Shown here piece after piece: positions 1 through 61,901 of a stretch of 61,901 bases of DNA (within the stretch, counting starts at the first letter, position 1; the number at the start of each line of letters is the position of its first letter). Below the pieces are notes generated by a model. It did no database searches and had not been told where the DNA came from. It saw only the letters and a program-made list of their open reading frames with translations. The position numbers and the translations under genes are program-made. Source of the DNA: Planctomycetales bacterium (GTDB taxonomy: Bacteria > Planctomycetota > Planctomycetia > Isosphaerales > Isosphaeraceae); the NCBI GenBank assembly GCA_027449865.1, contig DAIDKV010000059.1, positions 1 through 61,901 on the forward strand, written 5' to 3'.

Positions 1-64
1 CTTGAAAGCGTTGCTGAGCCCGGACCAGATCGGCAGGCCGTTGGCGGTGCGGAGTCGTATCCAT
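1..64 (-). CDS. IS66-type accessory protein (TnpA-like), N-terminal fragment
   Basis: An ATG at 64 is preceded at good spacing by GGGAGG (71-76) and opens a frame for 21 residues, beginning MDTTPHRQRPADLVRAQQRF, up to the window edge. This basic, glutamine- and arginine-rich start resembles the small first gene of IS66-type elements in planctomycetes. That resemblance is recalled, not computed. The gene would be the first of the insertion sequence that interrupts hamB. Confidence 0.45.
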   Translation of the reverse strand, partial: MDTTPHRQRPADLVRAQQRFQ

Positions 65-129
65 CGCGATCCTCCCGAATGAGGACCGCCACCGTAGCAA
101 ATCCCCCGCGACGATTCAGGCAGGCTTAC
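1..129 (-). mobile_element. Left end of an IS66-like insertion sequence (continues beyond the window)
   Basis: On the minus strand the element appears to begin at 129 with GTAAGCCTGCCTGAATCG. IS66-family ends characteristically start with GTAAG and duplicate 8 bp of target, so 130-137 would be one copy of the target duplication. A short leader and a Shine-Dalgarno (71-76, GGGAGG) then lead into a reading frame that runs off the window. The boundary lies inside the coding sequence of the HamB helicase, which gains three foreign codons and a stop. The family call rests on the terminus and on the first 21 residues of the encoded protein. The other end cannot be seen. Confidence 0.55.
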
Positions 130-1804
130 CGGAAGGACACGGCACTTTCCAGACGCTCTGATTATGCGGATCGATGCATACCACGTTTCCCTGAAACTCC
201 TTCCCCAGGCGACCCGCTCTTCCCGCGAGATTCCAGAAATCAGTATCATTCATGGGCTTGCCGCGACCCTTGTGTGGACCTCTCACGAAGATTGACTTGC
301 AGGGGAGATTCACACCCTCGACCAACGTTGAGGTGCATACTAGAAATTTAATGCTTCCATCCTTGAACAGGCGCTCAATCTCCGTTCGGATTAGAAGGGG
401 CATATTGCCATAATGGAATGCCACTCCGCGTGCGAGGGCGTTTACGAGTGCGTATCTAGGATGCACGTAGCGGCGAACAAGGTCGATCAATGCCTGGAGC
501 TCCGGATCGATTTTCTCCGGGCGAGGACGCAGGGCCCATAACTGATGGGCGGCCTTCTCGGCATCCGCCGCTCCATCTGCATAAACCAGATTCCCGCCAT
601 TCGGGTCAGACATTTCGTTCGCAACGAGCGTCAGCCGCTTACTGGAGGACGTCGGACGGTATGGTAAGGTGATACGCCCAAGATCCACGAGCTTGTCGGC
701 GAAACAAGCCTCGACTACCCACCGTCGGGGCTTCCTGGGAACCTGTGACATCCAGATAAGGTTCTGATTCACTGTGACATGAGACGAGACTAAGACTTTT
801 CTTTGACCCCTAGTCACTCGTCCTCGCAAAAGAATCTCTGGATTGGACACGAGGGGGCTGGCGAAGACGATTTTCGTGTCGGGCCTCTGTGCCGATAGAG
901 AATCGATCACGTTGTTCAGCAAGACGCCGCGAGCGCCATCGCCGAATTTGTTCGCCTCATCGACGACGAGGAGAGAAGGCCTGATCTCCGCCGGCAATTC
1001 TGTGAGCAGGATGTGCAGGCGCTCCTGCGTCAAGACCATCAGGTTCGCGGCGCCAATCCTGACGGACGAGGCCATTGGCAAGCTGGAGACATGCACGTTC
1101 AGTGGCGCAGCCCCGCTCGAGCCGAACTGCAACCTGAGGTCATTTTCGACCTGCTGGATTAGCGCCCTAGTCGGGACGATATATACAACGAATGCGTCTC
1201 CATACTCGCGGAAATACTGAGCCAGCCATTGGCATAGAATAAACGACTTTCCGGTAGAGGTGGGTGCGGTGATGCTCAAGACCTGAGTTGTCGAAGCGGC
1301 GTCCCAGACGTCTCGCTGGAACCGATTGAGGGACAATTCGTGACCCTCGCCGACCACTAGAAGATGTTCCGCTTCGCGACGAACCCAAGCGGTGCGCAGA
1401 GGGAGGGGTAGACGTGAGGTGATCCCCGGCCTAACAAGCTCCCGCGATTCGGCCAGTCGGATAGAGGGCTTGTTTGTCAGCGTATCGAGGATGATGCACG
1501 CAGCGTCGCGTTGGTTTTCTGTGGTGTACCGGTTTTCTGTGGTGTTCTGGTTTTCCGTGTTGCGCCGGGTCAGGCAGTGGTGTGCAATCCGAAGGGCTAC
1601 GTCCTCGCATTCAGGGTCTCGAGCTTGGGCCAATACGCTGCCGCACCTGAGCAGGTAATTCCAATCGTGAGAGAGATCTCGCAGGGAATCAAGGCGTTCC
1701 AAGGCTTGGAATTGCGAGGCGATCGAATCCGCGATCACCAGGTCGAGCCTCACACGGAAGCCCGGCATCCTCAGCAAGCTTTTCGCTAGGGATTCAATGC
1801 TCAC
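116..1804 (-). CDS. hamB: Hachiman defence helicase HamB, C-terminally truncated by an IS
   Basis: This is a superfamily 2 helicase of 562 residues. Motif I is APTSTGKS (residues 180-187), followed by PTRAL (211-215), motif II VVDEAN (280-285), a TSTLVEGVNLP segment near 491 and motif VI NLAGRAGRLG (525-534). It begins at a GTG overlapping the hamA stop by 4 bases (GTGA), so the two are translationally coupled. In Hachiman, HamB is the DNA-surveying helicase that restrains the HamA nuclease. HamB proteins normally continue for several hundred residues after motif VI. Here the native frame ends about 23 residues after it, at position 130, where an IS66-like end begins and supplies the codons for KPA plus a stop. 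Residues 80-100 contain a low-complexity TEN-rich repeat. GC content is lower than in the rest of the window, suggesting acquisition. The system is probably inactive. Confidence 0.8.
   Translation of the reverse strand: MSIESLAKSLLRMPGFRVRLDLVIADSIASQFQALERLDSLRDLSHDWNYLLRCGSVLAQARDPECEDVALRIAHHCLTRRNTENQNTTENRYTTENQRDAACIILDTLTNKPSIRLAESRELVRPGITSRLPLPLRTAWVRREAEHLLVVGEGHELSLNRFQRDVWDAASTTQVLSITAPTSTGKSFILCQWLAQYFREYGDAFVVYIVPTRALIQQVENDLRLQFGSSGAAPLNVHVSSLPMASSVRIGAANLMVLTQERLHILLTELPAEIRPSLLVVDEANKFGDGARGVLLNNVIDSLSAQRPDTKIVFASPLVSNPEILLRGRVTRGQRKVLVSSHVTVNQNLIWMSQVPRKPRRWVVEACFADKLVDLGRITLPYRPTSSSKRLTLVANEMSDPNGGNLVYADGAADAEKAAHQLWALRPRPEKIDPELQALIDLVRRYVHPRYALVNALARGVAFHYGNMPLLIRTEIERLFKDGSIKFLVCTSTLVEGVNLPCKSIFVRGPHKGRGKPMNDTDFWNLAGRAGRLGKEFQGNVVCIDPHNQSVWKVPCPSGKPA
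1512..1566 (-). repeat. Short tandem repeat translated inside hamB
   Basis: On the minus strand about three copies of an 18-base unit of the form CACAGAAAACC plus a variable part follow one another and are read in frame as NTENQNTTENRYTTENQ, between the N-terminal region and the helicase core. The word CACGGAAAA also dominates the non-coding repeat region at 13.6-13.9 kb. This may therefore be a dispersed genomic repeat that entered the coding sequence without breaking the frame. Confidence 0.5.
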
Positions 1805-2808
1805 CTGATCCCAAGCTCCTCAAGAAAGGCGGCCCGAAAGGCCTCGACGGAAGGGAAGGGTAGACAGAACAGCTCGATCCCTATGCTCGTGATGTTATGC
1901 TTCGTAACATAGTGCGACGTCGAGTTGTGCCAACTGTCGACAGCTTTTGATAGTGCGACGGTTAAATCTGCCTCGGTCACTGGCTTTCCTGTCGAGTTGT
2001 AGAACTCCGAGTCGAATCCAACGAGAGCTAGACCACGATAGGTGAGCTTATTGAACGTTGGATCGTCCACATCGAGATAGCGGAGGAGCGCCGCTTCCAA
2101 TTGCGGGTCACAGAGGTCCAAGTTGTCGTTGAGCAATTGCAGGTCCCTGTTCTGCGGAGCGGTGGAGCTGCCGTCGGGTAGGAGGAATGGCGCGAGGCTG
2201 CCGAAGCAGGCCTCGATTGCGGAAGAAGGCGTGGCGTAGAGCTTCGACTCTCCCCAATAGAGCGCGAGAGAGCCGCTGCTCGGGTCAAAGGTCCCGTGAA
2301 TCCCGTCGGCTCCGTGATAGTGCATTTGCGAGCTCGTTTTCAAAGGCATCTTGCAGAATAGCTGCGGCAAACGCAGGTACGTCTCGGCCATTAAATACAG
2401 GAGCAGTTCCCCACCCTCGCCCGTCTTGTCAATGTCGGCAAATAAACGGTTGGCTTTGCGGTAAAGTGCAGCGAAATGCTTCGCGTCGTGAGGCCCATCG
2501 GCTTTCTTGTGAGCCTTCTCTATGTCGGAACGAGGGATCGCATAGTTGATCAACTCTCTCGCTAATCGATCCGCCAATGCCTTAACACGCGGTGTGTTCG
2601 TCCCATCGAATTTGAGATACCGGCAATGGACTGTGGTCTGGGATGTTGGCAGAGCGACACTGGCTCCGATTTCCCCCAGATATGCATCGAGAGATTCGGG
2701 TTTTGCTCGAAGCAGCCGGAGGAAGGCGTCAAAAGTCAGCCCAGACTCCGTTTTCGTCAAGGGTGGGGATTGGGTCGTGGTTCCGCTTGTCATTTCGCGT
2801 GAGTTCAT
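1801..2808 (-). CDS. hamA: Hachiman defence nuclease HamA (DUF1837)
   Basis: The 335-residue protein has the DUF1837 pattern: a GGELLLYLMAE segment (Glu134), HGADGIH (residues 165-171, Asp168) and YWGESKLY (184-191, Glu187 and Lys189). These read as a PD-(D/E)xK-like nuclease centre. HamA is the effector of the Hachiman system and degrades DNA when released by its partner helicase HamB. The partner follows immediately with a 4-base overlap. The first 20 residues are a polar, threonine-rich lead; the ATG at 2808 has a poor ribosome site, and Met6 is an alternative start. A sigma-70-like promoter with an overlapping inverted repeat lies just upstream. All key residues seem present, so HamA could still be made although HamB is truncated. 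Confidence 0.85.
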   Translation of the reverse strand: MNSREMTSGTTTQSPPLTKTESGLTFDAFLRLLRAKPESLDAYLGEIGASVALPTSQTTVHCRYLKFDGTNTPRVKALADRLARELINYAIPRSDIEKAHKKADGPHDAKHFAALYRKANRLFADIDKTGEGGELLLYLMAETYLRLPQLFCKMPLKTSSQMHYHGADGIHGTFDPSSGSLALYWGESKLYATPSSAIEACFGSLAPFLLPDGSSTAPQNRDLQLLNDNLDLCDPQLEAALLRYLDVDDPTFNKLTYRGLALVGFDSEFYNSTGKPVTEADLTVALSKAVDSWHNSTSHYVTKHNITSIGIELFCLPFPSVEAFRAAFLEELGIR

Positions 2809-2822
2809 CCGCCAGAGTAACG

Positions 2823-2860
2823 TTTAAAGGACCGGAAAAGCGTCACGTCAACGACGCTTT
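2823..2860 (-). promoter_or_regulatory. hamAB promoter with overlapping inverted repeat (candidate operator)
   Basis: Read on the minus strand, a -35 box TTGACG (2846-2851) is separated by 17 bases from a -10-like TTTAAA (2823-2828), 15 bases before the hamA ATG. An 8-base perfect inverted repeat, AAAGCGTC (2837-2844) and GACGCTTT (2853-2860), with an 8-base spacer straddles the -35 box, the position expected of a repressor site. No regulator gene is adjacent in the window. Confidence 0.5.
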
Positions 2861-3523
2861 CTTCCCTTGAGGGGCTGGCTCGTCTCGCTCGACTTTGATA
2901 CGAGTTCGCTTCCGAAATCCGAGCGTTGTAAGAAAGGCTACTCGAAATTCTTAAAGAATTCCATCCGACTATGTCGGCAAGTGGGGCGGCGTAATTATGC
3001 GACTGCGTGCTTGCGTGGGGCTGTGGTGTTTAGTGTCATGGACGACATCCCCGCTCTGCCCACGCTTATTTAGATCCGGCCTTGGTCAAAGATTTGTCTG
3101 AGAAAGCTTCTGCCTCCACCGAAATCCCAGAAAAGTTTTTCATGATGCGGTACACTTTCGCGATCAGAATCGATCCAACATATTCTTCCGCGTGGGAGCC
3201 TCCGGGTCAAATCTTGTTTCGAGAATCTACTGGGACCGGGAGCCATGGTGTCAAACCCGTAGCCATGGTGTCACTCTTGGTTGGAATCGTGGTGTAAAGC
3301 CTGGGACAATGGGCTTATATTTGGTCTCAGGTTTCTCGGATAGCCTGTGAAGGGACCTAACCAGGACGCCGACGGGTCAGGCCAGGGGTCAGGCAGGCCA
3401 GGGGTCAGACCCGGTTTCTAGCCCCAATCGCAGGTATCTCCCAGCGTCGCTTCGATTATTTCGTCTATTGCGATCATTTCGATTTCGTGGTACGCTGAAT
3501 CGATTGGGTATTGGAGGACGCGC
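2861..3523. other. Non-coding spacer of the accessory island
   Basis: About 660 bases without a convincing gene. Two plus-strand frames of about 70 codons (2867-3073 and 3082-3297) have no ribosome site, no recognisable motif and cysteine- and arginine-rich composition typical of chance frames. Short direct repeats occur: AGCCATGGTGTCA twice near 3240-3275, and GCCAGGGGTCAG twice near 3381-3408. I see no RNA gene. The last 30 bases carry the ribosome site (GGAGGA) for the antitoxin gene. Confidence 0.5.
3381..3412 (+). repeat. GGGGTCAG short repeats
   Basis: The 12-mer GCCAGGGGTCAG is present at 3381-3392 and 3397-3408. The second copy extends into GGGTCAGACCC, a small palindrome. A third copy of the core, GGGGTCAGA, lies at 4053-4061, exactly where the toxin reading frame loses its similarity to PIN proteins. 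The word therefore brackets the toxin-antitoxin remnant. Confidence 0.5.
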
Positions 3524-3985
3524 ATGGCCACCCAGATCCACGAAACCACGACTCCCACGGCCGCCGATTCTCGACTGGCGCGCGAATCCCTGACCTGGAT
3601 CGATCAGGTTCTCGAAGCGGGTCCGGCCGATCTCTGTTTCCGCGTCCAGGGCAATGAGCAGCCCGGCGCCGAGGTCCGGCTACCCGCGTCCGCTGTCCGG
3701 CTCCTGAAGGACATCCTGAAAGAGATGGCTCGCGGTCATGCGGTCACTTTCCTGCCCCTCCAGGCCGAACTCACGACCCAGCAGGCGGCCGACCTGCTCC
3801 AGGTCTCGCGCCCTTACCTCGTTGGCCTCCTGGAAGCCGGTCGGATCCCGTTCCGTCGGGTCGGTCAGCATCGCCGCGTGCGCCTTGATGACCTCCTGGC
3901 GTACCGTCGCGAGGATGACGTGGCCCGCCGTCGGGTCGCCGATGAGCTGACCGCGGAAGCCCAGGAACTGGGCCTGGACTATTGA
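3524..3985 (+). CDS. Antitoxin with excisionase-like helix-turn-helix
   Basis: The 153-residue protein ends in a MerR/excisionase-type DNA-binding domain, LTTQQAADLLQVSRPYLVGL onward (residues 88-133), with the recognition helix followed by the RRVGQHRRVRLDDLLAYRR wing. Antitoxins of this build sit before PIN-domain ribonuclease toxins, bind the toxin through other parts and repress their own promoter. The ATG at 3524 follows GGAGGA. The stop TGA shares its A with the ATG of a PIN-toxin remnant (TGATG), the usual coupling for such pairs. The toxin is broken, so this antitoxin is an orphan. It could still act as a repressor or cross-neutralise a related toxin elsewhere. Confidence 0.7.
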   Translation: MATQIHETTTPTAADSRLARESLTWIDQVLEAGPADLCFRVQGNEQPGAEVRLPASAVRLLKDILKEMARGHAVTFLPLQAELTTQQAADLLQVSRPYLVGLLEAGRIPFRRVGQHRRVRLDDLLAYRREDDVARRRVADELTAEAQELGLDY

Positions 3986-4077
3986 TGGACGGTGTCCCGA
4001 CCGCCATCTTCGACGCCTGCGTCCTGTATTCCGCCCCGATCTGGGGAGCCTCGGGGTCAGATCTAATTTGTACTTAA
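3985..4077 (+). pseudogene. PIN-domain (VapC-like) toxin remnant
   Basis: The frame starts at an ATG overlapping the antitoxin stop and reads MDGVPTAIFDACVLYSAP. This matches the first strand of PIN toxins, where the Asp of FDACVLY is the first metal-binding acidic residue. After about 20 residues the similarity ends at a GGGGTCAGA repeat, and a TAA follows at 4075. Complete PIN toxins are about 130-180 residues, so nearly all of the catalytic domain has been lost. Confidence 0.6.
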
Positions 4078-4095
4078 TTTGGTCGCGAAAAGCGA

Positions 4096-4133
4096 GATGG
4101 GCCGGACGCCCCACGTGAGGAGTCCGGCCCATC
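4096..4133. terminator. Bidirectional hairpin terminator
   Basis: A perfect 12-base stem, GATGGGCCGGAC (4096-4107) with GTCCGGCCCATC (4122-4133), and a 14-base loop. It lies between the plus-strand toxin-antitoxin remnant and the minus-strand gene ending at 4165, so it can serve both. There is no long T run on either side. Confidence 0.6.
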
Positions 4134-4164
4134 ATAAGACGGTCTCAAGTCCGTGGTTTCGGGG

Positions 4165-6438
4165 TTACTGAGGGCCCGAAGGCACGGTCGGCGGAGACAC
4201 CGAAGCATCGGCGGCCGGCGGGGTGGCCGCGGCGGCGCCGGTCGGCTCGGGGGTTGATGATCCGGGCGCGCCCGGGCCGTGCGTCGGGCCGGGGCGGACC
4301 TCCTCGGCCGGCGCCGACTGGCGGACCGGCGTCTCGTTCGAAACCCGGACCAGGTTGATCCGCGCCCACCCCGACGGGTCCAGCGGCGAGACCGACCGGA
4401 TCGCGAAGCCGGGGAGCTTCAACTGGTCGAGGCTCAGGTTGATCGCCTGCCGACGAATCCGTCCGCCGAGCGCCGTCATCACGATCGCCGACTGGAACCG
4501 CGTGAGCGGTTTGGCCTGGGCCTCGTCGTCGTTGATCGCCAGGACCTCGCCCGTCGTTCCCGGGTTGAACTCCTGGATGTTCCCCTTGATCCGGAGCGAG
4601 CCGGGCGTCGACTCATCCACCTGGTACGAGATCGCAACCTCCACCAGCGGCGACTTGATCCGCAAAACCTTCGCCGGAACCCCCAGCATCGCACCCCCCT
4701 GGTCGCGACCGGGCGCGGGGGCGTCGATCTGGAAGTCGCGGATCAACCCGACCAGGTAGCCGCGAGCATCCACGCTGAACTCAGGAGCCTCGGCCGGACG
4801 CGTCACCAGCAACGCCTGGACCCTCGGGTCGTTCGCCTTCTTCGCCTCGTCGACCGCCTTGATGTAGTCGGCATAGCTGACATTTTGCGTGATCTTCGCG
4901 GCGTCCTTCGGCGAGCCGCCGGGCGGGACGACCTGCGTCTGGATCATCACATTCCGGATCGATTTCATCTTGTCCTGTTGCCAGATCCCGGCCGCCGCGC
5001 TGCTGAGCAGCGAGCCGAGGTGCAGGTCGGCCGTGACGCCGGGCTCGTAGGTATCCTTCAGCTTCGGCGGCTGCGGCGTGTCGGCGCCGAGCTGGCCCGG
5101 GGCACCACGCCACTCGAACCGGCCGCCGACGAAGATGGCGTCGGGACGCGATTTCATCGAGAGTTGCTTGATCAAGAAGTCCTTCACGGCTGCTGTGTCG
5201 TTGCCGATCAGGTATTTCGACTTCAGGTCGGCGTTGCGCTCCGCCTGCTCGACACTGATTCGCTCGTTGGCTTCCTCGGCGGCCTCCTCGGGGATCTGCT
5301 GCTGGAACTTGGGCAGGGCGCCCTCGTAGACCTTCTGCTCGATCTTCCCCTCGTTCATCCCGATCAACGCGGCGATGCCCCGTTTCAGGCCGTTGCTATC
5401 CGTCGGCTGCGCGCAGATGGAGGCGTCGATGTTGTGCGTGGCGTTCGGTGAGAGCGAGAGCCCGTCGGGTGTGATGATCGCCGTGACCGTCAGGTTCGAC
5501 CAGTCATAGGTCGTCGCGCTGAAGTAGTAAAGCTCGGCCGCCTTCTGGCCCTGCGGGTCCTGCGCGATCTGCTGCTGGAAGTCGTGGATCGGCGTGACGC
5601 TCACCATCGACTGGCTGTTGTAGAAGCCGATTCCGCCGTCGAGCGGGACCAGACCGAAGCCCGTTTTCGGCCCCGCCGTGACCATCGACGTGTATCCCTT
5701 GCGCGTCACCGGGCCGGTCGTGACGAGGTTTGCCTCGAAGACGGGAGCGACCGTGGCGACGTCGGCGGCGATGTCGAGGTTCGGACGGTTGAACAGATCG
5801 TTCATCGCCGATTCCAGCTCCCACGAGGGCTCCCAGCGCTGGGGCTGCTCGTGGTTCTGGCGGTCGAGTGAATCGAGGACGGCGTGGAGCCGCTTCAGGG
5901 CCGCCTGCCGCTGCTGGACCGTCTGGGCGTGGTCGTACTCGCGGAGCGCTCCGCCGAGGTCGTTGTCGACGAACGCCTTCCACCGCGATCGATTCGCCTT
6001 CGCGGCCTCGTTGGCGGATGGCGAGACCGCTTCGAGCCGCTCATCCAGCCGGCGCCTGGCCCAGGCCAGCCGGACCCTCGGCCGGAGCCACTGACGAAGC
6101 TCCTCTCGAAGCTCGGCCGCGGGCGGCCAGGCGACCGTGGCCAGCGCCGAGGAGACCTCATAAAGCCGGTTCAGCGCGGTCAGGCGTCCAGCGTCGTCGG
6201 CTGCCTGGCCGTACGCCTGCAACTGCTGCTGGAGCATGTTGAAGAGCGAGTTCCAGCCGTCGGCGTTCGGCTCCGGCCGGGCGCCTGGCTTCGTCCAGGA
6301 CTGCCGGATCGATTCGATCCGCTGCTCCACCCCAAGATACGTGGGAGCCGCCGGAGCCTGCTGCCCCGCCGACTCCCGGGCGGTCATCCCCAGGCTACCC
6401 GCCAGCACCGCCATCCTCAGCCACCTTGCACCACGCAT
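4165..6438 (-). CDS. Secreted protein of unknown function (757 residues)
   Basis: The ATG at 6438 is chosen because GGAGAA lies about 7 bases upstream and it begins a clean signal peptide, MRGARWLRMAVLAGSLGM, with a cut near ESAGQ. The frame is open further upstream but adds only basic residues. The mature protein has a helical, glutamine-rich first 200 residues, with many predicted coiled-coil stretches around VQQRQAALKRL. A central part follows with a lysine-rich helix around QAERNADLKSK, then a beta-rich C-terminal part and a 70-residue Pro/Ala/Gly tail. No catalytic motif is recognisable. It stands alone, with a shared terminator behind it and over 500 bases of empty sequence in front. 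An envelope-associated role is plausible but unproven. Confidence 0.7.
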   Translation of the reverse strand: MRGARWLRMAVLAGSLGMTARESAGQQAPAAPTYLGVEQRIESIRQSWTKPGARPEPNADGWNSLFNMLQQQLQAYGQAADDAGRLTALNRLYEVSSALATVAWPPAAELREELRQWLRPRVRLAWARRRLDERLEAVSPSANEAAKANRSRWKAFVDNDLGGALREYDHAQTVQQRQAALKRLHAVLDSLDRQNHEQPQRWEPSWELESAMNDLFNRPNLDIAADVATVAPVFEANLVTTGPVTRKGYTSMVTAGPKTGFGLVPLDGGIGFYNSQSMVSVTPIHDFQQQIAQDPQGQKAAELYYFSATTYDWSNLTVTAIITPDGLSLSPNATHNIDASICAQPTDSNGLKRGIAALIGMNEGKIEQKVYEGALPKFQQQIPEEAAEEANERISVEQAERNADLKSKYLIGNDTAAVKDFLIKQLSMKSRPDAIFVGGRFEWRGAPGQLGADTPQPPKLKDTYEPGVTADLHLGSLLSSAAAGIWQQDKMKSIRNVMIQTQVVPPGGSPKDAAKITQNVSYADYIKAVDEAKKANDPRVQALLVTRPAEAPEFSVDARGYLVGLIRDFQIDAPAPGRDQGGAMLGVPAKVLRIKSPLVEVAISYQVDESTPGSLRIKGNIQEFNPGTTGEVLAINDDEAQAKPLTRFQSAIVMTALGGRIRRQAINLSLDQLKLPGFAIRSVSPLDPSGWARINLVRVSNETPVRQSAPAEEVRPGPTHGPGAPGSSTPEPTGAAAATPPAADASVSPPTVPSGPQ

Positions 6439-6999
6439 GCGTCTTCTCCGTCGTTGCGCTGTCGCTCGAAGTCCGGTCTGGATTTCTCCTACCATCGTCG
6501 CGGTTGCGACCTCCTGTTCAGGCAGGGAGCCCGTCTCGGTCCGGGCCCGGTCTCATTTTCCCCATAGCCCCCATAACCGCAAGTCATGGGGGTGGGCGGT
6601 GGTTGCAGAGGTACGCACAATTGGTGCCGGTGGCGTGGAATGCGGAGGACAGTAAGACTCTGGCGCGGGAGGGTTCTCGGGGCTGGCGGGATCGACGGGG
6701 CCGCGACACGCTGGATCGGGGCATGCTACAATCCGGGGACTCCGGCGCATCGGGGAATGGTGCTTCGTTTCCGAGACGTGACCGAGAATGCAGAGGGGGT
6801 TTTTCGGAAGGGCGCGGCCTTGTCCGAGCCGGTGAGATGGGCCTGGCGGGAGCCTGGCCCTCCCGGCGCGAGGGGTCACCCTTTCTGGGCTCGTGGATTC
6901 TCTGGGATTCGCCGGTCACGGGTCTGATGCGCGGTCCACTCATTCAGTTTTTTCATCATTTTCGTCGTCTGGTCGCCTGAATCTCGGGGAGGATGGGTC
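6439..6999. other. Divergent intergenic region
   Basis: About 560 bases between two divergently transcribed genes, so it should hold both promoters. I could not identify clear -35/-10 pairs. A 7-base inverted repeat, CCCCCAT (6568-6574) with ATGGGGG (6586-6592), is present. At the right end GGGGAGGA (6987-6994) is the ribosome site for the lipoprotein gene at 7000. Short open frames here lack ribosome sites and motifs. Confidence 0.4.
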
Positions 7000-8979
7000 A
7001 TGGAGCGAGGACTTCTGTCGGTCCGAGGATGGCTCGGTGTGGGGGCCGTGCTGGCCCTGGTCGCGGTTTCGGGATGCGGCTCTCCGGCCCCCTCGACCGG
7101 AGGCGGTGCCCCGGCGCCTGCGATCGCGAAGACGGAATCGAAGTCCTTGACGAAGTCTGACGTCGTACCCGAGAAGAAGGACCCCGGCACCCAGATCGAG
7201 GGCGACCGGATGCAGTCGTACGCCCCGGTGGTGATGAGCGAGCAGACCGAGTCGAGCCCGTTCCGCTTCAAGGAGATCGCGAAGGAGGCCGGAATCGACT
7301 TCGTCCACTTCTCCGGGATGACCGAGGAGAAATACTTCCCGACCGCCAACGGGTCGGGCGTCTCGGTCTTCGACGCCGACGGCGACGGCCTGCTCGACAT
7401 CTATTTCGCGACGGCGACCCTCCTGCCTCTGGGAACCGCCGAGAAGGGCCCGAACCGATTCTATAAAAACCTCGGCGGCGGCAAGTTCCGCGACGAGACC
7501 CAAAAGTCGGGCCTCGGCTTCCGCGGCTTCTGCCATGGGGTCATCGCCGGAGACATCGATAACGACGGCGATGTCGACGTTTTCCTCGCCAACTACGGCC
7601 GAAACGTTCTCTACCTCAACGACGGACACGGCGTCTTCCAGGACATCAGCAAGAAGGCCGGAATCGACACGCCCGGCTGGTCGTCCGGCGGCGCCATGCT
7701 CGACTACGACAACGACGGTTACCTCGATATCTACGTCAGCAACTACGGAATCTGGAACTATCCCGAGGATCACCACCGGGTCGGCGACGAGAAGAAGAAG
7801 GTCTGGCTGTACTCGTCTCCAAGAACCGTCCGAACCACGAAGCACTTCTTCTATCATAACAACAAAAACGGCACGTTTACCAACGTCTATGACAAGGTGA
7901 TCACGGCCGAGCGCGAGGAGACCGACCCGAAGTCCGGCCAGGTAAACCGGGTGCGCGTCGCCTCGCCTCGCGACGACGGCCACGGCTTCGGCGTCGTCAC
8001 GGCCGACGTCAACGACGACGGACTGATCGATATCTACGTCGCGAACGACATGAATCCCAACTTCCTGTTCATCAATCGGGGCGATGGGACGTTTGACGAC
8101 GCGACCGATCTCTCAGGCGCGGCCTACGATGCCAATGGACAGGCGCAGTCGGGGATGGGCGTCGATTGCGAGGATGTCGACGGCGATGGACGGCCCGAGC
8201 TCTTCGTGACGAACTTCGCGAACGAGTACAACACCCTGTATCAGAACATGGGGAAAGGCTTGTTCTTCGACATCACGGCGTTCTTCGGGCTGGCGTCGGA
8301 CACGATGCCGTGGGTCGGCTGGGGGACGGGGCTGGTCGACTTCGACAATGACGGCTGGCCCGACTGCTTCACGGCGAACGGGCACGTTGACAACAACCGA
8401 AAGCTGATCGGCCAGCCGGTCGAGTACGAGGAGATCCCCCTGCTCTTCCACAACGAGCGCGGGAAGCGGTTTCGCCTGGCGACCCGAGACGCCGGCCCCT
8501 ATTTTGACGAGAAGCACGTCGCCCGGGGCGCCGCGTTTGGGGATATCGATAACGACGGCGACATGGACATCCTGGTGAATCACAAGGATGGCCCGGGTGC
8601 CCTGCTCCGCAACGACACGAAGTCGGCCAATCACTGGGTTCGGTTCGTGCTCCAGGGGACGCGGAGCAATCGCGACGCGATTGGAGCCCAGCTCGCGATC
8701 ACGATCGAGGACGCGCTTTCGAAGCCGCCCGTCGAGCGGACGATTTATCGACAGCGCAAGGGCGGATGCAGCATGCAGGCCACAAACGACCCGAGGGTAC
8801 TGGTGGGCGTCGGTCCGACGGAGAAGGTGAAGCAGGTGGTGATCCAGTGGCCCTCGGGGATCGTCAGCAAGCTCGACGATCTGAAGGTCGACGGCGATTA
8901 CAAGGTGGTCGAGCCGAAGGACGCCAAGCCCGAGCCGCACCGAGCGCTGCCCGAGAAGAAGGTCGAGGCGTCGAAGTGA
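7000..8979 (+). CDS. CRTAC1-family FG-GAP/VCBS lipoprotein with ASPIC/UnbV domain
   Basis: The 659-residue protein begins with a lipoprotein signal, LALVAVSGCGSP (lipidated Cys about residue 26), followed by a Gly/Pro-rich linker. It then carries a seven-bladed beta-propeller of FG-GAP/VCBS repeats with calcium-loop sequences such as DADGDGLLD, DIDNDGDVDVF, DYDNDGYLDIY, DVNDDGLIDIY, DVDGDGRPELF, DFDNDGWPDCF and DIDNDGDMDIL. The C-terminal ASPIC/UnbV domain ends in VVIQWPSGIVSKLDDLK. Proteins of this kind are exported and probably bind ligands or partners at the cell surface; no enzyme activity is established. The ribosome site GGGGAGGA and the ATG at 7000 fit well. The gene is monocistronic, with a terminator after the stop. 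Confidence 0.85.
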   Translation: MERGLLSVRGWLGVGAVLALVAVSGCGSPAPSTGGGAPAPAIAKTESKSLTKSDVVPEKKDPGTQIEGDRMQSYAPVVMSEQTESSPFRFKEIAKEAGIDFVHFSGMTEEKYFPTANGSGVSVFDADGDGLLDIYFATATLLPLGTAEKGPNRFYKNLGGGKFRDETQKSGLGFRGFCHGVIAGDIDNDGDVDVFLANYGRNVLYLNDGHGVFQDISKKAGIDTPGWSSGGAMLDYDNDGYLDIYVSNYGIWNYPEDHHRVGDEKKKVWLYSSPRTVRTTKHFFYHNNKNGTFTNVYDKVITAEREETDPKSGQVNRVRVASPRDDGHGFGVVTADVNDDGLIDIYVANDMNPNFLFINRGDGTFDDATDLSGAAYDANGQAQSGMGVDCEDVDGDGRPELFVTNFANEYNTLYQNMGKGLFFDITAFFGLASDTMPWVGWGTGLVDFDNDGWPDCFTANGHVDNNRKLIGQPVEYEEIPLLFHNERGKRFRLATRDAGPYFDEKHVARGAAFGDIDNDGDMDILVNHKDGPGALLRNDTKSANHWVRFVLQGTRSNRDAIGAQLAITIEDALSKPPVERTIYRQRKGGCSMQATNDPRVLVGVGPTEKVKQVVIQWPSGIVSKLDDLKVDGDYKVVEPKDAKPEPHRALPEKKVEASK

Positions 8980-8995
8980 CGATCGTCGGGTCGTT

Positions 8996-9039
8996 CGACC
9001 CCGATGACCCTGGATTCTCAGAATCGGTCGTCGGGGTCG
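8996..9039. terminator. Hairpin terminator between convergent genes
   Basis: CGACCCCGATGACC (8996-9009) pairs with GGTCGTCGGGGTCG (9026-9039), giving 14 pairs with one G-T and a 16-base loop. It sits in the 108-base gap between the convergent FG-GAP and NfeD-like genes and can end transcription from both sides. Confidence 0.6.
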
Positions 9040-9087
9040 GAGCGGAAGGGCCGGGACATTTCCCCCGGTCGGGCGGCGGGGTGCGGA

Positions 9088-11313
9088 TCAAACCACCTTC
9101 TTGACGATCACGCGAGGCCCCTGCACGTCCAGAACCTCGACCAGGCTATCCGTCTCGACATAACCGCCGGCGCTCACCACGTCGATCTGAAGGTTGCCGA
9201 AGCGGGCCTTGCCGGTCGGGCGAAGCGGCGAGGTCGTTCGGCCTGTCTCGCCGACCAGGAACGCCAGCGACTCGTACGTCTCGGGGGCGGGCTGATACGG
9301 ATGCTCCGGATCCTCGGGCTCCACGCCCGTCCACGGCTCGGGCTTGAGGATCAGTCGGTTGAACACCGGAAGCGAGGGGATATATCGCGCCAGGATGGCC
9401 GCTCCGATCCCAACGGCGATCAGCAGCCCGGTCAGTTGGAGCAGCGTGACGCCCAGCTCTCGGTATTCGTAGTCTTTCGTCGGCCAGATGAACGTGTGGC
9501 TCGCCAGAACGATCGAGCAGAGCATCAGCAAGATCCCGCTGATCCCGAAGATGCCGAAGCCGGGGAAGACGAACAACTCCATCGCCAGGCAGACCAACCC
9601 GATCAAAAAGAGGATGATCTCCAACTGGTCGGCCGTTCCGCCGAGGTAATGACTCCAGAAGAAGAGCAGGAACGCCAGCGCCGAGGTGATCCCCGGCAGG
9701 CCGATCCCCGGCAATTTCAGCTCGATCACCAGCATGAAGACGCCGACGAAGAGGAGGATCCAGCTCACGTAAGGGTCGGTCAGAAGGGCGACGAACGAAT
9801 CGACCCAGGTGGGGCCCTCGATCGCGATATCCCGGCCGCGCAGGCCGTAATTGGCGCGGAACTGCTCGTCGTCGAGGACCGGCTGGCCCAGTCCGTACGA
9901 GGCGACCTCGTCCGAGTTGATGACCAGCGTCTGGCCGGGCTCCTTGCGGACCTGAAGGACCTGGTATCGACCTCGGTCGGCGTCGACGTCCTCGGGACGG
10001 ATGAGAGCCGTTCCGCCGGTTCGAGCGTCTCGGGCCTCCAGGAGTGTGACCGCGGGGTCGATCAGGGCGCGGGCGAGCGCCTCGGAATGCCCCCGAGCGC
10101 TGGCCCAGAGGGCGGCCTTGTCGGAGAAGCCGGAGACCTGCGTCTCGGTCAGATCGTGCCGGCGTCCGCCACCGACGACCACGAAGCGAGCGTTGCCTCC
10201 CAGGCGTGCTCCCTTCTTCAGGACGATGTCGCGACAGGCGAGCGGCACGAGCGCGGCGAGCCCCTCGGCTCGCTCGTCGATGTAGGCGACCGTTTTCATC
10301 TCCTTGATCGCCGAGAGCAGGTCGCCGAGCGCATCGACGACCGCGTCGTCACCGCCTGGGCTATCGACCTGGAGGATCAACAGGTTGGCTTTTTCCAGCC
10401 GGGCCTGCTCGATCCGCTTTTGCAGGTGCCCGACCATCACCGCGTCGAGCGGACCCTCGAGGCGAACCCAGACCGGCCGGATCATCTGGCCGAGCGTCGG
10501 ATCGTCGACCGACGATTGCCCGGCGAGCCGGTACATCGCCGCCAGCTCGTTGCGAGAGTCGGCCGTGCGCCGGCAGAAGCCTTCCTCTCGGGCGCGCTGG
10601 GCCGTCAGGACGCCGCGCAGGCCGCCATCCCAGGCGGGCCGCTCCTCGACGATCTGGTGGGCCTTCTCGAAGGCGGGCAGATTCTCGGCCAGCACATAAT
10701 GAAGCGCCTTGTCGGTGGTCCGAACGAGGCGCAAATCGGCTTCTCGATTGAGCATGCCCATCAGCAGGTCGGGGTCGCGTGTTTTGCGGACGGCCAGCAC
10801 GCGGACGTATCCGCTGTAGGCGGCGTCGAACGGCTGGCCCTCGGGTGTGATCGGGCCGAGGCTCGACGCGTTCCCCATCACGATCTCGTCGCAGGCGACC
10901 ACCGGCAGGACGGCGAAACCCCGGAGCGGCTGGGGGACGTAGGCGACGGTCATCCGGGCGCCGCCGAGGCTGGAGACGACATCGGCGAGGTCGGAACAGA
11001 CGCCCCGGTCGCTGGTCCCCGGGGCGACCTCGCCGGGAACGAACTCAAAGACCAGGATCGGCCGCTTCCCCTTGGCGCCGAGGGCGTTGGCGTCGACGAA
11101 CTCCCGGGTCGCGGCTCGAATCTTCTGGACGGTCTCCGAGGTGATGGGCTCGGTGATGGTGAAGAACTGGCCGGGAATCTCCTCGGGCGCGGTGGGCGTG
11201 GGCGCCTGGGCCCTCGTGGTACCGGCGATCGCCAGAATCGATGCCGAGAGCCACAGAAGGACGTACCGGGAGAATCCGACGGGACCAGGGAAAGCGGCGC
11301 GGCGTCGGGGCAT
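9088..11313 (-). CDS. NfeD-like membrane protein with two degenerate ClpP-type folds
   Basis: The ATG at 11313 (GGAGGG upstream) begins a signal peptide that ends near GTTRAQA; the frame is open for 24 more residues upstream. Two tandem ClpP/crotonase-like segments follow: TVAYVPQPLRGFAVLPVVAC and TVAYIDERAEGLAALVPLAC. Both are followed by the usual IVM or IVL strand and a GxxLG turn. In long-form NfeD proteases the serine nucleophile sits in an ASAG motif. The equivalent position here is Gly in both copies, so protease activity looks lost. Then come four or five membrane helices (from SWILLFVGVFMLVIEL) and a C-terminal OB-fold ending VLDVQGPRVIVKKV. NfeD proteins usually pair with SPFH/stomatin proteins in membrane quality control; no such gene is adjacent. 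Confidence 0.8.
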   Translation of the reverse strand: MPRRRAAFPGPVGFSRYVLLWLSASILAIAGTTRAQAPTPTAPEEIPGQFFTITEPITSETVQKIRAATREFVDANALGAKGKRPILVFEFVPGEVAPGTSDRGVCSDLADVVSSLGGARMTVAYVPQPLRGFAVLPVVACDEIVMGNASSLGPITPEGQPFDAAYSGYVRVLAVRKTRDPDLLMGMLNREADLRLVRTTDKALHYVLAENLPAFEKAHQIVEERPAWDGGLRGVLTAQRAREEGFCRRTADSRNELAAMYRLAGQSSVDDPTLGQMIRPVWVRLEGPLDAVMVGHLQKRIEQARLEKANLLILQVDSPGGDDAVVDALGDLLSAIKEMKTVAYIDERAEGLAALVPLACRDIVLKKGARLGGNARFVVVGGGRRHDLTETQVSGFSDKAALWASARGHSEALARALIDPAVTLLEARDARTGGTALIRPEDVDADRGRYQVLQVRKEPGQTLVINSDEVASYGLGQPVLDDEQFRANYGLRGRDIAIEGPTWVDSFVALLTDPYVSWILLFVGVFMLVIELKLPGIGLPGITSALAFLLFFWSHYLGGTADQLEIILFLIGLVCLAMELFVFPGFGIFGISGILLMLCSIVLASHTFIWPTKDYEYRELGVTLLQLTGLLIAVGIGAAILARYIPSLPVFNRLILKPEPWTGVEPEDPEHPYQPAPETYESLAFLVGETGRTTSPLRPTGKARFGNLQIDVVSAGGYVETDSLVEVLDVQGPRVIVKKVV

Positions 11314-11490
11314 CGGGATCGGACTCCCTCCGGGCGACCCGGCCGCACGCCGATGGCCGCGGGCACGGGCCGGATCCGTTTGCATGGCTTACCGGGGTGA
11401 TTATAAGCCGGTCGGTCGGGAGGGTCAAACCACCCCCCGCCTTGAGCGGACCGTGCGCGCAAGGGTGAGGTCGATGAGGCCAGTCGCGAC

Positions 11491-12396
11491 TCAGGTTGGG
11501 TCGGCGGGGGGATGGGCCGGGCTCGCCGATCTCCGATCCCCGAGCCGGCCATCGAGCCAGGCGACCAGATCGAGAGCGTATCGCGAGGGGTCGGGTTCGA
11601 ATTCCAGGGTGTGATGGCCTTCGGGATACTCGATCACCTCGCGGTCGGCTGAGGCCAGTCGATCGAAATACGCCCGGGTCTTCGGGTTCTCGATGATCCG
11701 GTCGCGGCCGGCGAGCATCAGGAGTGCGGGCTGCCGGATCTGGGCCGCCGCGCGGCCGAGCTGGCGATCGATGAAGAAACTCGCGGCGAGCAGACCGGCG
11801 GTTCCCTCGCGGAGCGAGTACGGATCGGAGGCGATGAACGCCTGGCCTTCCGGACTCTCGGTGAAGAGTGCGGGGTCGGAGAGCGGGATGGGGAACGTTT
11901 TTCGAGGGTTGGTCACGAGCGCCCATGCGATTTGCAGCTTCTCCCGAAGCGAGACGCCGACTCTCGGCTGAAGTCCGGGACAGATCAGCGCCAGGGCGTT
12001 GACCAGTTCGGGATGCCGGGCGGCGGCGATCACGGCGAGCTTGCCGCCCCAACTGATCCCCGCCAGGGCGGCCGGCACGCCGGGATAGTCTCCTCGCAAG
12101 GCGCGGGCCCATTCGACCTGATCGGCGATCAATCGGCCCGAGGAGGGTGCATGGCCGCGGTCGAGCGGATTGGCGCCCGAGCCGCGGCGGTCGGGAAAGC
12201 TGGCGAGGTATCCCGAGTCGGCAAGCGTTCGGCCGAGGTTGTGATACCATCCGAAATGGCTCTGCACGCCGTGCAAAACGATCGCGAGCCCCTTGACCGG
12301 ACCGCTCGGCCGCCAGATCGCGACGTGGATCGGATAGCCGTCGGACGCGGCGAAGCTCTGGACCTCGGGACTCCTGGGAGGCGTCGCCTCAGTCAT
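11491..12396 (-). CDS. Alpha/beta hydrolase (serine aminopeptidase/lysophospholipase-like)
   Basis: The 301-residue protein shows the alpha/beta-hydrolase layout. There is an oxyanion strand LAIVLHGVQSHFGWY, a nucleophile elbow GISWGGK (Ser near residue 115), an Asp in LMLAGRDRIIE and a His in YPEGHHTLEFE. Closest in style to monoacylglycerol lipase/S33-type enzymes; the substrate is unknown. There is no signal peptide, so it is probably cytoplasmic. Its start overlaps the end of the upstream epimerase gene by 8 bases, so the two are co-translated and may act on the same class of substrate, such as an ester or amide of an amino-acid derivative. That link is inference. Confidence 0.8.
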   Translation of the reverse strand: MTEATPPRSPEVQSFAASDGYPIHVAIWRPSGPVKGLAIVLHGVQSHFGWYHNLGRTLADSGYLASFPDRRGSGANPLDRGHAPSSGRLIADQVEWARALRGDYPGVPAALAGISWGGKLAVIAAARHPELVNALALICPGLQPRVGVSLREKLQIAWALVTNPRKTFPIPLSDPALFTESPEGQAFIASDPYSLREGTAGLLAASFFIDRQLGRAAAQIRQPALLMLAGRDRIIENPKTRAYFDRLASADREVIEYPEGHHTLEFEPDPSRYALDLVAWLDGRLGDRRSASPAHPPADPT

Positions 12397-13567
12397 AGCG
12401 AATCTCCCGCGAATCGACGGTCATGGCTTCGAGCGACGCCGGATCGACCTCGACGCCGAGGCCCGGCCCGTCGATCGCCGGGGCCCGGCCGCCGTAGCGG
12501 AAGGTCAGATCTTGCCGGGTGAGGTTCGCGCCCAGGATGTGGCGGTCATACGACCCTTCGACGTATCGCAATCCTTTCAGGCGGCTCGCCAGGTGCCGTC
12601 CCGCGGCGGAGAGCAAGGCCGTCTCGCCGGGATGGCAACCAAGCTGCACGTCCAGCCCTGCGCGTCGGGCCAGGCCGATGATCCGAAGCGAGTTGACCAG
12701 CCCACCGCACTTCGAGATGCGCACGTTGAGGATATCGGCCGTGCCTCGCGCGATGGCGGCCTCGGCGTCGGGGATGCCGCAGAGGGATTCGTCGAGCATG
12801 ATCGGGATGCCGAGCCTCGGCCGAAGGTCGGCCAGGGCGTTGACCTCGGCGTGTGGAACCGGCTGTTCGAGGGCCGTCGGCCGGTAGCGCCGGAGCGGCT
12901 CGACGCGATCCAGCAATTCGGCCGCCGGCCAGGCTTCATTGGCGTCGATCCGGAGATCCATCCGTCGGCCGAGGACCGCCCGCAGACGGCGGAGCCGGCG
13001 CGGATCGTCCTGCCCGGCGGTCCCGACCTTGATTTTGACCTGATGGAAGCCGTAGAGCCGCATCTTCACGGCCGACTTCCACTCGCCCCAGCTCGACTCG
13101 GCCGTGATCGCGCCACTGTACCGGACGGGCCCCGGCGGCTGCCGCTCCAGGCCCTCGACCGAGACCAGCTCGACGACGCGCCCGACCGACTCGCCGAAGA
13201 GCCGTCCATAGGCGTCGAGCACCGCGAGCTCCAGGGCCGACCGGGCGGCGTTGCCGGCCATCCCTCGGGGATCGGCCTCGTTTTCGGGGATCCGGAGCGC
13301 TTCGAGCCGGCGAACCAGATCGGCGAGGTCCGACGGGCGGCCGATCGCGGCCGACCAGTCGTGCGCCGAGAGCAGCGCGAAGGCCGAGTCGACGGTCTCA
13401 CCCGTGACATACGACCGCGGGACGCCCTCGCCGAAGCCGACCGTCCCACCGGCGAGCTCGACGCGCACCACCAGGTTCTCGCTCACCGACCGCTCGAACG
13501 ACGCGTGCTTGACCACCTTCTTCAGGGGGACTGCCGCACGATACAGACGCAAACCACGAATGCTCAC
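12389..13567 (-). CDS. Enolase-superfamily epimerase/cycloisomerase (muconate-lactonizing subgroup)
   Basis: Translation most likely begins at the GTG at 13567 (MSIRGLRLYRAAVPLKK), giving 392 residues. The open frame continues 51 codons further up, but that part is encoded by non-coding repeats and is phenylalanine-rich junk. Family landmarks are the KIKVG base motif, metal ligands in DANEAW, LEQP and LDESL, and the second base Lys in RISKCGG. These place it in the MLE subgroup, which includes dipeptide epimerases, o-succinylbenzoate synthases and cycloisomerases. No menaquinone genes are adjacent; dipeptide epimerase or a related function is the best guess. It is the first gene of a two-gene operon with the hydrolase. 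Confidence 0.8.
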   Translation of the reverse strand: MSIRGLRLYRAAVPLKKVVKHASFERSVSENLVVRVELAGGTVGFGEGVPRSYVTGETVDSAFALLSAHDWSAAIGRPSDLADLVRRLEALRIPENEADPRGMAGNAARSALELAVLDAYGRLFGESVGRVVELVSVEGLERQPPGPVRYSGAITAESSWGEWKSAVKMRLYGFHQVKIKVGTAGQDDPRRLRRLRAVLGRRMDLRIDANEAWPAAELLDRVEPLRRYRPTALEQPVPHAEVNALADLRPRLGIPIMLDESLCGIPDAEAAIARGTADILNVRISKCGGLVNSLRIIGLARRAGLDVQLGCHPGETALLSAAGRHLASRLKGLRYVEGSYDRHILGANLTRQDLTFRYGGRAPAIDGPGLGVEVDPASLEAMTVDSREIRYD

Positions 13568-13592
13568 CGCGCTCAATTCCAAATAAAAGAGG

Positions 13593-13662
13593 AACCACGG
13601 AAACCCAGATAGAGTCGCAACCACGGAAATCCAGATAGAAGAGCAACCACGGAAAAACACGG
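13593..13662 (+). repeat. 26-bp tandem repeat (ACCACGGAAA type)
   Basis: Two full copies of a 26-base unit starting AACCACGGAAA and containing CCAGATAGA (13593-13618 and 13619-13644) are followed by a third, diverged copy (13645-13662). They lie just upstream of the epimerase start, so they occupy its leader or promoter region. Opposite-strand copies of the same word occur at 13769-13799 and 13869-13899, so a transcript through the region could fold back on itself. Confidence 0.7.
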
Positions 13663-13725
13663 AAGACACGAAAAAAGAAAAATACCTCCTGGGAATTTGG
13701 TCTTCATCATGAAGCAGCAACTCGA

Positions 13726-13925
13726 CCCAGGGCGCCGGTCTCCAGGGATGGCCCTTGAAAGGCTGTTATTTTCCGTGTCCTCCGTGTTTTCCGTGGTTGC
13801 TCCGAATTTCCTTCCATTCGCTCACCCCAGGGCGCTGGTCTGCAGGGATGGCCGTTGAGAGGCTGTTATTTTCCGTGTCCTCCGTGTTTTCTGTGGTTGC
13901 TCCGAATTTCCTTCCATTCGCTCAT
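13726..13925 (+). repeat. Perfectly spaced 100-bp tandem duplication
   Basis: Units 13726-13825 and 13826-13925 differ at only a few positions. Each runs from CCCAGGGCG through TTTTCCGTGTCCTCCGTGTT to CTTCCATTCGCTCA. The middle of each unit is the inverse complement of the CACGGAAAA word in the 26-bp repeats next door. The block sits between the 3' end of the HExxH gene and the epimerase gene, both on the minus strand, and seems non-coding. Confidence 0.8.
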
Positions 13926-13966
13926 CCTTCTCGTGGATTTCGTGGTTCTTCCGGAACGGACTTCCT

Positions 13967-15415
13967 TCATTTCCTGGCGTCCGTGGTGGCCTTCTTCGCG
14001 TGGAAGGCGGCTTCGAGGAGGCGGACGGTGGCCTCGGGCTCGAAGCCCTCGACCGAGGCGACGTCGAGCCCCCTTCGCTGGACCACAAGAAGTCGATCGC
14101 CGATGTTCCGCCAGAGCGTATCGCCCGGCTTGCGTGGGGGCTTCGCGATGTTGTCGAACCGGGAGGTCTGGTATCGAATATAGGCGTCGAGGAACTCCTG
14201 GGCGTCGGACTCGCTGTCCCAGGTGGTTAGCCAGACGAGCCCGAGGTGATCCTTCTTGCCTTCGAACACGGCGTAGCGGTCGCCGTCCCAGCCGGCGGCG
14301 GCTGAGGCGCCGCCGTCCTTGCGAAGCATCACGCCGATCTGCATTTCGCCGAGGTTGTTCCGGCCGAGTTCCTTCCAGCCGTCGCCGGGCTTCAGCTCGC
14401 CGAGGTCGATGGACGTTGGCGCATCCGGCCGGGCGCGGAACTTCTCGGGGTGGAGGATCTGCTCGGTCGATCGAGGGAGGTCGCGATAGGCGCCGTCGAT
14501 CGCCTTCCATCCGCCGTCGTTGACCAGCCGGGCGCAGAAGACCGCCCCCTTGAAATAGGGGAAGATCATCGATTCGGCGATGATCGGCGGCGCCTTGCGC
14601 AGGCTTGGCCCACCGCCCATGAACGGGAGGAACGGCGCCATCATCTTGAACGTCCAGTCGAGGCTGTCGGCGGGGAGTCTGGCTGTTTGGGAACCGTCCC
14701 AGTCGTCCATGCTCGCCCCGATCATCGTGAGTGTGGCCTCGCCCTCGATTAGCGCCGAGAGGGCCGACTGGCGGTCGTCATCGTGCTGGATCGCCTTCTG
14801 AAGCTGATTCAGGTCGTAATGTTGATCGGCCAGGGCGTGGGTCAGTTCGTGGGCGATCACGGTTTTGTTCTCGTCCTTCTCGAACGCGGCGGGGGCCTGG
14901 CCGAAGAGGCGGCCGAGGAGGCCGGGCTTCGCGCCTGGCTTTGGCTCGGGCTTTTTGGGCTCCTCGATCAGGTGCATGGTCTTGGTCTTGGGATCGTAGA
15001 ACGCCGCGATTTCCTCGGAATAGACCTGAGCGAGCGCCTCCTTCAGCCGGTAGTCTCGGGGGACGAGCCCGAAGGCTTTCATCGCCATTTCATTGGCGCG
15101 GAATTCGGCGGGGGTCATGTCCTCGTCGAGTTCCTTGAGGAGCATGGTTTTGAGGTCCTGCCGGCGGGTGACGTCGCGCTTGACCTCGTGGACGAACGGG
15201 ATGCCGCGAAGACCGGGCAGAAGGGATTCAAAGGCCCGCTTGTAGCGGAGGACGGCCTCGGTGTACTCGCCGCCGTCGGCCAGGTGGTCGCCCTCTCGGA
15301 GGAGCCGGGTTCCTTCCTTGATCGCGGCGCGTTCGTCGGCGCGTGCCTCCGAGATCGAGGCGCTCCAACCGGCGGCGATCAGCCCCGCGACCGCCGCGAC
15401 CGTTCGCATTTTCAT
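13967..15415 (-). CDS. Secreted putative zinc metallopeptidase (HExxH)
   Basis: The 482-residue protein has a signal peptide (MKMRTVAAVAGLIAAGWSAS, cut near ARA), then a helical TPR-like segment (EGDHLADGGEYTEAVLRYK). It then has a metallopeptidase-like core: AFYDPKTKTMHLI, the zinc motif VIAHELTHALADQHYDL, and about 30 residues later ALIEGEATLTM, whose Glu is in the right place for a third zinc ligand (gluzincin pattern). The C-terminal half has no recognised motif. Substrate and family name are unknown to me. The gene follows a 403-residue membrane protein gene by 15 bases and is probably co-transcribed with it. Confidence 0.7.
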   Translation of the reverse strand: MKMRTVAAVAGLIAAGWSASISEARADERAAIKEGTRLLREGDHLADGGEYTEAVLRYKRAFESLLPGLRGIPFVHEVKRDVTRRQDLKTMLLKELDEDMTPAEFRANEMAMKAFGLVPRDYRLKEALAQVYSEEIAAFYDPKTKTMHLIEEPKKPEPKPGAKPGLLGRLFGQAPAAFEKDENKTVIAHELTHALADQHYDLNQLQKAIQHDDDRQSALSALIEGEATLTMIGASMDDWDGSQTARLPADSLDWTFKMMAPFLPFMGGGPSLRKAPPIIAESMIFPYFKGAVFCARLVNDGGWKAIDGAYRDLPRSTEQILHPEKFRARPDAPTSIDLGELKPGDGWKELGRNNLGEMQIGVMLRKDGGASAAAGWDGDRYAVFEGKKDHLGLVWLTTWDSESDAQEFLDAYIRYQTSRFDNIAKPPRKPGDTLWRNIGDRLLVVQRRGLDVASVEGFEPEATVRLLEAAFHAKKATTDARK

Positions 15416-15430
15416 AAGAAGCAGACTCCT

Positions 15431-16642
15431 CTAGCGCTCCGGGGCCGGCTGGCTCGGCCCGGGCGGCTCGTCCATGTCGTGATAGCGGACCAGCATCTCG
15501 CCGGCCCGGACCCAGATTTCGTTGCGGCTTCGAGGCCCCCGACGGCCCTTGAGGTTATGCTCCATCGCGTTGGCGAGGTAGTCGAGGATGATCGACTCGG
15601 GAACGCCCAGTTCGCGGAGCTTCCGGACCTTGGTGTGCTGCGACGCCCGGGTCTCCATGATGACGACCCGGGCTCGCATTTTCAGTTTGGGGTCGTCGCT
15701 GCGCCCCGAGCGGTTGGAGAGCCGTTCGATCTCGGGACCGGCCTGCCGGCCCTGCTCGCGAAGGATGGTCCGAAGCTCGTCGATGAACTGCCGGCGTTCG
15801 TCGTCGCGGAGGTCCATCAGCGCCTCGCGCTGTTGATCGACCTTCTGAGCCTTCTCGCGACCGATCGCGGCGGCCTCGGCCCGGATCCGGCGTTCGGTCT
15901 CCTCGGCGGTTGGCAGCGGCTCGACGGCCGGGCTCGCGCCGGCCGGGCTCGCGCCGGCCGGTTCCGGGTTCTTCGAGGGATCGGGCTGGGGCACGAGATC
16001 GACCGGAGACGCCGAGACCGGCGCGGCCTCGCGATCGAGTGGTCCCCTCGCGATGGTCCGGCCCTCGATCGGATCGCCGAACGGGGCGAATGCCGGCGGG
16101 CCCCCGGAGGGATCGAGCACGGGAACCCGTGCGATCGTCGCGACTTCTTCCACCGGACGCTCCGGCGCCGCTGGCGGATCGGCGGCCCTGGGAGCCGTTT
16201 TTGGCTCGGGCTTCGGTGTCTCGGGGGTCGGATGGGGTGTGGACGGCGAGGGCGGCGGAGTGGAGACCGCCACGGCGATCGGAGGCGGTGCCGGCGTTGG
16301 GGGTGGTTCGGGGACGGCCGGGGTTTCGGCCGAAGGCGGCGCCGCCTTGAGCTGCCGCTCGTTCTCGGCGGCGCGGGTCTGTTCCACGGCGCGCAGGTAG
16401 TCGCGGCGGGCGATTTCCGCCTCGGCGTTGAGCCGTTCGATCTCCTGGCGGTGGTAGGTGTACGCGGATCCGAGGCCCACCGTGGCGATCGTCGCGCCGA
16501 TCAGCAGCCAGGGACGGGCGCGCGTCGTGGCCTGGACCACGACCACAGGCGCCGCGGTGGACTCGTCCTGTCTGGCGGCCTCATCCTGGAGGACATCCTC
16601 GATCCGGTCGCTTTCCAGCAGATTGCCGGGCTCAGGCGTCAT
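15431..16642 (-). CDS. Single-pass membrane protein with proline-rich region, unknown function
   Basis: This 403-residue protein has a 40-residue acidic cytoplasmic lead, one membrane helix (PWLLIGATIATVGLGSAY) and a coiled coil (QEIERLNAEAEIARRDYLRA). About 150 residues of Pro/Ala/Thr-rich sequence with PxPxP runs follow, then a charged helical C-terminal domain with the segment VRKLRELGVPESIILDYLAN. This resembles proteins that reach through the periplasm to contact the wall or outer membrane. No enzymatic motif is seen. It is upstream of, and probably co-transcribed with, the HExxH protein gene. Confidence 0.65.
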   Translation of the reverse strand: MTPEPGNLLESDRIEDVLQDEAARQDESTAAPVVVVQATTRARPWLLIGATIATVGLGSAYTYHRQEIERLNAEAEIARRDYLRAVEQTRAAENERQLKAAPPSAETPAVPEPPPTPAPPPIAVAVSTPPPSPSTPHPTPETPKPEPKTAPRAADPPAAPERPVEEVATIARVPVLDPSGGPPAFAPFGDPIEGRTIARGPLDREAAPVSASPVDLVPQPDPSKNPEPAGASPAGASPAVEPLPTAEETERRIRAEAAAIGREKAQKVDQQREALMDLRDDERRQFIDELRTILREQGRQAGPEIERLSNRSGRSDDPKLKMRARVVIMETRASQHTKVRKLRELGVPESIILDYLANAMEHNLKGRRGPRSRNEIWVRAGEMLVRYHDMDEPPGPSQPAPER

Positions 16643-16891
16643 CTCGATATCCTCGTGGGCCTGGACGAAGGCCCGGCCGTCCGATGGCGGGTCGCGTGCC
16701 TTCCCGCGATCCGACCGTACCGGCCCCGAATCGTCCGCACCATCTTAGCAGGACCGCCGGATTCGTGCCCAGCCCGCGAGCGTTCCGGCGCGGTGGCTCC
16801 TTCGTGCGTGCGGCTTCGTTCCCGGATGGGATGGCCTGGGAGATGGAGACTGGTCCCGACGGGGCGGCGTTTCGTGTCGGACGATGAGGGA

Positions 16892-19642
16892 TCACTTCGA
16901 GGCGGCCTTGATGGCCTCGCGAAGCTGTTCGGCGAGGTGTGGGCCGCCGCCGACGAAGAGTCGGGCGACCTGGCCGTCGCGGCCGACCACGACGGTCTGC
17001 GGGATCGCGTGCGCCTGGTATTTTTCGGCGATCGAGCCATCCTGGTCGAGCGCGACGTGAGGGGGCTTCAATTTGTAGCGGGCCATCATCGTCCGGATCT
17101 GGTTGGGCGATTCCTGGAGGTTCACGGCGACGAGCTGGACGTCCTTCGGATCGAACTCGGCGGCGACTTTCTCGACCACCGGCATCGCCTGGATGCAGGG
17201 TCCGCACCAGGTGGCCCAGAAGTCAAGCACGACGACCTTCCCCCTGCTGCCGGACAGGCGGAAACGCTGGCCATCCAGCAGCGCCAGGTCGAAATCGGGC
17301 GCCGGCTTCCCGACGAGAGCCGACTCAATCCCCGATGAGCCCGATCCCCCGCCGGACCCGTTGTTCTCCGGCTCGATCGGCTCGGGAGCGTTGTGCAGGG
17401 TCCATCGGCCGTACTTCAGTTGCGCGGCCGCCTCGCGGATCGCCTCGCCGATCGGAAGCTGGTCGATCTCGGCGATTCGGATGTGGGTGTCGCCCAGAAC
17501 ATCGCTCGTGCCGAAGAGAGTGCCGTCGGCGAACCGCTTTGCGTAAAAGGTGACCCGGATCCCATCGCGCCGGACGGCCTGCACGAGGGTTGGGCCGTTT
17601 TCCGCGGAGGATTTCGAGGCGGGCTTCAGCTCCTCGGGATGGAGCCAGATGAGTTCGGAGATTCGATCGCGCGGCAGTTCCTTTTCTTCCAGGCGGGTCT
17701 CGATCCGGACCACCTTTTCATCCATGCCGACGAGGCGGGCGCGGAGGTAGTCGCCGTTCCGCGACCGGATCAAATGCGTCGGCGGGCTGGCCTTCTGCAT
17801 CCGGGGAAGGGTGAGCAGGCGGTCGGTCTTCGAGGCGCCGAGCCGGACCGTCAGGCTGGTCAAGGGGGCCAGCTCGACGGCCTTTACCTTCTCATGAGGG
17901 ACGAAGGTGGTGGTTGTCATCGACGATTGGAAGTGGACGCCCTTCTCGTCGATCCGGGTGATGTTCGCCGAGACGACGTCGCCGCTGCGAAGGTGGAGCG
18001 ATCGTGGCTCCTGCCGATTCGTCGATGTCGCATCCGCCAGGGCGTCGGCAAACCGCTTCGCGACGGGGGGCTGTCCGGGGTTGACCTGTCGGATCACCAC
18101 TCCCATGGGCATTGTGGTGGGCTTTGTGTTGGTTGGCGTCCTCGGCGCGGGCGGCTCTCGATAGTCGATCCGCCCCGAGACGCCGCGGTTCAGCGGGCTG
18201 GAGGTGGAACTGCCGGCGGGGTGCCAGACGAGACAGGTGGACGTCGGCGATTCGACGCCGTTTTCCTGCTGGCCGATCAGGCGAACGCCGACGGTTTCCA
18301 GCCGGGGGAGTGAGTCGCCGGTCGGTTCCTTCGCCGCGCGGGCGATGCCGACGAGCGACCGAAGCCCGGCGATGGGGAGCCGTGTGGTTCCCTCGACGCC
18401 CGGCACCCGCATCACGACCCCACCGGCGTCGATCCGCTCCAGGTCGCCACTGAGACGCGAGCCATCGAGATAGACGGCCCGGATCATCCGCGCCGGCTCG
18501 GGCTTCAACGGCGAGAGGAAGACGCTGCTGACGTCGTCCGCGGCGATGGCCTGCTCGCCCTTCTCGGTCTTCACGACGAACGCCTTCGCCTCGGGGCGAT
18601 ATCGGGTGATCGACCCATAAGTGATCGAGCCATCGGCGCGGTGGATGCGGGCCTGGTCGACGCGAACCTCGCGGGGGATTTCGCCGTTCCATCGGCCGAT
18701 TCGAAGCCATTCCAGTCGGACATCGCCGCGAATGTTCGCCAGATACAGGCTCGACATCGCCGGCGCCTTGCCGGCGCCCACCTGAAGGTCGGCCAGTTGC
18801 GTTCCACTCGGTGAGAAGACGAGGATTCGGCCTTTTTCCTGGTCGAGGTACGCCTGCAAATGGGTTCGGCCGGGACCGTTCTTGACCTCCTGCACGACGG
18901 AGAGGTCGGCCTCCTGCTCCAGCTCGCGCTGGACGACCAGGTCGCCGCCCCACGCCTCGAAGCGGAAGGCGCGCTTGACCGAGGCGTCGCGGTCGTCGAC
19001 GCCGAGCGCCAGGACAAAGTCGGGCTTGGATTTCCAGGAGAGCTCGAATTCCACGACGGCCCGCGTCGGCAGTCCGAAGTCGCCTCGGATGGAGGAGCCC
19101 TCGTGGTCGGTGGTCGGCTGGCCCGACTCCTCGCGCCAGTGGCTCTGCCCGGCCGGCTCGTGCCAGCCGACCAGGCCGTTTGGCCCGAGGTAGATCAGAT
19201 CGGCGCCGTCGCGCCACCGGTAGATTCGGAGCAGGTTGGCCCGGTCGATCTTGATGGACCCCAGCCGCGGGATGACCAGTTCGGCGCGTCGGTCGTCGAG
19301 CTTGCCGAGCGTGCCGAAGACGACGTCGCCGGAGGCCAGCTCGAAGCAGTGATCGCCGGTGGGTCGCTCGATCTTCTGGGGCGGCGGCCACTGGATGCGG
19401 TTCACGGCCTTGATGTCGAACGTAAAAGGCGAGACGAACGATCGCGCCTGCCATCGCAGGACACCGGTCCTGTCCGAGTCGCGCAGCTCGCCCTCGGCGT
19501 ATCCGCCGTCGATCAGGTGCAGGACGGCGGGTGCTGGCTTCGGATCTTGCGCGCGGGCGACGGTGGCAACCGCGAGCCAGGCGAGCCAGGCGGCCCAGGT
19601 CGGGCAAAGGCCGGGGATCGAGGTCGAACGTCGGCGGCTCAT
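16892..19642 (-). CDS. Secreted multi-repeat protein with C-terminal TlpA-like thioredoxin domain
   Basis: Start chosen at ATG 19642 (TGAGGA upstream; a GTG at 19657 is possible), giving 916 residues with a signal peptide ending near VARA. About seven 45-residue beta repeats share the form L..DG..V.G.L..ID...V.....G...IP...I..I, at roughly residues 40-85, 99-142, 330-378, 384-432, 547-592, 621-668 and 684-731. They look like LSm/SH3-like barrels. Between repeats 2 and 3 (165-318) lies a jelly-roll (LamG-like) segment. The C-terminus (775-916) is a TlpA/ResA thioredoxin: APDFDLALLDG, then DFWATWCGPC with both cysteines, then a cis-proline-type AIPQTVVV. It is probably a periplasmic disulfide reductase tethered to a binding scaffold. 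Confidence 0.75.
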   Translation of the reverse strand: MSRRRSTSIPGLCPTWAAWLAWLAVATVARAQDPKPAPAVLHLIDGGYAEGELRDSDRTGVLRWQARSFVSPFTFDIKAVNRIQWPPPQKIERPTGDHCFELASGDVVFGTLGKLDDRRAELVIPRLGSIKIDRANLLRIYRWRDGADLIYLGPNGLVGWHEPAGQSHWREESGQPTTDHEGSSIRGDFGLPTRAVVEFELSWKSKPDFVLALGVDDRDASVKRAFRFEAWGGDLVVQRELEQEADLSVVQEVKNGPGRTHLQAYLDQEKGRILVFSPSGTQLADLQVGAGKAPAMSSLYLANIRGDVRLEWLRIGRWNGEIPREVRVDQARIHRADGSITYGSITRYRPEAKAFVVKTEKGEQAIAADDVSSVFLSPLKPEPARMIRAVYLDGSRLSGDLERIDAGGVVMRVPGVEGTTRLPIAGLRSLVGIARAAKEPTGDSLPRLETVGVRLIGQQENGVESPTSTCLVWHPAGSSTSSPLNRGVSGRIDYREPPAPRTPTNTKPTTMPMGVVIRQVNPGQPPVAKRFADALADATSTNRQEPRSLHLRSGDVVSANITRIDEKGVHFQSSMTTTTFVPHEKVKAVELAPLTSLTVRLGASKTDRLLTLPRMQKASPPTHLIRSRNGDYLRARLVGMDEKVVRIETRLEEKELPRDRISELIWLHPEELKPASKSSAENGPTLVQAVRRDGIRVTFYAKRFADGTLFGTSDVLGDTHIRIAEIDQLPIGEAIREAAAQLKYGRWTLHNAPEPIEPENNGSGGGSGSSGIESALVGKPAPDFDLALLDGQRFRLSGSRGKVVVLDFWATWCGPCIQAMPVVEKVAAEFDPKDVQLVAVNLQESPNQIRTMMARYKLKPPHVALDQDGSIAEKYQAHAIPQTVVVGRDGQVARLFVGGGPHLAEQLREAIKAASK

Positions 19643-19653
19643 TCGGTGGGTCC

Positions 19654-20139
19654 TCACAGGCTCTGACAGAACAGAGAGTGGCGACTTCGGGCGATCGCCT
19701 CGGGGTTTGAGCGAAGAATCGCCGGCTGGAGCCGGCTCCTACATAAGAAGGCCTCGGTCGAAGCCAACGGTCTCGCGAAGAATCGCCGGCCGGAGCCGGC
19801 TCCTACACAGGACCAGCCACCTCCGACCCAAGGGTCCACCCCTGTAGGAGCCAGCTCCAGCTGGCGACCCGGACGAAGCAGAAGCGCTCGCGAAGAGATC
19901 AGGGACCATCGCGGGCTCCGAAGCGATCCTCGCTGGGCGATGCCCACCCGACCATCCTCCCGGCGCGACCTGGAGCCGGCTCGTCCCCCGGCCACGCGGA
20001 GCCTCGTAGTAGGGTCGGCTCCGCCCACCGAGTGCGGAACCGTACACTCGGCGGTCGCGGTCGTCGCGATCGAGGACCCGGGCACCACCCAGGCAGCCAA
20101 CGCGGCGAGGATCAGGATCGCAAGGGAGGGTCGGATCAT
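19654..20139 (-). CDS. Doubtful small secreted ORF, 3' part made of repeats
   Basis: Two bases after the stop of the toroid gene an ATG opens a frame that begins like a signal peptide (MIRPSLAILILAALAAWVV, then PGSSIATTATAE). After about 50 residues the frame runs through the GGAGCCGGCTCCTACA repeats and becomes arginine-rich nonsense, ending at the start of the next gene. It may be a small secreted protein gene whose 3' end was overwritten by the repeats, or a chance frame. There is no ribosome site; coupling to the previous stop is possible. Confidence 0.25.
   Translation of the reverse strand: MIRPSLAILILAALAAWVVPGSSIATTATAECTVPHSVGGADPTTRLRVAGGRAGSRSRREDGRVGIAQRGSLRSPRWSLISSRALLLRPGRQLELAPTGVDPWVGGGWSCVGAGSGRRFFARPLASTEAFLCRSRLQPAILRSNPEAIARSRHSLFCQSL
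19716..19866. repeat. REP-like palindromic repeats (GGAGCCGGCTCCTACA)
   Basis: Two direct copies of AGAATCGCCGGCTGGAGCCG.. / AGAATCGCCGGCCGGAGCCG.. followed by GCTCCTACA lie near 19716 and 19778. An inverted copy, TGTAGGAGCCAGCTCCAGCT, lies at 19841-19860. The core GGAGCCGGCTCC is itself palindromic. This is the architecture of REP/BIME elements, placed here between two genes of a minus-strand block. Confidence 0.7.
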
Positions 20140-20140
20140 C

Positions 20141-21190
20141 TCAACGCTCGTAGATCGGCAGGAACTTGTAATTGAGCGCCAGCGAGAGCAGAGACATCGC
20201 CGTGCCGACGTCGTTGCCGAACTGGCCGGGGATGCTCCCGTCGGCCTGCTGCTGCTGCTTGAGCTGGCGGATGAGGAGCTTGTTCCACTTCTCCCAGGCG
20301 AGAACGTCGCCCTGAAAGAGTGCCTGGGCCTCGTAGTAGCGGCAGTATTCGGGGTAGAACGAGGCGGCCTGCTCGATCCTCTGCTTGAGGTAGTCGAGCG
20401 TCGCCCGGTACTGCTTCAGGTCCTTGCGGCGGGCGACCGAATAAACCAGCGTGGCGATCGAGCTGCGCGCGAGCGAGTCGCCAAAGCCGCCCATTCCCGC
20501 GTACGCGACCTCGCCGCCGCCCGAGGTCATCGAGGTGTAAAACGCGATCGCCCGGTTGATCGCGTCGTCGGGAACCTCGATCCCGGCATTCCGCGCCGCC
20601 AGCAGGCCGACGAAGACCGCGCCGCTGACCGAGGTGTCGGCGTCCTGCGCGTCGGGCGAGTACCGCCAGGCGCCGAGCGGGTTCTTCTTCTGCGAGGTGA
20701 TCGCGGCGCGAACGGCGAGTTCGAGCGCCTGGCCGATGGTTCGCGGACCCTTGCCGTCGGGCCAGAGGTTGCGATCGTCGACGGCTCCATAAGCCTCGGC
20801 CAGCCCGAGCATGGCGAAGCCGTGGTGATACATCGAGTCGCCCATGATGCCGGTGGTCGCGTTTTGCTCGCGGATGATGCTCCGAAGCGCCTTGCGGACG
20901 TTGTTGCTGTAGGGGCCGAAGTTGGGATCCTCGCCCGAGGCGAGGAAGACCATCAGCCCCATCCCGGTGATCCCCGGCCCGCGCTGGCCCTGCGGCCAGT
21001 CGCCCTGATCGGTCTGCGTCTTCGCGAGGTATTGCAGGCCGCGGTCGTACATCTCGCGAACATCGCGCGGGACGACCTCGCCCGACCGGCTCGTCGGCTG
21101 TGCCATCGCCGCACCTTCGGCGATGGCGAGGGTCGAGGCAGCCATCGCGAGCCGAAAGAGGGCCCGTCGGATCGATCGTCGCTCGCTCAT
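20141..21190 (-). CDS. Secreted alpha/alpha-toroid protein (prenyltransferase/squalene-cyclase-like fold)
   Basis: The 349-residue protein has a signal peptide (cut near AMAQ) and several helical repeats with the QxxDGSW-like pattern of terpene cyclase/prenyltransferase toroids: YLAKTQTDQGDWPQG, AITSQKKNPLGAWRYSP, QQQADGSIPGQFGND. It lacks the DxDD or DxD catalytic motifs of true cyclases, so it is more likely a binding or structural protein. Its start overlaps the stop of the upstream gene by 4 bases. Relatives with this fold are frequent beside MoxR/VWA clusters in planctomycetes, which is also the context here. Confidence 0.75.
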   Translation of the reverse strand: MSERRSIRRALFRLAMAASTLAIAEGAAMAQPTSRSGEVVPRDVREMYDRGLQYLAKTQTDQGDWPQGQRGPGITGMGLMVFLASGEDPNFGPYSNNVRKALRSIIREQNATTGIMGDSMYHHGFAMLGLAEAYGAVDDRNLWPDGKGPRTIGQALELAVRAAITSQKKNPLGAWRYSPDAQDADTSVSGAVFVGLLAARNAGIEVPDDAINRAIAFYTSMTSGGGEVAYAGMGGFGDSLARSSIATLVYSVARRKDLKQYRATLDYLKQRIEQAASFYPEYCRYYEAQALFQGDVLAWEKWNKLLIRQLKQQQQADGSIPGQFGNDVGTAMSLLSLALNYKFLPIYER

Positions 21191-22083
21191 TTTCTGGCCT
21201 CCTGACGATTTGTGGCGGGCTTCGCCTCGGGGGGTCGCGGCGCCTCGGGCTCGTCGGGCTCGAATCCCTGTTGCCTCAGAAGCGGCTCAAGGGCTCGCCC
21301 CTGCTGGAGCGCTCGAGCCATGAGCGGCCACTGGTAGTCCTCGAAGATCGGCCGGATTTTCTTCTCGGGGATGTGGCCAAGCTGGTAGACCACCACATAA
21401 ACGTCGAATTGCCTGGCCATTTTACGGGGCGGCCTGGTTTCGGCCCGGAGCAACTCGATCAGACGGGCGTACTGGTCTTCCGTGAAGCCGACCTCGCAAC
21501 TGAGCAGCTCGAGGCCAAGGTCAACCCGACTCCAGTAGTGGAACAGCATTCGTTCCCGCTCCACTTCCTCGACCTTCCTGGCCTGGTCAGGCGTCAGCAT
21601 CACGCGCATCGTCTTGGCGAAGAGCGAGCCCTCGCCGAAAAGACCGGAGTTGTAGGAAGTCTGGAGCGGTTGAAGATCTCGCCAGATCTGCTGCACCTGG
21701 GTGTTGAACTGAAAGTTCGGGTCGGAGAGATACTTTTGACGGACCTCCTCGATCCGGTCGAAGTATCGCTTCATGTCGCCACGACCTGCCAGCAGCAGCT
21801 TCTTCTTCTGGGGAGGAAGAAGCTCGACACTCCGGGCCAGTTCCTCGATATGGAGCGTCAGTTGCGACTCAAACTGGGATCGGGTGGCCCCGGCGCTGCC
21901 CGCGCCCAGGTTGCCGAAGACAAAGGAATCGAGCTGCATCTCATTGTTCTTTCGGGCGATCACCGGCCCGGCCGCCTTCATGACATCGACGACCTGGGCG
22001 CGGGCCGAGTCCCCCGCGCCGGCGATCGCCAGGAGCGCCAGGGCGGAGAGCAGTCGTTGGAGCGGCGAAGGTCGATGGAGCAT
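21187..22083 (-). CDS. Secreted helical protein, unknown (paralogue of the broken gene at 23055-23858)
   Basis: The 298-residue protein starts with a signal peptide (LLSALALLAIAGAGDSARA) and is otherwise helical. Landmarks shared with a neighbour are LPPQKKKLLLAGRGDMKRYF, FGEGSLFAKTMR, a TPDQARKVEEVERER helix and, near the end, QRLIELLRAETRPP-like and LEPLLRQQGF segments. Motifs of the type LTxxQ-K-K-L recall small periplasmic stress proteins of the Spy/CpxP type, but I cannot assign the family. It lies in a series of same-strand secreted protein genes, with a 4-base overlap to the toroid gene. Confidence 0.65.
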   Translation of the reverse strand: MLHRPSPLQRLLSALALLAIAGAGDSARAQVVDVMKAAGPVIARKNNEMQLDSFVFGNLGAGSAGATRSQFESQLTLHIEELARSVELLPPQKKKLLLAGRGDMKRYFDRIEEVRQKYLSDPNFQFNTQVQQIWRDLQPLQTSYNSGLFGEGSLFAKTMRVMLTPDQARKVEEVERERMLFHYWSRVDLGLELLSCEVGFTEDQYARLIELLRAETRPPRKMARQFDVYVVVYQLGHIPEKKIRPIFEDYQWPLMARALQQGRALEPLLRQQGFEPDEPEAPRPPEAKPATNRQEARK

Positions 22084-22122
22084 GGCGATTCCCTCGATGG
22101 ATCGAGTGCGGTCGGTCGGCCC

Positions 22123-23058
22123 CTATTTCTTCGTCTTCACGGCGGCCTTCTCGGCCGGGGCCACGGCTCCCGCGTCGAACAGGAGGACAGGCCCATTGGC
22201 GATTGGAGCCGGCTTCGGGTCGTCCTTCTCGGCCTCCAGCCGGGCTTCTCGCAATTCCTCGTCCTCGAGTGGATCGTTCCGCATCACGGCCCGGCTGTCG
22301 AAAGTGTTCGAGAAGAAGTTTGCCCGGGGAATCGCCTGCCAGACGGTCTTCTGGGCCTCGTTGAGGAACGGGGCGATGTATGGGTCGGGGATCGTCGGGA
22401 AATAACGGGTGTTCATGCCGATGGAGAGAAGCGATGGAGACCACGAGTCGTCCCAGTGCTCGATCAACGAGCCCTCGATTTTCACGCGCTGGTCGGGGGC
22501 GAGGATAAGCCGCTGGTCGAGTAAAACAACGAGGTTCCGCGCGGCAATGCGCTTGCGAGCCTCCGCGCGACGTGCCATCTCCTGGCGATAGCGATCGGCC
22601 GCCTCGCCGGAACAATGCTTCGCGACCAGGTCGGCCAGACCGTCTCGGATTTGCCGACGCGGATCAAGCGCCGCCCGCTCGGCCACCTTCATCGGCCGAT
22701 TCCTCTTCGCAACGTAATCCTCAGCCGCCTTTCGGACCATCTTCTCGGCGTCCCGCGCGATCGCCTTCCGCTGCTCGGGTGTCGGCCGGCAGACGGCACG
22801 AACGATGTGGTACTCCGCCCGAAGGATCGGACGGAATCGCATCAGATAATTCTGGGCCGCGTTGACGGGAAGGGCGATCTTCATCATCGGTGCGACCGCC
22901 TTCGCCGCGGGTTTGGCCTCCGCCGTCTTGACCTCGACCTTTTGCACCACGACCGTTGTCCCGCCCTGCTGGGGCGGTCCGCCGATCGCGATCGCCGAGG
23001 TTACCACCACCACCGCGTTACTGAGGGCCAGGGCCATTCGGAGTTTTCGGTGCCTCAT
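22123..23058 (-). CDS. Secreted helical protein of unknown function
   Basis: The 311-residue protein has a hydrophobic N-terminal signal (MALALSNAVVVVTSAIAI). Helical segments follow with TPEQRKAIARDAEKMVRKA, LAPDQRVKIEGSLIEHWDDS and PDPYIAPFLNEAQKTVW. The repeated x-P-x-Q-R-x-K motif resembles LTxxQ-type periplasmic proteins. Its ATG overlaps the stop of the broken upstream gene by 4 bases, and the next gene follows after 39 bases, so this is an operon of related small exported proteins. No catalytic residues are evident. Confidence 0.65.
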   Translation of the reverse strand: MRHRKLRMALALSNAVVVVTSAIAIGGPPQQGGTTVVVQKVEVKTAEAKPAAKAVAPMMKIALPVNAAQNYLMRFRPILRAEYHIVRAVCRPTPEQRKAIARDAEKMVRKAAEDYVAKRNRPMKVAERAALDPRRQIRDGLADLVAKHCSGEAADRYRQEMARRAEARKRIAARNLVVLLDQRLILAPDQRVKIEGSLIEHWDDSWSPSLLSIGMNTRYFPTIPDPYIAPFLNEAQKTVWQAIPRANFFSNTFDSRAVMRNDPLEDEELREARLEAEKDDPKPAPIANGPVLLFDAGAVAPAEKAAVKTKK

Positions 23059-23858
23059 CGTTTTGGCTCCTCACGCGAGACGTAGCCCTCGGAGACGAGT
23101 ACAGGCTCCATCCGCCTGGCCTGCTCGAACCGGATCGCCAGGCCGCGGCACTGCGACTCGTCGAGGAAGGCGCGAAGCTTCTCGCGCGGCAGTCGCGACA
23201 TCTGGAACAGGATCGCGTCGTAGTCGGAATCGCCATATCGGCCCAGCGGCGGCGTCTGCTCGACGACCAGGTCGACCAGCGTCTTCCGCTGATCCTCGCT
23301 GAGACCAAGCCGGTTGCTCAGCAGACAGGCCGCCCAGTACACCCGGTTCCGATACTCGAGCCTCGCATGACGGGCCACCTGCTCGGCCGTCGGCACCTTC
23401 CGCACCATCTTGCCGAACATCGACTCCTTGCCGAAGATCTCAACGCGCGGCTGGCTCGCCACTTACTGAAGCCGAATGACGCGCTGGTTGACCCTGTTGA
23501 AATCCCCGTTCGAGCGAGCGTACTCGGCCTTCAGTTCCTCGACCTCGTCGAAGAACCGCTTGATGTCGTGCCCTCCAGCGAGCCGCAGCTTCTTCTTTTG
23601 AATGGTAGTCAGTTCATATTTTCGATCAAGAATTCCAATTTCCTGATCGAGGGCCCTCTCCAGTTTCTTGCGGAAATCCTCGGGTTTTGAGGCGCCGAAG
23701 ATGAACGGGGTGATGTCGAACCGTGGCATCGCCGCCTGCGGGCGAACCGGAGCAACGACGGCTTCCTCAGGATGGAACGGGGCATCCTGGGCCCTGGAGT
23801 GTGCCACGAGGAGCCAGCAGGCGCCAACGGCGGCCCATCGGACGATGGTTCGCGACAT
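23055..23858 (-). pseudogene. Secreted helical protein gene interrupted by one in-frame TAA
   Basis: Two adjacent frames (23463-23858, 131 residues with signal peptide; and 23055-23462, starting GTG) are in the same phase and separated only by a TAA at 23463-23465. Joined, they align without any gap to the paralogue at 21187-22083. FNRVNQRVIRLQ-stop-VASQ aligns with FNTQVQQIWRDLQ-P-LQTS, and FGKESMFGKM with FGEGSLFAKT. A single substitution or sequencing error would explain it. The second half could restart at the GTG right after the stop, or the stop might be read through. Downstream landmarks (LSEDQRKTLVDLVVEQTPP, ARRMEPVLVSEGYV) are intact, so the event is recent. Confidence 0.7.
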
Positions 23859-23939
23859 GGAAGGGCGATCCTCGTTTTCCGGGCTTTTTTGTGGGCGATT
23901 CCGCCGGGGCGACCCAGGTGCCGTCCGGCGGGATCGGGC

Positions 23940-26900
23940 TCACTTCGTCACCTTTTCCAGCCGGTTGAAATACTCGTCGAGCCCCGCTCGGAATTCCTCG
24001 GGGAGAGACGGCCCGGAATCGCCGGTCGCCTGCGCGATCCCGCGATCCTCGCGGACCTCCTTTTCATTGGCGCCGCCGCCAATGAGCGCCAGGGCCGAGT
24101 CGAGCGTGCTTCCCTTGCCGCCGCCGCCGGGGCTGTTGCCGCCCCCACCGCCGCCCTTGGGGTTGATCCGCTTTGACATCAGGAGCAGCTCGATCGCCTC
24201 GGTCTCAGCGCCGACGGCCGGGCGGCCGGTCTCGGGCCGGGCGAGGATGCCCGACGCTTCGCCCATCACGTTGGCCACCCGGGTCAGCAGCGCGATTTCC
24301 TTCGCGAACTGGTTCTCGCCGTCGGGGAGCTCGTGAATCTGCCGCGTGACCTTCTCGGTCCGCTCCTTTATTTCGGTCTGCGAACTGGCGAGCCTGTTCG
24401 CCTGCTTTTTGTGATCGTCGGGCTTGATGGCCGGCTTCGCCTGCTCGGCCACGCGCGTCTCCTCGCGGAGGTTCACCTCGGCCTCCAGGATCTGGAGGAC
24501 CTCCAGGATGAGCGAGGGCGGCAGGCTATCCGCCGACTTCGCCTCGCACTGGCCGTTGGAGGCTGGGTCGACGAGGTCTTCGGCCCACCGATCGAGCGAG
24601 TCCGACCAGAACTCGCACTGCGCGATCGAGAGGCCGTTCTCCTTCCGGAGGTCGTCGCCGAGCGCCCGAAGGCTGCCGATGACGTCCTGCTTTCGCATCT
24701 CGTCGAGGACCGTCTTGAACCGCGGGAACGGGCGTCTCTCGAAGTAAGACTGCATGTCGTCCATGATCAGCGAGACGTCGTGGCTGGCCTTCGCCTCCTG
24801 CTCGGAGAGCTCGCCGAGGACCTTCGCTGGCCCTTCGCCGAGCCTGTGGGCGGGTGCGCCGAAGGTCGCGTCGATCCCGTCGCCGATCCGGCCGCCGATC
24901 TTGTACTGGAGCCGGGCCGCGGCCTTGAGCCGCTTGACCAGGGTGCTTCCTTCGAGGTTGGCGAGGACGCGATTCAACTCGTCGGCGATCTTCTCGAACT
25001 CGGCGAGCAGGTCGCGCTGCTGGCGGATGGCCTCCTCCATTTTCTGGCCAGCCGGCGTTTCGGGCGGGGGTGGCGCGTCTTTTGGTTTGCCCATCACGGT
25101 CGTCACCGGCAGGCGGAGGGGCGAGTTACCGGGCTTCTTCGGCGGCGTCTTGCCGTCGGGCATCTTCTCGGGCGGAGAGTTCTGCGACGACTCCATGTCG
25201 GCAATCCGGGGGATCGTCGGTTGCGGCCTGTCGTCGCCCGGCTTCTCCTCGCCCGGCTTGCCCGAGCCCGAGGCCCGGACCTGGCCGGCCATCGGGTTCG
25301 GTTTGCTCGACTTCGGTGAGGCTGAGGTGAGCTTCGGCGTCTGATCGGAGACCGTCGGCGACTTCGTGCCGTTCCCCTGGCTTCCGCCTTTTTGCGGCTT
25401 GCCGGCGACGCTGGGCGCCTGGGCGGCCTCCTTGAGCAGGTCGGCGACCGAGGGCATCCGATTGGCGGAGATGTCTTTGAGGATTCGCAGCATCTCGGCC
25501 CACTTCTCCAGGTGGCCGACGCCGAACTCGGGGTTGCGCATCGCCTCGCGGACGAGGCGGTCACCGGCGTTCGAGAGTGCGGTGAGTCGTCGGCCATTGG
25601 CGTGCTCGGCCGAGGCCTGGCGCTCGATTTTCCGGCGATTCTCGGACTTATCCAGATCCTCGGCCGAGAGCGATCGCAGCTCCTTGTTCGCCTCGTGAAG
25701 CTGCATCTCTCGGTCCTTCACCTCGATCGCCTGGCGGTGCCACCGGCTGAGTTGCTCGGTGATCCAGAGCGCGTGTTGTTCGGGTGTGAGGACATAGAAC
25801 GTGTATGGCGGCGAGTAGACCCGGGCGCGGCCGGGCCGGTAGTCCTCGACGAACATTCGAACCTGGACCGGCTGCGGCTCGATCCCGAGCCCCTTCGCCG
25901 AGAAGGTCCCGGCCAGCTCGAGCGACTCCTTATCTTGCCCGCCGGCGCCGAGGATTCGCTCGCCCTTCGCGGGTTTCGAGATCAGGTCGTCGATCCCCTG
26001 CCATTCCATCCCCACGCGTTGGACGCCGAAATCATCCTGCGCATGAACCTTGAAGCTCAACAATTCCGAGTCGAGGACGACCTTCTGCCGGGGCAGGTTC
26101 TCGCAGGCGATGGACGGAGCCTCGTCTTCGCGTCCGTTGATCGCGAGCGTGAACGGCTCCTTGCCGTCGAGGCCGAACATATCTCGCCAGGTCAGCTTCA
26201 TCTTGTGAGCACCGCGCACCGGGGCCTCGGGAGTCTCGACGGTGGCCCCGGACGGTTTCCGAGGCTTCCCGTCGACGGTGGCGTCGCTCAGCTCCCGGCT
26301 GGCGGTCGCGGTGAACGCGGCACGGCTTCCCTCGACGAGCGTGATCGCTCCGCCGCGGACGTCCTTGTGCTGGGCCCCGGGTCGTCCGAGATATTCGGGG
26401 AGGGTCACCGAGGCGACCAGTCCGGTCAGCTCGGGTCGAAGGGTGGGCTCGATCCTGATGCGACGGGTCGCATCGCCGACGTCGATCGTCAGCCAGCCCG
26501 GGTCGAGCTGCGAGGGCAACTGGAATTCATAACGCCCGTCCTGGATCGTGGCCGTGACGGGCGTTTGCCCGTCGAACCGGGCCTCGGCCTGGGTGGGCCG
26601 CCAGACGGTCTTCTCGGCGAGTTTGGAGGTTACCGAGAAGGGTTCGCCATGAGCGACGACCAGGTGATCGGGCAGATCGGCGAGCGCGGCGAAGGTGTAA
26701 CGCGGCGAGGATCCCCAGGGAGTCAGCAGTCGGGCCCAGGCGCTCCGGGCGGCGTCGGGGAAGGCGACCGCCAGCGCGAGGGCCGCCGCGATCGGAACGG
26801 CCGCGGTGATGGCCCAGGTTCGATGCCGGGGTGTGGGAACAGCGTCGCGGAAGTCGCGCTTCTGGGCGTCGTTCGCGACCTCGCGGACCGCGGCCTCGCA

Positions 26901-27287
26901 GAGGGCTCGTGACCGGGCCTGCTCGAAGTCGTTCCGGACCAGCTCGATGATCCCGAGGAGCTGGTCGCCGACCGCCGGATGCTTCCGCGCCAGCAGCCTG
27001 GCGAGCTGTTCGAGGTGCCGGTTCCGCCAGACCCAGCGGTAGACCGCCGCCGGGATTCTTAGGCAGCCGACGAACGCCGCCGCGAAGAGAATTCCGCGGA
27101 GCCATCCGGGCGAGTCGAAGACGCGATCCAGGAGAAAGGTCAGCAGATAAGCACAGACCACCGCGAATGCGGCGGCGGCGATCGCCTCCGCCAGCTTGAT
27201 CATCCAGACTCGTCGGCGGAAGTGGAGCAACTGCCGCCGCAGTTCATCGGGCAACTGCAATCGCTCGTGCGGATAGGCGAGGCTCAT
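23940..27287 (-). CDS. Large membrane protein with coiled-coil and Pro-rich regions (DUF4175-like)
   Basis: The ATG at 27287 (GAGG upstream) gives about 1115 residues. Two membrane helices (AAAAFAVVCAYLLTFLLDRV, LRGILFAAAFVGCLRIPA) and a third near residue 190 anchor the N-terminus. A beta-rich extracellular part follows (Ig-like strands around DLPDHLVVAHGEPF). Then come long charged helices (WHRQAIEVKDREMQLHEANK), a Pro/Lys/Ser-rich linker and a helical C-terminus with a Gly-rich patch. This is the layout of DUF4175-type proteins found in MoxR/BatA clusters; function unknown. The gene is downstream of the VWA protein genes on the same strand, presumably part of the same membrane assembly. 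Confidence 0.65.
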   Translation of the reverse strand: MSLAYPHERLQLPDELRRQLLHFRRRVWMIKLAEAIAAAAFAVVCAYLLTFLLDRVFDSPGWLRGILFAAAFVGCLRIPAAVYRWVWRNRHLEQLARLLARKHPAVGDQLLGIIELVRNDFEQARSRALCEAAVREVANDAQKRDFRDAVPTPRHRTWAITAAVPIAAALALAVAFPDAARSAWARLLTPWGSSPRYTFAALADLPDHLVVAHGEPFSVTSKLAEKTVWRPTQAEARFDGQTPVTATIQDGRYEFQLPSQLDPGWLTIDVGDATRRIRIEPTLRPELTGLVASVTLPEYLGRPGAQHKDVRGGAITLVEGSRAAFTATASRELSDATVDGKPRKPSGATVETPEAPVRGAHKMKLTWRDMFGLDGKEPFTLAINGREDEAPSIACENLPRQKVVLDSELLSFKVHAQDDFGVQRVGMEWQGIDDLISKPAKGERILGAGGQDKESLELAGTFSAKGLGIEPQPVQVRMFVEDYRPGRARVYSPPYTFYVLTPEQHALWITEQLSRWHRQAIEVKDREMQLHEANKELRSLSAEDLDKSENRRKIERQASAEHANGRRLTALSNAGDRLVREAMRNPEFGVGHLEKWAEMLRILKDISANRMPSVADLLKEAAQAPSVAGKPQKGGSQGNGTKSPTVSDQTPKLTSASPKSSKPNPMAGQVRASGSGKPGEEKPGDDRPQPTIPRIADMESSQNSPPEKMPDGKTPPKKPGNSPLRLPVTTVMGKPKDAPPPPETPAGQKMEEAIRQQRDLLAEFEKIADELNRVLANLEGSTLVKRLKAAARLQYKIGGRIGDGIDATFGAPAHRLGEGPAKVLGELSEQEAKASHDVSLIMDDMQSYFERRPFPRFKTVLDEMRKQDVIGSLRALGDDLRKENGLSIAQCEFWSDSLDRWAEDLVDPASNGQCEAKSADSLPPSLILEVLQILEAEVNLREETRVAEQAKPAIKPDDHKKQANRLASSQTEIKERTEKVTRQIHELPDGENQFAKEIALLTRVANVMGEASGILARPETGRPAVGAETEAIELLLMSKRINPKGGGGGGNSPGGGGKGSTLDSALALIGGGANEKEVREDRGIAQATGDSGPSLPEEFRAGLDEYFNRLEKVTK

Positions 27288-27381
27288 GGGGACCTCACTG
27301 TCGCGTGGAGGTGGTATCGGAATCCCATTCGGAAAAGGTTTGCCGCCCCGCGCTGCTCTCGACGGCTGTCCGACCCTTCGA

Positions 27382-29643
27382 CTATACAAGACCAATGACC
27401 TTCCGGCCTACCCAGAAAACGCCAAGAAGGCCGATGATTGTCGCACCGACGACGGGGTGGGCCCAGAGCGGGATTCGCCGGACGGAAGGGGGCGAATCCG
27501 GCAAGGCGGCCAGCGATCGGACGATGTCGTCGAGCCGATCGGGCGCGATGACTTTTCCGTCGGTGACGCGGGCGAGTTCCTCGAGCACCTCGGGCCGGGC
27601 CGGCTTGCCGGGACGCTCGGCCGCTCCGCCCTGGACGAAGAATCGGGTTTCGAGCGTCGCGCCCGTCTGCTTGCAGAAGACGACGACCTTGTGGCTCCCG
27701 GGCTCCTCGGCGTTGTACGACCCGGTGAACTCACCCCACTCGTCGCCGGAGGTTGTGAACCGGACCAGCTCTGTGGTTCCCGAGGGTGCTGTGATCCGCG
27801 CGGTGACCTCTCCGCCGTGGAGCGGCTCGCCCGAGCGATCCATCACATTGGTATGCAGGGCCAGCGTCTGGTTGATCCGCGGCTGATCGGGAACGTGGTA
27901 GAGCCGCATGGTCTCGCCCCTGGCCATGTTCCGCTGGTAGGCCATCCATCGGACCACCTGACCCCAGAAGCGATAGTGGTACTTGTCCTCGACTCCCTTT
28001 CGCCATCGCCAGGCGCCGTCGGTCCCCATGAAAAGCACCTTGCCGGCGCCGAAGGTTCGGGTGACGAGGAGGGGGATCCGCCCGTAATCGTTGGCCTGGT
28101 CCTTGTGGACGGCCAGGATCTCGGAGCCGGCTTTCGCCCGAACGACCGGCGCGTACCACTGGAAACCGGGGAGACCTTCCCAGACCTCGCCGTTTTCGTC
28201 CTCGGTGTCGGCCAATTTGGTGAGGAGGCTCCGGCGTCCGGCCTCGGTGAGCTCGAAATGGTTGGGCGTGCGCGAGCCCCATCCGCCCGGCTGAGCGGGG
28301 TCCATTTGCACCGGGCAGAGGTCGCCGAGCTCGGTCTCCAGCAGCGAGAACTCGCGCCCCTGCATTCCTGGCATGAAGACCAGTCCACTGGCCTGGTGCT
28401 CGACGATTCCCCGGACCAGCCGGCACTGCTCGGCCGTGAGCTGGCCTTCCTCGACGCCGACATCGCCGAGGAAGACGACGTCGAACCTGGAGAGTTCGTC
28501 GAGTCCGGCGGGAAACTGCTTGATGTAGTCCTTGTTCCCGCCTCCGGGCTTGCTGAGCCCCGGGTGGAAGAGCAGGCAGGAGAGCTCGACGCCCGGGTCG
28601 CGCGAGAGGGCATTCCGCAGGTATCGGTACTCCCAGCGCGGGTACGACTCGACGAGCAGGACGCGCAGTCGCTCCTCGCGGATGGCGATGGGGGCGGTCA
28701 TCGCGTTGTTCTCGGCGGAGATCTCGTCGGGGAGTCGGGGGATGGTGAGGCTGACGGTCAGGTCGCCGACGGCCCTGGGCTTCCAGAGGAGCCAGTCGGT
28801 GGTGCGTCCCATCGCGGCGATCCGGACTTCCTTCGAGACGAGATCGCCGTCCGAGGTCTTCATCGTCACGGTCGCGATGTGGTCGCGGGGAAGCGAGCTT
28901 TCCAGAGTGAACGGGACGCGGACGGCCTTGCCGGCGATCCCGAACGTCGGCAGGTCGAGGCTGAGGAGCTCGACATCGGGGAGCCGGCTCCGGCTGCCGA
29001 CGGGAACCGCCAGGACGGGCACGCCCTTGATCCGCAATTGTGCGGCAACCTGGACCGGCGGCGAGCCCTCGTTCCAGTCTCCGTCCGACGCGAGGACCAC
29101 GCCCCGGAGGTTCGGAATGCGATCGGCGGCGTGGGCGAGCGGTTCGGAGAGGTTGGTCCCAGGCGTTGCGCGGGCCTCGCGAGGAGGGTCGGACTTTCGG
29201 GCGGTTTTCCCCATCGGCTCGGAACTCCGCGCGGCCGGGGCTGCGAATGGCTGAATGACCACGTTCATCCGGCGTCGAAGTTCGTTCCAGGTGGCGGGAT
29301 CGCGCATCGCCGCGATGGCCTCGGAACGCGTCCTGGCGTCCGAGGCGGGCTGGCCGGACGCGACGACATCGCGCGTCTCCATGCTCGGCGAGGCGTCGAG
29401 GAGAACGGCGATGGCCGGCTTCTCTTCCGGACGGTATTCCTCGACCCATTCGGGCTGGTTGAGCAGCACGCCCGCGAGGGCGACGATCGCCAGGCGGAGC
29501 GATTCCAGCAGGGCCATCGATGGGCGATAGCTGGAGCGTCGCCAGGCGATGAAACCGTAGACGGCGGCGACGGCCATCGCTGCGGCGGAGAAGCCGAGCG
29601 TCCAGGGTGTCCAGAGGAACGTGAGCGACCGCGTGACGCTCAT
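27382..29643 (-). CDS. Membrane-anchored VWA-like protein (753 residues)
   Basis: Two N-terminal membrane helices (GFSAAAMAVAAVYGFIAW and LRLAIVALAGVLL), a von Willebrand A-type domain with the MIDAS start AIAVLLDASPSMETRD and a later LASDGDWNEG, a second Rossmann-like domain resembling class I glutamine amidotransferases around FDVVFLGDVGVEEGQL and GLVFMPGMQGRE (no clear catalytic Cys), and a C-terminal membrane helix. It overlaps the upstream BatA gene by 4 bases. The type is common in the MoxR-DUF58-BatA cluster, where it probably forms part of a periplasm-facing, metal-dependent protein-binding complex. Confidence 0.75.
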   Translation of the reverse strand: MSVTRSLTFLWTPWTLGFSAAAMAVAAVYGFIAWRRSSYRPSMALLESLRLAIVALAGVLLNQPEWVEEYRPEEKPAIAVLLDASPSMETRDVVASGQPASDARTRSEAIAAMRDPATWNELRRRMNVVIQPFAAPAARSSEPMGKTARKSDPPREARATPGTNLSEPLAHAADRIPNLRGVVLASDGDWNEGSPPVQVAAQLRIKGVPVLAVPVGSRSRLPDVELLSLDLPTFGIAGKAVRVPFTLESSLPRDHIATVTMKTSDGDLVSKEVRIAAMGRTTDWLLWKPRAVGDLTVSLTIPRLPDEISAENNAMTAPIAIREERLRVLLVESYPRWEYRYLRNALSRDPGVELSCLLFHPGLSKPGGGNKDYIKQFPAGLDELSRFDVVFLGDVGVEEGQLTAEQCRLVRGIVEHQASGLVFMPGMQGREFSLLETELGDLCPVQMDPAQPGGWGSRTPNHFELTEAGRRSLLTKLADTEDENGEVWEGLPGFQWYAPVVRAKAGSEILAVHKDQANDYGRIPLLVTRTFGAGKVLFMGTDGAWRWRKGVEDKYHYRFWGQVVRWMAYQRNMARGETMRLYHVPDQPRINQTLALHTNVMDRSGEPLHGGEVTARITAPSGTTELVRFTTSGDEWGEFTGSYNAEEPGSHKVVVFCKQTGATLETRFFVQGGAAERPGKPARPEVLEELARVTDGKVIAPDRLDDIVRSLAALPDSPPSVRRIPLWAHPVVGATIIGLLGVFWVGRKVIGLV

Positions 29644-31661
29644 GAGGTCGCTCCGGCGAAGGAAGCGGCCCCGGCGTGGTTCGAGGGCGCCGAGGGCCTG
29701 GCGATCCGGGGCAGGCAGAGCCCGGCCTCGGCCACCAGCGCCACGATCATCGCGACGAGGAACATCCGCCAGACCTCCTGGATGAGCGAGCCGGTCCCGC
29801 CGGCCCGCCCGTCGACCCTCGAGAAATCGAGCCCGCGGAACAGCGAGTCGACGCGTCCGTCGGCCAGGACGGACGCCGACTCCTCGGCGGCCGGTCGGTT
29901 GACGGCCAGCAGCTTGCCACCGGAATCGTAGACGCCCCGATGCGAGGCGTATTCGGTCGAGACCGCCTCGTCACCTCCGGCGATCCGCTGCCATCGGGCG
30001 GGGTCGTCGTGGGTCGTCTCGCCGGCGGAGAGCTGGCGAGTGGTCCCCAGCGCCGAGGAGCCGGCAATCATCGCTCGCTGGACCATCACATAAAGCACAA
30101 TACCGCCCGAGGCAAACGAGGAGTCGCCGGGCGCGGGGGTTGTCCCGCAGAAGTAGACGGCGCCACCTGGATTCTCGACCCGGGCCATCAGCGGCGAGCC
30201 GCCCTTGAGGGTCGCCAGCGCGGTCGTCTTGCCGCCCGAGAATTCACAGGCCCGCCGGACCTGCAACCTGCCGACCGGCAACGAGGCGCCGCTCTGGGTG
30301 TTGGCGAGCAAATCCTCGTCGGCCCGCCATCCCTCGATCGGCGCGTCTCCCGTCGGCTCCCGCCAGCTCGTCCAGCGGACGCCGAGGAACGCGTTCGCAT
30401 CGGGCGATCGAGGCGGCAGGAAGATCGCGGAGCCGCCTCGTCTGAGGAACGCCTGGATCGTGCCGGCCGATGCCTCGTCGGGCAAGGGAGCCTGCCAGAC
30501 CAGGAGCGCGACGCGTTCCCAGTCGACCCCGGCGATCTGGTCGGGCGCGAGCACCTCGGCGGCGCAGGGGATGTTCGGATCGGGCGAGATCGAGGCGGCC
30601 AGCTCGATCGGCCGGGCAGTCGTCGGTTCCTCGGTGACGATCACCGCCCTTCGCTCGACGGGGGGTTCGAAGGTGAACCAGAAGTCGTTATCGGCGAGGT
30701 TGGAATCGGCCGGGATCGAGACCCGGCCCCACCCTCGCTCCTTCCCCTTTTCGAGGGGGATGCGGTGGTCCTTCAGCTCGGCGAACGGGCCGGCGAGGTC
30801 CACGTCGACCACCGATCGGCTCCCCTCGATCTCGAAGGCGACGGGGATGGACTGGCGCCCCTCGCCGCCGTCCTGCCGTGTCAGGCGGAGGGAGAGCAGC
30901 AGTTCGGCGGTGTCCCCGGTTTTCCGGCGTCGGGCTTCGGTGACCCGCACCGAGAGATTCCCGCGGGCCGGCTGCGCGTAGGAGAGCAGGTGGAACCGGA
31001 CGCCCTGCGGAAGCTGACCGAACGCATCGCGGAGGGCCGGCCACCGGCCGCCATCGGGCGACCAGTCGTTGGCTCGATCGTCCGAACAGATCCAGATCTC
31101 GGTTCGACCGACCTTGTTATCCTTGATGTAATCGCGCGCGGATTGGAGCATCCCGGCGATGTCGGCCGGTGCTGAGGAAGGACCGGTCGCCGGTGCCCTT
31201 GGAAGTTCGTCGATCGATTCCAGCTCGCGCGGATGGCCGTCGACGGAATCGATCAGCACCCACCGGTTCGACCCGAGCGTGGCGAGGGTGCGCGCCAGTT
31301 GGGTCAACCCGGTCGAGAGCTTCGAGCCTCCTCCGCCGACGTCGGCCTGCTGCATGCTGGGCGACCGATCGACGAGGATGATCGTGGTGTCGGCCTTGCC
31401 GCCACCGGCGAGCCCCAGCCAGCCGCCAGCCATCGGCCGGCTGATCGCCACGACGAGGCCGGCGATCGCGGCCATCCGCATCGCCATGATCAGCCACTGG
31501 CGGATCCGGGCATAGCCCCGCGACATCCGGTTGGCCGCGAGCAGGAACATCATCGCCGCCCATCGGATCGTCTGGTATCGGCGCTGATTGATCAGGTGGA
31601 TGATGATCGGCAAGGCCACCAGCGGGAGCGCCGCCAGGATCATCGGCTGGAGGAAGCTCAT
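29640..31661 (-). CDS. BatA-domain/VWA membrane protein
   Basis: The 673-residue protein begins with the BatA N-terminal domain (PLVALPIIIHLINQRRYQTI, then RWAAMMFLLAANRMSR), a second membrane helix (MAAIAGLVVAISRPM), and a VWA domain with IILVDRSPSMQQAD as the MIDAS motif and IWICSDDRANDW. A large extracytoplasmic part follows and a last membrane helix near the C-terminus (VWRMFLVAMIVALVAEAGL). BatA proteins work with MoxR ATPases and DUF58 proteins; in Bacteroides the Bat operon is tied to stress tolerance. Its start lies 7 bases from the DUF58 stop, indicating an operon. Confidence 0.85.
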   Translation of the reverse strand: MSFLQPMILAALPLVALPIIIHLINQRRYQTIRWAAMMFLLAANRMSRGYARIRQWLIMAMRMAAIAGLVVAISRPMAGGWLGLAGGGKADTTIILVDRSPSMQQADVGGGGSKLSTGLTQLARTLATLGSNRWVLIDSVDGHPRELESIDELPRAPATGPSSAPADIAGMLQSARDYIKDNKVGRTEIWICSDDRANDWSPDGGRWPALRDAFGQLPQGVRFHLLSYAQPARGNLSVRVTEARRRKTGDTAELLLSLRLTRQDGGEGRQSIPVAFEIEGSRSVVDVDLAGPFAELKDHRIPLEKGKERGWGRVSIPADSNLADNDFWFTFEPPVERRAVIVTEEPTTARPIELAASISPDPNIPCAAEVLAPDQIAGVDWERVALLVWQAPLPDEASAGTIQAFLRRGGSAIFLPPRSPDANAFLGVRWTSWREPTGDAPIEGWRADEDLLANTQSGASLPVGRLQVRRACEFSGGKTTALATLKGGSPLMARVENPGGAVYFCGTTPAPGDSSFASGGIVLYVMVQRAMIAGSSALGTTRQLSAGETTHDDPARWQRIAGGDEAVSTEYASHRGVYDSGGKLLAVNRPAAEESASVLADGRVDSLFRGLDFSRVDGRAGGTGSLIQEVWRMFLVAMIVALVAEAGLCLPRIARPSAPSNHAGAASFAGATS

Positions 31662-31668
31662 CTGGAGA

Positions 31669-32580
31669 TCACCTCACTCCCTTCGACCGCGTCCGACCGA
31701 TCAAAAACCGAATCAGCACCTGCTCGTACGATTCGTCGATCGAGACCCGGTGATAATCGACCGCCGATTCCCGAACGACTTCCTGAACCGATTCGAGGTA
31801 GCCGCCAATCGCCTTTCGGTACCGCTCGGCGATCTCGTTCGGTTCGGCGAAGATCGAGGGGCCGCCCTCCATGTCGAGGAAGCGCATCGGGCGCCGGAAT
31901 TCGAACTTCAATTCCTGGGGATCGAGCAGGTGGAAGACGGCCAGGTCGTGCTTGCGGAACCGCAAGTGCTGGAAGCACGACCGTAGCTCCTCGGGCTCGA
32001 CGAAGAGGTCGGAGATCACGATCACCAGCGCCCGCTGCGAGATCGTCTCGGCCAGCTCGTGGAGCACCGGCGGGAGCGTGGTCTGTCCGTGCGGCTTCGC
32101 CTGTTCGAGAACATCGAAGATGGCCGAGAGATGCGAAGGGTTCCGACGCGGCGGGATGTTGCGGACGATCCCGTCGGCGAGGCATGTCAGGCCGACGGCG
32201 TCCCCCTGCTGGAGGGCGAGTTGCCCGATGGTCCCGGCGATCCGCCGGGCGTATTCGAGCTTTGAGACACCGGTCGAGCCGAAATCCATCGAGCCGCTCG
32301 TATCGAGCACGAGGCAACATCGGAGGTTCGTATCGGCCTCGAACTCCTTCACGAAGAACCGATCGGATCGGCCATAGGCACGCCAGTCGAGCCGGCGGAG
32401 ATCGTCTCCCGGCACATATTTCCGGTATTCGGCGAACTCGACGCTCGACCCACGATGCGGACTGGGATGCCGTCCCGAGACCGAGCCGAGCATCGGCCTC
32501 CGCGCGAACAGCGGGAACCCCGCCAGCCGCGAGAGGACGCCCAGATCCAGGAAGCTGCGTGAGGGACGATCGGGAAACAT
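31669..32580 (-). CDS. DUF58 domain protein (VWA-like)
   Basis: The 303-residue protein has the DUF58 signature: the segment GSSVEFAEYRKYVPGDDLRR followed by LDWRAYGRSDRFFVKEFEA, then a VWA-like core LVLDTSGSMDFG and VIVISDLFVE. There is no signal peptide or membrane helix. DUF58 proteins are the cytoplasmic partners of MoxR AAA ATPases and BatA/VWA membrane proteins. Here it lies between moxR and the BatA gene, the classic order. Confidence 0.9.
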   Translation of the reverse strand: MFPDRPSRSFLDLGVLSRLAGFPLFARRPMLGSVSGRHPSPHRGSSVEFAEYRKYVPGDDLRRLDWRAYGRSDRFFVKEFEADTNLRCCLVLDTSGSMDFGSTGVSKLEYARRIAGTIGQLALQQGDAVGLTCLADGIVRNIPPRRNPSHLSAIFDVLEQAKPHGQTTLPPVLHELAETISQRALVIVISDLFVEPEELRSCFQHLRFRKHDLAVFHLLDPQELKFEFRRPMRFLDMEGGPSIFAEPNEIAERYRKAIGGYLESVQEVVRESAVDYHRVSIDESYEQVLIRFLIGRTRSKGVR

Positions 32581-32671
32581 GGGAGTCTCGCGGGATCGGT
32601 CGAGTGGGAATCGCCCACCGGGAAACAGCGAGTGTATCTCCGGCGGACGGTACCCATCCTACCAGACTGGA

Positions 32672-33700
32672 TCAATGGTCCGCGTCCGTCTCCTCGACCA
32701 GCCGCCTTACGATCTTCCTGGCGTCGATCCCCTCGGCCTGGGCGGCGAAGGTGGTGATGATCCGGTGGGTCAAAACCGGGACCGCGGCCTGCTGGAGATC
32801 TTCGAGCCGGGCCATGTAGCTGCCGTGAAGGGCGGCTCGGGCCTTGGCTCCAAGGATGAGGTACTGGACGGCACGTGGGCCAGCGCCCCAGGAGACCAGT
32901 GGCTTGAGCCAGGCCGGCGCGGTTGAGCCCTGCGGACGCGTCTTGCGGACGAGCCGGGCCGCATAGGAATAAATGTGGTCCGGCACGGGCACCCGGCGCA
33001 CCAGCGACTGATGCCGGAGGATCTCCTCGGGCGTCATCAGGTGATCGAGCGAGGGCAGGGCCTCGCCGGTGGTCGTCCGGGCGATCTGGATCTCCTCGGC
33101 CTCGGTCGGGTAATCCAGCTCGATGAGGAACATGAAGCGGTCGAGCTGCGCCTCAGGGAGCGGATAGGTCCCCTCCTGTTCGACCGGGTTCTGGGTGGCG
33201 AGCACCAGAAACGGCGGTTCGAGGTGGAAGACCTTCCCCATCACCGTGACGTTATGTTCCTGCATCGCTTCGAGGAGCGCGGCCTGGGTCTTCGGCGGGG
33301 CGCGGTTGATCTCGTCGGAAAGGACGATGTTGGCGAAGATCGGCCCGTGGACGAACTCGAACTCGCGGCGGCCCTCGGGGGTATCCTGAAGGATATCCGT
33401 CCCGGTGATGTCCATCGGCATCAGGTCGGGCGTGAACTGGATGCGGCTGAATTTCAGCGACATCGTCTCGGCGAGCTTGTTGACCATCAAGGTCTTGGCC
33501 AGGCCCGGCACGCCCATCAGGAGCGCATGCCCCCGGGCGAACAGGCAGATCGCCAGCCGCTCGATCACGTCCTGCTGGCCGACGATCACCCGACCCAGCT
33601 CGTTCTTGAGCCGGCCGTAAGCGTCGCGCAGGTGGTCGATCGCCTCGACGTCGTTCTCGCTCAGCCGATCCCGGCCCGTCGCGTCCACTTGCTGCGACAT
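32672..33700 (-). CDS. MoxR-family AAA+ ATPase
   Basis: Start placed at ATG 33700 (MSQQVDATGRD), giving 342 residues; the 15 codons before it have little support. Walker A is GVPGLAKT, Walker B is VLSDEINRAPPKTQAALLEA, sensor 1 is VLATQNPVEQEGTYPLPEAQ and the arginine-finger region is DRFMF. These are standard MoxR sequences. MoxR ATPases act as chaperone-like remodelers for VWA-domain partners. Here it is the first gene of a block with DUF58, BatA/VWA and VWA-like genes. Confidence 0.92.
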   Translation of the reverse strand: MSQQVDATGRDRLSENDVEAIDHLRDAYGRLKNELGRVIVGQQDVIERLAICLFARGHALLMGVPGLAKTLMVNKLAETMSLKFSRIQFTPDLMPMDITGTDILQDTPEGRREFEFVHGPIFANIVLSDEINRAPPKTQAALLEAMQEHNVTVMGKVFHLEPPFLVLATQNPVEQEGTYPLPEAQLDRFMFLIELDYPTEAEEIQIARTTTGEALPSLDHLMTPEEILRHQSLVRRVPVPDHIYSYAARLVRKTRPQGSTAPAWLKPLVSWGAGPRAVQYLILGAKARAALHGSYMARLEDLQQAAVPVLTHRIITTFAAQAEGIDARKIVRRLVEETDADH

Positions 33701-33854
33701 GAATGCATCCCAGAAGAATATCATTGAGACTCGGACGGTCGTCATTGTATCGGCGACGAATCGCGTCCGGAAGGCCCCGACGAAATTCGGGACCGTCCCG
33801 GAGCGACGGCCGATCGGCTCATTCTCAGGTTAGACGTCCGAGCGGCGGATCTCG

Positions 33855-35819
33855 TCAATTCTCCTGGATTTTTTTCGACGAACCTGCTCCGGGAGACGAC
33901 GAACGCTCGCCGCCTCCGCGATCCGGAAACCTCGTATCGAATTCCATGGCTCTGTTAGATTTCTGCACGGCCCGCATGGCCCGGCCATAGAGGTCGTCCC
34001 ATTCGCCAGTCGTCTGGTTGAAGCGGTAGATCCGATCTCCCTCTCTCGATAGGACCCGAATGCCCGTGCGATCGATGATCGGCGATTCTGAATAGCTAGG
34101 CAGGCGCCCCCATCGACAGGCGGTCGGGCTGAAGGCGTACAGCCCGCCCCTCGCCTGAATGAGCCCTGGCGCGATCATCCGTACAGAGTCGCGACCGGCG
34201 TAGGGCTGAGGTAGGTCGACCGAGGCTGACCCACCCACGCCGGTATTGACTGCCAAGAGGCCAATCGCGTTCTGGTCCTGATCCAGTTCCACCGCATAGA
34301 GACAATGATCCAGGAGCGGCCGGATTCCCGGGTGATTTGGGTCGGGTTTTATTGCCGTGGTCGGTAGTGGCTGTGGCGTGAAGAGAAACTCCCGGCGGAC
34401 CCCAGCCATCTCGGGGAGCTTGAGGGGCGTGTAGGAATTGGTTCGCGTGTCGAGCAAGGCGGCCTTCGCCCCGTCGGGCGAAATGACGATAATCGATTCG
34501 TGCCACGAAAAATACTGGGGGCGATCGGCATGACCCTCGTTCTCCCCTTTCCGGCCAGGCGTCGGAGGAGTGGCGGACGCGGGGTGGCGCGTGAAGCCTC
34601 GCGGCTCGGGATCGGTGTTCGGGACCCCGAAGGGTGGCCTTTCCCTGGGTACGGGCGGTTCCAGGCGGGACGGGGCAGGATTCTTTCGGCGTAGGGAGTC
34701 GTATTGGGGCTTCATCCTGGCGGACTTCAACTTCTCAACCCATGCCTGAAGGTTCTGGAGGCTGTCCTTCGTCCGATGCAGTTCGGTCTCGATTTCCTGC
34801 CACAGCAAGTACATCTCGAGATCGGTCAGTTCGAGGGTGGCAGCATCTTCGAGCGCGGACAGCCCTTCGTTGAAGGATTGTCCTGGTCGGTGCTTGTCAG
34901 GGGCCTGGCTCGGCGCCTTGGGTGAAGCCGATTCGCCCGGCTTCGCCTTCGCCTTGCCCTGTGATGCCAGCGTCTGGGCGCCTACGAGCGCCAGCACGAA
35001 ACCCAGCCCCGCGGCACTCACGTAAGAAAGCTTCGCAATGACCATGGCTTGAAGGACCCTCCGGGCCAGGGCGGCGGATCGGATCGAGGCGATCGATGCC
35101 GCCGCCGTGGCGGTTCCCGTGGCGAACGTCAGCGAGTGGCGGACCGTCGCGTCGATCCAGGCGGGGGGGACGGGCATCCGGAGCAAGGTCGCGGCGACGA
35201 TCGAGGCATCGGCCGACACGCCTCGCCGGGCGAGCCGATGGCGCAACAGGTCGCGTGCTCGGGCCATCCGGCTCCGGACCGTCCCGACCGGCCAGCGGAG
35301 CCGACGCGCCGCCTCGTCGTGCGACATCCCCTCGAAGTAGCAGAGCCAGACCGGGGCCCGCAAATTTGAGGGGAGCCGCGCGACCTCCTCGTCGACGATC
35401 GTCGCCAGCTCTCGGCGGGCGGGGTCGTCGGGCGTTGTTACGGGTTCGACCGCAATCTCTGTCGACGGCTCGTGGACCGACCGACGCGCCGAGTGCGCCC
35501 GCGCCCGGACGGCCACCCGATGGGCGACGCCGTGGAGCCAGGGCCCAATCCGATTGCCGTCGCGAATCGATCCCGCCCGGCGGACCAGGACGAGGAACGT
35601 GGCCTGGAAAGCGTCCTCGACCTCCCGCTCATCGCGGAGAATGCGACGGCAAACGCCCAGGACCATCGGTCCGTGTCGAGCGACCAGCGCGGCGAACGCC
35701 GCCTCGTCGCGCTCGGTCACGTACCGATCCAGCAGCGCCGATTCGGACAGGCCCGTCACGGTCCCGTGATGAAAGAGGCGGTCCAGGTGGTACAGGCCCG
35801 CGCCGGTTCGAGAGTTCAC
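33855..35819 (-). CDS. ECF sigma factor fused to a membrane anchor and propeller-like C-terminal domain
   Basis: Start is a GTG at 35819 with GGAG upstream. Residues 1-205 are an ECF sigma factor: sigma-2 segment DEAAFAALVARHGPMVLGVC and DAFQATFLVLVRRAG, sigma-4 segment LPSNLRAPVWLCYFEGMSHD and VGTVRSRMARARDLL. After a linker, one membrane helix (YVSAAGLGFVLALVGAQTLA, about 253-272) leads to a Pro/Lys-rich linker, a short helical segment, and a C-terminal beta-rich region with repeated short strands (IVISPDGAKAALLD, LYAVELDQDQNAIGLLAV, RVLSREGDRIYRFNQ) like a small beta-propeller. The fusion suggests a sigma factor held at the membrane by its own sensor. There is no separate anti-sigma gene nearby. 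Confidence 0.8.
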   Translation of the reverse strand: MNSRTGAGLYHLDRLFHHGTVTGLSESALLDRYVTERDEAAFAALVARHGPMVLGVCRRILRDEREVEDAFQATFLVLVRRAGSIRDGNRIGPWLHGVAHRVAVRARAHSARRSVHEPSTEIAVEPVTTPDDPARRELATIVDEEVARLPSNLRAPVWLCYFEGMSHDEAARRLRWPVGTVRSRMARARDLLRHRLARRGVSADASIVAATLLRMPVPPAWIDATVRHSLTFATGTATAAASIASIRSAALARRVLQAMVIAKLSYVSAAGLGFVLALVGAQTLASQGKAKAKPGESASPKAPSQAPDKHRPGQSFNEGLSALEDAATLELTDLEMYLLWQEIETELHRTKDSLQNLQAWVEKLKSARMKPQYDSLRRKNPAPSRLEPPVPRERPPFGVPNTDPEPRGFTRHPASATPPTPGRKGENEGHADRPQYFSWHESIIVISPDGAKAALLDTRTNSYTPLKLPEMAGVRREFLFTPQPLPTTAIKPDPNHPGIRPLLDHCLYAVELDQDQNAIGLLAVNTGVGGSASVDLPQPYAGRDSVRMIAPGLIQARGGLYAFSPTACRWGRLPSYSESPIIDRTGIRVLSREGDRIYRFNQTTGEWDDLYGRAMRAVQKSNRAMEFDTRFPDRGGGERSSSPGAGSSKKIQEN

Positions 35820-35940
35820 GATGCTCCATCCCCCTCGGTGGATGACGTTCAGGTCACCCTTGAATCTGCGGCCGACCGGGAAATCAATCTCACTTTCCCG
35901 GATTTTCGAGCGCAGGGGGAGGATGCAGCGTCGGAAAGCC

Positions 35941-35977
35941 GACGGGGCCGCCCCCGATCTCGCGAGGCGGCCCCGTC
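35941..35977 (-). terminator. Hairpin terminator after the LPS cluster
   Basis: A perfect 12-base stem, GACGGGGCCGCC (35941-35952) with GGCGGCCCCGTC (35966-35977), and a 13-base loop lie 37 bases beyond the stop of the 1331-residue gene. It should end the kdsD-kdsC-OstA-like transcript. There is no T run. Confidence 0.6.
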
Positions 35978-36013
35978 CGTGGCTTCTCTCTCGATGATCT
36001 GCGACCGGCTCGA

Positions 36014-39000
36014 TCAGAAGCCGGTGAAGCCTCGGCGCTCCATGTTGGTGTTCGGAACCTTGAACGGTGTCTTGATCCTCGGCTTCGGCGGCGCGGTTGG
36101 GTCGGGCCTGAGGGCGGGTCCAGGTCGGACACCGGTTCGGTGGTCAAACCACTGAATGCTCGACCCCTCGACCTGGCTCCAGGCGTGGGTTTGGACGTTG
36201 TACTGGACGGCCCTGGCAGTGCTGATCGACGGCGGTTGTCCCGGTCCGCCCTGCTGGGCGAGCGTGACGCCCCGTCCGTTCTCGCCGTGGGCCAGCAAGA
36301 GCTGGTAGAGGGAGTCGAACGTAACCACGTCCGACTCAATCGCGAACGCCTCGCCTCGGTTGACGTGAACGTGGTCAAACGCCTTGGCAAAATTCCTCGG
36401 CTGAGCATTCTCGGGCGATCCGGGCGGCGGCGGCTCCTGGATCACCCGGAGCGACTGGCTCGTCAGGTAGAAGCCGTCTTCCGAGAGTCGCTCGTCGGGG
36501 CTGATGACCTCTTGCCGCCAGTTCCTTCCCGAGAGGCTTAGCGCCTTGTCGGGTACCTCGGTGCGGAGGAATTCGATATTGCCGAAGAACTCCGACCATC
36601 GATCCTTAAACCGGTCGTCGGCCTGCCCCGTGCCGAACCGCCCGATCATCTCATGCCGGAATTTGATCTGCATCAGGACCAGCGGTGGGACCTTGCGCTC
36701 CTTCGTGGAGGCTCCCTTTTCTGATTTCCGGGAGGCATCCTTCGTCCGGTTCGTGGTGCGCGTTGAGGTCGGCAGGACAGAACGCGCCGCGCCCGAACCT
36801 GGACCTTCGTCCGCCGCGTTCCTGTCCTCGCGACCCTTCTCGTCCTGCCGGTTGAAAAGGAAGGCCATACCAGGACCCGGCACGTTGAAGCGGCCGGTTC
36901 GTCGTTCGTAGATCAGGAGTTCCTCGGGCCTTCGCGACTTCTCGATCCAGGCGTCGATCCGCTGTTGCTCCAGAACGATCGGCCGGTCGGGGTCGATTTT
37001 GCGGCTGATCGCGGTTGGCTTGCCGTAACAGAAGATCTGAGCGATGTCGACCTTCTTTCGCGCGGGTGCCTCCGAGCTGCCGTCGTCGTTCGCACCGGCG
37101 GGCCGAGCTTTCTCGCCGCCATCGGCGACCGATCCGATGTCGGTCAGCGGAACCGGCTTGTCGGTGAAAACGATCATGTGCTCATCACAATAGAGTCGGG
37201 AGTCGGTCATGCTGGCGTTGACGGTTCCGAGGAAGTCCGCGCGTGCGGCGGGGTGGCCGCTCGGATCCTGAGACTGGCCGGTGAACTCCATCGACTTCGT
37301 CCAGTCGATCGTGATGAGGTCCTTCTCGCCGACCGGTTTGCCGGCGCGGGTTCGGGGCTTTTGAGGGCGATCGGCCTTTTTGGCGGTGGGGCCCTCGCCG
37401 CTGGGGCCCGCTGGTTTTTTCTCGTCGGGGGTTTTGTCGGTCATCATGTCGCGAGAGGTCCACTCCTTGAGGAAACCGGGACCCTTCGCGTAGATCTTGT
37501 CGCGCTCCTGGTCCATCCAGATGGTCTCGCCGGAGATCAGCATGTCATCGGTCGAGACCTTGGCCCAGGGGATCGGGTCAGGCTTCGCGGGAGCCTGAGG
37601 GTCGCGGTGGAAAACCCTCGCGTCGAGTTTTCCCTTACCCTTGTTGAGTAGGTAGACCGCTTCACCCTGGATGTCGTTCCCCTGGGGCTTGACCGGATTC
37701 TTCTTTGGATCGGGGGCCTTGTCCTGGTGGATGGCAACCTTTCCGCGCAGGAGGGCCTCGCGAATATCGGCCTCGCCTTCTTCCTGAGACTTCGGCGGAG
37801 CGGGGGCGGTCTGGATGGCCTGCGATCGCGACTTCGAGGGGGTTGGCTTCCGAGAGGGATCAAGCGACTGCCCGCGAGGGATGGCGACCCTCGCCCAGAC
37901 GCGGTCGGCCACCGCGGTCATCATGAGTCCGGGCTTCTTTTCTTCTTCCCTGGCGGGCGCATCATTTTTCGGGGGCTCAGCCGGGGCGACCGCCGCATCC
38001 CCGGCCGGCGCGGGCTCGGGGGCCTTCGGGGGTGAGGGTGTAGGATCGAACTCCTCGAAGGGGGCATCGAGCTCCTGGCGGGCTTCAAGATAGCGGTCGG
38101 GCGACTTGAAATGGACGTCGCGATAGGCGAGCAGGTGTTCGATCTGGAGGCTCGATCCGATTCCGCTGGTGGTCGCCTCGGTCTTTGCGACAGTGGTGGT
38201 CTCGTTCTTTTCCCCTGGCCTGGGCTTGAGGAAGACACGGATCTCCCTGGCGGAGTCAAGCGAGGCCTTCTTCTTGAGGTCGACGAAGAACGGCCGGTTG
38301 CCGGTGAGGGTGATTCGCTTCTGAAGGAGGGTCTTGCCGGTGGAGTCGGTGATGTTGACGATGGTCAACTCGTCCTGCCAGACCGCGATGCGTTCGGCGG
38401 GCTGACCGACGTCGGGCCGGGCCTCAAGCCTCCCCGGCCCGAAGGCGCGGACATCCACCAGGTCGAGGCCATTGCCGCGATCGAAGAGCTTCGCCGAGAT
38501 GGTCCGGACCTGAGTGAACGACTTGACCTTACGCGGTCGCTTCGCCGGGTTCGCAGACGCGTCGGACGCCCGATTCTCGGAACCGGATTCGGGCTCTTCA
38601 TTTTCATAGTCGATCTTCTCCATAACGACCTCATTCGACTTGACCCCCCGGAAAAAAGTCGAATCGGGTCGATGGGGCATCGATCGCTCGTAGATCATCT
38701 CCACGCATCGGATTCGCGTGGCCTGTTTGCGGAGCTGGAGCCAGACGGCATAGCCCGTGGCATGTGCCTTCTGGAGGGTGAGGTTGCCAAACGCCCCATC
38801 GCTCTTCGCTGTGTCCTCACCCCGCTCCGGCGGTGGCGCGGGATGCAGATTGTCTCCGGTGGCGACCACGGCGACATGGCCGTCGCCCGGATCAAGTGGC
38901 TTTTTCGCGGTCTTCTCCTCGCCTCGCTCGGGCGGGACGAGGGTCAGGCGCAGGACGTCGCAATCGAGTTCGTTGGGATCGTCGTCCAGATTGCCGTGGA

Positions 39001-40009
39001 GGGCGACGACCTCGCGATCGAAGCGGACGAGCGTCGGGAGCGGAGGCGCGGGCGGCCCCACCGCGACCGGCGGAACATCGGGCGGGAAATCGACCCGCAT
39101 CGGACCTTTCGATCGGACATCGAGCGGTACGGGTTCGGCCTTCTCGGGCTTCCCGTCGTTCCCTCCGACCCGGGAGTTCGGGGCCGGCGGCGTCTTCGGG
39201 TTGGTCGGCGTTTCGCGGCTGGCGAGCACCCCCGATTGGCCGGCGTCGCGCAGGACCACTCGCACGTTCTTCTTGAGCAGGAGGTACTCCGCACCAGCCA
39301 TGCCCGCCGACGACCCACCCGCCCGGGCGAGCTCGGGGTCGGCCGCGCGTAGCACCAGGTCGAGGCCATCGCCGTCGGCCGTGTGGTCGGGGTCCTCCAT
39401 GTGAACGTGCGACTCGCTGGTGATCAGCCGCCTGGCTTCATCGTAATCAGCGTAGGTTAGAGGTCCGATCCTGAGGTCATCGGCCTGCGTTTCGGGCGTC
39501 TCATGATCGTCTCGAATCCAGACATTCCCCTCAAGTAACGCGTGCTCGACCTTGATCCCGCCGCTGCTCTGCTTGGTGTTGATCCCGATCGGCTGGTTCA
39601 GGTCGAGGGTCGCCCGGTCGCAGGTGAGGGCCCGGAGGCCGTTGCGGCCGCTCCCCTTGCCGATCATCACAAACGGCGACATGATCACCCGCTTACCATC
39701 GTACTTGACGCCGTCCTGCTCCTGGACCTCCTCATAATCCTGCCAGTACATCCAGAACCCGCGCTGGCTGTTGTAGTAGGCGTAAGGCAATTCGTCGGTG
39801 GAAGTCCAGTGATTGGGCCCAAACATCCGGACGGCGATCTTCCGTGCCTCAAGGCGGGACTGCGTTGTCCGCGCCGTGAACATCAGCGTCCCTTCTTGCT
39901 GCCCCGACCGGAACTGTGCCAGCGTCAGTTCAAAGGCGCGGACGTATCCAAGATACCCCGCGTAAACCAGGGCCAGTGTCGTCCCGAGCTTGAGCAGCGT
40001 CTTGAACAC
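36014..40009 (-). CDS. Giant LptC/LptA (OstA)-like LPS transport protein
   Basis: The 1331-residue protein starts at a GTG (40009) and has one N-terminal membrane helix (LLKLGTTLALVYAGYLGYV) like LptC, followed by LptC/OstA-type beta sequence. Examples are RVIMSPFVMIG, EHALLEGNVWIRDDHETPE, RLITSESHVHMED and, in the C-terminal third, EFTGQSQDPSGHPAARADFL with VNASMTDSRLYCDEHMIVF. The last has the glycine-x-valine and Asp-x-x-Leu pattern of OstA domains. Lys/Pro-rich low-complexity linkers separate the beta parts. It lies just after kdsD and kdsC, the same order as kdsD-kdsC-lptC-lptA in proteobacteria, which supports a role in carrying LPS across the periplasm. LptC and LptA are each about 190 residues in E. 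coli, so this is an unusual enlarged fusion. Confidence 0.65.
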   Translation of the reverse strand: MFKTLLKLGTTLALVYAGYLGYVRAFELTLAQFRSGQQEGTLMFTARTTQSRLEARKIAVRMFGPNHWTSTDELPYAYYNSQRGFWMYWQDYEEVQEQDGVKYDGKRVIMSPFVMIGKGSGRNGLRALTCDRATLDLNQPIGINTKQSSGGIKVEHALLEGNVWIRDDHETPETQADDLRIGPLTYADYDEARRLITSESHVHMEDPDHTADGDGLDLVLRAADPELARAGGSSAGMAGAEYLLLKKNVRVVLRDAGQSGVLASRETPTNPKTPPAPNSRVGGNDGKPEKAEPVPLDVRSKGPMRVDFPPDVPPVAVGPPAPPLPTLVRFDREVVALHGNLDDDPNELDCDVLRLTLVPPERGEEKTAKKPLDPGDGHVAVVATGDNLHPAPPPERGEDTAKSDGAFGNLTLQKAHATGYAVWLQLRKQATRIRCVEMIYERSMPHRPDSTFFRGVKSNEVVMEKIDYENEEPESGSENRASDASANPAKRPRKVKSFTQVRTISAKLFDRGNGLDLVDVRAFGPGRLEARPDVGQPAERIAVWQDELTIVNITDSTGKTLLQKRITLTGNRPFFVDLKKKASLDSAREIRVFLKPRPGEKNETTTVAKTEATTSGIGSSLQIEHLLAYRDVHFKSPDRYLEARQELDAPFEEFDPTPSPPKAPEPAPAGDAAVAPAEPPKNDAPAREEEKKPGLMMTAVADRVWARVAIPRGQSLDPSRKPTPSKSRSQAIQTAPAPPKSQEEGEADIREALLRGKVAIHQDKAPDPKKNPVKPQGNDIQGEAVYLLNKGKGKLDARVFHRDPQAPAKPDPIPWAKVSTDDMLISGETIWMDQERDKIYAKGPGFLKEWTSRDMMTDKTPDEKKPAGPSGEGPTAKKADRPQKPRTRAGKPVGEKDLITIDWTKSMEFTGQSQDPSGHPAARADFLGTVNASMTDSRLYCDEHMIVFTDKPVPLTDIGSVADGGEKARPAGANDDGSSEAPARKKVDIAQIFCYGKPTAISRKIDPDRPIVLEQQRIDAWIEKSRRPEELLIYERRTGRFNVPGPGMAFLFNRQDEKGREDRNAADEGPGSGAARSVLPTSTRTTNRTKDASRKSEKGASTKERKVPPLVLMQIKFRHEMIGRFGTGQADDRFKDRWSEFFGNIEFLRTEVPDKALSLSGRNWRQEVISPDERLSEDGFYLTSQSLRVIQEPPPPGSPENAQPRNFAKAFDHVHVNRGEAFAIESDVVTFDSLYQLLLAHGENGRGVTLAQQGGPGQPPSISTARAVQYNVQTHAWSQVEGSSIQWFDHRTGVRPGPALRPDPTAPPKPRIKTPFKVPNTNMERRGFTGF

Positions 40010-40162
40010 GGCCGGGGGTCTCTTTGGTTCTTTGTAACTTGGTAATTTGTAATTGGTACCTGGTGAGCCGTCCGAGCACCTCAGCGCTCAACCCGACAGT
40101 CGTTCGGACCCACCCGAGGCAAACTCCGGACCAACCCCTGGAAAAGAAAAACAAAAAACAAT
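40010..40162. other. AT-rich gap with simple repeats
   Basis: A short stretch of clearly lower GC between the kdsC stop and the OstA-like start. It contains the imperfect repeat TTTGTAACTTGGTAATTTGT and an A-rich run (AAAAGAAAAACAAAAAACAA) close to the kdsC 3' end. It may be a dispersed simple repeat or an AT-rich regulatory spacer. I see no hairpin terminator. Confidence 0.4.
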
Positions 40163-40687
40163 TTATAAAGGATTCTGAAATCGAAGAATAACCTCGATGA
40201 GTTCGCGGACGGCTCCCTTACCCCCCGGTGCGCGGGTGATGAAATGGGCGGACTGGCGGACTTTCTCGACGGCGTCCTGCGGGCAGGCGGCGAGGCCGAC
40301 GGCCTGAAGGACGGGAAGGTCGGGAAGGTCGTCGCCGATGTAGCAAACCTGTCGGGGCTCGAGGCCCAGCCGGGCGATCAGGTCGCGGAACGGGCCGATT
40401 TTGGAATCGTGGCCCTGGAGGACATGGGCGATCGAGAGTTCCGCCGCCCGCCGCTCGACCGCACTCGCCTGGCGCCCCGAGAGGATCGCCGAGATTTTCC
40501 CCGCTCGGTGCCAGAGTGCGTAGCCGAGCCCGTCGCGGACATGGAACCGCTTCGTCTCCGAGCCGTCGGCAGCGATCGCGATCACGCCATCGGTCAGCAC
40601 GCCGTCGACATCGGCGATCAACAGCTCGATCGGCGCGCATCGGTCGGCCAGTTGGTCGAGGGCCTGGACTTGGTCGCGATCGGACAT
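40163..40687 (-). CDS. kdsC: 3-deoxy-D-manno-octulosonate 8-phosphate phosphatase
   Basis: The 174-residue HAD phosphatase has motif I LLIADVDGVLTDG (nucleophile Asp and acid Asp), motif II ILSGRQASAVERRA and motif IV CYIGDDLPDLPVLQ. The short length without a cap domain and the DGVLTDG motif are typical of KdsC, which removes phosphate from Kdo-8-phosphate in LPS inner-core synthesis. It starts 4 bases after the kdsD stop, so the two are co-translated; kdsD makes the arabinose-5-phosphate from which Kdo-8-phosphate is built. Cytoplasmic. Confidence 0.93.
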   Translation of the reverse strand: MSDRDQVQALDQLADRCAPIELLIADVDGVLTDGVIAIAADGSETKRFHVRDGLGYALWHRAGKISAILSGRQASAVERRAAELSIAHVLQGHDSKIGPFRDLIARLGLEPRQVCYIGDDLPDLPVLQAVGLAACPQDAVEKVRQSAHFITRAPGGKGAVRELIEVILRFQNPL

Positions 40688-40691
40688 CCGA

Positions 40692-41714
40692 TCAGTCCTC
40701 GAAATCCGCGGGGAGAAGCCCGATCAGGTCGGTCACGTCGACCAGCCCGACCAGACGCCCGACTCGATCGATCACCGGGAGTTCGCTGATCTTGTGCGCC
40801 TTCATCACGTCGACCGCGTCGGCAAGGGTCGCGCCGGCTCGGATCGCGTGGGGGTCGCGGGTCATCACGGCGCCGATGGGCCCGTCCAGCTCCGCCTCGC
40901 GACGTCGCTCGAAGAGTCGGGCCAGGTCGCTGTCGGTAAAGATCCCCAGCAGCGTCCCCGCCTCATCAACGATCAAGACCGCCCCCGACCGTCGCCTCGG
41001 GCCGGCCAACCGGACAAAGACGGATCGGACCGGCTCATCGATCCGGGCGCGTCGGAGCTGGCGGTCGGAGCGCATCACCTCGTCGACCCGCGTTAGCCGT
41101 CGTCCCAGGCTTCCACCCGGGTGATACAGCGCGAAGTCCTCGGCGGTGAAGTCGCGCATCCGGCTCACGAGCAGCGCCAGCGCGTCGCCGACGGCCATCA
41201 GAACGGTGGTACTGGCCGAGGGGGCCAGGCCCAGCGGGCAGGCCTCGGCGATCGGACCCAGCGCGATGCAGAGATCGGCCGCCCGGCCCAGCGAGCTGTT
41301 CGCTCGCTCGGTGATTGCCACCAGGGTCGCGCCCACCCGGCGCAGCGGTGGAATCAGCCGGAGAACCTCCTCGGTCTCACCGCTCTGCGAGAGGGCCAGC
41401 ACAATGTCGTCGGACCGGATGCGGCCGAGGTCGCCGTGAACGGCCTCGGCCGGATGGAGCGGAAACGCCCGTGTCCCGGTCGAGGCGAGCGTCGACGCAA
41501 TCTTCTGGCCGACCTGACCGGTCTTTCCCATCCCCGTCACAATCACCAGGCCCGGTGATCGGTGGATGAGATCGGCCGCCCGCGCGATGGCGTCGCCCAC
41601 CCGGTCTCGCACGCGCTCGATCGCCTCGGCCTCGATCCGAAGCACCTCGCGCGCAAAGGCCACCCCCTCGGCCTCGACGGTCGTGGCCGTGGGCCATCCC
41701 GTGATCGTTGCCAT
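40692..41714 (-). CDS. kdsD: D-arabinose-5-phosphate isomerase (KpsF/GutQ family)
   Basis: The start is set at ATG 41714, preceded by GGGAGG at ideal spacing, giving 340 residues, close to the usual length. The N-terminal SIS domain shows GLVIVTGMGKTGQVGQKIAS, FPLHPAEAVHGDLG and ALSQSGETEE. Two CBS domains follow (GAVLIVDEAGTLLGIFTDSD and ISELPVIDRVGRLVGLVDV). The enzyme converts ribulose-5-phosphate to arabinose-5-phosphate, the first step to Kdo. It heads the kdsD-kdsC-OstA-like cluster. Confidence 0.93.
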   Translation of the reverse strand: MATITGWPTATTVEAEGVAFAREVLRIEAEAIERVRDRVGDAIARAADLIHRSPGLVIVTGMGKTGQVGQKIASTLASTGTRAFPLHPAEAVHGDLGRIRSDDIVLALSQSGETEEVLRLIPPLRRVGATLVAITERANSSLGRAADLCIALGPIAEACPLGLAPSASTTVLMAVGDALALLVSRMRDFTAEDFALYHPGGSLGRRLTRVDEVMRSDRQLRRARIDEPVRSVFVRLAGPRRRSGAVLIVDEAGTLLGIFTDSDLARLFERRREAELDGPIGAVMTRDPHAIRAGATLADAVDVMKAHKISELPVIDRVGRLVGLVDVTDLIGLLPADFED

Positions 41715-41871
41715 CGTGGGCCTCCCTGCCCCGCTCGGTACCGTTCCCCCACCGGCCATGCCCGCCGGCGCCCGCACCATAGCCAATCTCCGAAGAGGCG
41801 TCAACGCGGCTCGATTCGATCTCGCCAGCCCGCAACGCGCCGGCTCGACCGCCCCGCTCTCCCTCATCGGC

Positions 41872-43737
41872 TTATTGGGTCGCGGAGCTTAGAGAACCTG
41901 GAGAGACCGACAGGGATACGGCCTGAACCTCCGTCGGCCGGTCCGACCGAAATGCCCGGCCGGCAACGACCTCGAACCGGCGGATCGCTTGCCAGGTCAA
42001 AAGGGCCGCGAGTCCGGCGTCGATCGCCAGGCTCATGATGCCGAAGATCGCCATCCAGGCCGGGCCGTCGTCGACGTCCCAGAGCCGCCAGAACGGCGGC
42101 CACTGGGCCGAGTGGAACCGCCGGAAGAAGTGCGGGTCCATGACGAGCTTGCCGACCTCGTAGGGGGTGAAGCCCGGCCCGTCCAGGCTGGCAAACCCGT
42201 ACTTCGAGAGCACGTTCAGCACCCCCTGCCCCGAGACGTTGACGAGCAGCAGCAGCCCGATCGTCAGGAATTGCGACCGCCAGGTCGATCGGAGGAACAT
42301 CGAGACCCAGACCCCGAGCGCCGCCGCGAACCAGGCATACACGCCGACGGCGAGGACGACCGCCGGCAGGCTCGCCCAGTGGATCGCCCCCGTCATCTCG
42401 CCGCCGACCAGCAGCAGGGCGATCATCGATCCCATCCGCCCGCCCCTCCGCAACGCGCCCAGGAGCTTCGCGAGGACGATCTCGCGGCCGGTGAGGTCGG
42501 TGGCCGTCAGGCTGACCCAGGTGTCGTCCTCGTGCTCCGACGTGATCGAGGCCGCGGCTGACCCGGCGACGATCAGGGCCCCCAAAAGATAGATCAAGGG
42601 GATCACGCCCTGGAGGAACGAGAGGAAATACCATCGCTCGATGGCGCCGGCCTGCGAGGGGACGAACCGCGAGACCATCATCGGCGTGTAGCCGTGGTCC
42701 CACATCTCCAGGAGGGCCGAGAGGAATAGCTGGACGCCATTGTAGAGGAGCAGCCCGCCCAGGAGCAGCGTGAGGAGCCATCCGACACCCCGAGCAAACC
42801 CGCCCGCCCTCGACGTCTGGAGCTCCTTCCAGAGCATCGGGCGGTCTCCGATCGGCGGATGCTTCCGGTCTCGTCGCGCCGAGAGCCAGGCGCGGAGCCC
42901 GCGTCGGCGGATTGCGTCGTCCTGCCGGCGGAAGACCGGTCGGAGCTGCACCGCGGCCAGCATCGCCAGCAACGAGCCGAGGCCGGCCTGGAGGCCGATC
43001 ATCCAGCAGATCGTGGGCCGCCAATCGCGGCCCGGGGTGATCCCGCCGAGGTACAGGTCGAGGATCGTGTCGCCCGGAGAGCTGGCGACGCCCCATTCGG
43101 CCAGCCCGAGGAGGACCGAATCGACGGCCGCCAGGCCGGTCAAGGGCCCTCGCCGGAGGAGCTGCGGCACGAGCAGCCAGAGGGCTTCCAGCCCGTACGC
43201 GGCGAAGAGCGCCTCGCGAGGCCGCCGGGCGATCGTCGAGACCCAGATCGAGAGCGTCGCCAGGAACCAGGCGGTCGAGAGCGTCCCCGCGACGCCCAGC
43301 GCCACCAGCGTCGGATCGACGCCCCCCATCAGCACGAGCAGGCTCAGGACCGGGATGCTCACCCCCAGCAGGACGACCAGATAGAGCATCCGGACCATCA
43401 GCTTGCCGAGCACGATCTCCGGGCCCGTCAACCGGCTGGCGAGCAGGTAATGGAGGGTCTTCCGCCGCTTCTCGTCGGCGATGGCGCCGGCCACCAGCGC
43501 CGGCGTGAGGACCAGGACCAGGATTTCCTGCCCGGCCGCCACCGAGCCGAATGCCGTGAGGCCGAACCACGGCATCATCGCGGCCGGGATCACCCCTCCC
43601 TCGGCCGACGACCACGCCGAGTACACGGTCCAGAGGATCAGGAGCAGGACGACCCCGTAGAGCGCCCGGGTCGCGTAGAACCGCCCCCGGCGCGCTGTCA
43701 GCAACATTTCGAACGCGAAGACCGGCCCGGGGAGCAT
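41872..43737 (-). CDS. ABC-2 type permease with internally duplicated architecture
   Basis: The ATG at 43737 with GGAGG upstream gives 621 residues. It has about a dozen membrane helices in two halves. Each half has the same cytoplasmic signature: GAIADEKRRKTLHYLLASRL then TGPEIVLGKL in the first, and ASITSEHEDDTWVSLTATDL then TGREIVLAKL in the second. This is the GldF/ABC-2 permease type, and the repetition suggests fusion of two permease units. No ATP-binding partner is adjacent; the nearest upstream gene is atpG. The substrate is unknown. Confidence 0.8.
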   Translation of the reverse strand: MLPGPVFAFEMLLTARRGRFYATRALYGVVLLLILWTVYSAWSSAEGGVIPAAMMPWFGLTAFGSVAAGQEILVLVLTPALVAGAIADEKRRKTLHYLLASRLTGPEIVLGKLMVRMLYLVVLLGVSIPVLSLLVLMGGVDPTLVALGVAGTLSTAWFLATLSIWVSTIARRPREALFAAYGLEALWLLVPQLLRRGPLTGLAAVDSVLLGLAEWGVASSPGDTILDLYLGGITPGRDWRPTICWMIGLQAGLGSLLAMLAAVQLRPVFRRQDDAIRRRGLRAWLSARRDRKHPPIGDRPMLWKELQTSRAGGFARGVGWLLTLLLGGLLLYNGVQLFLSALLEMWDHGYTPMMVSRFVPSQAGAIERWYFLSFLQGVIPLIYLLGALIVAGSAAASITSEHEDDTWVSLTATDLTGREIVLAKLLGALRRGGRMGSMIALLLVGGEMTGAIHWASLPAVVLAVGVYAWFAAALGVWVSMFLRSTWRSQFLTIGLLLLVNVSGQGVLNVLSKYGFASLDGPGFTPYEVGKLVMDPHFFRRFHSAQWPPFWRLWDVDDGPAWMAIFGIMSLAIDAGLAALLTWQAIRRFEVVAGRAFRSDRPTEVQAVSLSVSPGSLSSATQ

Positions 43738-43872
43738 CGCTTCACCTCCGTTCCTGGCAACCTCCGACGGTTGTCCAGGATAGCCGCCCGGCGAGCCCGG
43801 CGGAAGGGAGGATCGGCGGCCCGGCGTTCGAGGGGAAAGCCGGCCGTCGCAACCCCTCAAACAAACTTACGA

Positions 43873-43890
43873 ATATTCAATATTGAATAT
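43873..43890. promoter_or_regulatory. AT-only 18-bp palindrome in the atpG-permease gap
   Basis: ATATTCAATATTGAATAT is a perfect 18-base palindrome in a gap that is otherwise GC-rich. Together with CGAAT (43870) and ATTCG (43896) it could form a larger hairpin. It lies 82 bases past the atpG stop and about 136 bases before the permease start. It could be a repressor site for the permease promoter or part of a transcript end. Confidence 0.45.
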
Positions 43891-43971
43891 GAAAGATTCG
43901 ATGCAGAAAGAGGGATTCGAGGCGGGGGGCCTTGCCATCGCGGCGGAGGTCCCGGTCGGTCGCCCCGGGTG

Positions 43972-44901
43972 TCACTGGAGCGCGGCAGCGGCGCCGACGA
44001 TGTCGGCCAGCTCGCGGGTGATCTGCGACTGCCGGGCGCGGTTGTACTGTCGGGTCAGCGACTTGACCAGGTCGTCAGCGTTCTTGGTCGCCCCGCCCAT
44101 GGCGACCATTCGCGCGATCTGCTCGCTGACGGCCGCGTCGAGGAAGCACTTGAAGAGGCGGACCTTGAACGAGACGGGGACGAGTTCCTCAAGAATGCTG
44201 GCGGGGTCGGGGAGGAATTCGTAGGGGACGCGTGTCTTCTTCCTGCCGGAAGCGGCGTCCTCGGGTGTGGTCGCCTTCCTGGATTGGCGGACCGACGGGG
44301 CTGCCTGGCCGAGCTCGGCCGTCGCGACAGGGAGCAAGGTCTGCACGGTGGCAATCTGCCGGGACGTCGAGAAAAACTGGGTATAGGCGACGTCGAGCCG
44401 GTCGATGGAGCCGTCCAGGTAGAGCCGGATGTACTTCTCGGCGAGGGTCTCGACCTCCTCGTACTGAGGCCGGTCCTCGAACTGCGTGTAGGCGGCCTCG
44501 ACCGCCTGGCGTCGGAAGCGGAAGTAGTTGATCCCGCGCTTGCCGGCTACCTCGATTTTCGTATCGATTCCGGCGGTCTGGTCGTCGAGCAGCCGGGCGT
44601 TCGCGATCCGGAGGACGTTGCCGTTATAGGCACCCGCCAGGCCCCGGTTGCTGGTCAGGACCAGCAGGAGCGATCGCTTCACCGGCTCGCGCCGGATCAG
44701 CAGCGGATGCGAGGCTTCGGCGGAGGTCTCGCGGAGATCGGCCACCAGCTCGGCGATCTTCCGAGTGAACGCCTCGGCCTCCGTGGCCCGATTCAGGGCC
44801 TTGCGGAACCGGTTGGTGGCGATCAGCTCCATGGTCCGCGTGATCTTGCGGATGTTCTCGACCGCCTTGCGGCGCTTGATGATCGCTCGTGCTTTTGCCA
44901 T
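43972..44901 (-). CDS. atpG: ATP synthase F1 subunit gamma
   Basis: The 309-residue protein begins MAKARAIIKRRKAVENIRKI with the conserved TRTMELIATNRFRKAL helix, has LLVLTSNRGLAGAYNGNVLR, and ends in the C-terminal helix ARQSQITRELADIVGAAAAL. These are the standard N- and C-terminal helices of the rotating gamma shaft. A 45-residue insertion (about residues 190-235, containing SVRQSRKATTPEDAASGRKK) lies in the middle. It is the last atp gene of the operon here; the beta and epsilon genes that usually follow are absent. Confidence 0.95.
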   Translation of the reverse strand: MAKARAIIKRRKAVENIRKITRTMELIATNRFRKALNRATEAEAFTRKIAELVADLRETSAEASHPLLIRREPVKRSLLLVLTSNRGLAGAYNGNVLRIANARLLDDQTAGIDTKIEVAGKRGINYFRFRRQAVEAAYTQFEDRPQYEEVETLAEKYIRLYLDGSIDRLDVAYTQFFSTSRQIATVQTLLPVATAELGQAAPSVRQSRKATTPEDAASGRKKTRVPYEFLPDPASILEELVPVSFKVRLFKCFLDAAVSEQIARMVAMGGATKNADDLVKSLTRQYNRARQSQITRELADIVGAAAALQ

Positions 44902-44996
44902 GGTATCGGGGGGCTAAAAGATGGGTAGGGCGGTGGCGGCCCAACGATCTCGGAGATCGCCGATGAGCCGCGCCCGCCCTTCAACCCGCGTGGGGA

Positions 44997-46661
44997 TTAG
45001 CTTTTCCAGGTGCCCTTGAACTCGGTGATCGCGGCGCGGAGATCGGCCTCGATCTGCGATGTCATTTTCTGGTCGAGAGCCAGGGCGTCGCGAATGCCCG
45101 CCTTCTGCTCCCGGATGTAGCGGAGCAGATCCGCCTCGAACCGCTGCACCGCTCGGCGCTCGACATCGTCGAGATAGCCTTCAATGCCCGCGAAGAGGCT
45201 GATCACCTGATCGATGACATTCAGGGGCTGGTACTGCGGCTGCTTGAGGAGCTCGACCATTCGGTAGCCCCGGTCAAGCTGGCGCTGGGTTGCCTTGTCC
45301 AGCTCGGTGCCGAGCTGCGCGAAGGCCTCCAGCTCTCGGAACGCGGCCAGGTCGAGCCGGAGGCCGCCGGCCACCTTCTTCATCGCCGGGATCTGAGCCT
45401 TGCCACCGACGCGCGAGACACTGATACCGACATCGATCGCCGGGCGGACGCCCGCGAAGAAGAGGTCGGGCGACAGGTAGATCTGCCCGTCCGTGATCGA
45501 GATCACGTTGGTTGGGATGTAAGCCGAGACCTCGCCCTCGAGCGTCTCAATGATCGGCAGCGCCGTCAGCGATCCGCCCGACTTGGCCGTCTTCATCACC
45601 TTGTGCCCCTGAGGATAGTGCTCCTTCAGGGCGTGATTGGCCTCTTCGTGCCCAGGGACGCCGATGTAGAACTTGCCGTCAACACCGGACTGATCGTGGA
45701 CGGACTCGGGGGCTGTGCCCTCGGGGACGATCACGTAGTGGTTGGCGAGCTTGGCCGACCGCTCGAGCAACCGAGAGTGCGCGTAGAAGATATCGCCGGG
45801 GAAGGCCTCGCGACCCGGCGGGCGGCGGAGCAACAACGAGACCTCGCGGTAGGCGACGGCCTGCTTGGAGAGGTCGTCGTAGATGACCAGCGTCGGCATC
45901 CCCTTTTCGTACATGAAGTACTCGGCCATGGCGCAGCCGGCGTACGGGGCGATGTACTGCATGGGGGCCGGGTCGCTGGCGCCGGCGGCGACCACGATGG
46001 TGTAGTCCATCGCGCCGTGACGGCGAAGGACGTCGACCAGCCCGGCCGTCGTCGACTCCTTTTGCGCGACGGCGACGTACACGCAGATGACACCGGTCCC
46101 CTTCTGGTTGAGGATGGCGTCGATCGCGATCGCCGTTTTGCCGGTCTTGCGGTCACCGATGATCAGCTCGCGCTGGCCTCGTCCGATCGGGATCATGGCG
46201 TCGATCGCCTTGATACCGGTCTGGAGCGGTTCGTCGACCGGCTGCCGATCGGCGATACCGGGCGCTGGCGATTCGAGGGCGCGGGTCATCTCGGTTGGGA
46301 TGGCGCCCTGCTCGTCGATCGGCTCGCCGATCGCATTGACCACGCGGCCGATCATCGCCTCGCCGACCGGGACGCGGAGGAGTTCGCCGGTCGCGGTGAC
46401 GGTGTCGCCTTCCTCGATTCCGGTGTACTCGCCGAGGATCATCACGCCGACCGAGGATTCCTCGAGGTTCAGCGCGATTCCCTTGACGCCGTTTTCGAAG
46501 GTGACCATCTCGCCGGCCATCAGCCCGGAGAGGCCATAGACGCGGGCGATGCCGTCGCCGACCTCGAGGACCTGACCGACCTCGCTCCGCGTGACCTCGG
46601 GGGAGAACTGCTCGATCTCACGCTGGATGACTGAACTGATCTCGTCGGCTCTGAATCTCAT
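44997..46661 (-). CDS. atpA: ATP synthase F1 subunit alpha
   Basis: The 554-residue subunit has the beta-barrel start [20 protein letters not shown], Walker [14 protein letters not shown] and the conserved catalytic-interface Arg in [11 protein letters not shown]. It is somewhat longer than the usual 500-515 residues, the extra lying at the N-terminus and near the C-terminus. Its start overlaps the end of the delta gene by 44 bases. Forms the alpha3beta3 head with the beta subunit, which must be encoded elsewhere. Confidence 0.96.
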
Positions 46662-47256
46662 GCGTCTTCCCTTCGATCAGGCGATGGCGGAGCTTCGCGA
46701 GACGGCTCCGGACCGACGCGTCGTAGAGCTGGTCGCCGATCTGGACGACCAGTCCCCCGATCAACGCGGGGTCGGTGGAAAAACTCAGGATGGGAGTGCC
46801 GGCGACCAGCCCCGAGAGGCTGTCGCGCAGGGCGGTGATCTGATCGTCGCCCAGCGGAACGACCGAGCGGACCAGGACGGGAATCCGGCGATTCCGGCGG
46901 TCCCAGGCCAGTCGGGCCTCGGCCGCGACGGCCCGGATCAGGCCGAGTCGGCCATGCCGGTTGAGGACGCGGAGGAATCGGAGCATCAGGTCGGACGCTC
47001 GCCCGCCCAGCACCTCGACGAGGATACGGTCGCGTTCCGACGTTGGAACGCGTTCGGTCGCCATCATCTCGGCGAAGCGGGGGAATCGTCCGAAGACCTC
47101 GGCCACGACTTCTTCCAGCTCCTCGATCGCGGGATCGACCTGGCCCTGTTTCTCGGCGGCATCAAGGAGGGCCTGGGCGTAGCGCCGGGAGACGGCGATC
47201 ACCGTGTCGTCGCCAAGGTCGAGTTCGACGTTTGCGGCGGTCGGCTCGGCGGTCAT
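46618..47256 (-). CDS. atpH: ATP synthase F1 subunit delta
   Basis: The 212-residue protein has the OSCP/delta pattern: [19 protein letters not shown] in the N-terminal helical domain and [20 protein letters not shown] with [20 protein letters not shown] in the C-terminal domain. It connects F1 to the peripheral stalk. It overlaps the b-subunit gene by 4 bases at its start and the alpha gene by 44 bases at its end. Confidence 0.92.
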
Positions 47257-47939
47257 GCGTGAGACCCTCCGTGTCCGTTCGCCGAGGCGGCCGGAAGCTC
47301 GCGGATGGCGGCGTCGAGAAGACGTCGGTGGTCGTCGGCGGAGAGTTCGGAAGCGAGCACCCTTCCGGCGACCGAGACGGCGGTCTCGGCGGCCTTCTGC
47401 CAGATTTCGGCGAGTGCCTGGTCGCGAGCCGTGGCGATGTCGCGCTGAGCGCGTTGCCGGGCGGCCTCCGCTTCGTCCTGAGCCTGCCGGATCATCTTGT
47501 CGGCGGTCACCTGGGCGTCTTGCCGGGCCTTGTCGAGGATGGCACGAACCTCGTCGGCGGCCCGGTCCATCTGGCGACGGTGCTCGGCGAGCAAGCTTTC
47601 GCTTTCGCTTCGAGCCCGCTCGGTCTCCTCCAGAACGTGCTGGAGGTGATGTTCCCGCTGGCCGAGGGCCTGAAGCAGGGGGCCCCAGGCGTACTTGCCG
47701 AGCAGGAGGAGCAGTCCGACGAAGACCAGCAGGGTCCAGAAGGAGAGCGCCGGCTGGACTTCCATCGGGTTGGGGTTTCCGGAGTGAGCGGAGGCCTCGG
47801 TCGCCGCGTGCCCCTCCGGAGCGGCGGATGCCGCGGGAGCGTGGGCCTGGGGCGCCGCCAGTGCGGCGGGGCCGAGGAAGGCCAGAATCAGGGCGAGGAG
47901 GCCCCCCGCCGTTCGAATCGCATTCGATCGACGCAGCAT
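47253..47939 (-). CDS. atpF: ATP synthase F0 subunit b
   Basis: The 228-residue protein carries the usual membrane helix (LSFWTLLVFVGLLLLLGKY) followed by the long charged dimerising helix (EETERARSESESLLAEHRRQ onward). Unusually, about 60 residues precede it, including a signal-like segment (GGLLALILAFLGPAALA) and an Ala/His-rich stretch. A cleaved leader before subunit b is known in some lineages. Forms the peripheral stalk with delta. Confidence 0.92.
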   Translation of the reverse strand: MLRRSNAIRTAGGLLALILAFLGPAALAAPQAHAPAASAAPEGHAATEASAHSGNPNPMEVQPALSFWTLLVFVGLLLLLGKYAWGPLLQALGQREHHLQHVLEETERARSESESLLAEHRRQMDRAADEVRAILDKARQDAQVTADKMIRQAQDEAEAARQRAQRDIATARDQALAEIWQKAAETAVSVAGRVLASELSADDHRRLLDAAIRELPAASANGHGGSHA

Positions 47940-48030
47940 GATAATCTCTCGGGTCGCGCGGGGGATCGGGTCGGTAGGCGTCTCGCGGGGCGGCGGCCCG
48001 GCTCGCCCCGCCTCAACGCCTGGACTCCAC

Positions 48031-48327
48031 TCACTTGATCAGGATGATCAGCAGCGCGAAGCACGTCACACCCTCGATCAGCGCCGCGGCGATGATCATC
48101 GAGGTGTTGATGTTGCTGGCAATCTCCGGCTGCCGCGCCATGCTCTCCAGGGCACCCTTGCCCAGGATGCCGATCCCCACTCCCGCCCCGACGATCGCCA
48201 CGCCGGCGCCGAGGGCCGCCAGATCAATCATCGGACCGGCCGCGGGGGCGGTGCCCTGGGCGCTGGCGGTCCCGTCGGCCAGGAGGAAGAGCGCCCCGGC
48301 CAGCACGATCGACTTGATCCAATTCAT
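48031..48327 (-). CDS. atpE: ATP synthase F0 subunit c
   Basis: Start set at ATG 48327 (MNWIKSIVLAG); the frame is open upstream but reads as basic, repeat-like sequence. The 98 residues comprise a signal-like N-terminal helix followed by the two ring helices: LAALGAGVAIVGAGVGIGIL, the RQPE loop, and SMIIAAALIEGVTCFALLI with the proton-carrying Glu. The residue after the Glu is Gly rather than Ser or Thr, which suggests protons rather than sodium as the coupling ion. The N-terminal leader is longer than in standard c subunits. Confidence 0.92.
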   Translation of the reverse strand: MNWIKSIVLAGALFLLADGTASAQGTAPAAGPMIDLAALGAGVAIVGAGVGIGILGKGALESMARQPEIASNINTSMIIAAALIEGVTCFALLIILIK

Positions 48328-48704
48328 CGGAATCTCGACTCCCCTAAAGTCTGGAAAGGCCACAAACCAGGCGGGATGAGGCCCAACGTCCGCCACCCCG
48401 ATCGCCGCGGGGGACGCCTCGGGCGCCCGCCCTCCGGGCCGGTTCCGCCGCTTCGATTTCCTCTCGGCCGGCCGGATCCGTCCCATGCCGCGTCCCCCGG
48501 ACGCCGATCGATTTCTCTCCGGTCGAGGAGAGAGCCCGATCACCGGGCGTCGGCGGGTCACGCCAAGGATCTTCTCAATGGTATTCGGCTGCCACGAGCC
48601 CAGGATCCCGGTCCAACGGCCGGTCCAGGGCCATGCGTGAGCCCCGATCCAGCCCGGGTCCTCGCCCGGAACCACACGATTCCATCCCCATCCCCGAACC
48701 TAGC
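48328..48704. other. Long atpB-atpE spacer with hairpin
   Basis: 377 bases between the a- and c-subunit genes, long for an otherwise tightly packed operon. It holds a perfect 7-base hairpin, TCTCTCC (48514-48520) and GGAGAGA (48527-48533), with a 6-base loop. The GGGGAG close to the atpE start is the likely ribosome site. The spacer may contain an internal promoter or RNA-processing signal to raise c-subunit output; I could not identify promoter boxes. Confidence 0.4.
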
Positions 48705-49643
48705 CTAGTGCGGGTGGATCGCCGACCCGATGAAGAGGGCCGAAAGGAACGTGAAGATATACGCTTGCAGCACCGCCACGAACAACTCAAGAACGCTCAG
48801 CAGGATGACACCCCCGAGGCTGGCCGGCACCACGAAATACTGTAAGGTCGTGCCCCAGACCGTCAGGATGAACCCCAGGATGACCGTCAGCACCACGTGT
48901 CCCGCGAACATGTTCGCGAACAACCGGACGCTCAGTACGATGTGGCGGATGAAGAGTCCCGCGATCTCGATGAAAAACATCAGTCCCCAGAGTGCCGGCC
49001 GAATCAGCGCGGGCACTTCCATGTGGGGGACCAACGCCACCCAGAACCCAGCCGCCCCCATCTCCTTCATCCCCGAGTAGAGGACCACGCCGAGGGTCAT
49101 CAGGGCGAGGACGGCCGTCACATTGATGTTGCCGGTCGCGGAGGCACCGCCGGGAATCATCCCAAGCAGGTTATTGAACAGGACGAAAAAGAAGACCGTC
49201 CACAGGTAAGGCAGGAACCGGTCGGCCGCTGGACCGCCGATCGCCGGGCGGGCGACCTCGTCCCGAATGAACAGGAGCAGCGTTTCGACCAGGTTCATGA
49301 ACCAGCCGCGACTGACCTGATTTCGCGAGATGTGCCGAACGGTCGGCACCAGCACGACCACCATCAGCAGCCCGGCGATCAGCTCCATCACCATGAATTT
49401 GGTGAACGGCCAGGGCAGGGTCAGGCTTGTCTCGAACGTCCCGGGATTCCACCAGGGGAGCTCGATGGTGGCCCGGTCCAGTACGTGGCTCAGTGGGCTT
49501 TCGGAGTGTCCAGGCATCTTCGTTCTACCAGTGACTTTCTTCTTCGATCGGGCCGTTTCCTTGAGCCTCTCCGGGGCCCCGTCCGGTCGGGGTTCGGAGC
49601 CGCCGGCGATCGGTCGGGGCCGTTCGCTTCGGGGGGCCGTCAT
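48705..49643 (-). CDS. atpB: ATP synthase F0 subunit a
   Basis: The membrane protein has the diagnostic helices FLPYLWTVFFFVLFNNLLGM and HIVLSVRLFANMFAGHVVLT, the latter with the essential Arg. The start at 49643 is preferred because its ATG shares its A with the TGA of the upstream AtpZ/AtpI-like gene (TGATG). This gives 312 residues with about 42 polar residues before the conserved part. An ATG at 49517 (MPGHSESPLSH) is the alternative and would give a more usual length. Second gene of the operon. Confidence 0.93.
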   Translation of the reverse strand: MTAPRSERPRPIAGGSEPRPDGAPERLKETARSKKKVTGRTKMPGHSESPLSHVLDRATIELPWWNPGTFETSLTLPWPFTKFMVMELIAGLLMVVVLVPTVRHISRNQVSRGWFMNLVETLLLFIRDEVARPAIGGPAADRFLPYLWTVFFFVLFNNLLGMIPGGASATGNINVTAVLALMTLGVVLYSGMKEMGAAGFWVALVPHMEVPALIRPALWGLMFFIEIAGLFIRHIVLSVRLFANMFAGHVVLTVILGFILTVWGTTLQYFVVPASLGGVILLSVLELFVAVLQAYIFTFLSALFIGSAIHPH

Positions 49644-49984
49644 CAGGGGCCGGGGCGCCTCTCGCGTGAGCCCCCGTTCGACGCCGGCTGGCCCGTCCCG
49701 CCCGGCATTCGGCTCGCCATCTTCACCGCATGAAACATCCCGGTGAGGAATCCGAGCACGACACCCACGACCGTAACTGCGGGCTTCGTCCCGAGCCACG
49801 TATCCAGGCCATATCCGGCCGCCGCGGGCAGAGCGAATTCCAGTCCGATCGTTGTGACTCGCGAGGCGAGATCAAGGCCGATGGCCAGCGAGGAGCGCCG
49901 ATCGGGTTGCTTGCTCAAGCCTGACTCCCGCACGATCGCCGGGCCCGCGCGGGCCACTCGATCCGGCCACCCCTGGAGAAGCAT
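49643..49984 (-). CDS. AtpZ/AtpI-like F0F1-associated membrane protein
   Basis: A small protein of 113 residues with two membrane helices (IGLEFALPAAAGYGLDTWLG and VTVVGVVLGFLTGMFHAVKM) and the AtpZ-type LG-TKP turn between them. It is the first gene of the atp operon, as usual for AtpI/AtpZ, which help assemble the c-ring or carry magnesium. The ATG at 49984 has GGAG very close to it; a TTG at 49918 with GGGAG at better spacing is a plausible alternative (91 residues). Confidence 0.75.
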   Translation of the reverse strand: MLLQGWPDRVARAGPAIVRESGLSKQPDRRSSLAIGLDLASRVTTIGLEFALPAAAGYGLDTWLGTKPAVTVVGVVLGFLTGMFHAVKMASRMPGGTGQPASNGGSRERRPGP

Positions 49985-50009
49985 GCTCCAGAGTGGCCAC
50001 CGAGTAAGA

Positions 50010-50039
50010 AATCTATCCTCCCCGAAGAGTAGCTGTCAA
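50010..50039 (-). promoter_or_regulatory. Predicted atp operon promoter
   Basis: On the minus strand a perfect -35 TTGACA (50034-50039) is followed after 18 bases by TAGATT (50010-50015). Transcription would start near 50003, about 20 bases before the first ATG of the operon. Confidence 0.5.
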
Positions 50040-50626
50040 CCGGCAGCCGCCCCTTTGAGAATTTTTTCACGAAGTCGGCGCCTCGGGGCTTTCGCTTCGC
50101 GTCGGTGTCCGATTCCGTACACAATCCCCGTGCGACGATTGACAGACATCGGCCGGATATGTTATTTCCTACCCAGGCGAAGCGGGTGTCGGCGTTTTGA
50201 GAAATTTCCGACATGGCCCGAATTGGTCGATCCACTCATCCGGGGGCGTGCCATGCTTCCAACCCTGCGTGAGAGCCCCTCCTGACGGACGAATGGTGCG
50301 GCGGTGGTCCCTGAGATGGGGCTGCCGGCCGCTTTTTTTGTTTCGGGGCCTTTGGTGGATCGGGCTCATCGTCAGACCGCCCGCTGATCGAATCCAGCAG
50401 AGCCTTTCCCTCGGTTCTGCCTCCGCTTCCAAAGGGTCTGTTGCAGGAATCGAGTCGAGGCGCAGGGAGGCCGGTCCAGGGGACAGGGTCGAGGCCCCGT
50501 GCGCAATGTCAGTCCGGGATGCATGGAATCTTCCGGATCGGTCCACTCACGGATGATCATCGAACGCATTACAACCACCCTCGCGGGACTCATCTTGGAC
50601 GTCGCGGGGTGTCGGAGTGGTACCGT
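50040..50626. other. Divergent intergenic region before the DUF4912 gene
   Basis: About 590 bases with no supportable gene. On the plus strand a TTGACA (50139-50144) stands alone, with only a weak -10 (TTATTT) 17 bases on, too far upstream to be sure it drives the DUF4912 gene. The open frame that continues upstream of 50627 has no ribosome site and unlikely composition. No RNA structure was recognised. Confidence 0.4.
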
Positions 50627-51727
50627 ATGACCGTCGATGCACTCAAGGACTGCAATAAGAAGGACCTGGCCCGGCTGGCGAAGGATCAGGGGATTCCTGG
50701 TTGGCATGCCATGCGTAAAGACCAGTTAATCCGGGCCCTGACGGCTCCCCGGAAGTCGGCATCCCGTTCGAAGGCCGGCCATCGCCCGGGTTCGGCTTCG
50801 CCACGGAAGGAGTCGAGCTCGACTCGACCTGTTACCGCCGGGGTTCGGACGAACGGGCATGCCTCGACCCCCGCGCCGATGGTGCCGGCGGCACTTCCGG
50901 CATCGAAGCTCGATCACGCTCACCAGAAAGACCGGATCGTCGTCCTGACCCGTGATTCGTACTGGCTGCACGCTTACTGGGAGCTGAGCCGATCGACCCT
51001 TGCCCGCGCCCAGGCGGCGCTCGGCCAGGAATGGCATACCGCGAGACCGATTCTGCGACTGATGGACGTCTCCAGCGAGGACACCACCTCGGCCACCGAG
51101 CGGCATGTTCGCGATATTCCGATCCACGGCGGCGTCAATAATTGGTACATCGATGTGGTCGAGCCTCCTCGCTCGTATCGCATTGACCTCGGTTACCTTT
51201 CTCGACGGGGGAAGTTCTACGTTCTCGCCCGATCGAACGTGGCCACCACACCGAAGGTTGGCGTGGCGGATCCGCTCGACCAGAACTGGCTGGATGTCCA
51301 GAAGCAGATTGACCGCATCGAGACGCCGGCCACCACGGGTGGTGGAGTCGTTGCCAATCCCTCCGCGATCGACCTTCGGGACCTCTTCGAGGAGCGGCTC
51401 CGTCGGCCGATGAACAGCCTCTCGCTCCAGAGTCTGGCGGCCTCGGCCTTTCCGGTCTCGAATCGGGACTTCCATTTTCGGATTGATGCCGAATTGATTG
51501 TCTACGGGGCCACCGAGCCGAATGCCCATGTCACCCTCCAGGGTGAGCCGGTCCAGCTCCGCCCCGACGGGACATTCACGGTCCGATTCAGCCTCCCGGA
51601 CTCTCGTCAGATCATCCCGGCCGTCGCCTCGAGTGCCGATGGCGTTGAGGAACGGACGATTGTGCTGGCCGTCGAGCGCAATACCAAGGAACTCGAGCCG
51701 ATGATCCACGAGAACAGCGAGCTTTGA
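50627..51727 (+). CDS. DUF4912 protein with Rho-N/SAP-like N-terminal domain
   Basis: Start set at ATG 50627 (GGAGTGG upstream), giving 366 residues. Residues 1-40 form a Rho N-terminal/SAP-like helical module (LKDCNKKDLARLAKDQGIPG, then MRKDQLIRAL) that often binds nucleic acid. A Ser/Arg/Pro-rich linker follows, then the DUF4912 domain with DRIVVLTRDSYWLHAYWEL, a Trp-rich strand NNWYIDVVEPPRSYRIDLGY, and a final beta-rich region (VTLQGEPVQLRPDGTFTVRF). The function of DUF4912 is not established. No membrane segment is present. Confidence 0.85.
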   Translation: MTVDALKDCNKKDLARLAKDQGIPGWHAMRKDQLIRALTAPRKSASRSKAGHRPGSASPRKESSSTRPVTAGVRTNGHASTPAPMVPAALPASKLDHAHQKDRIVVLTRDSYWLHAYWELSRSTLARAQAALGQEWHTARPILRLMDVSSEDTTSATERHVRDIPIHGGVNNWYIDVVEPPRSYRIDLGYLSRRGKFYVLARSNVATTPKVGVADPLDQNWLDVQKQIDRIETPATTGGGVVANPSAIDLRDLFEERLRRPMNSLSLQSLAASAFPVSNRDFHFRIDAELIVYGATEPNAHVTLQGEPVQLRPDGTFTVRFSLPDSRQIIPAVASSADGVEERTIVLAVERNTKELEPMIHENSEL

Positions 51728-51897
51728 TCACCGTCTGGAATCCCCGGTTCCCGGCGAACGTTCCCTCGCCGCTCTCACGCGGGCGGCGAGGGTTCTTCGG
51801 GTCCGGTGCTTGTGCCTTGCCACACCGTCGGCTTCCTACCCTGCTGTCCGTCCCTTCCACCTTCCGAATCCAACCGAAAACCGCCGCGGAGGCTCCC

Positions 51898-52701
51898 ATG
51901 AGCCAGGATCTCCGGCCCATCCTGGCCGGATGGGATTTTGACCCCGATCGCGTTCAGGTTCGCATGATCGTCGGCGACGACGGCGCCGAGAAGATCCAGA
52001 TGCGGGTCGATCTGGGCCTGATGCAGATGGAGGCGGTCGGTCGTCCCGATGGCGAGCGGCCCGAGGGCTTCGAATCGATGCTGGAGTATTACGAGGCCGC
52101 CGCCGCCTCCGACGAGAACTTCCGGCTCGGGCCGCCGGAATGTGCCATCTTGATGCGCGAGGGCTTGCAGTATTATCATCGATATCTTTCGGCCTTCCAT
52201 CTCGAACGGTTCGACTGGGTCGCTCGCGACACCGCGCGCAACCTTCGTCTCTTCGCCTTCGTGGTGAAGCACGCCGTTCGCCAGCGCGACCGGATCGAGT
52301 TTGACCGTTACCGGCCCTACGTCACGATGATGCACCACCGGGCCCTGGCCTCTCGGTTTCTGGCCGAGGAGAACCATCGCGCGGCGATCGAGACCGTCGA
52401 TGAGGGCATCGCCGCGATCCGTCGGTTCCTCGCCGATTATGGTCAGCAGGACCATGAGGGCGAATGTGGCGAGCTACAATTCCTGCTTCAGTGGCGGCAG
52501 GATCTGGATCGCCAACGGCCGCTCGGCCCGCTGGAGCGACTGGAGCAGCAGCTCGAGGTCTCGGTGAAGCTGGAGAATTACGAGGAGGCTGCCCGGATTC
52601 GCGATCAGATCCGGCGCCTCCGTGAAGGAGAGCCTCGTCGTCGGGGTACGGCTGGTCCGTCGCCTGGACCCGGTGGCGATCCCTCGCTCAGGACGCCTTG
52701 A
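51898..52701 (+). CDS. UVR-motif protein of unknown function
   Basis: Start set at ATG 51898 because GGAGG lies just upstream; the frame is open further but those residues are poor. The 267-residue protein has an acidic N-terminal half (MQMEAVGRPDGERPEGFESM), a helical middle with YYHRYLSAFHLERFDWVARD, and near the C-terminus a UVR motif (LEVSVKLENYEEAARIRDQI). UVR motifs mediate protein contacts in UvrB/UvrC and in McsA-type regulators. Function here is unknown. A Gly/Pro/Arg-rich tail ends the protein. It follows the DUF4912 gene by 170 bases on the same strand. Confidence 0.7.
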   Translation: MSQDLRPILAGWDFDPDRVQVRMIVGDDGAEKIQMRVDLGLMQMEAVGRPDGERPEGFESMLEYYEAAAASDENFRLGPPECAILMREGLQYYHRYLSAFHLERFDWVARDTARNLRLFAFVVKHAVRQRDRIEFDRYRPYVTMMHHRALASRFLAEENHRAAIETVDEGIAAIRRFLADYGQQDHEGECGELQFLLQWRQDLDRQRPLGPLERLEQQLEVSVKLENYEEAARIRDQIRRLREGEPRRRGTAGPSPGPGGDPSLRTP

Positions 52702-52750
52702 TCCGGACGCCCGACGCGGATAGATTGACGTTGTCCGGCTTGTCCGGGCA

Positions 52751-52914
52751 AGCCTCTGCCATGTTCGACAAGGGGTGGTCCTTTTGGCGAACCAACATTA
52801 AACCCGTAGGGAACCGATATCGTCCCCCTGGGGATTTTTCTCCTTGAGGGTCTCAGGTTCCCACTTGAACTGCGGGTTCTCAAAAGCACCTCAACGGCAT
52901 TGCGGCGGAGGTTT
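52751..52914 (+). ncRNA. ssrS: 6S RNA
   Basis: The region folds into one long hairpin with a central bubble, as 6S RNA does. CCTCTGCC (52753-52760) pairs perfectly with GGCGGAGG (52904-52911). GGGGTG (52772-52777) pairs with CACCTC (52887-52892), CTTTTG (52781-52786) with CAAAAG (52881-52886) and GAACC (52789-52793) with GGTTC (52875-52879). An unpaired bubble of about 15 plus 12 bases follows, then GGGAACC (52809-52815) with GGTTCCC (52856-52862) and an apical loop region. The sequence CTCTGCCATGTTCG near the 5' end and GCGGCGGAGG at the 3' end resemble E. coli 6S RNA. A terminator follows at once and a 5-formyltetrahydrofolate cyclo-ligase gene comes next, the same order as ssrS-ygfA in proteobacteria. 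6S RNA binds the housekeeping RNA polymerase and dampens transcription. A TTGACG at 52725 may be the -35 box. Exact ends are estimates. Confidence 0.85.
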
Positions 52915-52919
52915 ATTTC

Positions 52920-52962
52920 ACCCGCGGCCTGCCTCGCTCGTCGAGGTGGGGTGCGGGTTTTT
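52920..52962 (+). terminator. Rho-independent terminator of the 6S RNA
   Basis: ACCCGC (52920-52925) pairs with GCGGGT (52953-52958), with an inner CCTCG/CGAGG stem, followed by TTTTT. It ends the 6S RNA. The folate gene begins 14 bases later, so that gene would be read by partial read-through, as in the E. coli ssrS-ygfA unit. Confidence 0.85.
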
Positions 52963-52976
52963 CGTACGATTGGGCG

Positions 52977-53630
52977 ATGATCCCGATGGATGTTCCTCGG
53001 CCTGACGTCGCCACGGCTCGCCTCTGGTCCAAGCGTCAATGGCGGCGCTTCCTTCGGGATGCGATCGCCGCGCTGGAGGTTGCCGACCGATGCACTCAGG
53101 AATCCGCGATTGTCGCGTCGTTCGCTGATCTGCCCGGCTGGTCGGCCGCGGGTACGGTGCTGCTTTACGCCTCGGCCTTCCCCGAGGAAATCGAGACGGG
53201 ACCGCTCCTCGCGATCGCGTACGGGTCGGGCAAGCGAGTGGCGCTGCCCCGGGTCGACCCGATCGCGGGCCGGCTTCGGGTGTACCGGGTCGAGGATCCT
53301 CGGCACGACCTCGCACCCGGCGTCCTTGGCATTTCCGAACCCCGACCTGAGCTTCCCGAAATGGATCCCAGGGCGATCGACTGGGCTCTGGTTCCCGGTC
53401 TCGCCTTCAATGAGCAGGGCTACCGACTGGGCCGAGGCGCTGGTCATTACGACCGCCTGCTGCCGACCCTCCGGCCCGATTGCCCCTGCTGGGCGATCGC
53501 ACTGGCCTGCCAGTTGGTCGATGGTTTTCCGATCGAGTCACACGACATCGCGGTTGATGGGATCCTCACCCCGGACCGTCGCATCCGGGGTGTGGGGCGA
53601 CCGGGCGGTCAGCGTCCGCCAGCCGCCTGA
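52977..53630 (+). CDS. 5-formyltetrahydrofolate cyclo-ligase
   Basis: The 217-residue protein has the family signature GLAFNEQGYRLGRGAGHYDR (substrate and ATP binding), preceded by ALVPGLAF and VLLYASAFPEEIETGPLL. It converts 5-formyl-tetrahydrofolate to 5,10-methenyl-tetrahydrofolate using ATP. The start at 52977 is the first of two nearby ATGs; neither has a strong ribosome site. The gene lies right behind the 6S RNA terminator and its last 22 bases overlap the end of the convergent DUF6807 gene. Confidence 0.92.
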   Translation: MIPMDVPRPDVATARLWSKRQWRRFLRDAIAALEVADRCTQESAIVASFADLPGWSAAGTVLLYASAFPEEIETGPLLAIAYGSGKRVALPRVDPIAGRLRVYRVEDPRHDLAPGVLGISEPRPELPEMDPRAIDWALVPGLAFNEQGYRLGRGAGHYDRLLPTLRPDCPCWAIALACQLVDGFPIESHDIAVDGILTPDRRIRGVGRPGGQRPPAA

Positions 53631-54868
53631 TCCTCGCTGAGCCGGAGCACTGGCGGATGGGCGTAACCCTCGAAGTGGGCCGCCACGTGGGACGTGGCGG
53701 TGTCGCCCTCGTGCAAAATCACTCGGTAGCCGAATCGAAGGGTTCCACCGGCCGGGATTGTGTGGGCGCCCCACTCGGGCCGTTTGAAATCCTTGCCTCC
53801 GAAGGGATTGGCCGCGAAGAGCCCGTAGTCTCGAACGTGCCAGGTGGTTGGGAAACGGAAGCTTTGCGGGTGGTTCAGGATCGCCACGCCGACCGTCCGG
53901 CCTTCCACCGGCCCGACGTAATCGACCCATGGGGACGATTTTCCCCACGCCTTCGCGTCGGTCAGACCCTCGGCATTGGTGATTTTTCCCCCCTGTTTCC
54001 GATTCACGTCCATCGATGAGGCGAGTCGGAGACCGAAAGTGCCTTCCTTGGTGTCACCGAACGTGATCGGCCCGTCGGACGCCTCGACAGTGACCTCGAA
54101 ATCCAGAATCCGGACGGCTCGGGTCCGATAGAAGGTCACGGTCCGACGATCGCGGCCGATCCGACGCCCTCCGGGCGCGAGCCAGTCGTCCGTTGTTTCG
54201 AGCCGGCCCAGCACGGGACCTTCGATGACTACTCGACGACTCGTCTCGCGGATGCTCCCCCTGGACCGCTTCTCGGGCGGTGTCCCGGGTTTGTCCTCGG
54301 CCCAGAAGTCGATGCCGTTGACATCGCCGTGCGTGAACCAGAACGATCGCTGGTGCGGATGATCCCGGTCCTCACCCGGGACATCGACCATTGGGTACGA
54401 TCGCGTCACCATCGAGCCGGTCGGGCCGAGGACGGGGAAGAAGATGGGCTTGCTGTTCGAGACGGGCACGTAGGTGGTGAGCAGATGATCGTCGACCACC
54501 ACTTCCAGGTTCGCGCCCGACTCCCGGAAGCGAACGCCCAACGGCCCGGTCTCTGGCTGCGGAGCAACCCGATAGGCCAGCGTCCGATGCGCCGGGATCG
54601 TCGGCAAGACGGTTGCGAACCAGCGCCGAGGACCCTCCTCGAACACAACAGCCGAGATCGCTCCAAGATTCGGATCGCCCTGGATGGCGTAGGTCCCCAC
54701 CGGCATGGCCGCGGCGGCCGGAACCAGGATGGGCGTCTCGGCAAGGTCGACCTCGGCGCTCCGACCTCCGAGCACCCACCCCTCACCTCGTGACGACGCT
54801 CCCACCATCATCAAGAGAGATCCTGCGAACAGGGAGATCACGACCCAGCGCCGACGCTTCGAGAACAT
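53609..54868 (-). CDS. PmoA-like (DUF6807) secreted protein
   Basis: The ATG at 54868 with AGGAG upstream gives 419 residues with a signal peptide (VVISLFAGSLLMMVGASSRG). Family landmarks are PVLGPTGSMVTRSYPM, HPHQRSFWFTHGDVNG, ITFGDTKEGTFGLRLAS and the near-C-terminal GTLRFGYRVILHEGD. These are typical of the DUF6807 family, annotated as PmoA-like by name only; no methane oxidation is implied. Relatives are abundant in planctomycetes and lie near sugar-catabolism genes; here there is no such context. Function unknown, probably periplasmic carbohydrate-related. Confidence 0.85.
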   Translation of the reverse strand: MFSKRRRWVVISLFAGSLLMMVGASSRGEGWVLGGRSAEVDLAETPILVPAAAAMPVGTYAIQGDPNLGAISAVVFEEGPRRWFATVLPTIPAHRTLAYRVAPQPETGPLGVRFRESGANLEVVVDDHLLTTYVPVSNSKPIFFPVLGPTGSMVTRSYPMVDVPGEDRDHPHQRSFWFTHGDVNGIDFWAEDKPGTPPEKRSRGSIRETSRRVVIEGPVLGRLETTDDWLAPGGRRIGRDRRTVTFYRTRAVRILDFEVTVEASDGPITFGDTKEGTFGLRLASSMDVNRKQGGKITNAEGLTDAKAWGKSSPWVDYVGPVEGRTVGVAILNHPQSFRFPTTWHVRDYGLFAANPFGGKDFKRPEWGAHTIPAGGTLRFGYRVILHEGDTATSHVAAHFEGYAHPPVLRLSEDQAAGGR

Positions 54869-55039
54869 GGAGAGGGCTCCTCTCGGAAGGAGTGCCGATT
54901 CGGCCGAGGATAGCAATCGGCCCATGTTATCCGGGCCCGAGATCGAGAGCCAGAACCCCGTTTTCTCTGGGGGCGTGCGGCCCTGGTTGAGCGTGTACGA
55001 AAGATTTCGGCGATTTCGCCGTTGGAGCCATTTTTGTCG

Positions 55040-55068
55040 TTGATACGGCCTCGCGGGATGCATATAGT
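55040..55068 (+). promoter_or_regulatory. Strong sigma-70-like promoter for the RRM gene
   Basis: TTGATA (55040-55045), a 17-base spacer and TATAGT (55063-55068), both boxes 5 of 6 to consensus. Transcription from about 55075 would give a leader of roughly 180 bases before the ATG at 55255. Confidence 0.6.
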
Positions 55069-55254
55069 TTAGACCAACAAGAACCAGGCCGATGGCGGCC
55101 GGCTGGTGGTGTCGATCGGCCGTTCCCACGTCTGGGCGAGTCGGTTGGCGGTGGGTCGATACAGCGGCCGTGGCCGCGACGATCCTTCGCCGGACCGAGG
55201 TCGAGCGTCCCCTGATCCTCTGGTCGGTGGAGAGCCTGTTTCGGGCGATCTGAG

Positions 55255-55614
55255 ATGGCGAAGCGGCTTTACGTTGGGAACCTGAAGTACACGGTCACTT
55301 CCGAGGAACTGCAGGAGCTGTTCGAACAGTACGGGACGGTGAGCAGCGCGCAGGTCCTGAGCGACCGCGAGACGGGTCGGAGCCGGGGTTTCGGCTTCAT
55401 TGAGATGACGAACGACGACGAGGCCCTGGCGGCCATCGAGAGCCTGGACGGCCAGGATCACGGCGGCCGGCGGCTCACGGTCAACGAGGCACGTCCCCGG
55501 ACGCCAGGTGGTGGCGGCGGAGGCGGTGGTGGTGGCTATCGCGGCGGTGGCGGCGGTGGCGGCGGTGGCGGCGGTGGCGGCTATCGCGGTGGCGGTGGCT
55601 ACGACGAGTATTGA
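55255..55614 (+). CDS. RRM-domain, glycine-rich RNA-binding protein
   Basis: The 119-residue protein is a single RNA-recognition motif with RNP2 LYVGNL and RNP1 RGFGFIEM, followed by a tail of glycines interrupted by YRGG and ending GYDEY. It matches the bacterial RRM/glycine-rich proteins of cyanobacteria and planctomycetes, which are usually cold-induced and bind RNA. A strong promoter lies about 180 bases upstream, so the mRNA has a long 5' leader, as in cold-regulated rbp genes. The ribosome site next to the ATG is weak. Confidence 0.92.
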   Translation: MAKRLYVGNLKYTVTSEELQELFEQYGTVSSAQVLSDRETGRSRGFGFIEMTNDDEALAAIESLDGQDHGGRRLTVNEARPRTPGGGGGGGGGGYRGGGGGGGGGGGGGYRGGGGYDEY

Positions 55615-55821
55615 GAGCGTTCTCGATTCGTCCTCTCCCCCCGGAAATCTTGTTCGATCGATCCGACCTCGTTCCCTGGCCGGCTGGTCGGGGAAGGATG
55701 GAGTGGAGAGCTGTTGCTGGCAAACCGCCAGGAGTCTTGGGTTCATCCCCTTGACGCTCCACGCGTCCGCTTTACGATTCCCACCGGAGATACCTTCCAC
55801 CCGATTGAGCCGCTTCTGACG

Positions 55822-56100
55822 ATGATCGATCATGCGCCGACCACGAGGACCGAGGGCGGATTGGAGACCCTCCGCGATCGCGTTGCCCGCGCTCTGGACG
55901 AGCGGGTCCGTGCCGAGATCGGCGCGGACGGTGACGATATCGAACTGGTCGGGCTCGACACGGATCGGATTGTGCAGGTTCGCCTTCTGGGGGCCTGTGG
56001 TCTCGGTTGCTCGTCGGCCATGGTCGCGAGGCTGATGATGGTCGACGCGATTCTTCGGGCCGAGGTTCCGGAGATCCGATTCGTCGAGGCGGTTCCGTGA
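55822..56100 (+). CDS. NifU C-terminal domain-like Fe-S scaffold protein
   Basis: Start is set at ATG 55822, because the earlier part of the frame is unlike the family; there is no strong ribosome site. The 92-residue protein reads LETLRDRVARALDERVRAEI, then IVQVRLLGACGLGCSSAMVA and a final EVPEIRFVEAV. The layout is that of NifU C-terminal domains, whose Cys-x2-Cys binds a 4Fe-4S cluster. Here the cysteines are Cys-x3-Cys (ACGLGC), one residue more than usual. Its TGA overlaps the GTG start of hemW (GTGA), so it is co-translated with that radical-SAM enzyme, which needs a 4Fe-4S cluster. Confidence 0.7.
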   Translation: MIDHAPTTRTEGGLETLRDRVARALDERVRAEIGADGDDIELVGLDTDRIVQVRLLGACGLGCSSAMVARLMMVDAILRAEVPEIRFVEAVP

Positions 56101-57269
56101 CAGAGGCAATTTCGGCCGCTTCGACCGCCGAGCCGGCCTGGCAATGGCCACGCGCCGCCTATGTGCATGTCCCCTTCTGTGCGCACAAGTGCGGGTATTG
56201 CGATTTCGCCTCGGTGGCCGGCTTCGACCATCTGGCCGACCGCTATCTTGCGGCACTCGATCGCGAGATGGCCGATCACCTCGGGCATCCGCGCGAGGTC
56301 GACACCATTTTTGTCGGCGGCGGGACGCCGACACGGCTCGCAGCCCGTCAACTGAGCGAGCTCACGCGAATTCTCGGGCGATGGCTCATCCCCGCGCCGG
56401 GGGCCGAGTGGACGGTTGAGGCGAACCCAGGGACACTCGATGATGAGAAGGCAGAGATCCTGGCGGCGGCGGGAGTCGACCGGATCAGTCTGGGTGCGCA
56501 ATCATTCCGCCCCGAATCGTTGAAGGTGCTGGAGCGCGAGCACGGTCGGCCGGAGGTCGAGAAGGCCGTCGCGATCGTGCGTGACCGTTTCCCCCGCTGG
56601 TCGCTCGACCTGATCTTCGGCGTACCTGGTTCGTCATCGGCCGACTGGGAGCGTGACCTGGAGATCGCGCTGGAGTTTGGGCCGTCGCACCTTTCGTGCT
56701 ACGGGCTGGTCTATGAGAAGGGAACGCGGCTCTGGCAAGGCCGAGAGCGGGGCGAGGTACTTCCCCTCGACGAGGAGGTGGAGCGTGCAATGTACGAGCA
56801 CACGATCGACCGGCTCGCGCGGGCAGGGCTCTCGATGTACGAGATCTCCAACTTCGCGGTTCCCGGGCACGAGTCGCGGCACAACCTGGTCTACTGGGCG
56901 AACGAGGCGTATTTCGGTTTTGGCGTTGGGGCCGCTCGGTACGAGCGGGGCGTTCGGACCGTCAACACGCGCGACCTGAACGCTTACCTGCGGCGGATCG
57001 AGTCGGGACAACCGGCGACCGGCCCGACCGAGGAACTCGACGCCGAGGCCCGGGCGCGCGAGACGGCCGTCCTGATGCTCCGTCGGATCGCGATCGGCCT
57101 CGATCGCGGCGACTTCCGCCTCCGGACCGGCTTCGACATCGATGACCTGGCTGGCGCCGCGATCGGGCGTTATCGCGACCTCGGCTACCTGATCGACGAC
57201 GGCCCGCGATTGCGTCTCGGTCGCGAGGGGATCTTCCTGGCGGATGGCATCCTGGCGGATTTTCTTTGA
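56097..57269 (+). CDS. hemW: HemW-like radical SAM heme chaperone
   Basis: Start is the GTG at 56097 overlapping the NifU-like stop; 390 residues. The N-terminal radical SAM motif is HVPFCAHKCGYCDF (Cys-x3-Cys-x2-Cys), followed by IFVGGGTPTRL and WTVEANPGTLDDEKAEIL. The HemN-like C-terminal domain contains YWANEAYFGFGVGAARYE and ETAVLMLRRIAIGLDRGDF. It lacks the extra first-position Cys of true HemN (Cys-x3-Cys-x2-Cys-x-Cys has Phe here), so heme chaperone HemW is the better call than coproporphyrinogen dehydrogenase. Confidence 0.88.
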   Translation: MTEAISAASTAEPAWQWPRAAYVHVPFCAHKCGYCDFASVAGFDHLADRYLAALDREMADHLGHPREVDTIFVGGGTPTRLAARQLSELTRILGRWLIPAPGAEWTVEANPGTLDDEKAEILAAAGVDRISLGAQSFRPESLKVLEREHGRPEVEKAVAIVRDRFPRWSLDLIFGVPGSSSADWERDLEIALEFGPSHLSCYGLVYEKGTRLWQGRERGEVLPLDEEVERAMYEHTIDRLARAGLSMYEISNFAVPGHESRHNLVYWANEAYFGFGVGAARYERGVRTVNTRDLNAYLRRIESGQPATGPTEELDAEARARETAVLMLRRIAIGLDRGDFRLRTGFDIDDLAGAAIGRYRDLGYLIDDGPRLRLGREGIFLADGILADFL

Positions 57270-57407
57270 TCGATCGGGAGGACAATCCGCCCGACCGCCT
57301 GCCCCGCCCCGGAAGTGAGTTCTCCTGACAGAAGTCAGAGAATCGGGTAGGATGAGCGGTCGGGGTTTCCGGATCGGACAGGCGGATCGGCTCGGGGCAG
57401 CAACGCG

Positions 57408-58118
57408 ATGGGATCGGATCGCGACGAGGACGACGAGGTGGCGATCCGGGCGGTCGAGCTGCGGAAGGTATACGGCGCCAGGGATGCCCGGGTCGAGGCT
57501 CTCCGGGGAGTCTCCATTGAGGTCAAGAACGGCGAGCGCCTGGCCCTGCTGGGCAAGTCGGGCTCGGGAAAGTCGACACTCCTGAACCTGCTCGGCGGCC
57601 TCGACCGCCCCAGTTCGGGGCGTCTGCGAGTCGGCGGCCGGGATCTCGACCGGCTTTCAGGGCGTGAGATGGCCCGGTTCCGGTCGACGACCGTTGGCAT
57701 GATCTTCCAGTCGTTCAACCTGATTCCTTCGAGGTCGGCCACGGAAAACGTCGAACTGCCGATGATCTTCGCCGGCCGATCGCCACGCGATCGGAGGGCC
57801 GTCGCGCGAGAGGCGCTGGAGTCCGTGGGGCTGGGGGAGAGGATGGAACACCGGCCGGACCAGTTGAGCGGTGGCGAGAGCCAGCGAGTCGCCGTGGCCA
57901 GGGCGCTCGCCAATCGGCCCCGAGTTCTCCTGGCCGACGAGCCGACCGGCAACCTCGACAGCCAGACCGCCCGGCAAGTCATGGCGCTGATCCTCGACCA
58001 CGTTCGCGAGCACGCGGCCACTCTCGTCCTCGTCACCCACGACGAGGAACTGGCCGCGACCTGCACGGACCGGGTCGTCCGACTCGTCGACGGCCGGATC
58101 GCGGCCGAGTCTACCTGA
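57408..58118 (+). CDS. ABC transporter ATP-binding protein (MacB/LolD type)
   Basis: The 236-residue ATPase has Walker A LLGKSGSGKST, a Q-loop in MIFQSFNLIPSRSATENV, signature LSGGESQRVAVARALA, Walker B VLLADEPTGNLD and the switch His in LVTHDEE. The FQSFNLIP and DEPTGNLD segments are typical of the MacB/LolD/FtsE group that works with FtsX-like permeases. The permease gene follows after 25 bases. Substrate is probably a lipoprotein, lipid or small molecule moved from the inner membrane. Confidence 0.92.
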   Translation: MGSDRDEDDEVAIRAVELRKVYGARDARVEALRGVSIEVKNGERLALLGKSGSGKSTLLNLLGGLDRPSSGRLRVGGRDLDRLSGREMARFRSTTVGMIFQSFNLIPSRSATENVELPMIFAGRSPRDRRAVAREALESVGLGERMEHRPDQLSGGESQRVAVARALANRPRVLLADEPTGNLDSQTARQVMALILDHVREHAATLVLVTHDEELAATCTDRVVRLVDGRIAAEST

Positions 58119-58143
58119 CCGGGAGCCGACGGAGGATTGCCTC

Positions 58144-59682
58144 TTGCGCTGGTTTGACCTGTTTCGATGGGCCCTGGCCGCGCTCGGTCAGCAGAAGCTC
58201 CGGACGTCCCTGACCACGCTCGGGGTTGTCTTCGGCGCGTTTGTCCTTGCGGCGAGCCTCTCGATCAACGAGGGGGTCCAGGAGACGATCCAGCGCGAGG
58301 CGAGCAAGGGCGACGCCGCGCGCAAGGTGACGGTTCACCCCGCCTGGCGTGCGAACAGGGACAGCAAGAAGGATCAGGTGGAGGTCAAGGGGCGGATGTC
58401 GGCCGAGCGTCACGAGCGGATCCGCAAGGCTCTCGCCGATCGGCGCGGAGGAGGTGGCCTGGCCGAGCGGGTCGACCTGACCTCGGATCGACTGGAAACG
58501 CTTGCCCGGCTCCCACACGTCCGCCGGCTGATCCCGATCGTCGGCGGCCCGGTCGTCGCGACGCTGGGCCATCGGCCGGAGGATGCAAGCCTTTCGTCGG
58601 GCGCTGGCGAGGACCCCGAGTTTCGTAAACGGGTTGTTGCCGGCCGGGCGTTCGAGGCCGAGGACGAGCGGTCGGTTCTGCTCTCCGAGATGTTTGCGTA
58701 CCGGATCGGCCTGGTCGACGATGCCGATATCGCCCAGGTCATCGGCAAGCCCCTCCGGATCGAGTTCTGGAACCCCGAGGAGGGACCGAGCTTTGAGGTC
58801 TCACTCGCCGGCCGCTCGCGAGGCGGCGGCCGGGATGAGTGGCTGGCCCTCCGCCAACTCGCCTGGCAACTCCCGGGGATGCTCGACCAGTTCCGACTGA
58901 CCGCCGACGAGTCCTCGATCCTGAAAAAAGCGATCCGGCAACCGTCGGCCGCCGCGGTCCCGATCGATGCCGCCGACGATTACCAGGTCGTTGGGATCTT
59001 CCGCGAGCTGACCCACGAGGAAAACAAGGACGCCTGGAGCCGATTCCCCGCCGATACCGACCTGATCCTGCCTCGTCAGACGGCCGTCGATTTGTACTTC
59101 CGCGACCCGGCCCGCCGCAAGGGAGGCGTCCACCGCGCGGTCCTGCTCATCGACGACATGAGAAACGTGAAGGAGGTCGTGGACCGGGTCGAGGCCCTCG
59201 ACCTGCGCAGTGAATCGATCGTCCGCTTCGTTGAGCGCGAGCGGCTGACCTATCTTTTGATCTTCGGCGGGATGACTTGCGTGGCCGCGGTCGCCTTGCT
59301 CGTCTCGGCGCTCGGGATCGCGAACACGATGCTGATGAGCGTCCTTCAGCGCCGTCGCGAGATCGGGATCATGAAGGCGGTCGGCGCCGCTGACTGGCAG
59401 CTCCAGGCCCTCTTCCTGGTCGAAGGGGGGCTGATCGGCCTGATCGGCGGAGTCTCGGGCCTGCTGCTCGCCTGGACGATCTCGTTCCCGGGCGACGCCT
59501 GGGTTCGCTCGATGATCCGTCGCGACATGCAGATCGACCTTTCAGGCTCGATCTTCGCCTTCCCAGCCCGGATTGGTGTGATCGTTTTGTTCTTCACGAT
59601 CGGCGTGACGGTCGTGGCGGCACTTTACCCGGCCCGCCGCGCCTCGAAGGTCGACCCGGTCACGGCGCTCCGGCACGATTGA
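58144..59682 (+). CDS. MacB/FtsX-family ABC permease
   Basis: Start is a TTG at 58144 preceded by GGAGG. The 512-residue protein has an N-terminal helix (LRTSLTTLGVVFGAFVLAAS), a large periplasmic MacB-PCD-like domain, and three C-terminal helices with the FtsX signature LGIANTMLMSVLQRRREIGI then MKAVGA. Ends KVDPVTALRHD, the usual MacB-type tail. It is the partner of the ATPase encoded just upstream. Converges with the following minus-strand gene with only a 10-base gap and no visible terminator. Confidence 0.92.
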   Translation: MRWFDLFRWALAALGQQKLRTSLTTLGVVFGAFVLAASLSINEGVQETIQREASKGDAARKVTVHPAWRANRDSKKDQVEVKGRMSAERHERIRKALADRRGGGGLAERVDLTSDRLETLARLPHVRRLIPIVGGPVVATLGHRPEDASLSSGAGEDPEFRKRVVAGRAFEAEDERSVLLSEMFAYRIGLVDDADIAQVIGKPLRIEFWNPEEGPSFEVSLAGRSRGGGRDEWLALRQLAWQLPGMLDQFRLTADESSILKKAIRQPSAAAVPIDAADDYQVVGIFRELTHEENKDAWSRFPADTDLILPRQTAVDLYFRDPARRKGGVHRAVLLIDDMRNVKEVVDRVEALDLRSESIVRFVERERLTYLLIFGGMTCVAAVALLVSALGIANTMLMSVLQRRREIGIMKAVGAADWQLQALFLVEGGLIGLIGGVSGLLLAWTISFPGDAWVRSMIRRDMQIDLSGSIFAFPARIGVIVLFFTIGVTVVAALYPARRASKVDPVTALRHD

Positions 59683-59692
59683 CCGGCCTGGC

Positions 59693-61702
59693 TCAGGGCA
59701 ACCGGATCAGGCTGTTGTGAAAGAAGCCGGCCGAGTCGGGATTGCCGGTGTCCTCCTGAAATCTCTCGCCGTCGATCAGGAACTTGTATTCGTAGTCACC
59801 GGGGGCGAGTTCGATCGTCGCCGAATAGTTTCCCTTCGCATCCGGGCCAGCCATGGCGATGGGGTGATCCTTCCAGTCAGAGAACGAGCCGACCAGGGCG
59901 ACCGATTTCGAGAGCCTTTCCGGCCGGTGGCGGAACATGACGCGATACCGGCCGCTCGGTAGCCGTGTCGAGGTCGGCCGGCCAAGGGCGAGATCCTGGT
60001 CGGCCAGGACGTAATTGACATAGCCGACGTGCATCTCGTCCCAGGTCTGCTCGCCGAACGTCACGGCGCGTCGGGGGTCTGGATTGTTCGGGTTCTCGTC
60101 CGAGTTATCGAAGTGGGCCTCGGTGTGGAGGATCGTCCCCTCGGGCATCGGCTTCGGCGGGTTGAGGGCGTAGAGATTTTGCCAGTCGAACTCGTATCGG
60201 GGAACGTCGAGGAGAACCTCGTGCCGGCCGTCGGGATACCTGGCGACGAACCGCATCGACTTGCCCCGGAGGTGCATGTGCGGCAAAAGAGCGAGGAGCA
60301 TCGAGGGGCGCGAGAACCGGAAGTCGGCCCGCGAGACGTAGTCGGTCGCGCCGGGCGGTATCTGAAGACGAAGATTGAGCGCCATCCCCGACATCAATTC
60401 CTTGTGGACGGCCTTCGGATCGGCGAAGACCAGCCCGATCCGGCTCCGATCGACCTGCTTCGTGCCGCGGGGCGTATAGTGAAGCTGCAAGACAAGCTTC
60501 GAGCCCGCCGGGATCCGCTTCGCGACGCCGTCGGGCAGGGCGCGGGGAGGCATACCAGGAGCGTAGGCCGCGAGGAAGTCGCCGCCAGCCTCGTCGATCT
60601 TCTCCACCCCAGGCGGCAGGACATAGACCACAACGTGGTGGACAACCGACGGGTTGCCCGGCCGAACCTCGGAGGCCCGGATCCAGACATCGTGCGTTAG
60701 CTTTGGGTCGATCTCGACGAGCTGGTAGGGCATCGATCCCTCGGCCGGGATTTCCACCTCGCGGGGCATTTCCAGGATCAGGTCAGGCCGAGGGATTTGC
60801 CATCCCTGGACGAATCGGGGCGGCGGAGGCAGATCGGCCGGATTCCCCTCCGGCGCGCCCGCGGCCACCCATTCTCGGATCGTATTCTTCTCCGCCTCCG
60901 AGAGCCGCGCGTCATTCGCGAACGTGCCGTGTTCGGGCGAGGCGAGCCAGGGAGGCATCCGTCCCTCGTCAACGACCTCGTCGATCATGCTCGACCATCC
61001 GGCCGCCTGTCGGTAATCGGTCAGCGAAAACGGACCGATCTCGCCCGGGCGGTGGCAAGAAACACAGTGCGCCTGGAGGATACGAGAGACCTCCCTGGCG
61101 TAGGTCACCGTGCCCTCTCGGGCCGGCTTCGTGACCCGGCCGATCCGGCAGCCGACGGCCTTCGTTCTCGGCGTCCCGACCGGTCGACCAGCGAGGAGCG
61201 CGTCCAGCGCCTCGATCAGGTCGCGACGGGCCGCATCGGGGCGATGGATGCCAATAGCATACTGGTTGTCGATTCGACCCCGATAGGCGATCGCCCGCGC
61301 CCCGTCCAGCACAAAGACCTCGGGTGTGCGCTCGGCCCCGAGGCGGTCGGCCAGCTCGTTGCCGACGTCCTTAATGGCAACGAATGGCAGCCCATGGCGT
61401 TCTTTGAACCGGCCAATCGCCACCGGACCGTCCTGCTGGTTGGCGAAAACGCCGAAAAATCCCACGCCGCGCAGGTCATATTCGCGCGCAATCTGTGCCA
61501 GTTTCGGGGCGTAGATCTCGGCCAGGGGGCACTCGGTCCCGAGGAATGCCAGGACGACCACCTTCCGATCGCGGGCCTCGTCGAGCGTGTGCCAGGTTCC
61601 GCGGTGGTCCTGAAGTCGGAAGTCGGCCACCGACCTCGCGGGCTCGTTTGCCCCAATGAGACCGGCCAATGCCATGATCCCGACCAACCCGGTGACACCC
61701 AT
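59693..61702 (-). CDS. Redoxin + c-type cytochrome + copper monooxygenase-like + glycogen-binding fusion protein
   Basis: The ATG at 61702 has a perfect AAGGAGG. The 669-residue secreted protein has four parts. (1) A peroxiredoxin/thioredoxin-like fold (residues 25-170) with a single Cys in LGTECPLAEIYAP. (2) A c-type heme motif, HCVSCHRPGEIGPF (Cys213, Cys216, His217). (3) A copper type II monooxygenase-like pair of beta domains with HHVVVY (355-356), QLHYT (408) and LLPHMHLRGKS (475, 477). (4) A C-terminal AMPK/CBM48-type domain (598-669): SVALVGSFSDWKDHPIAM, then APGDYEYKFLIDGERFQED. Parts 1-3 recur together in planctomycetes. The glycogen-binding part at the end is unusual. It is probably a periplasmic oxidase; substrate unknown. 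Confidence 0.8.
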   Translation of the reverse strand: MGVTGLVGIMALAGLIGANEPARSVADFRLQDHRGTWHTLDEARDRKVVVLAFLGTECPLAEIYAPKLAQIAREYDLRGVGFFGVFANQQDGPVAIGRFKERHGLPFVAIKDVGNELADRLGAERTPEVFVLDGARAIAYRGRIDNQYAIGIHRPDAARRDLIEALDALLAGRPVGTPRTKAVGCRIGRVTKPAREGTVTYAREVSRILQAHCVSCHRPGEIGPFSLTDYRQAAGWSSMIDEVVDEGRMPPWLASPEHGTFANDARLSEAEKNTIREWVAAGAPEGNPADLPPPPRFVQGWQIPRPDLILEMPREVEIPAEGSMPYQLVEIDPKLTHDVWIRASEVRPGNPSVVHHVVVYVLPPGVEKIDEAGGDFLAAYAPGMPPRALPDGVAKRIPAGSKLVLQLHYTPRGTKQVDRSRIGLVFADPKAVHKELMSGMALNLRLQIPPGATDYVSRADFRFSRPSMLLALLPHMHLRGKSMRFVARYPDGRHEVLLDVPRYEFDWQNLYALNPPKPMPEGTILHTEAHFDNSDENPNNPDPRRAVTFGEQTWDEMHVGYVNYVLADQDLALGRPTSTRLPSGRYRVMFRHRPERLSKSVALVGSFSDWKDHPIAMAGPDAKGNYSATIELAPGDYEYKFLIDGERFQEDTGNPDSAGFFHNSLIRLP

Positions 61703-61748
61703 TTTCCCGCCTCCTTTATCCCGTGCCCAAGGCCCCCACTTCGAATCG

Positions 61749-61778
61749 ATCCTACCACAAATGTCGGATTTATTTCAA
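61749..61778 (-). promoter_or_regulatory. Predicted promoter of the redoxin/copper fusion gene
   Basis: On the minus strand TTGAAA (61773-61778), an 18-base spacer and TAGGAT (61749-61754) precede the ATG at 61702 by about 46 bases. The region is also noticeably AT-rich for this window. Confidence 0.5.
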
Positions 61779-61783
61779 CGAAT

Positions 61784-61901
61784 TCAGGCACCGGTGACCA
61801 CGGGAGGAGTCAACTCGAAGACACCGATGGGGCGGGATGACTCCTCCTCGCCGACCTCCCACCGGTTGAAGCGGACGGCCCAGCCGTCGGCTTCCATCGC
61901 T
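61784..61901 (-). CDS. C-terminal fragment of an unknown minus-strand gene
   Basis: An open minus-strand frame enters from the right edge and ends at a TGA at 61784-61786. Its last residues include EADGWAVRFNRWEVG and end GVFELTPPVVTGA. The even amino-acid composition and the promoter-like sequence immediately after the stop suggest a real gene end. No family can be named from 38 residues. Confidence 0.45.
   Translation of the reverse strand, partial: AMEADGWAVRFNRWEVGEEESSRPIGVFELTPPVVTGA

Follow-up and report, generated by a model that had tools for sequence, protein, structure and literature searches.

A 6S RNA gene precedes the 5-formyltetrahydrofolate cyclo-ligase gene in the planctomycete family Isosphaeraceae

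The stretch of DNA analysed here (the window; 61,901 nucleotides, Planctomycetales bacterium, GCA_027449865.1, contig DAIDKV010000059.1) carries at positions 52750-52915 what is, judged from its sequence, a genuine 6S RNA gene. 6S RNA is a small RNA by which resting bacteria sequester their RNA polymerase. The 6S gene is followed directly by a gene for 5-formyltetrahydrofolate cyclo-ligase (FCL), i.e., the known 6S-FCL pairing is found here in a further, distant bacterial lineage. We are highly confident that region 52733-52962 is best explained as an ssrS gene with its own promoter, a polymerase-binding rod, release via a product RNA (pRNA), a terminator, and read-through to FCL. The features are:

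51724-52701 (+): gene of a UvrB/UvrC-motif (UVR) protein (PF02151), upstream of 6S in most Isosphaeraceae relatives
52698-52703 (+): -35 element TTGATC of the 6S promoter, overlapping the stop codon of the UVR-motif gene (from motif conservation)
52721-52726 (+): -10 element TAGATT after a 17-nt spacer, predicted start site near G52733 (from motif conservation)
52731-52751 (+): leader hairpin UUGUCCGG-CUUGU-CCGGGCAA, a hairpin being at the same place in most family members
52750-52915 (+): 6S RNA core (RF00013) with closing stem, central bubble and apical stem-loop (from covariance-model match, fold and covariation)
52796 (C, +): predicted template position +1 for the pRNA 5'-GUUGGUUCGCC... 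(from alignment to RF00013)
52920-52962 (+): intrinsic terminator between 6S and FCL, hairpin 52920-52958 (-29.5 kcal/mol) with T run to 52962
52977-53630 (+): FCL gene (ygfA/MTHFS homologue), 217 aa (PF01812, TIGR02727)

Scanning the whole window with cmscan, the Rfam family RF00013 (6S/SsrS) matches the core region over its full model (1-187, E 3.3e-6), which is the sole Rfam match above the gathering score. The score of 46.6 bits is hardly above that cut-off (46.4). Like RF00013, the window copy shows the closing stem, the bubble and the 3' bubble strand CCACYUGAAC...GGGUUC. No second 6S copy is present in the window's genome (8.48 Mb). The segment 52748-52917 folds at -68 kcal/mol (z = -3.73), and none of 200 shuffled sequences is equally stable. 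A preceding sequence-only reading had placed a 6S RNA at 52751-52962 and named the covariance model as a check. The match bears out the identity but not the start, as the promoter (52698-52726) and the leader hairpin lie further 5'.

In contrast to RF00013, for which Isosphaeraceae copies score near the cut-off and are missed in part, a family-specific covariance model built from 16 Isosphaeraceae members (R1) detects 6S in 42 of 45 Isosphaeraceae genomes with 83-162 bits. The RF00013 cut-off is passed by 21 of 40 relatives, which take in other families too. For 39 aligned family copies, whose alignment was fitted to the model and thus favours the structure, standard pairs are found in 97.4% of the pair cells (93.0% when shuffled), two-sided changes affect 14 pairs and 66 cells (6.0 and 12.2 when shuffled), and the observed covariation level is reached by none of 500 shuffles. 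Sliding the partners as a control reduces pairing to 41-54%. That is, the rod with two stems around a central bubble is preserved by compensatory changes across the family. In two congeners, 165-166 of the 166 nt of the RNA are identical while the FCL proteins show 75-77% identity.

Beyond the family, R1 and RF00013 independently pick the same places (e.g., in genomes G025, G027, G029 and G038). R1 also reports 6S candidates in three class members without RF00013 match (G296, G300 and G312; E 9e-9, 3e-11 and 3e-7, respectively). Given these candidates, 6S may be commoner in Planctomycetia than reported. No 6S was reported in Thermogutta, and its absence is cited for Pirellula and Rhodopirellula (PMC5673643). 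Within the open-access literature, we found nothing on 6S in Isosphaera or on Isosphaeraceae or planctomycete 6S synteny.

The 6S RNA is a gene in its own right, preceded by a promoter of sigma70 type. A sigma70-like motif (TTGN3-N16/18-TAN3T) is located upstream of 6S in 42/42 Isosphaeraceae copies. As controls, the 75 nt still further 5' and the 75 nt that follow 6S contain it in 0/42 copies each, and the shuffle mean is 1.1. A strict sigma70 consensus scan did not report the promoter of the window, since it shows just 8/12 consensus matches, such that the call rests on conservation. The distance of the -10 element to 6S varies in other planctomycete families.

From the promoter we infer a start site near 52733, which coincides with the base of the leader hairpin. 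The hairpin is probably transcribed. Its sequences differ between family members (GTCCGG..., GTCTGG..., GTTCAG...) yet stay paired in most of them; it is missing or weak in G007, G009, G335 and G336. We also considered whether the hairpin marks linkage to FCL and rejected this, because it is absent not only from G007 and G009, where 6S and FCL are unlinked, but also from G335 and G336, where they are adjacent. It thus tracks the clade and not the linkage.

To place the pRNA, we take U44 of E. coli 6S to be the counterpart of C52796. In the 38 alignment rows holding GAACC, the sequence of the 5' bubble strand is GAACCRRY, and the +1 position is a pyrimidine in all of them. The pRNA predicted from C52796 has GG at positions 4/5, which is described for other 6S RNAs (PMC8414754). 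The bubble strands (within 52784-52905) can also pair mutually (ACCCGUA with UGCGGGU) in most family members. The most stable fold of the window copy rearranges the bubble and is nearly equal in energy to the fold with enforced 6S pairing (-65.7 vs. -64.4 kcal/mol). The collapsed bubble could be the release conformation.

The T-tailed terminator expected downstream of the RNA is found as listed, and is picked up by a consensus scan as well. Most family members show a similar terminator before FCL, while a recognisable one is lacking in a few. The terminator of E. coli ssrS is said to depend on Rho (Chae et al. 2011 as cited in PMC7641849); the window differs by its intrinsic terminator and by the leader hairpin at the predicted 5' end. 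From the end of the T run to the FCL ATG at 52977 there are 14 bases, the distance at which a ygfA homologue had been claimed. Its product matches PF01812 (118.5 bits) and TIGR02727 MTHFS_bact (131.9 bits, cut-off 84.9). Given this short distance past the terminator, FCL is probably reached by read-through. Further downstream, 55255-55614 encodes a small RRM RNA-binding protein with glycine-rich tail (NF058537 Rbp_regulator).

Taken together, we propose the following course. Transcription from the sigma70-type promoter would yield a long rod whose central bubble mimics an open promoter. As growth slows, the RNA most likely binds the housekeeping RNA polymerase holoenzyme, from which it would be released on outgrowth via a short product RNA made from the bubble. 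The terminator would stop most transcripts, and FCL, which has no visible promoter of its own, would probably be expressed by read-through, as ygfA from ssrS in E. coli. Read-through implies that 6S and FCL are co-expressed, rather than that FCL is controlled by an RNA fold. Points that weigh against this explanation are the near-threshold RF00013 score, the rearranged bubble in the most stable fold, and the few family members with no recognisable terminator. The arrangement resembles ssrS-ygfA of E. coli and other Proteobacteria, i.e., 6S with its own promoter lies immediately upstream of a same-strand FCL gene with probable read-through; for E. coli, a dicistronic ssrS-ygfA transcript is described (PMC7641849). 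In contrast to Proteobacteria, Isosphaeraceae have the UVR-motif gene upstream in place of zapA.

The gene order is highly conserved within the family. The same 42 Isosphaeraceae genomes hold both 6S and FCL, and in 40 of the 41 with both on the same contig, FCL follows on the same strand, with at most 281 nt between the model end and the FCL domain. The claim of an ssrS-ygfA order in a distant lineage therefore stands. Exceptions are G009 with FCL at 1.2 kb and G007 with FCL on another contig. Both genes are missing from G002, whose contig ends just after the DUF4912 and UVR genes. We reject a loss in G002, since a contig end beside the UVR gene implies an assembly break. The assemblies of G329 and G337 are incomplete (68% and 77%). 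In the window, the DUF4912 protein is encoded at 50441-51727 as part of the conserved order DUF4912-UVR-6S-FCL, the beginning of which the truncated G002 contig shows as well; G009 (locus L206) has DUF4912 directly 5' of 6S.

Among 292 Planctomycetota genomes, RF00013 matches 128, FCL is found in 101, and both are present in 44. Within these 44, adjacency is seen only in the two sampled Isosphaeraceae (G086 shows a distance of 1.4 kb), where 29 of the 44 have 6S and FCL on different contigs such that assembly breaks could hide a few adjacencies. Outside Isosphaeraceae, planctomycete 6S often follows pheT and/or precedes rarA. We observe 6S beside rarA in loci L001, L002, L004, L006-L008, L037, L043, L048 and L049, and beside pheT in L033-L035, L038, L044, L053-L055 and L060. 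The neighbourhood with rarA recalls Firmicutes, i.e., rarA adjoins 6S in lactic acid bacteria (PMC8414754), where it is located upstream and not downstream as in these planctomycetes. Genome G086 (L251) combines both neighbours in the order pheT-6S-rarA-FCL. In contrast, neither pheT nor rarA is beside 6S in the Isosphaeraceae context.

In other phyla, ygfA adjoining 6S is recorded for alpha-, gamma- and some beta- and deltaproteobacteria as well as some Firmicutes (PMC9130861). Within 80 FCL loci, which were picked by similarity to Isosphaeraceae FCL and are thus not a fair sample, 6S precedes FCL at a distance of up to about 300 nt in Isosphaeraceae, Methylomirabilota (L082, L088), Atribacterota (L108), Omnitrophota (L103) and Myxococcota (L131); in five other Omnitrophota the distance is about 1.6-3 kb. 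The Omnitrophota loci L084, L089, L092 and L104 show the order pheT-6S-rarA-FCL-rny-TIGR00282, which L103 shares without rarA; L080 reads 6S-rarA-...-FCL-rny. In Methylomirabilota L082 and L088 we find pheT, zapB-like, zapA-like, 6S, FCL and rny, plus a gene for a TIGR00282 phosphoesterase, which is complete in L082 and matches partially in L088; the zapB-like and zapA-like frames were identified by eye and not by profile. The order pheT-(zapB-like)-(zapA)-6S-(rarA)-FCL-rny-TIGR00282, seen with varying completeness, joins the firmicute 6S-rarA with the proteobacterial zapA-6S-FCL context.

These shared flanks argue for an old 6S-FCL neighbourhood in the lineages of Methylomirabilota, Omnitrophota and G086. 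The suggestion of a link that is old or was selected repeatedly agrees with the finding of 6S beside FCL in Methylomirabilota, Myxococcota, Atribacterota and Omnitrophota; within Planctomycetota it fits less well, as close adjacency is seen in Isosphaeraceae only and the old flanks are gone there. A recurrent or ancient 6S-FCL link across phyla is thus partly supported by the gene orders, with close adjacency in one planctomycete family, which may have kept or rebuilt part of the old shared neighbourhood.

Whether the Isosphaeraceae pair is what remains of an ancient pheT-zapA-6S-(rarA)-FCL-rny neighbourhood after loss of the other genes, or a new juxtaposition, has to be weighed against the same gene orders. 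The clusters in Methylomirabilota (L082, L088), Omnitrophota (L084, L089, L092, L103, L104) and G086 as well as the pheT-6S or 6S-rarA pairs kept in many other planctomycetes are what a remnant would predict. On the other hand, Isosphaeraceae 6S has neither pheT nor rarA as neighbour (rarA of the window's genome is on another contig), 6S and FCL lie apart in those other families of the class in which the two are present, and the FCL tree gives Isosphaeraceae FCL no firm placement with any group. We consider a remnant a real possibility but lean slightly against it. Still more tentative, and rather unlikely when taken as a whole, is a joint scenario in which an ancient pheT/zapA/6S/(rarA)/FCL/rny/TIGR00282 neighbourhood, visible in Methylomirabilota, Omnitrophota and a deep planctomycete, gave rise to proteobacterial 6S-FCL and firmicute 6S-rarA as its parts, while Isosphaeraceae kept or rebuilt 6S-FCL and added the 5'-terminal hairpin.

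Alternatively, the 6S-FCL unit, or its FCL, might have reached Isosphaeraceae by gene transfer from Proteobacteria. A quick tree joins Isosphaeraceae FCL with Burkholderiales FCL (SH-aLRT 85), and the best non-Isosphaeraceae FCL matches are from Betaproteobacteria/Burkholderiales with 37-47% identity, compared to 26-37% for the other listed planctomycete FCL loci. However, the AU test does not reject a grouping of Isosphaeraceae with other Planctomycetia (p 0.82), and the unconstrained search had overlooked the better tree. Furthermore, the protein similarity may stem from shared high G+C, and R1, despite its training on Isosphaeraceae, also detects 6S RNAs of other planctomycetes. We thus regard a transfer as unlikely.

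A cis-acting FCL leader (folate/one-carbon riboswitch or attenuator) at 52750-52915 in place of a trans-acting 6S RNA would suit a structure that lies directly 5' of FCL with a terminator between and little space for FCL's own promoter, but is most improbable, given that RF00013 matches at full length, that the same RNA occurs without adjoining FCL in G007 and other planctomycete families (often near pheT/rarA), and that a search of 52650-53050 down to E 5 yields no match to a riboswitch family, be it the THF riboswitch or another. Besides 6S, the search lists a single match at E<=5, which is at chance level (Streptomyces-metH, 15.2 of 50 bits).

With the RNA read as 6S, the family-specific model R1 fills a gap left by the Rfam model for Planctomycetota, in which 6S is poorly covered. 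Since the proteobacterial (6S-FCL) and the firmicute (6S-rarA) contexts are joined in one neighbourhood, the age of the 6S-FCL link becomes testable. If the neighbourhood is ancient, the linkage would reflect selection for co-expressing an RNA of dormancy with the enzyme that, on outgrowth, makes stored 5-formyl-folate available again.

Follow-up and report, generated by a model that had tools for sequence, protein, structure and literature searches.

The window (the whole 61,901-nucleotide stretch of planctomycete DNA analyzed here) contains, near one end, an uninterrupted 669-amino-acid frame with an ATG start on the minus strand (59693 to 61702, with the stop at 59693-59695), which constitutes the whole candidate gene and whose orthologues align end to end. 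All of the parts of the gene described below are on this same strand. The frame codes, in order, for a thioredoxin-fold redoxin, a CXXCH heme c part, a PHM-fold copper part, and an AMPK/CBM48-type tail. The first-pass annotation of this DNA had proposed such a four-part fusion and quoted the motifs SVALVGSFSDW and YEYKFLIDG; both are found in the protein, and the fusion is real, with the same four-part protein recovered end to end in related genomes, such that the arrangement is more than a chance one. Residues 1 to 22 (61637 to 61702) form a signal-like hydrophobic N terminus, but because no positive charge precedes the hydrophobic run, the true start of the gene is uncertain. Proteins with a CXXCH heme site mature outside the cytoplasm, and such a site and the signal-like N terminus together suggest that the 669-residue protein is exported.

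Three Pfam matches pass their curated cutoffs, namely AhpC-TSA (49.3 bits; cutoff, 26) and Redoxin (46.2; cutoff, 26.6), which together span residues 24 to 145, and AMPK1_CBM (PF16561; 36.8; cutoff, 26.8) at residues 598 to 649. Five others fall below theirs: Haem_bd (23.1; cutoff, 27), Cytochrome_CBB3 (20.2; cutoff, 27), CBM_48 (PF02922; 18.7; cutoff, 22.4), Cu2_monoox_C (PF03712; 20.9; cutoff, 23), and Cu2_monooxygen (PF01082; 11.8; cutoff, 30). We accept the heme and copper parts despite these low scores because their ligands are invariant and the fold matches. Ligand counts were taken from an alignment of 24 homologues (16 tailed and 8 tail-less) and from the 26-row alignment that served as input for structure modeling. 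The AlphaFold model of the whole protein has a mean pLDDT of 85.1 and a pTM of 0.79, with low confidence at residues 1 to 22 and 217 to 225. A search of solved structures returned 3u5r and 2cvb for residues 25 to 188, pullulanase and AMPK beta1 for the C terminus, and, weakly, PHM for residues 375 to 483.

The redoxin part (residues 25 to 188; 61139 to 61630) is identified by Pfam, fold, and residue counts, and in the whole-protein model it matches 3u5r with a Z score of 25.4. It shares its fold with TlpA/ResA-like redoxins (3u5r, 2cvb, and 2ywi; Z scores of 24 to 25), as well as a conserved second cysteine near the end of the domain. Its active site has a single cysteine, C58, which is present in 23 of the 24 homologues and in all 25 nongap rows of the modeling alignment, as is the second cysteine, C185, and there is no CXXC. 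Residue 55, three positions before C58, is Gly here and Gly, Ala, Ser, or Asn in all nongap rows; we take this position to be that of the first cysteine of CXXC in ResA-like proteins and of the Thr in peroxiredoxins. Because residue 55 is never Cys in either alignment while C58 and C185 are conserved, the first part is a one-Cys TlpA-like domain, reduced from the CXXC seen in ResA, and CXXC-type thiol-disulfide exchange can be rejected. The peroxiredoxin active site is PxxxTxxC, and its Thr is missing from this protein; the earlier label "peroxiredoxin-like" thus holds at the level of the superfamily but not as a peroxiredoxin, the domain being of the single-Cys TlpA/3u5r type. It may let electrons into the protein, remove peroxide, or look after the copper site.

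The c-type cytochrome part (about residues 200 to 283; 60854 to 61105) is recognized by subthreshold Pfam matches and conserved ligands, and contains the heme motif CVSCH at residues 213 to 217 (61052 to 61066). C213, C216, H217, and M249 are present in all 24 homologues and in all nongap rows of the modeling alignment, and M249 is a candidate axial heme ligand; the c-type heme assignment of the first-pass annotation is borne out by this pattern.

Residues 305 to 571 (59990 to 60790) form the PHM-fold dicopper core, supported by fold and by subthreshold Pfam matches. Residues 307 to 571 of the model match PHM with Z scores of about 20 over 245 to 249 residues (rmsd of 2.6 to 3), including PHM entry 5wja (Z score of 20.6, 246 residues, and rmsd of 2.6); across PHM entries, the Z scores of the core run from 17 to 21, and the core matches DBH structure 4zel with a Z score of 20.4. 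In the alignment with PHM, the CuH ligands are H355-H356 (60635 to 60640; PHM H107-H108) and H408 (60479 to 60481; PHM H172), the CuM histidines are H475 and H477 (60272 to 60280; PHM H242 and H244), and the CuM methionine is M557 (60032 to 60034), which we take to be PHM M314 from its DEM motif. PMC6123673 names H107, H108, and H172 as CuH ligands of PHM and shows copper bound by H242 and H244 in a PHM mutant, and M314 appears in the title of structure entry 1yi9. All six residues are invariant, being present in each of the 24 homologues and in every nongap row of the modeling alignment; the copper monooxygenase-like part proposed earlier is therefore well founded, and the loss of ligand conservation that would have spoken against it is not observed.

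The copper core probably works like PHM in its metal chemistry, as its ligands and modeled fold indicate. In PHM, Arg240 holds the peptide carboxylate. The aligned site is L473, and none of the 24 homologues or the 26 rows of the modeling alignment has Arg there; the 24 homologues have Leu, Met, Ser, Phe, Val, or Thr. Because this site is never Arg, the core should act on a substrate other than that of PHM. The site of PHM N316 is Val or Ile in 20 of the 24 homologues. Peptidylglycine amidation can be rejected, since the Arg240 site is never Arg and a Pfam scan of the 669-residue protein reveals no fused lyase part. The protein thus has in common with PHM and DBH the fold of residues 305 to 571 and all six copper ligands, but differs in its fused heme c and redoxin, its identity of only ∼20%, and its subthreshold scores for both PHM Pfam halves. 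Electron delivery to copper, as had been suggested, is plausible in that a heme c lies beside a two-copper PHM core; the redoxin may or may not contribute. The LPMOs (AA families) have an N-terminal histidine brace and some carry CBMs, and with these CBM-bearing enzymes the protein shares a general concept, that of anchoring a copper oxygenase on a polysaccharide. It is nonetheless not an LPMO: its N-terminal part is a redoxin domain without the histidine brace, and its copper ligands are of the PHM type on a different fold. LPMO folds are not among the 50 matches listed for the whole model, which is not evidence that they are absent.

The tail (residues 575 to 669; 59696 to 59980) is an AMPK1_CBM/CBM48-type domain by Pfam and fold, and the earlier identification of an AMPK/CBM48-type end is confirmed by both PF16561 and structure prediction. 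Modeled alone from a 38-row alignment, it has a pLDDT of 96.2 and matches CBM48 folds with Z scores of 12 to 14 and rmsd values of 1.5 to 2.1. Its best-matching CBM48 domains belong to CE1 esterases (Z score of 13.8) and GH13 amylases (13.5 and 12.9), with the AMPK beta1 glycogen-binding domain close by (1z0m, 12.3; 1z0n, 12.0), and its sequence matches are of the AMPK and pullulanase types. It shares with AMPK beta1 and GH13 CBM48 domains the same fold (Z score of about 12) and three of four critical contacts, but has Phe for W133 of AMPK beta1, a longer loop after W610, and a changed C-terminal loop; and whereas the AMPK and GH13 modules sit on a kinase or an amylase, this one sits on a redox enzyme.

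In AMPK beta1, W100, K126, W133, and N150 are critical for glycogen binding, as confirmed by mutation according to PMC4032982. Sequence alignment pairs these with W610, K640, F648, and N663, of which only F648 differs. We counted these sites in 31 fusion rows, having dropped two loci (L080, at a contig end, and L152, which is the same place as L082), an AMPK fragment, and L162, which is not a redoxin-heme-PHM enzyme. The W100 site is Trp in 28 and Asp in 3, K126 is Lys in all 31, W133 is Trp in 17, Phe in 7, Tyr in 6, and Leu in 1, and N150 is Asn in 29, with one Asp and one Glu. Outside the window's family, the AMPK residue is kept in 16/16, 16/16, 15/16, and 15/16 rows, respectively, and in 13 of the 15 rows from within the family the W133 site is Phe or Tyr. 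By conservation among 74 sites, the four rank 17th, 6th, 32nd, and 16th. AMPK-type contacts are thus retained across the wider fusion family, and in the window's family one aromatic has mostly been relaxed (Trp to Phe or Tyr). Absence of the aromatic glucan-contact residues would have counted against the first-pass interpretation, but they are mostly present.

Among the nearest relatives of the tail from outside the class, four of the 21 rows (L164 to L167) were examined, all of which are N-terminal domains of Alpha-amylase (PF00128) proteins. A midpoint-rooted tree of 59 fetched CBM rows, built on few columns, has a branch (support, 95/96) that separates the fusions and the GH13, esterase, and M28 peptidase domains from standalone and GH57 domains. 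The peptidase (L162:148-1803), from another planctomycete family, combines M28 and PDZ domains with a C-terminal AMPK1_CBM, and the window's own genome encodes an esterase (PF00756) whose N terminus bears a CBM48-like domain (L039:464-1762). The standalone AMPK-type CBM proteins are about 100 to 135 amino acids long (L107, L111, L113, L115, L117, L123, L126, L136, and others); several are in Lentisphaerota and relatives, and their C-terminal loop is more AMPK-like.

Some relative of the protein is present in all 45 genomes (21 genera) sampled from the window's family, Isosphaeraceae, the order-level set being the same 45. The tail-bearing fusion, whose frequency the first-pass annotation had proposed to survey, is found in 18 of the 45, in 9 of the 21 genera and 19 copies (contig ends truncate those in G018 and G009), and extends to further families of the class. 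A class-wide draw of 397 genomes with a 130-residue query spanning the copper end and the CBM (threshold, 1e-10) matched 41, which may be an undercount because ten candidates were scored per genome with a profile from the window's family; 10 genomes outside the family match over nearly the entire query, and others cover the copper end alone or the CBM alone. A phylum-wide draw matched 13 of 392 genomes at 1e-15, only the window and G093 doing so over the copper end as well. Among named genomes there are 22 loci with the fusion (L070 to L091; L076 and L080 are cut by contig ends), with carriers that include Singulisphaera acidiphila DSM 18658, Aquisphaera insulae, a Bythopirellula MAG, and Singulisphaera sp. 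GP187, which has two copies. The window's genome codes for eight strong relatives of the protein, and we found no assigned function for any of these eight.

Tail-less redoxin-heme c-PHM proteins occur in the same genomes (e.g., L002, L004, and L005), and retain the first three parts along with the ligands of copper and heme. In a 43-row maximum likelihood tree built from the redoxin, heme c, and PHM parts (29 rows tailed; 10 of the 14 tail-less rows chosen by hand, so that the paralogues are sampled in part), the tail label needs 2 changes, compared with a shuffled mean of 12.0, which fits one gain and one loss. The tail-less L002/L028 branch sits inside the CBM-bearing clade and looks like a secondary tail loss; the node uniting it with its closest tailed rows is weak (83/40), but the larger node that places it among tailed rows has a support of 95/93. 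A MAG labeled Omnitrophota has a tail-less redoxin-heme c-PHM protein (L132:327-2186) with 49% identity to that of the window, reflecting either transfer or misbinning, and we also note two PHM-like paralogues with in-frame stops (two TGA in G017:C279:1936-3267 and one TAG in G037:C1:1638406-1639590), which are perhaps decayed copies.

A MacB/FtsX-type ABC ATPase and permease (57408 to 59682) is convergent with the gene, and this neighbor is retained only in the window's near relatives. In another lineage (L079, L085, L086, and L090) an MBL-fold gene is convergent with the fusion, and at some loci a Ser/Thr kinase lies upstream. None of these neighbors (ABC transporter, MBL-fold, or kinase) at the examined loci indicates a glucan. 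GH13 counts per genome were also used to probe for a connection to glucan, but all 45 family genomes carry GH13, which does not track the fusion.

We propose that the protein is an exported enzyme of the Planctomycetia in which a heme-c-wired PHM-fold dicopper core is joined to a C-terminal CBM48/AMPK-type module. Heme c (C213-H217/M249) would hand electrons to the two sites, and the pair, once loaded with copper, would activate oxygen for hydroxylation of a substrate; the tail would anchor the enzyme to an alpha-glucan, or to a surface that carries one, near its substrate or partner. This is the best explanation of the whole protein, although we judge the chances of its being correct to be about even, and alpha-glucan tethering, likewise the best reading of the tail, is a similarly balanced call. 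The fusion suggests an oxidizing enzyme held on a polysaccharide, and the polysaccharide-directed oxidase raised in the first-pass annotation draws only indirect support from the conserved contact residues and the kinship with alpha-amylase domains. Several observations argue against the proposed explanation: the Phe at the W133 site here and the Asp at the W100 site in three fusion rows, the replacement of the AMPK C-terminal loop in the fusions, structural residues of the tail that are as conserved as the contact sites, and the intact copper site of the tail-less sister lineage. Related domains also sit on the M28 peptidase and on esterases, where an alpha-glucan is not the necessary ligand.

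It is possible, though less likely than not, that the tail binds no sugar and serves as a spacer or protein-docking domain of CBM48 fold. Among the fold matches is the enterobactin esterase FES (3c8d, Z score of 11.7; 2b20, 10.7), whose CBM48-like domain is not known to bind glucan; the presence of a related domain on a peptidase points the same way, as does the alteration of one aromatic site in most of the window's family and of the other in 3 of 31 fusions. However, such a role does not account readily for the retention of the K126 and N150 residues (31/31 and 29/31), for a W133 site that is aromatic in 30 of 31 rows and Trp in nearly all of those outside the family, or for the clustering of the tail with GH13 domains. 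Binding to another polysaccharide (xylan, an exopolysaccharide, or a cell-surface glycan) seems improbable: CE1 feruloyl esterases supply the three best structural matches with their CBM48 domains (6rzn, 8bbp, and 8bf3, one of them solved with xylobiose), but these are only 20% identical to the tail, and the sequence matches and examined near relatives are of the AMPK, pullulanase, and alpha-amylase types. Least expected is a lytic-type enzyme whose PHM-fold copper site oxidizes the bound glucan itself, making it a polysaccharide monooxygenase with no kinship to the LPMO families. The conjunction of copper core, glucan-type tail, and built-in electron donor in one protein, and the replacement of the peptide-binding Arg in all homologues, which implies a changed substrate, would favor this, but the substrates of PHM and DBH are small molecules or the ends of peptides, and the core is commonly found in relatives that lack the tail, so its chemistry can do without glucan. 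In its full form, with redoxin and heme c feeding the two coppers and the tail presenting starch, glycogen, or a surface glucan, we consider it a long shot; if true, it would constitute an origin of polysaccharide monooxygenases independent of all LPMO families.

Each of the parts is already known; for their combination, a bacterial copper enzyme of PHM fold that ends in a CBM48-type module, searches of open-access papers turned up no description of a redoxin-heme-PHM-CBM protein. Detailed knowledge of PHM-type copper enzymes comes from the peptide and neurotransmitter pathways of animals, with ascorbate as the donor. PMC6123673 names ascorbate as the electron donor of PHM. With a bacterial enzyme that brings its own heme donor and a glucan-type anchor, the substrates of bacterial PHM-fold enzymes become testable, and so does the question of whether PHM copper chemistry serves on polysaccharides.
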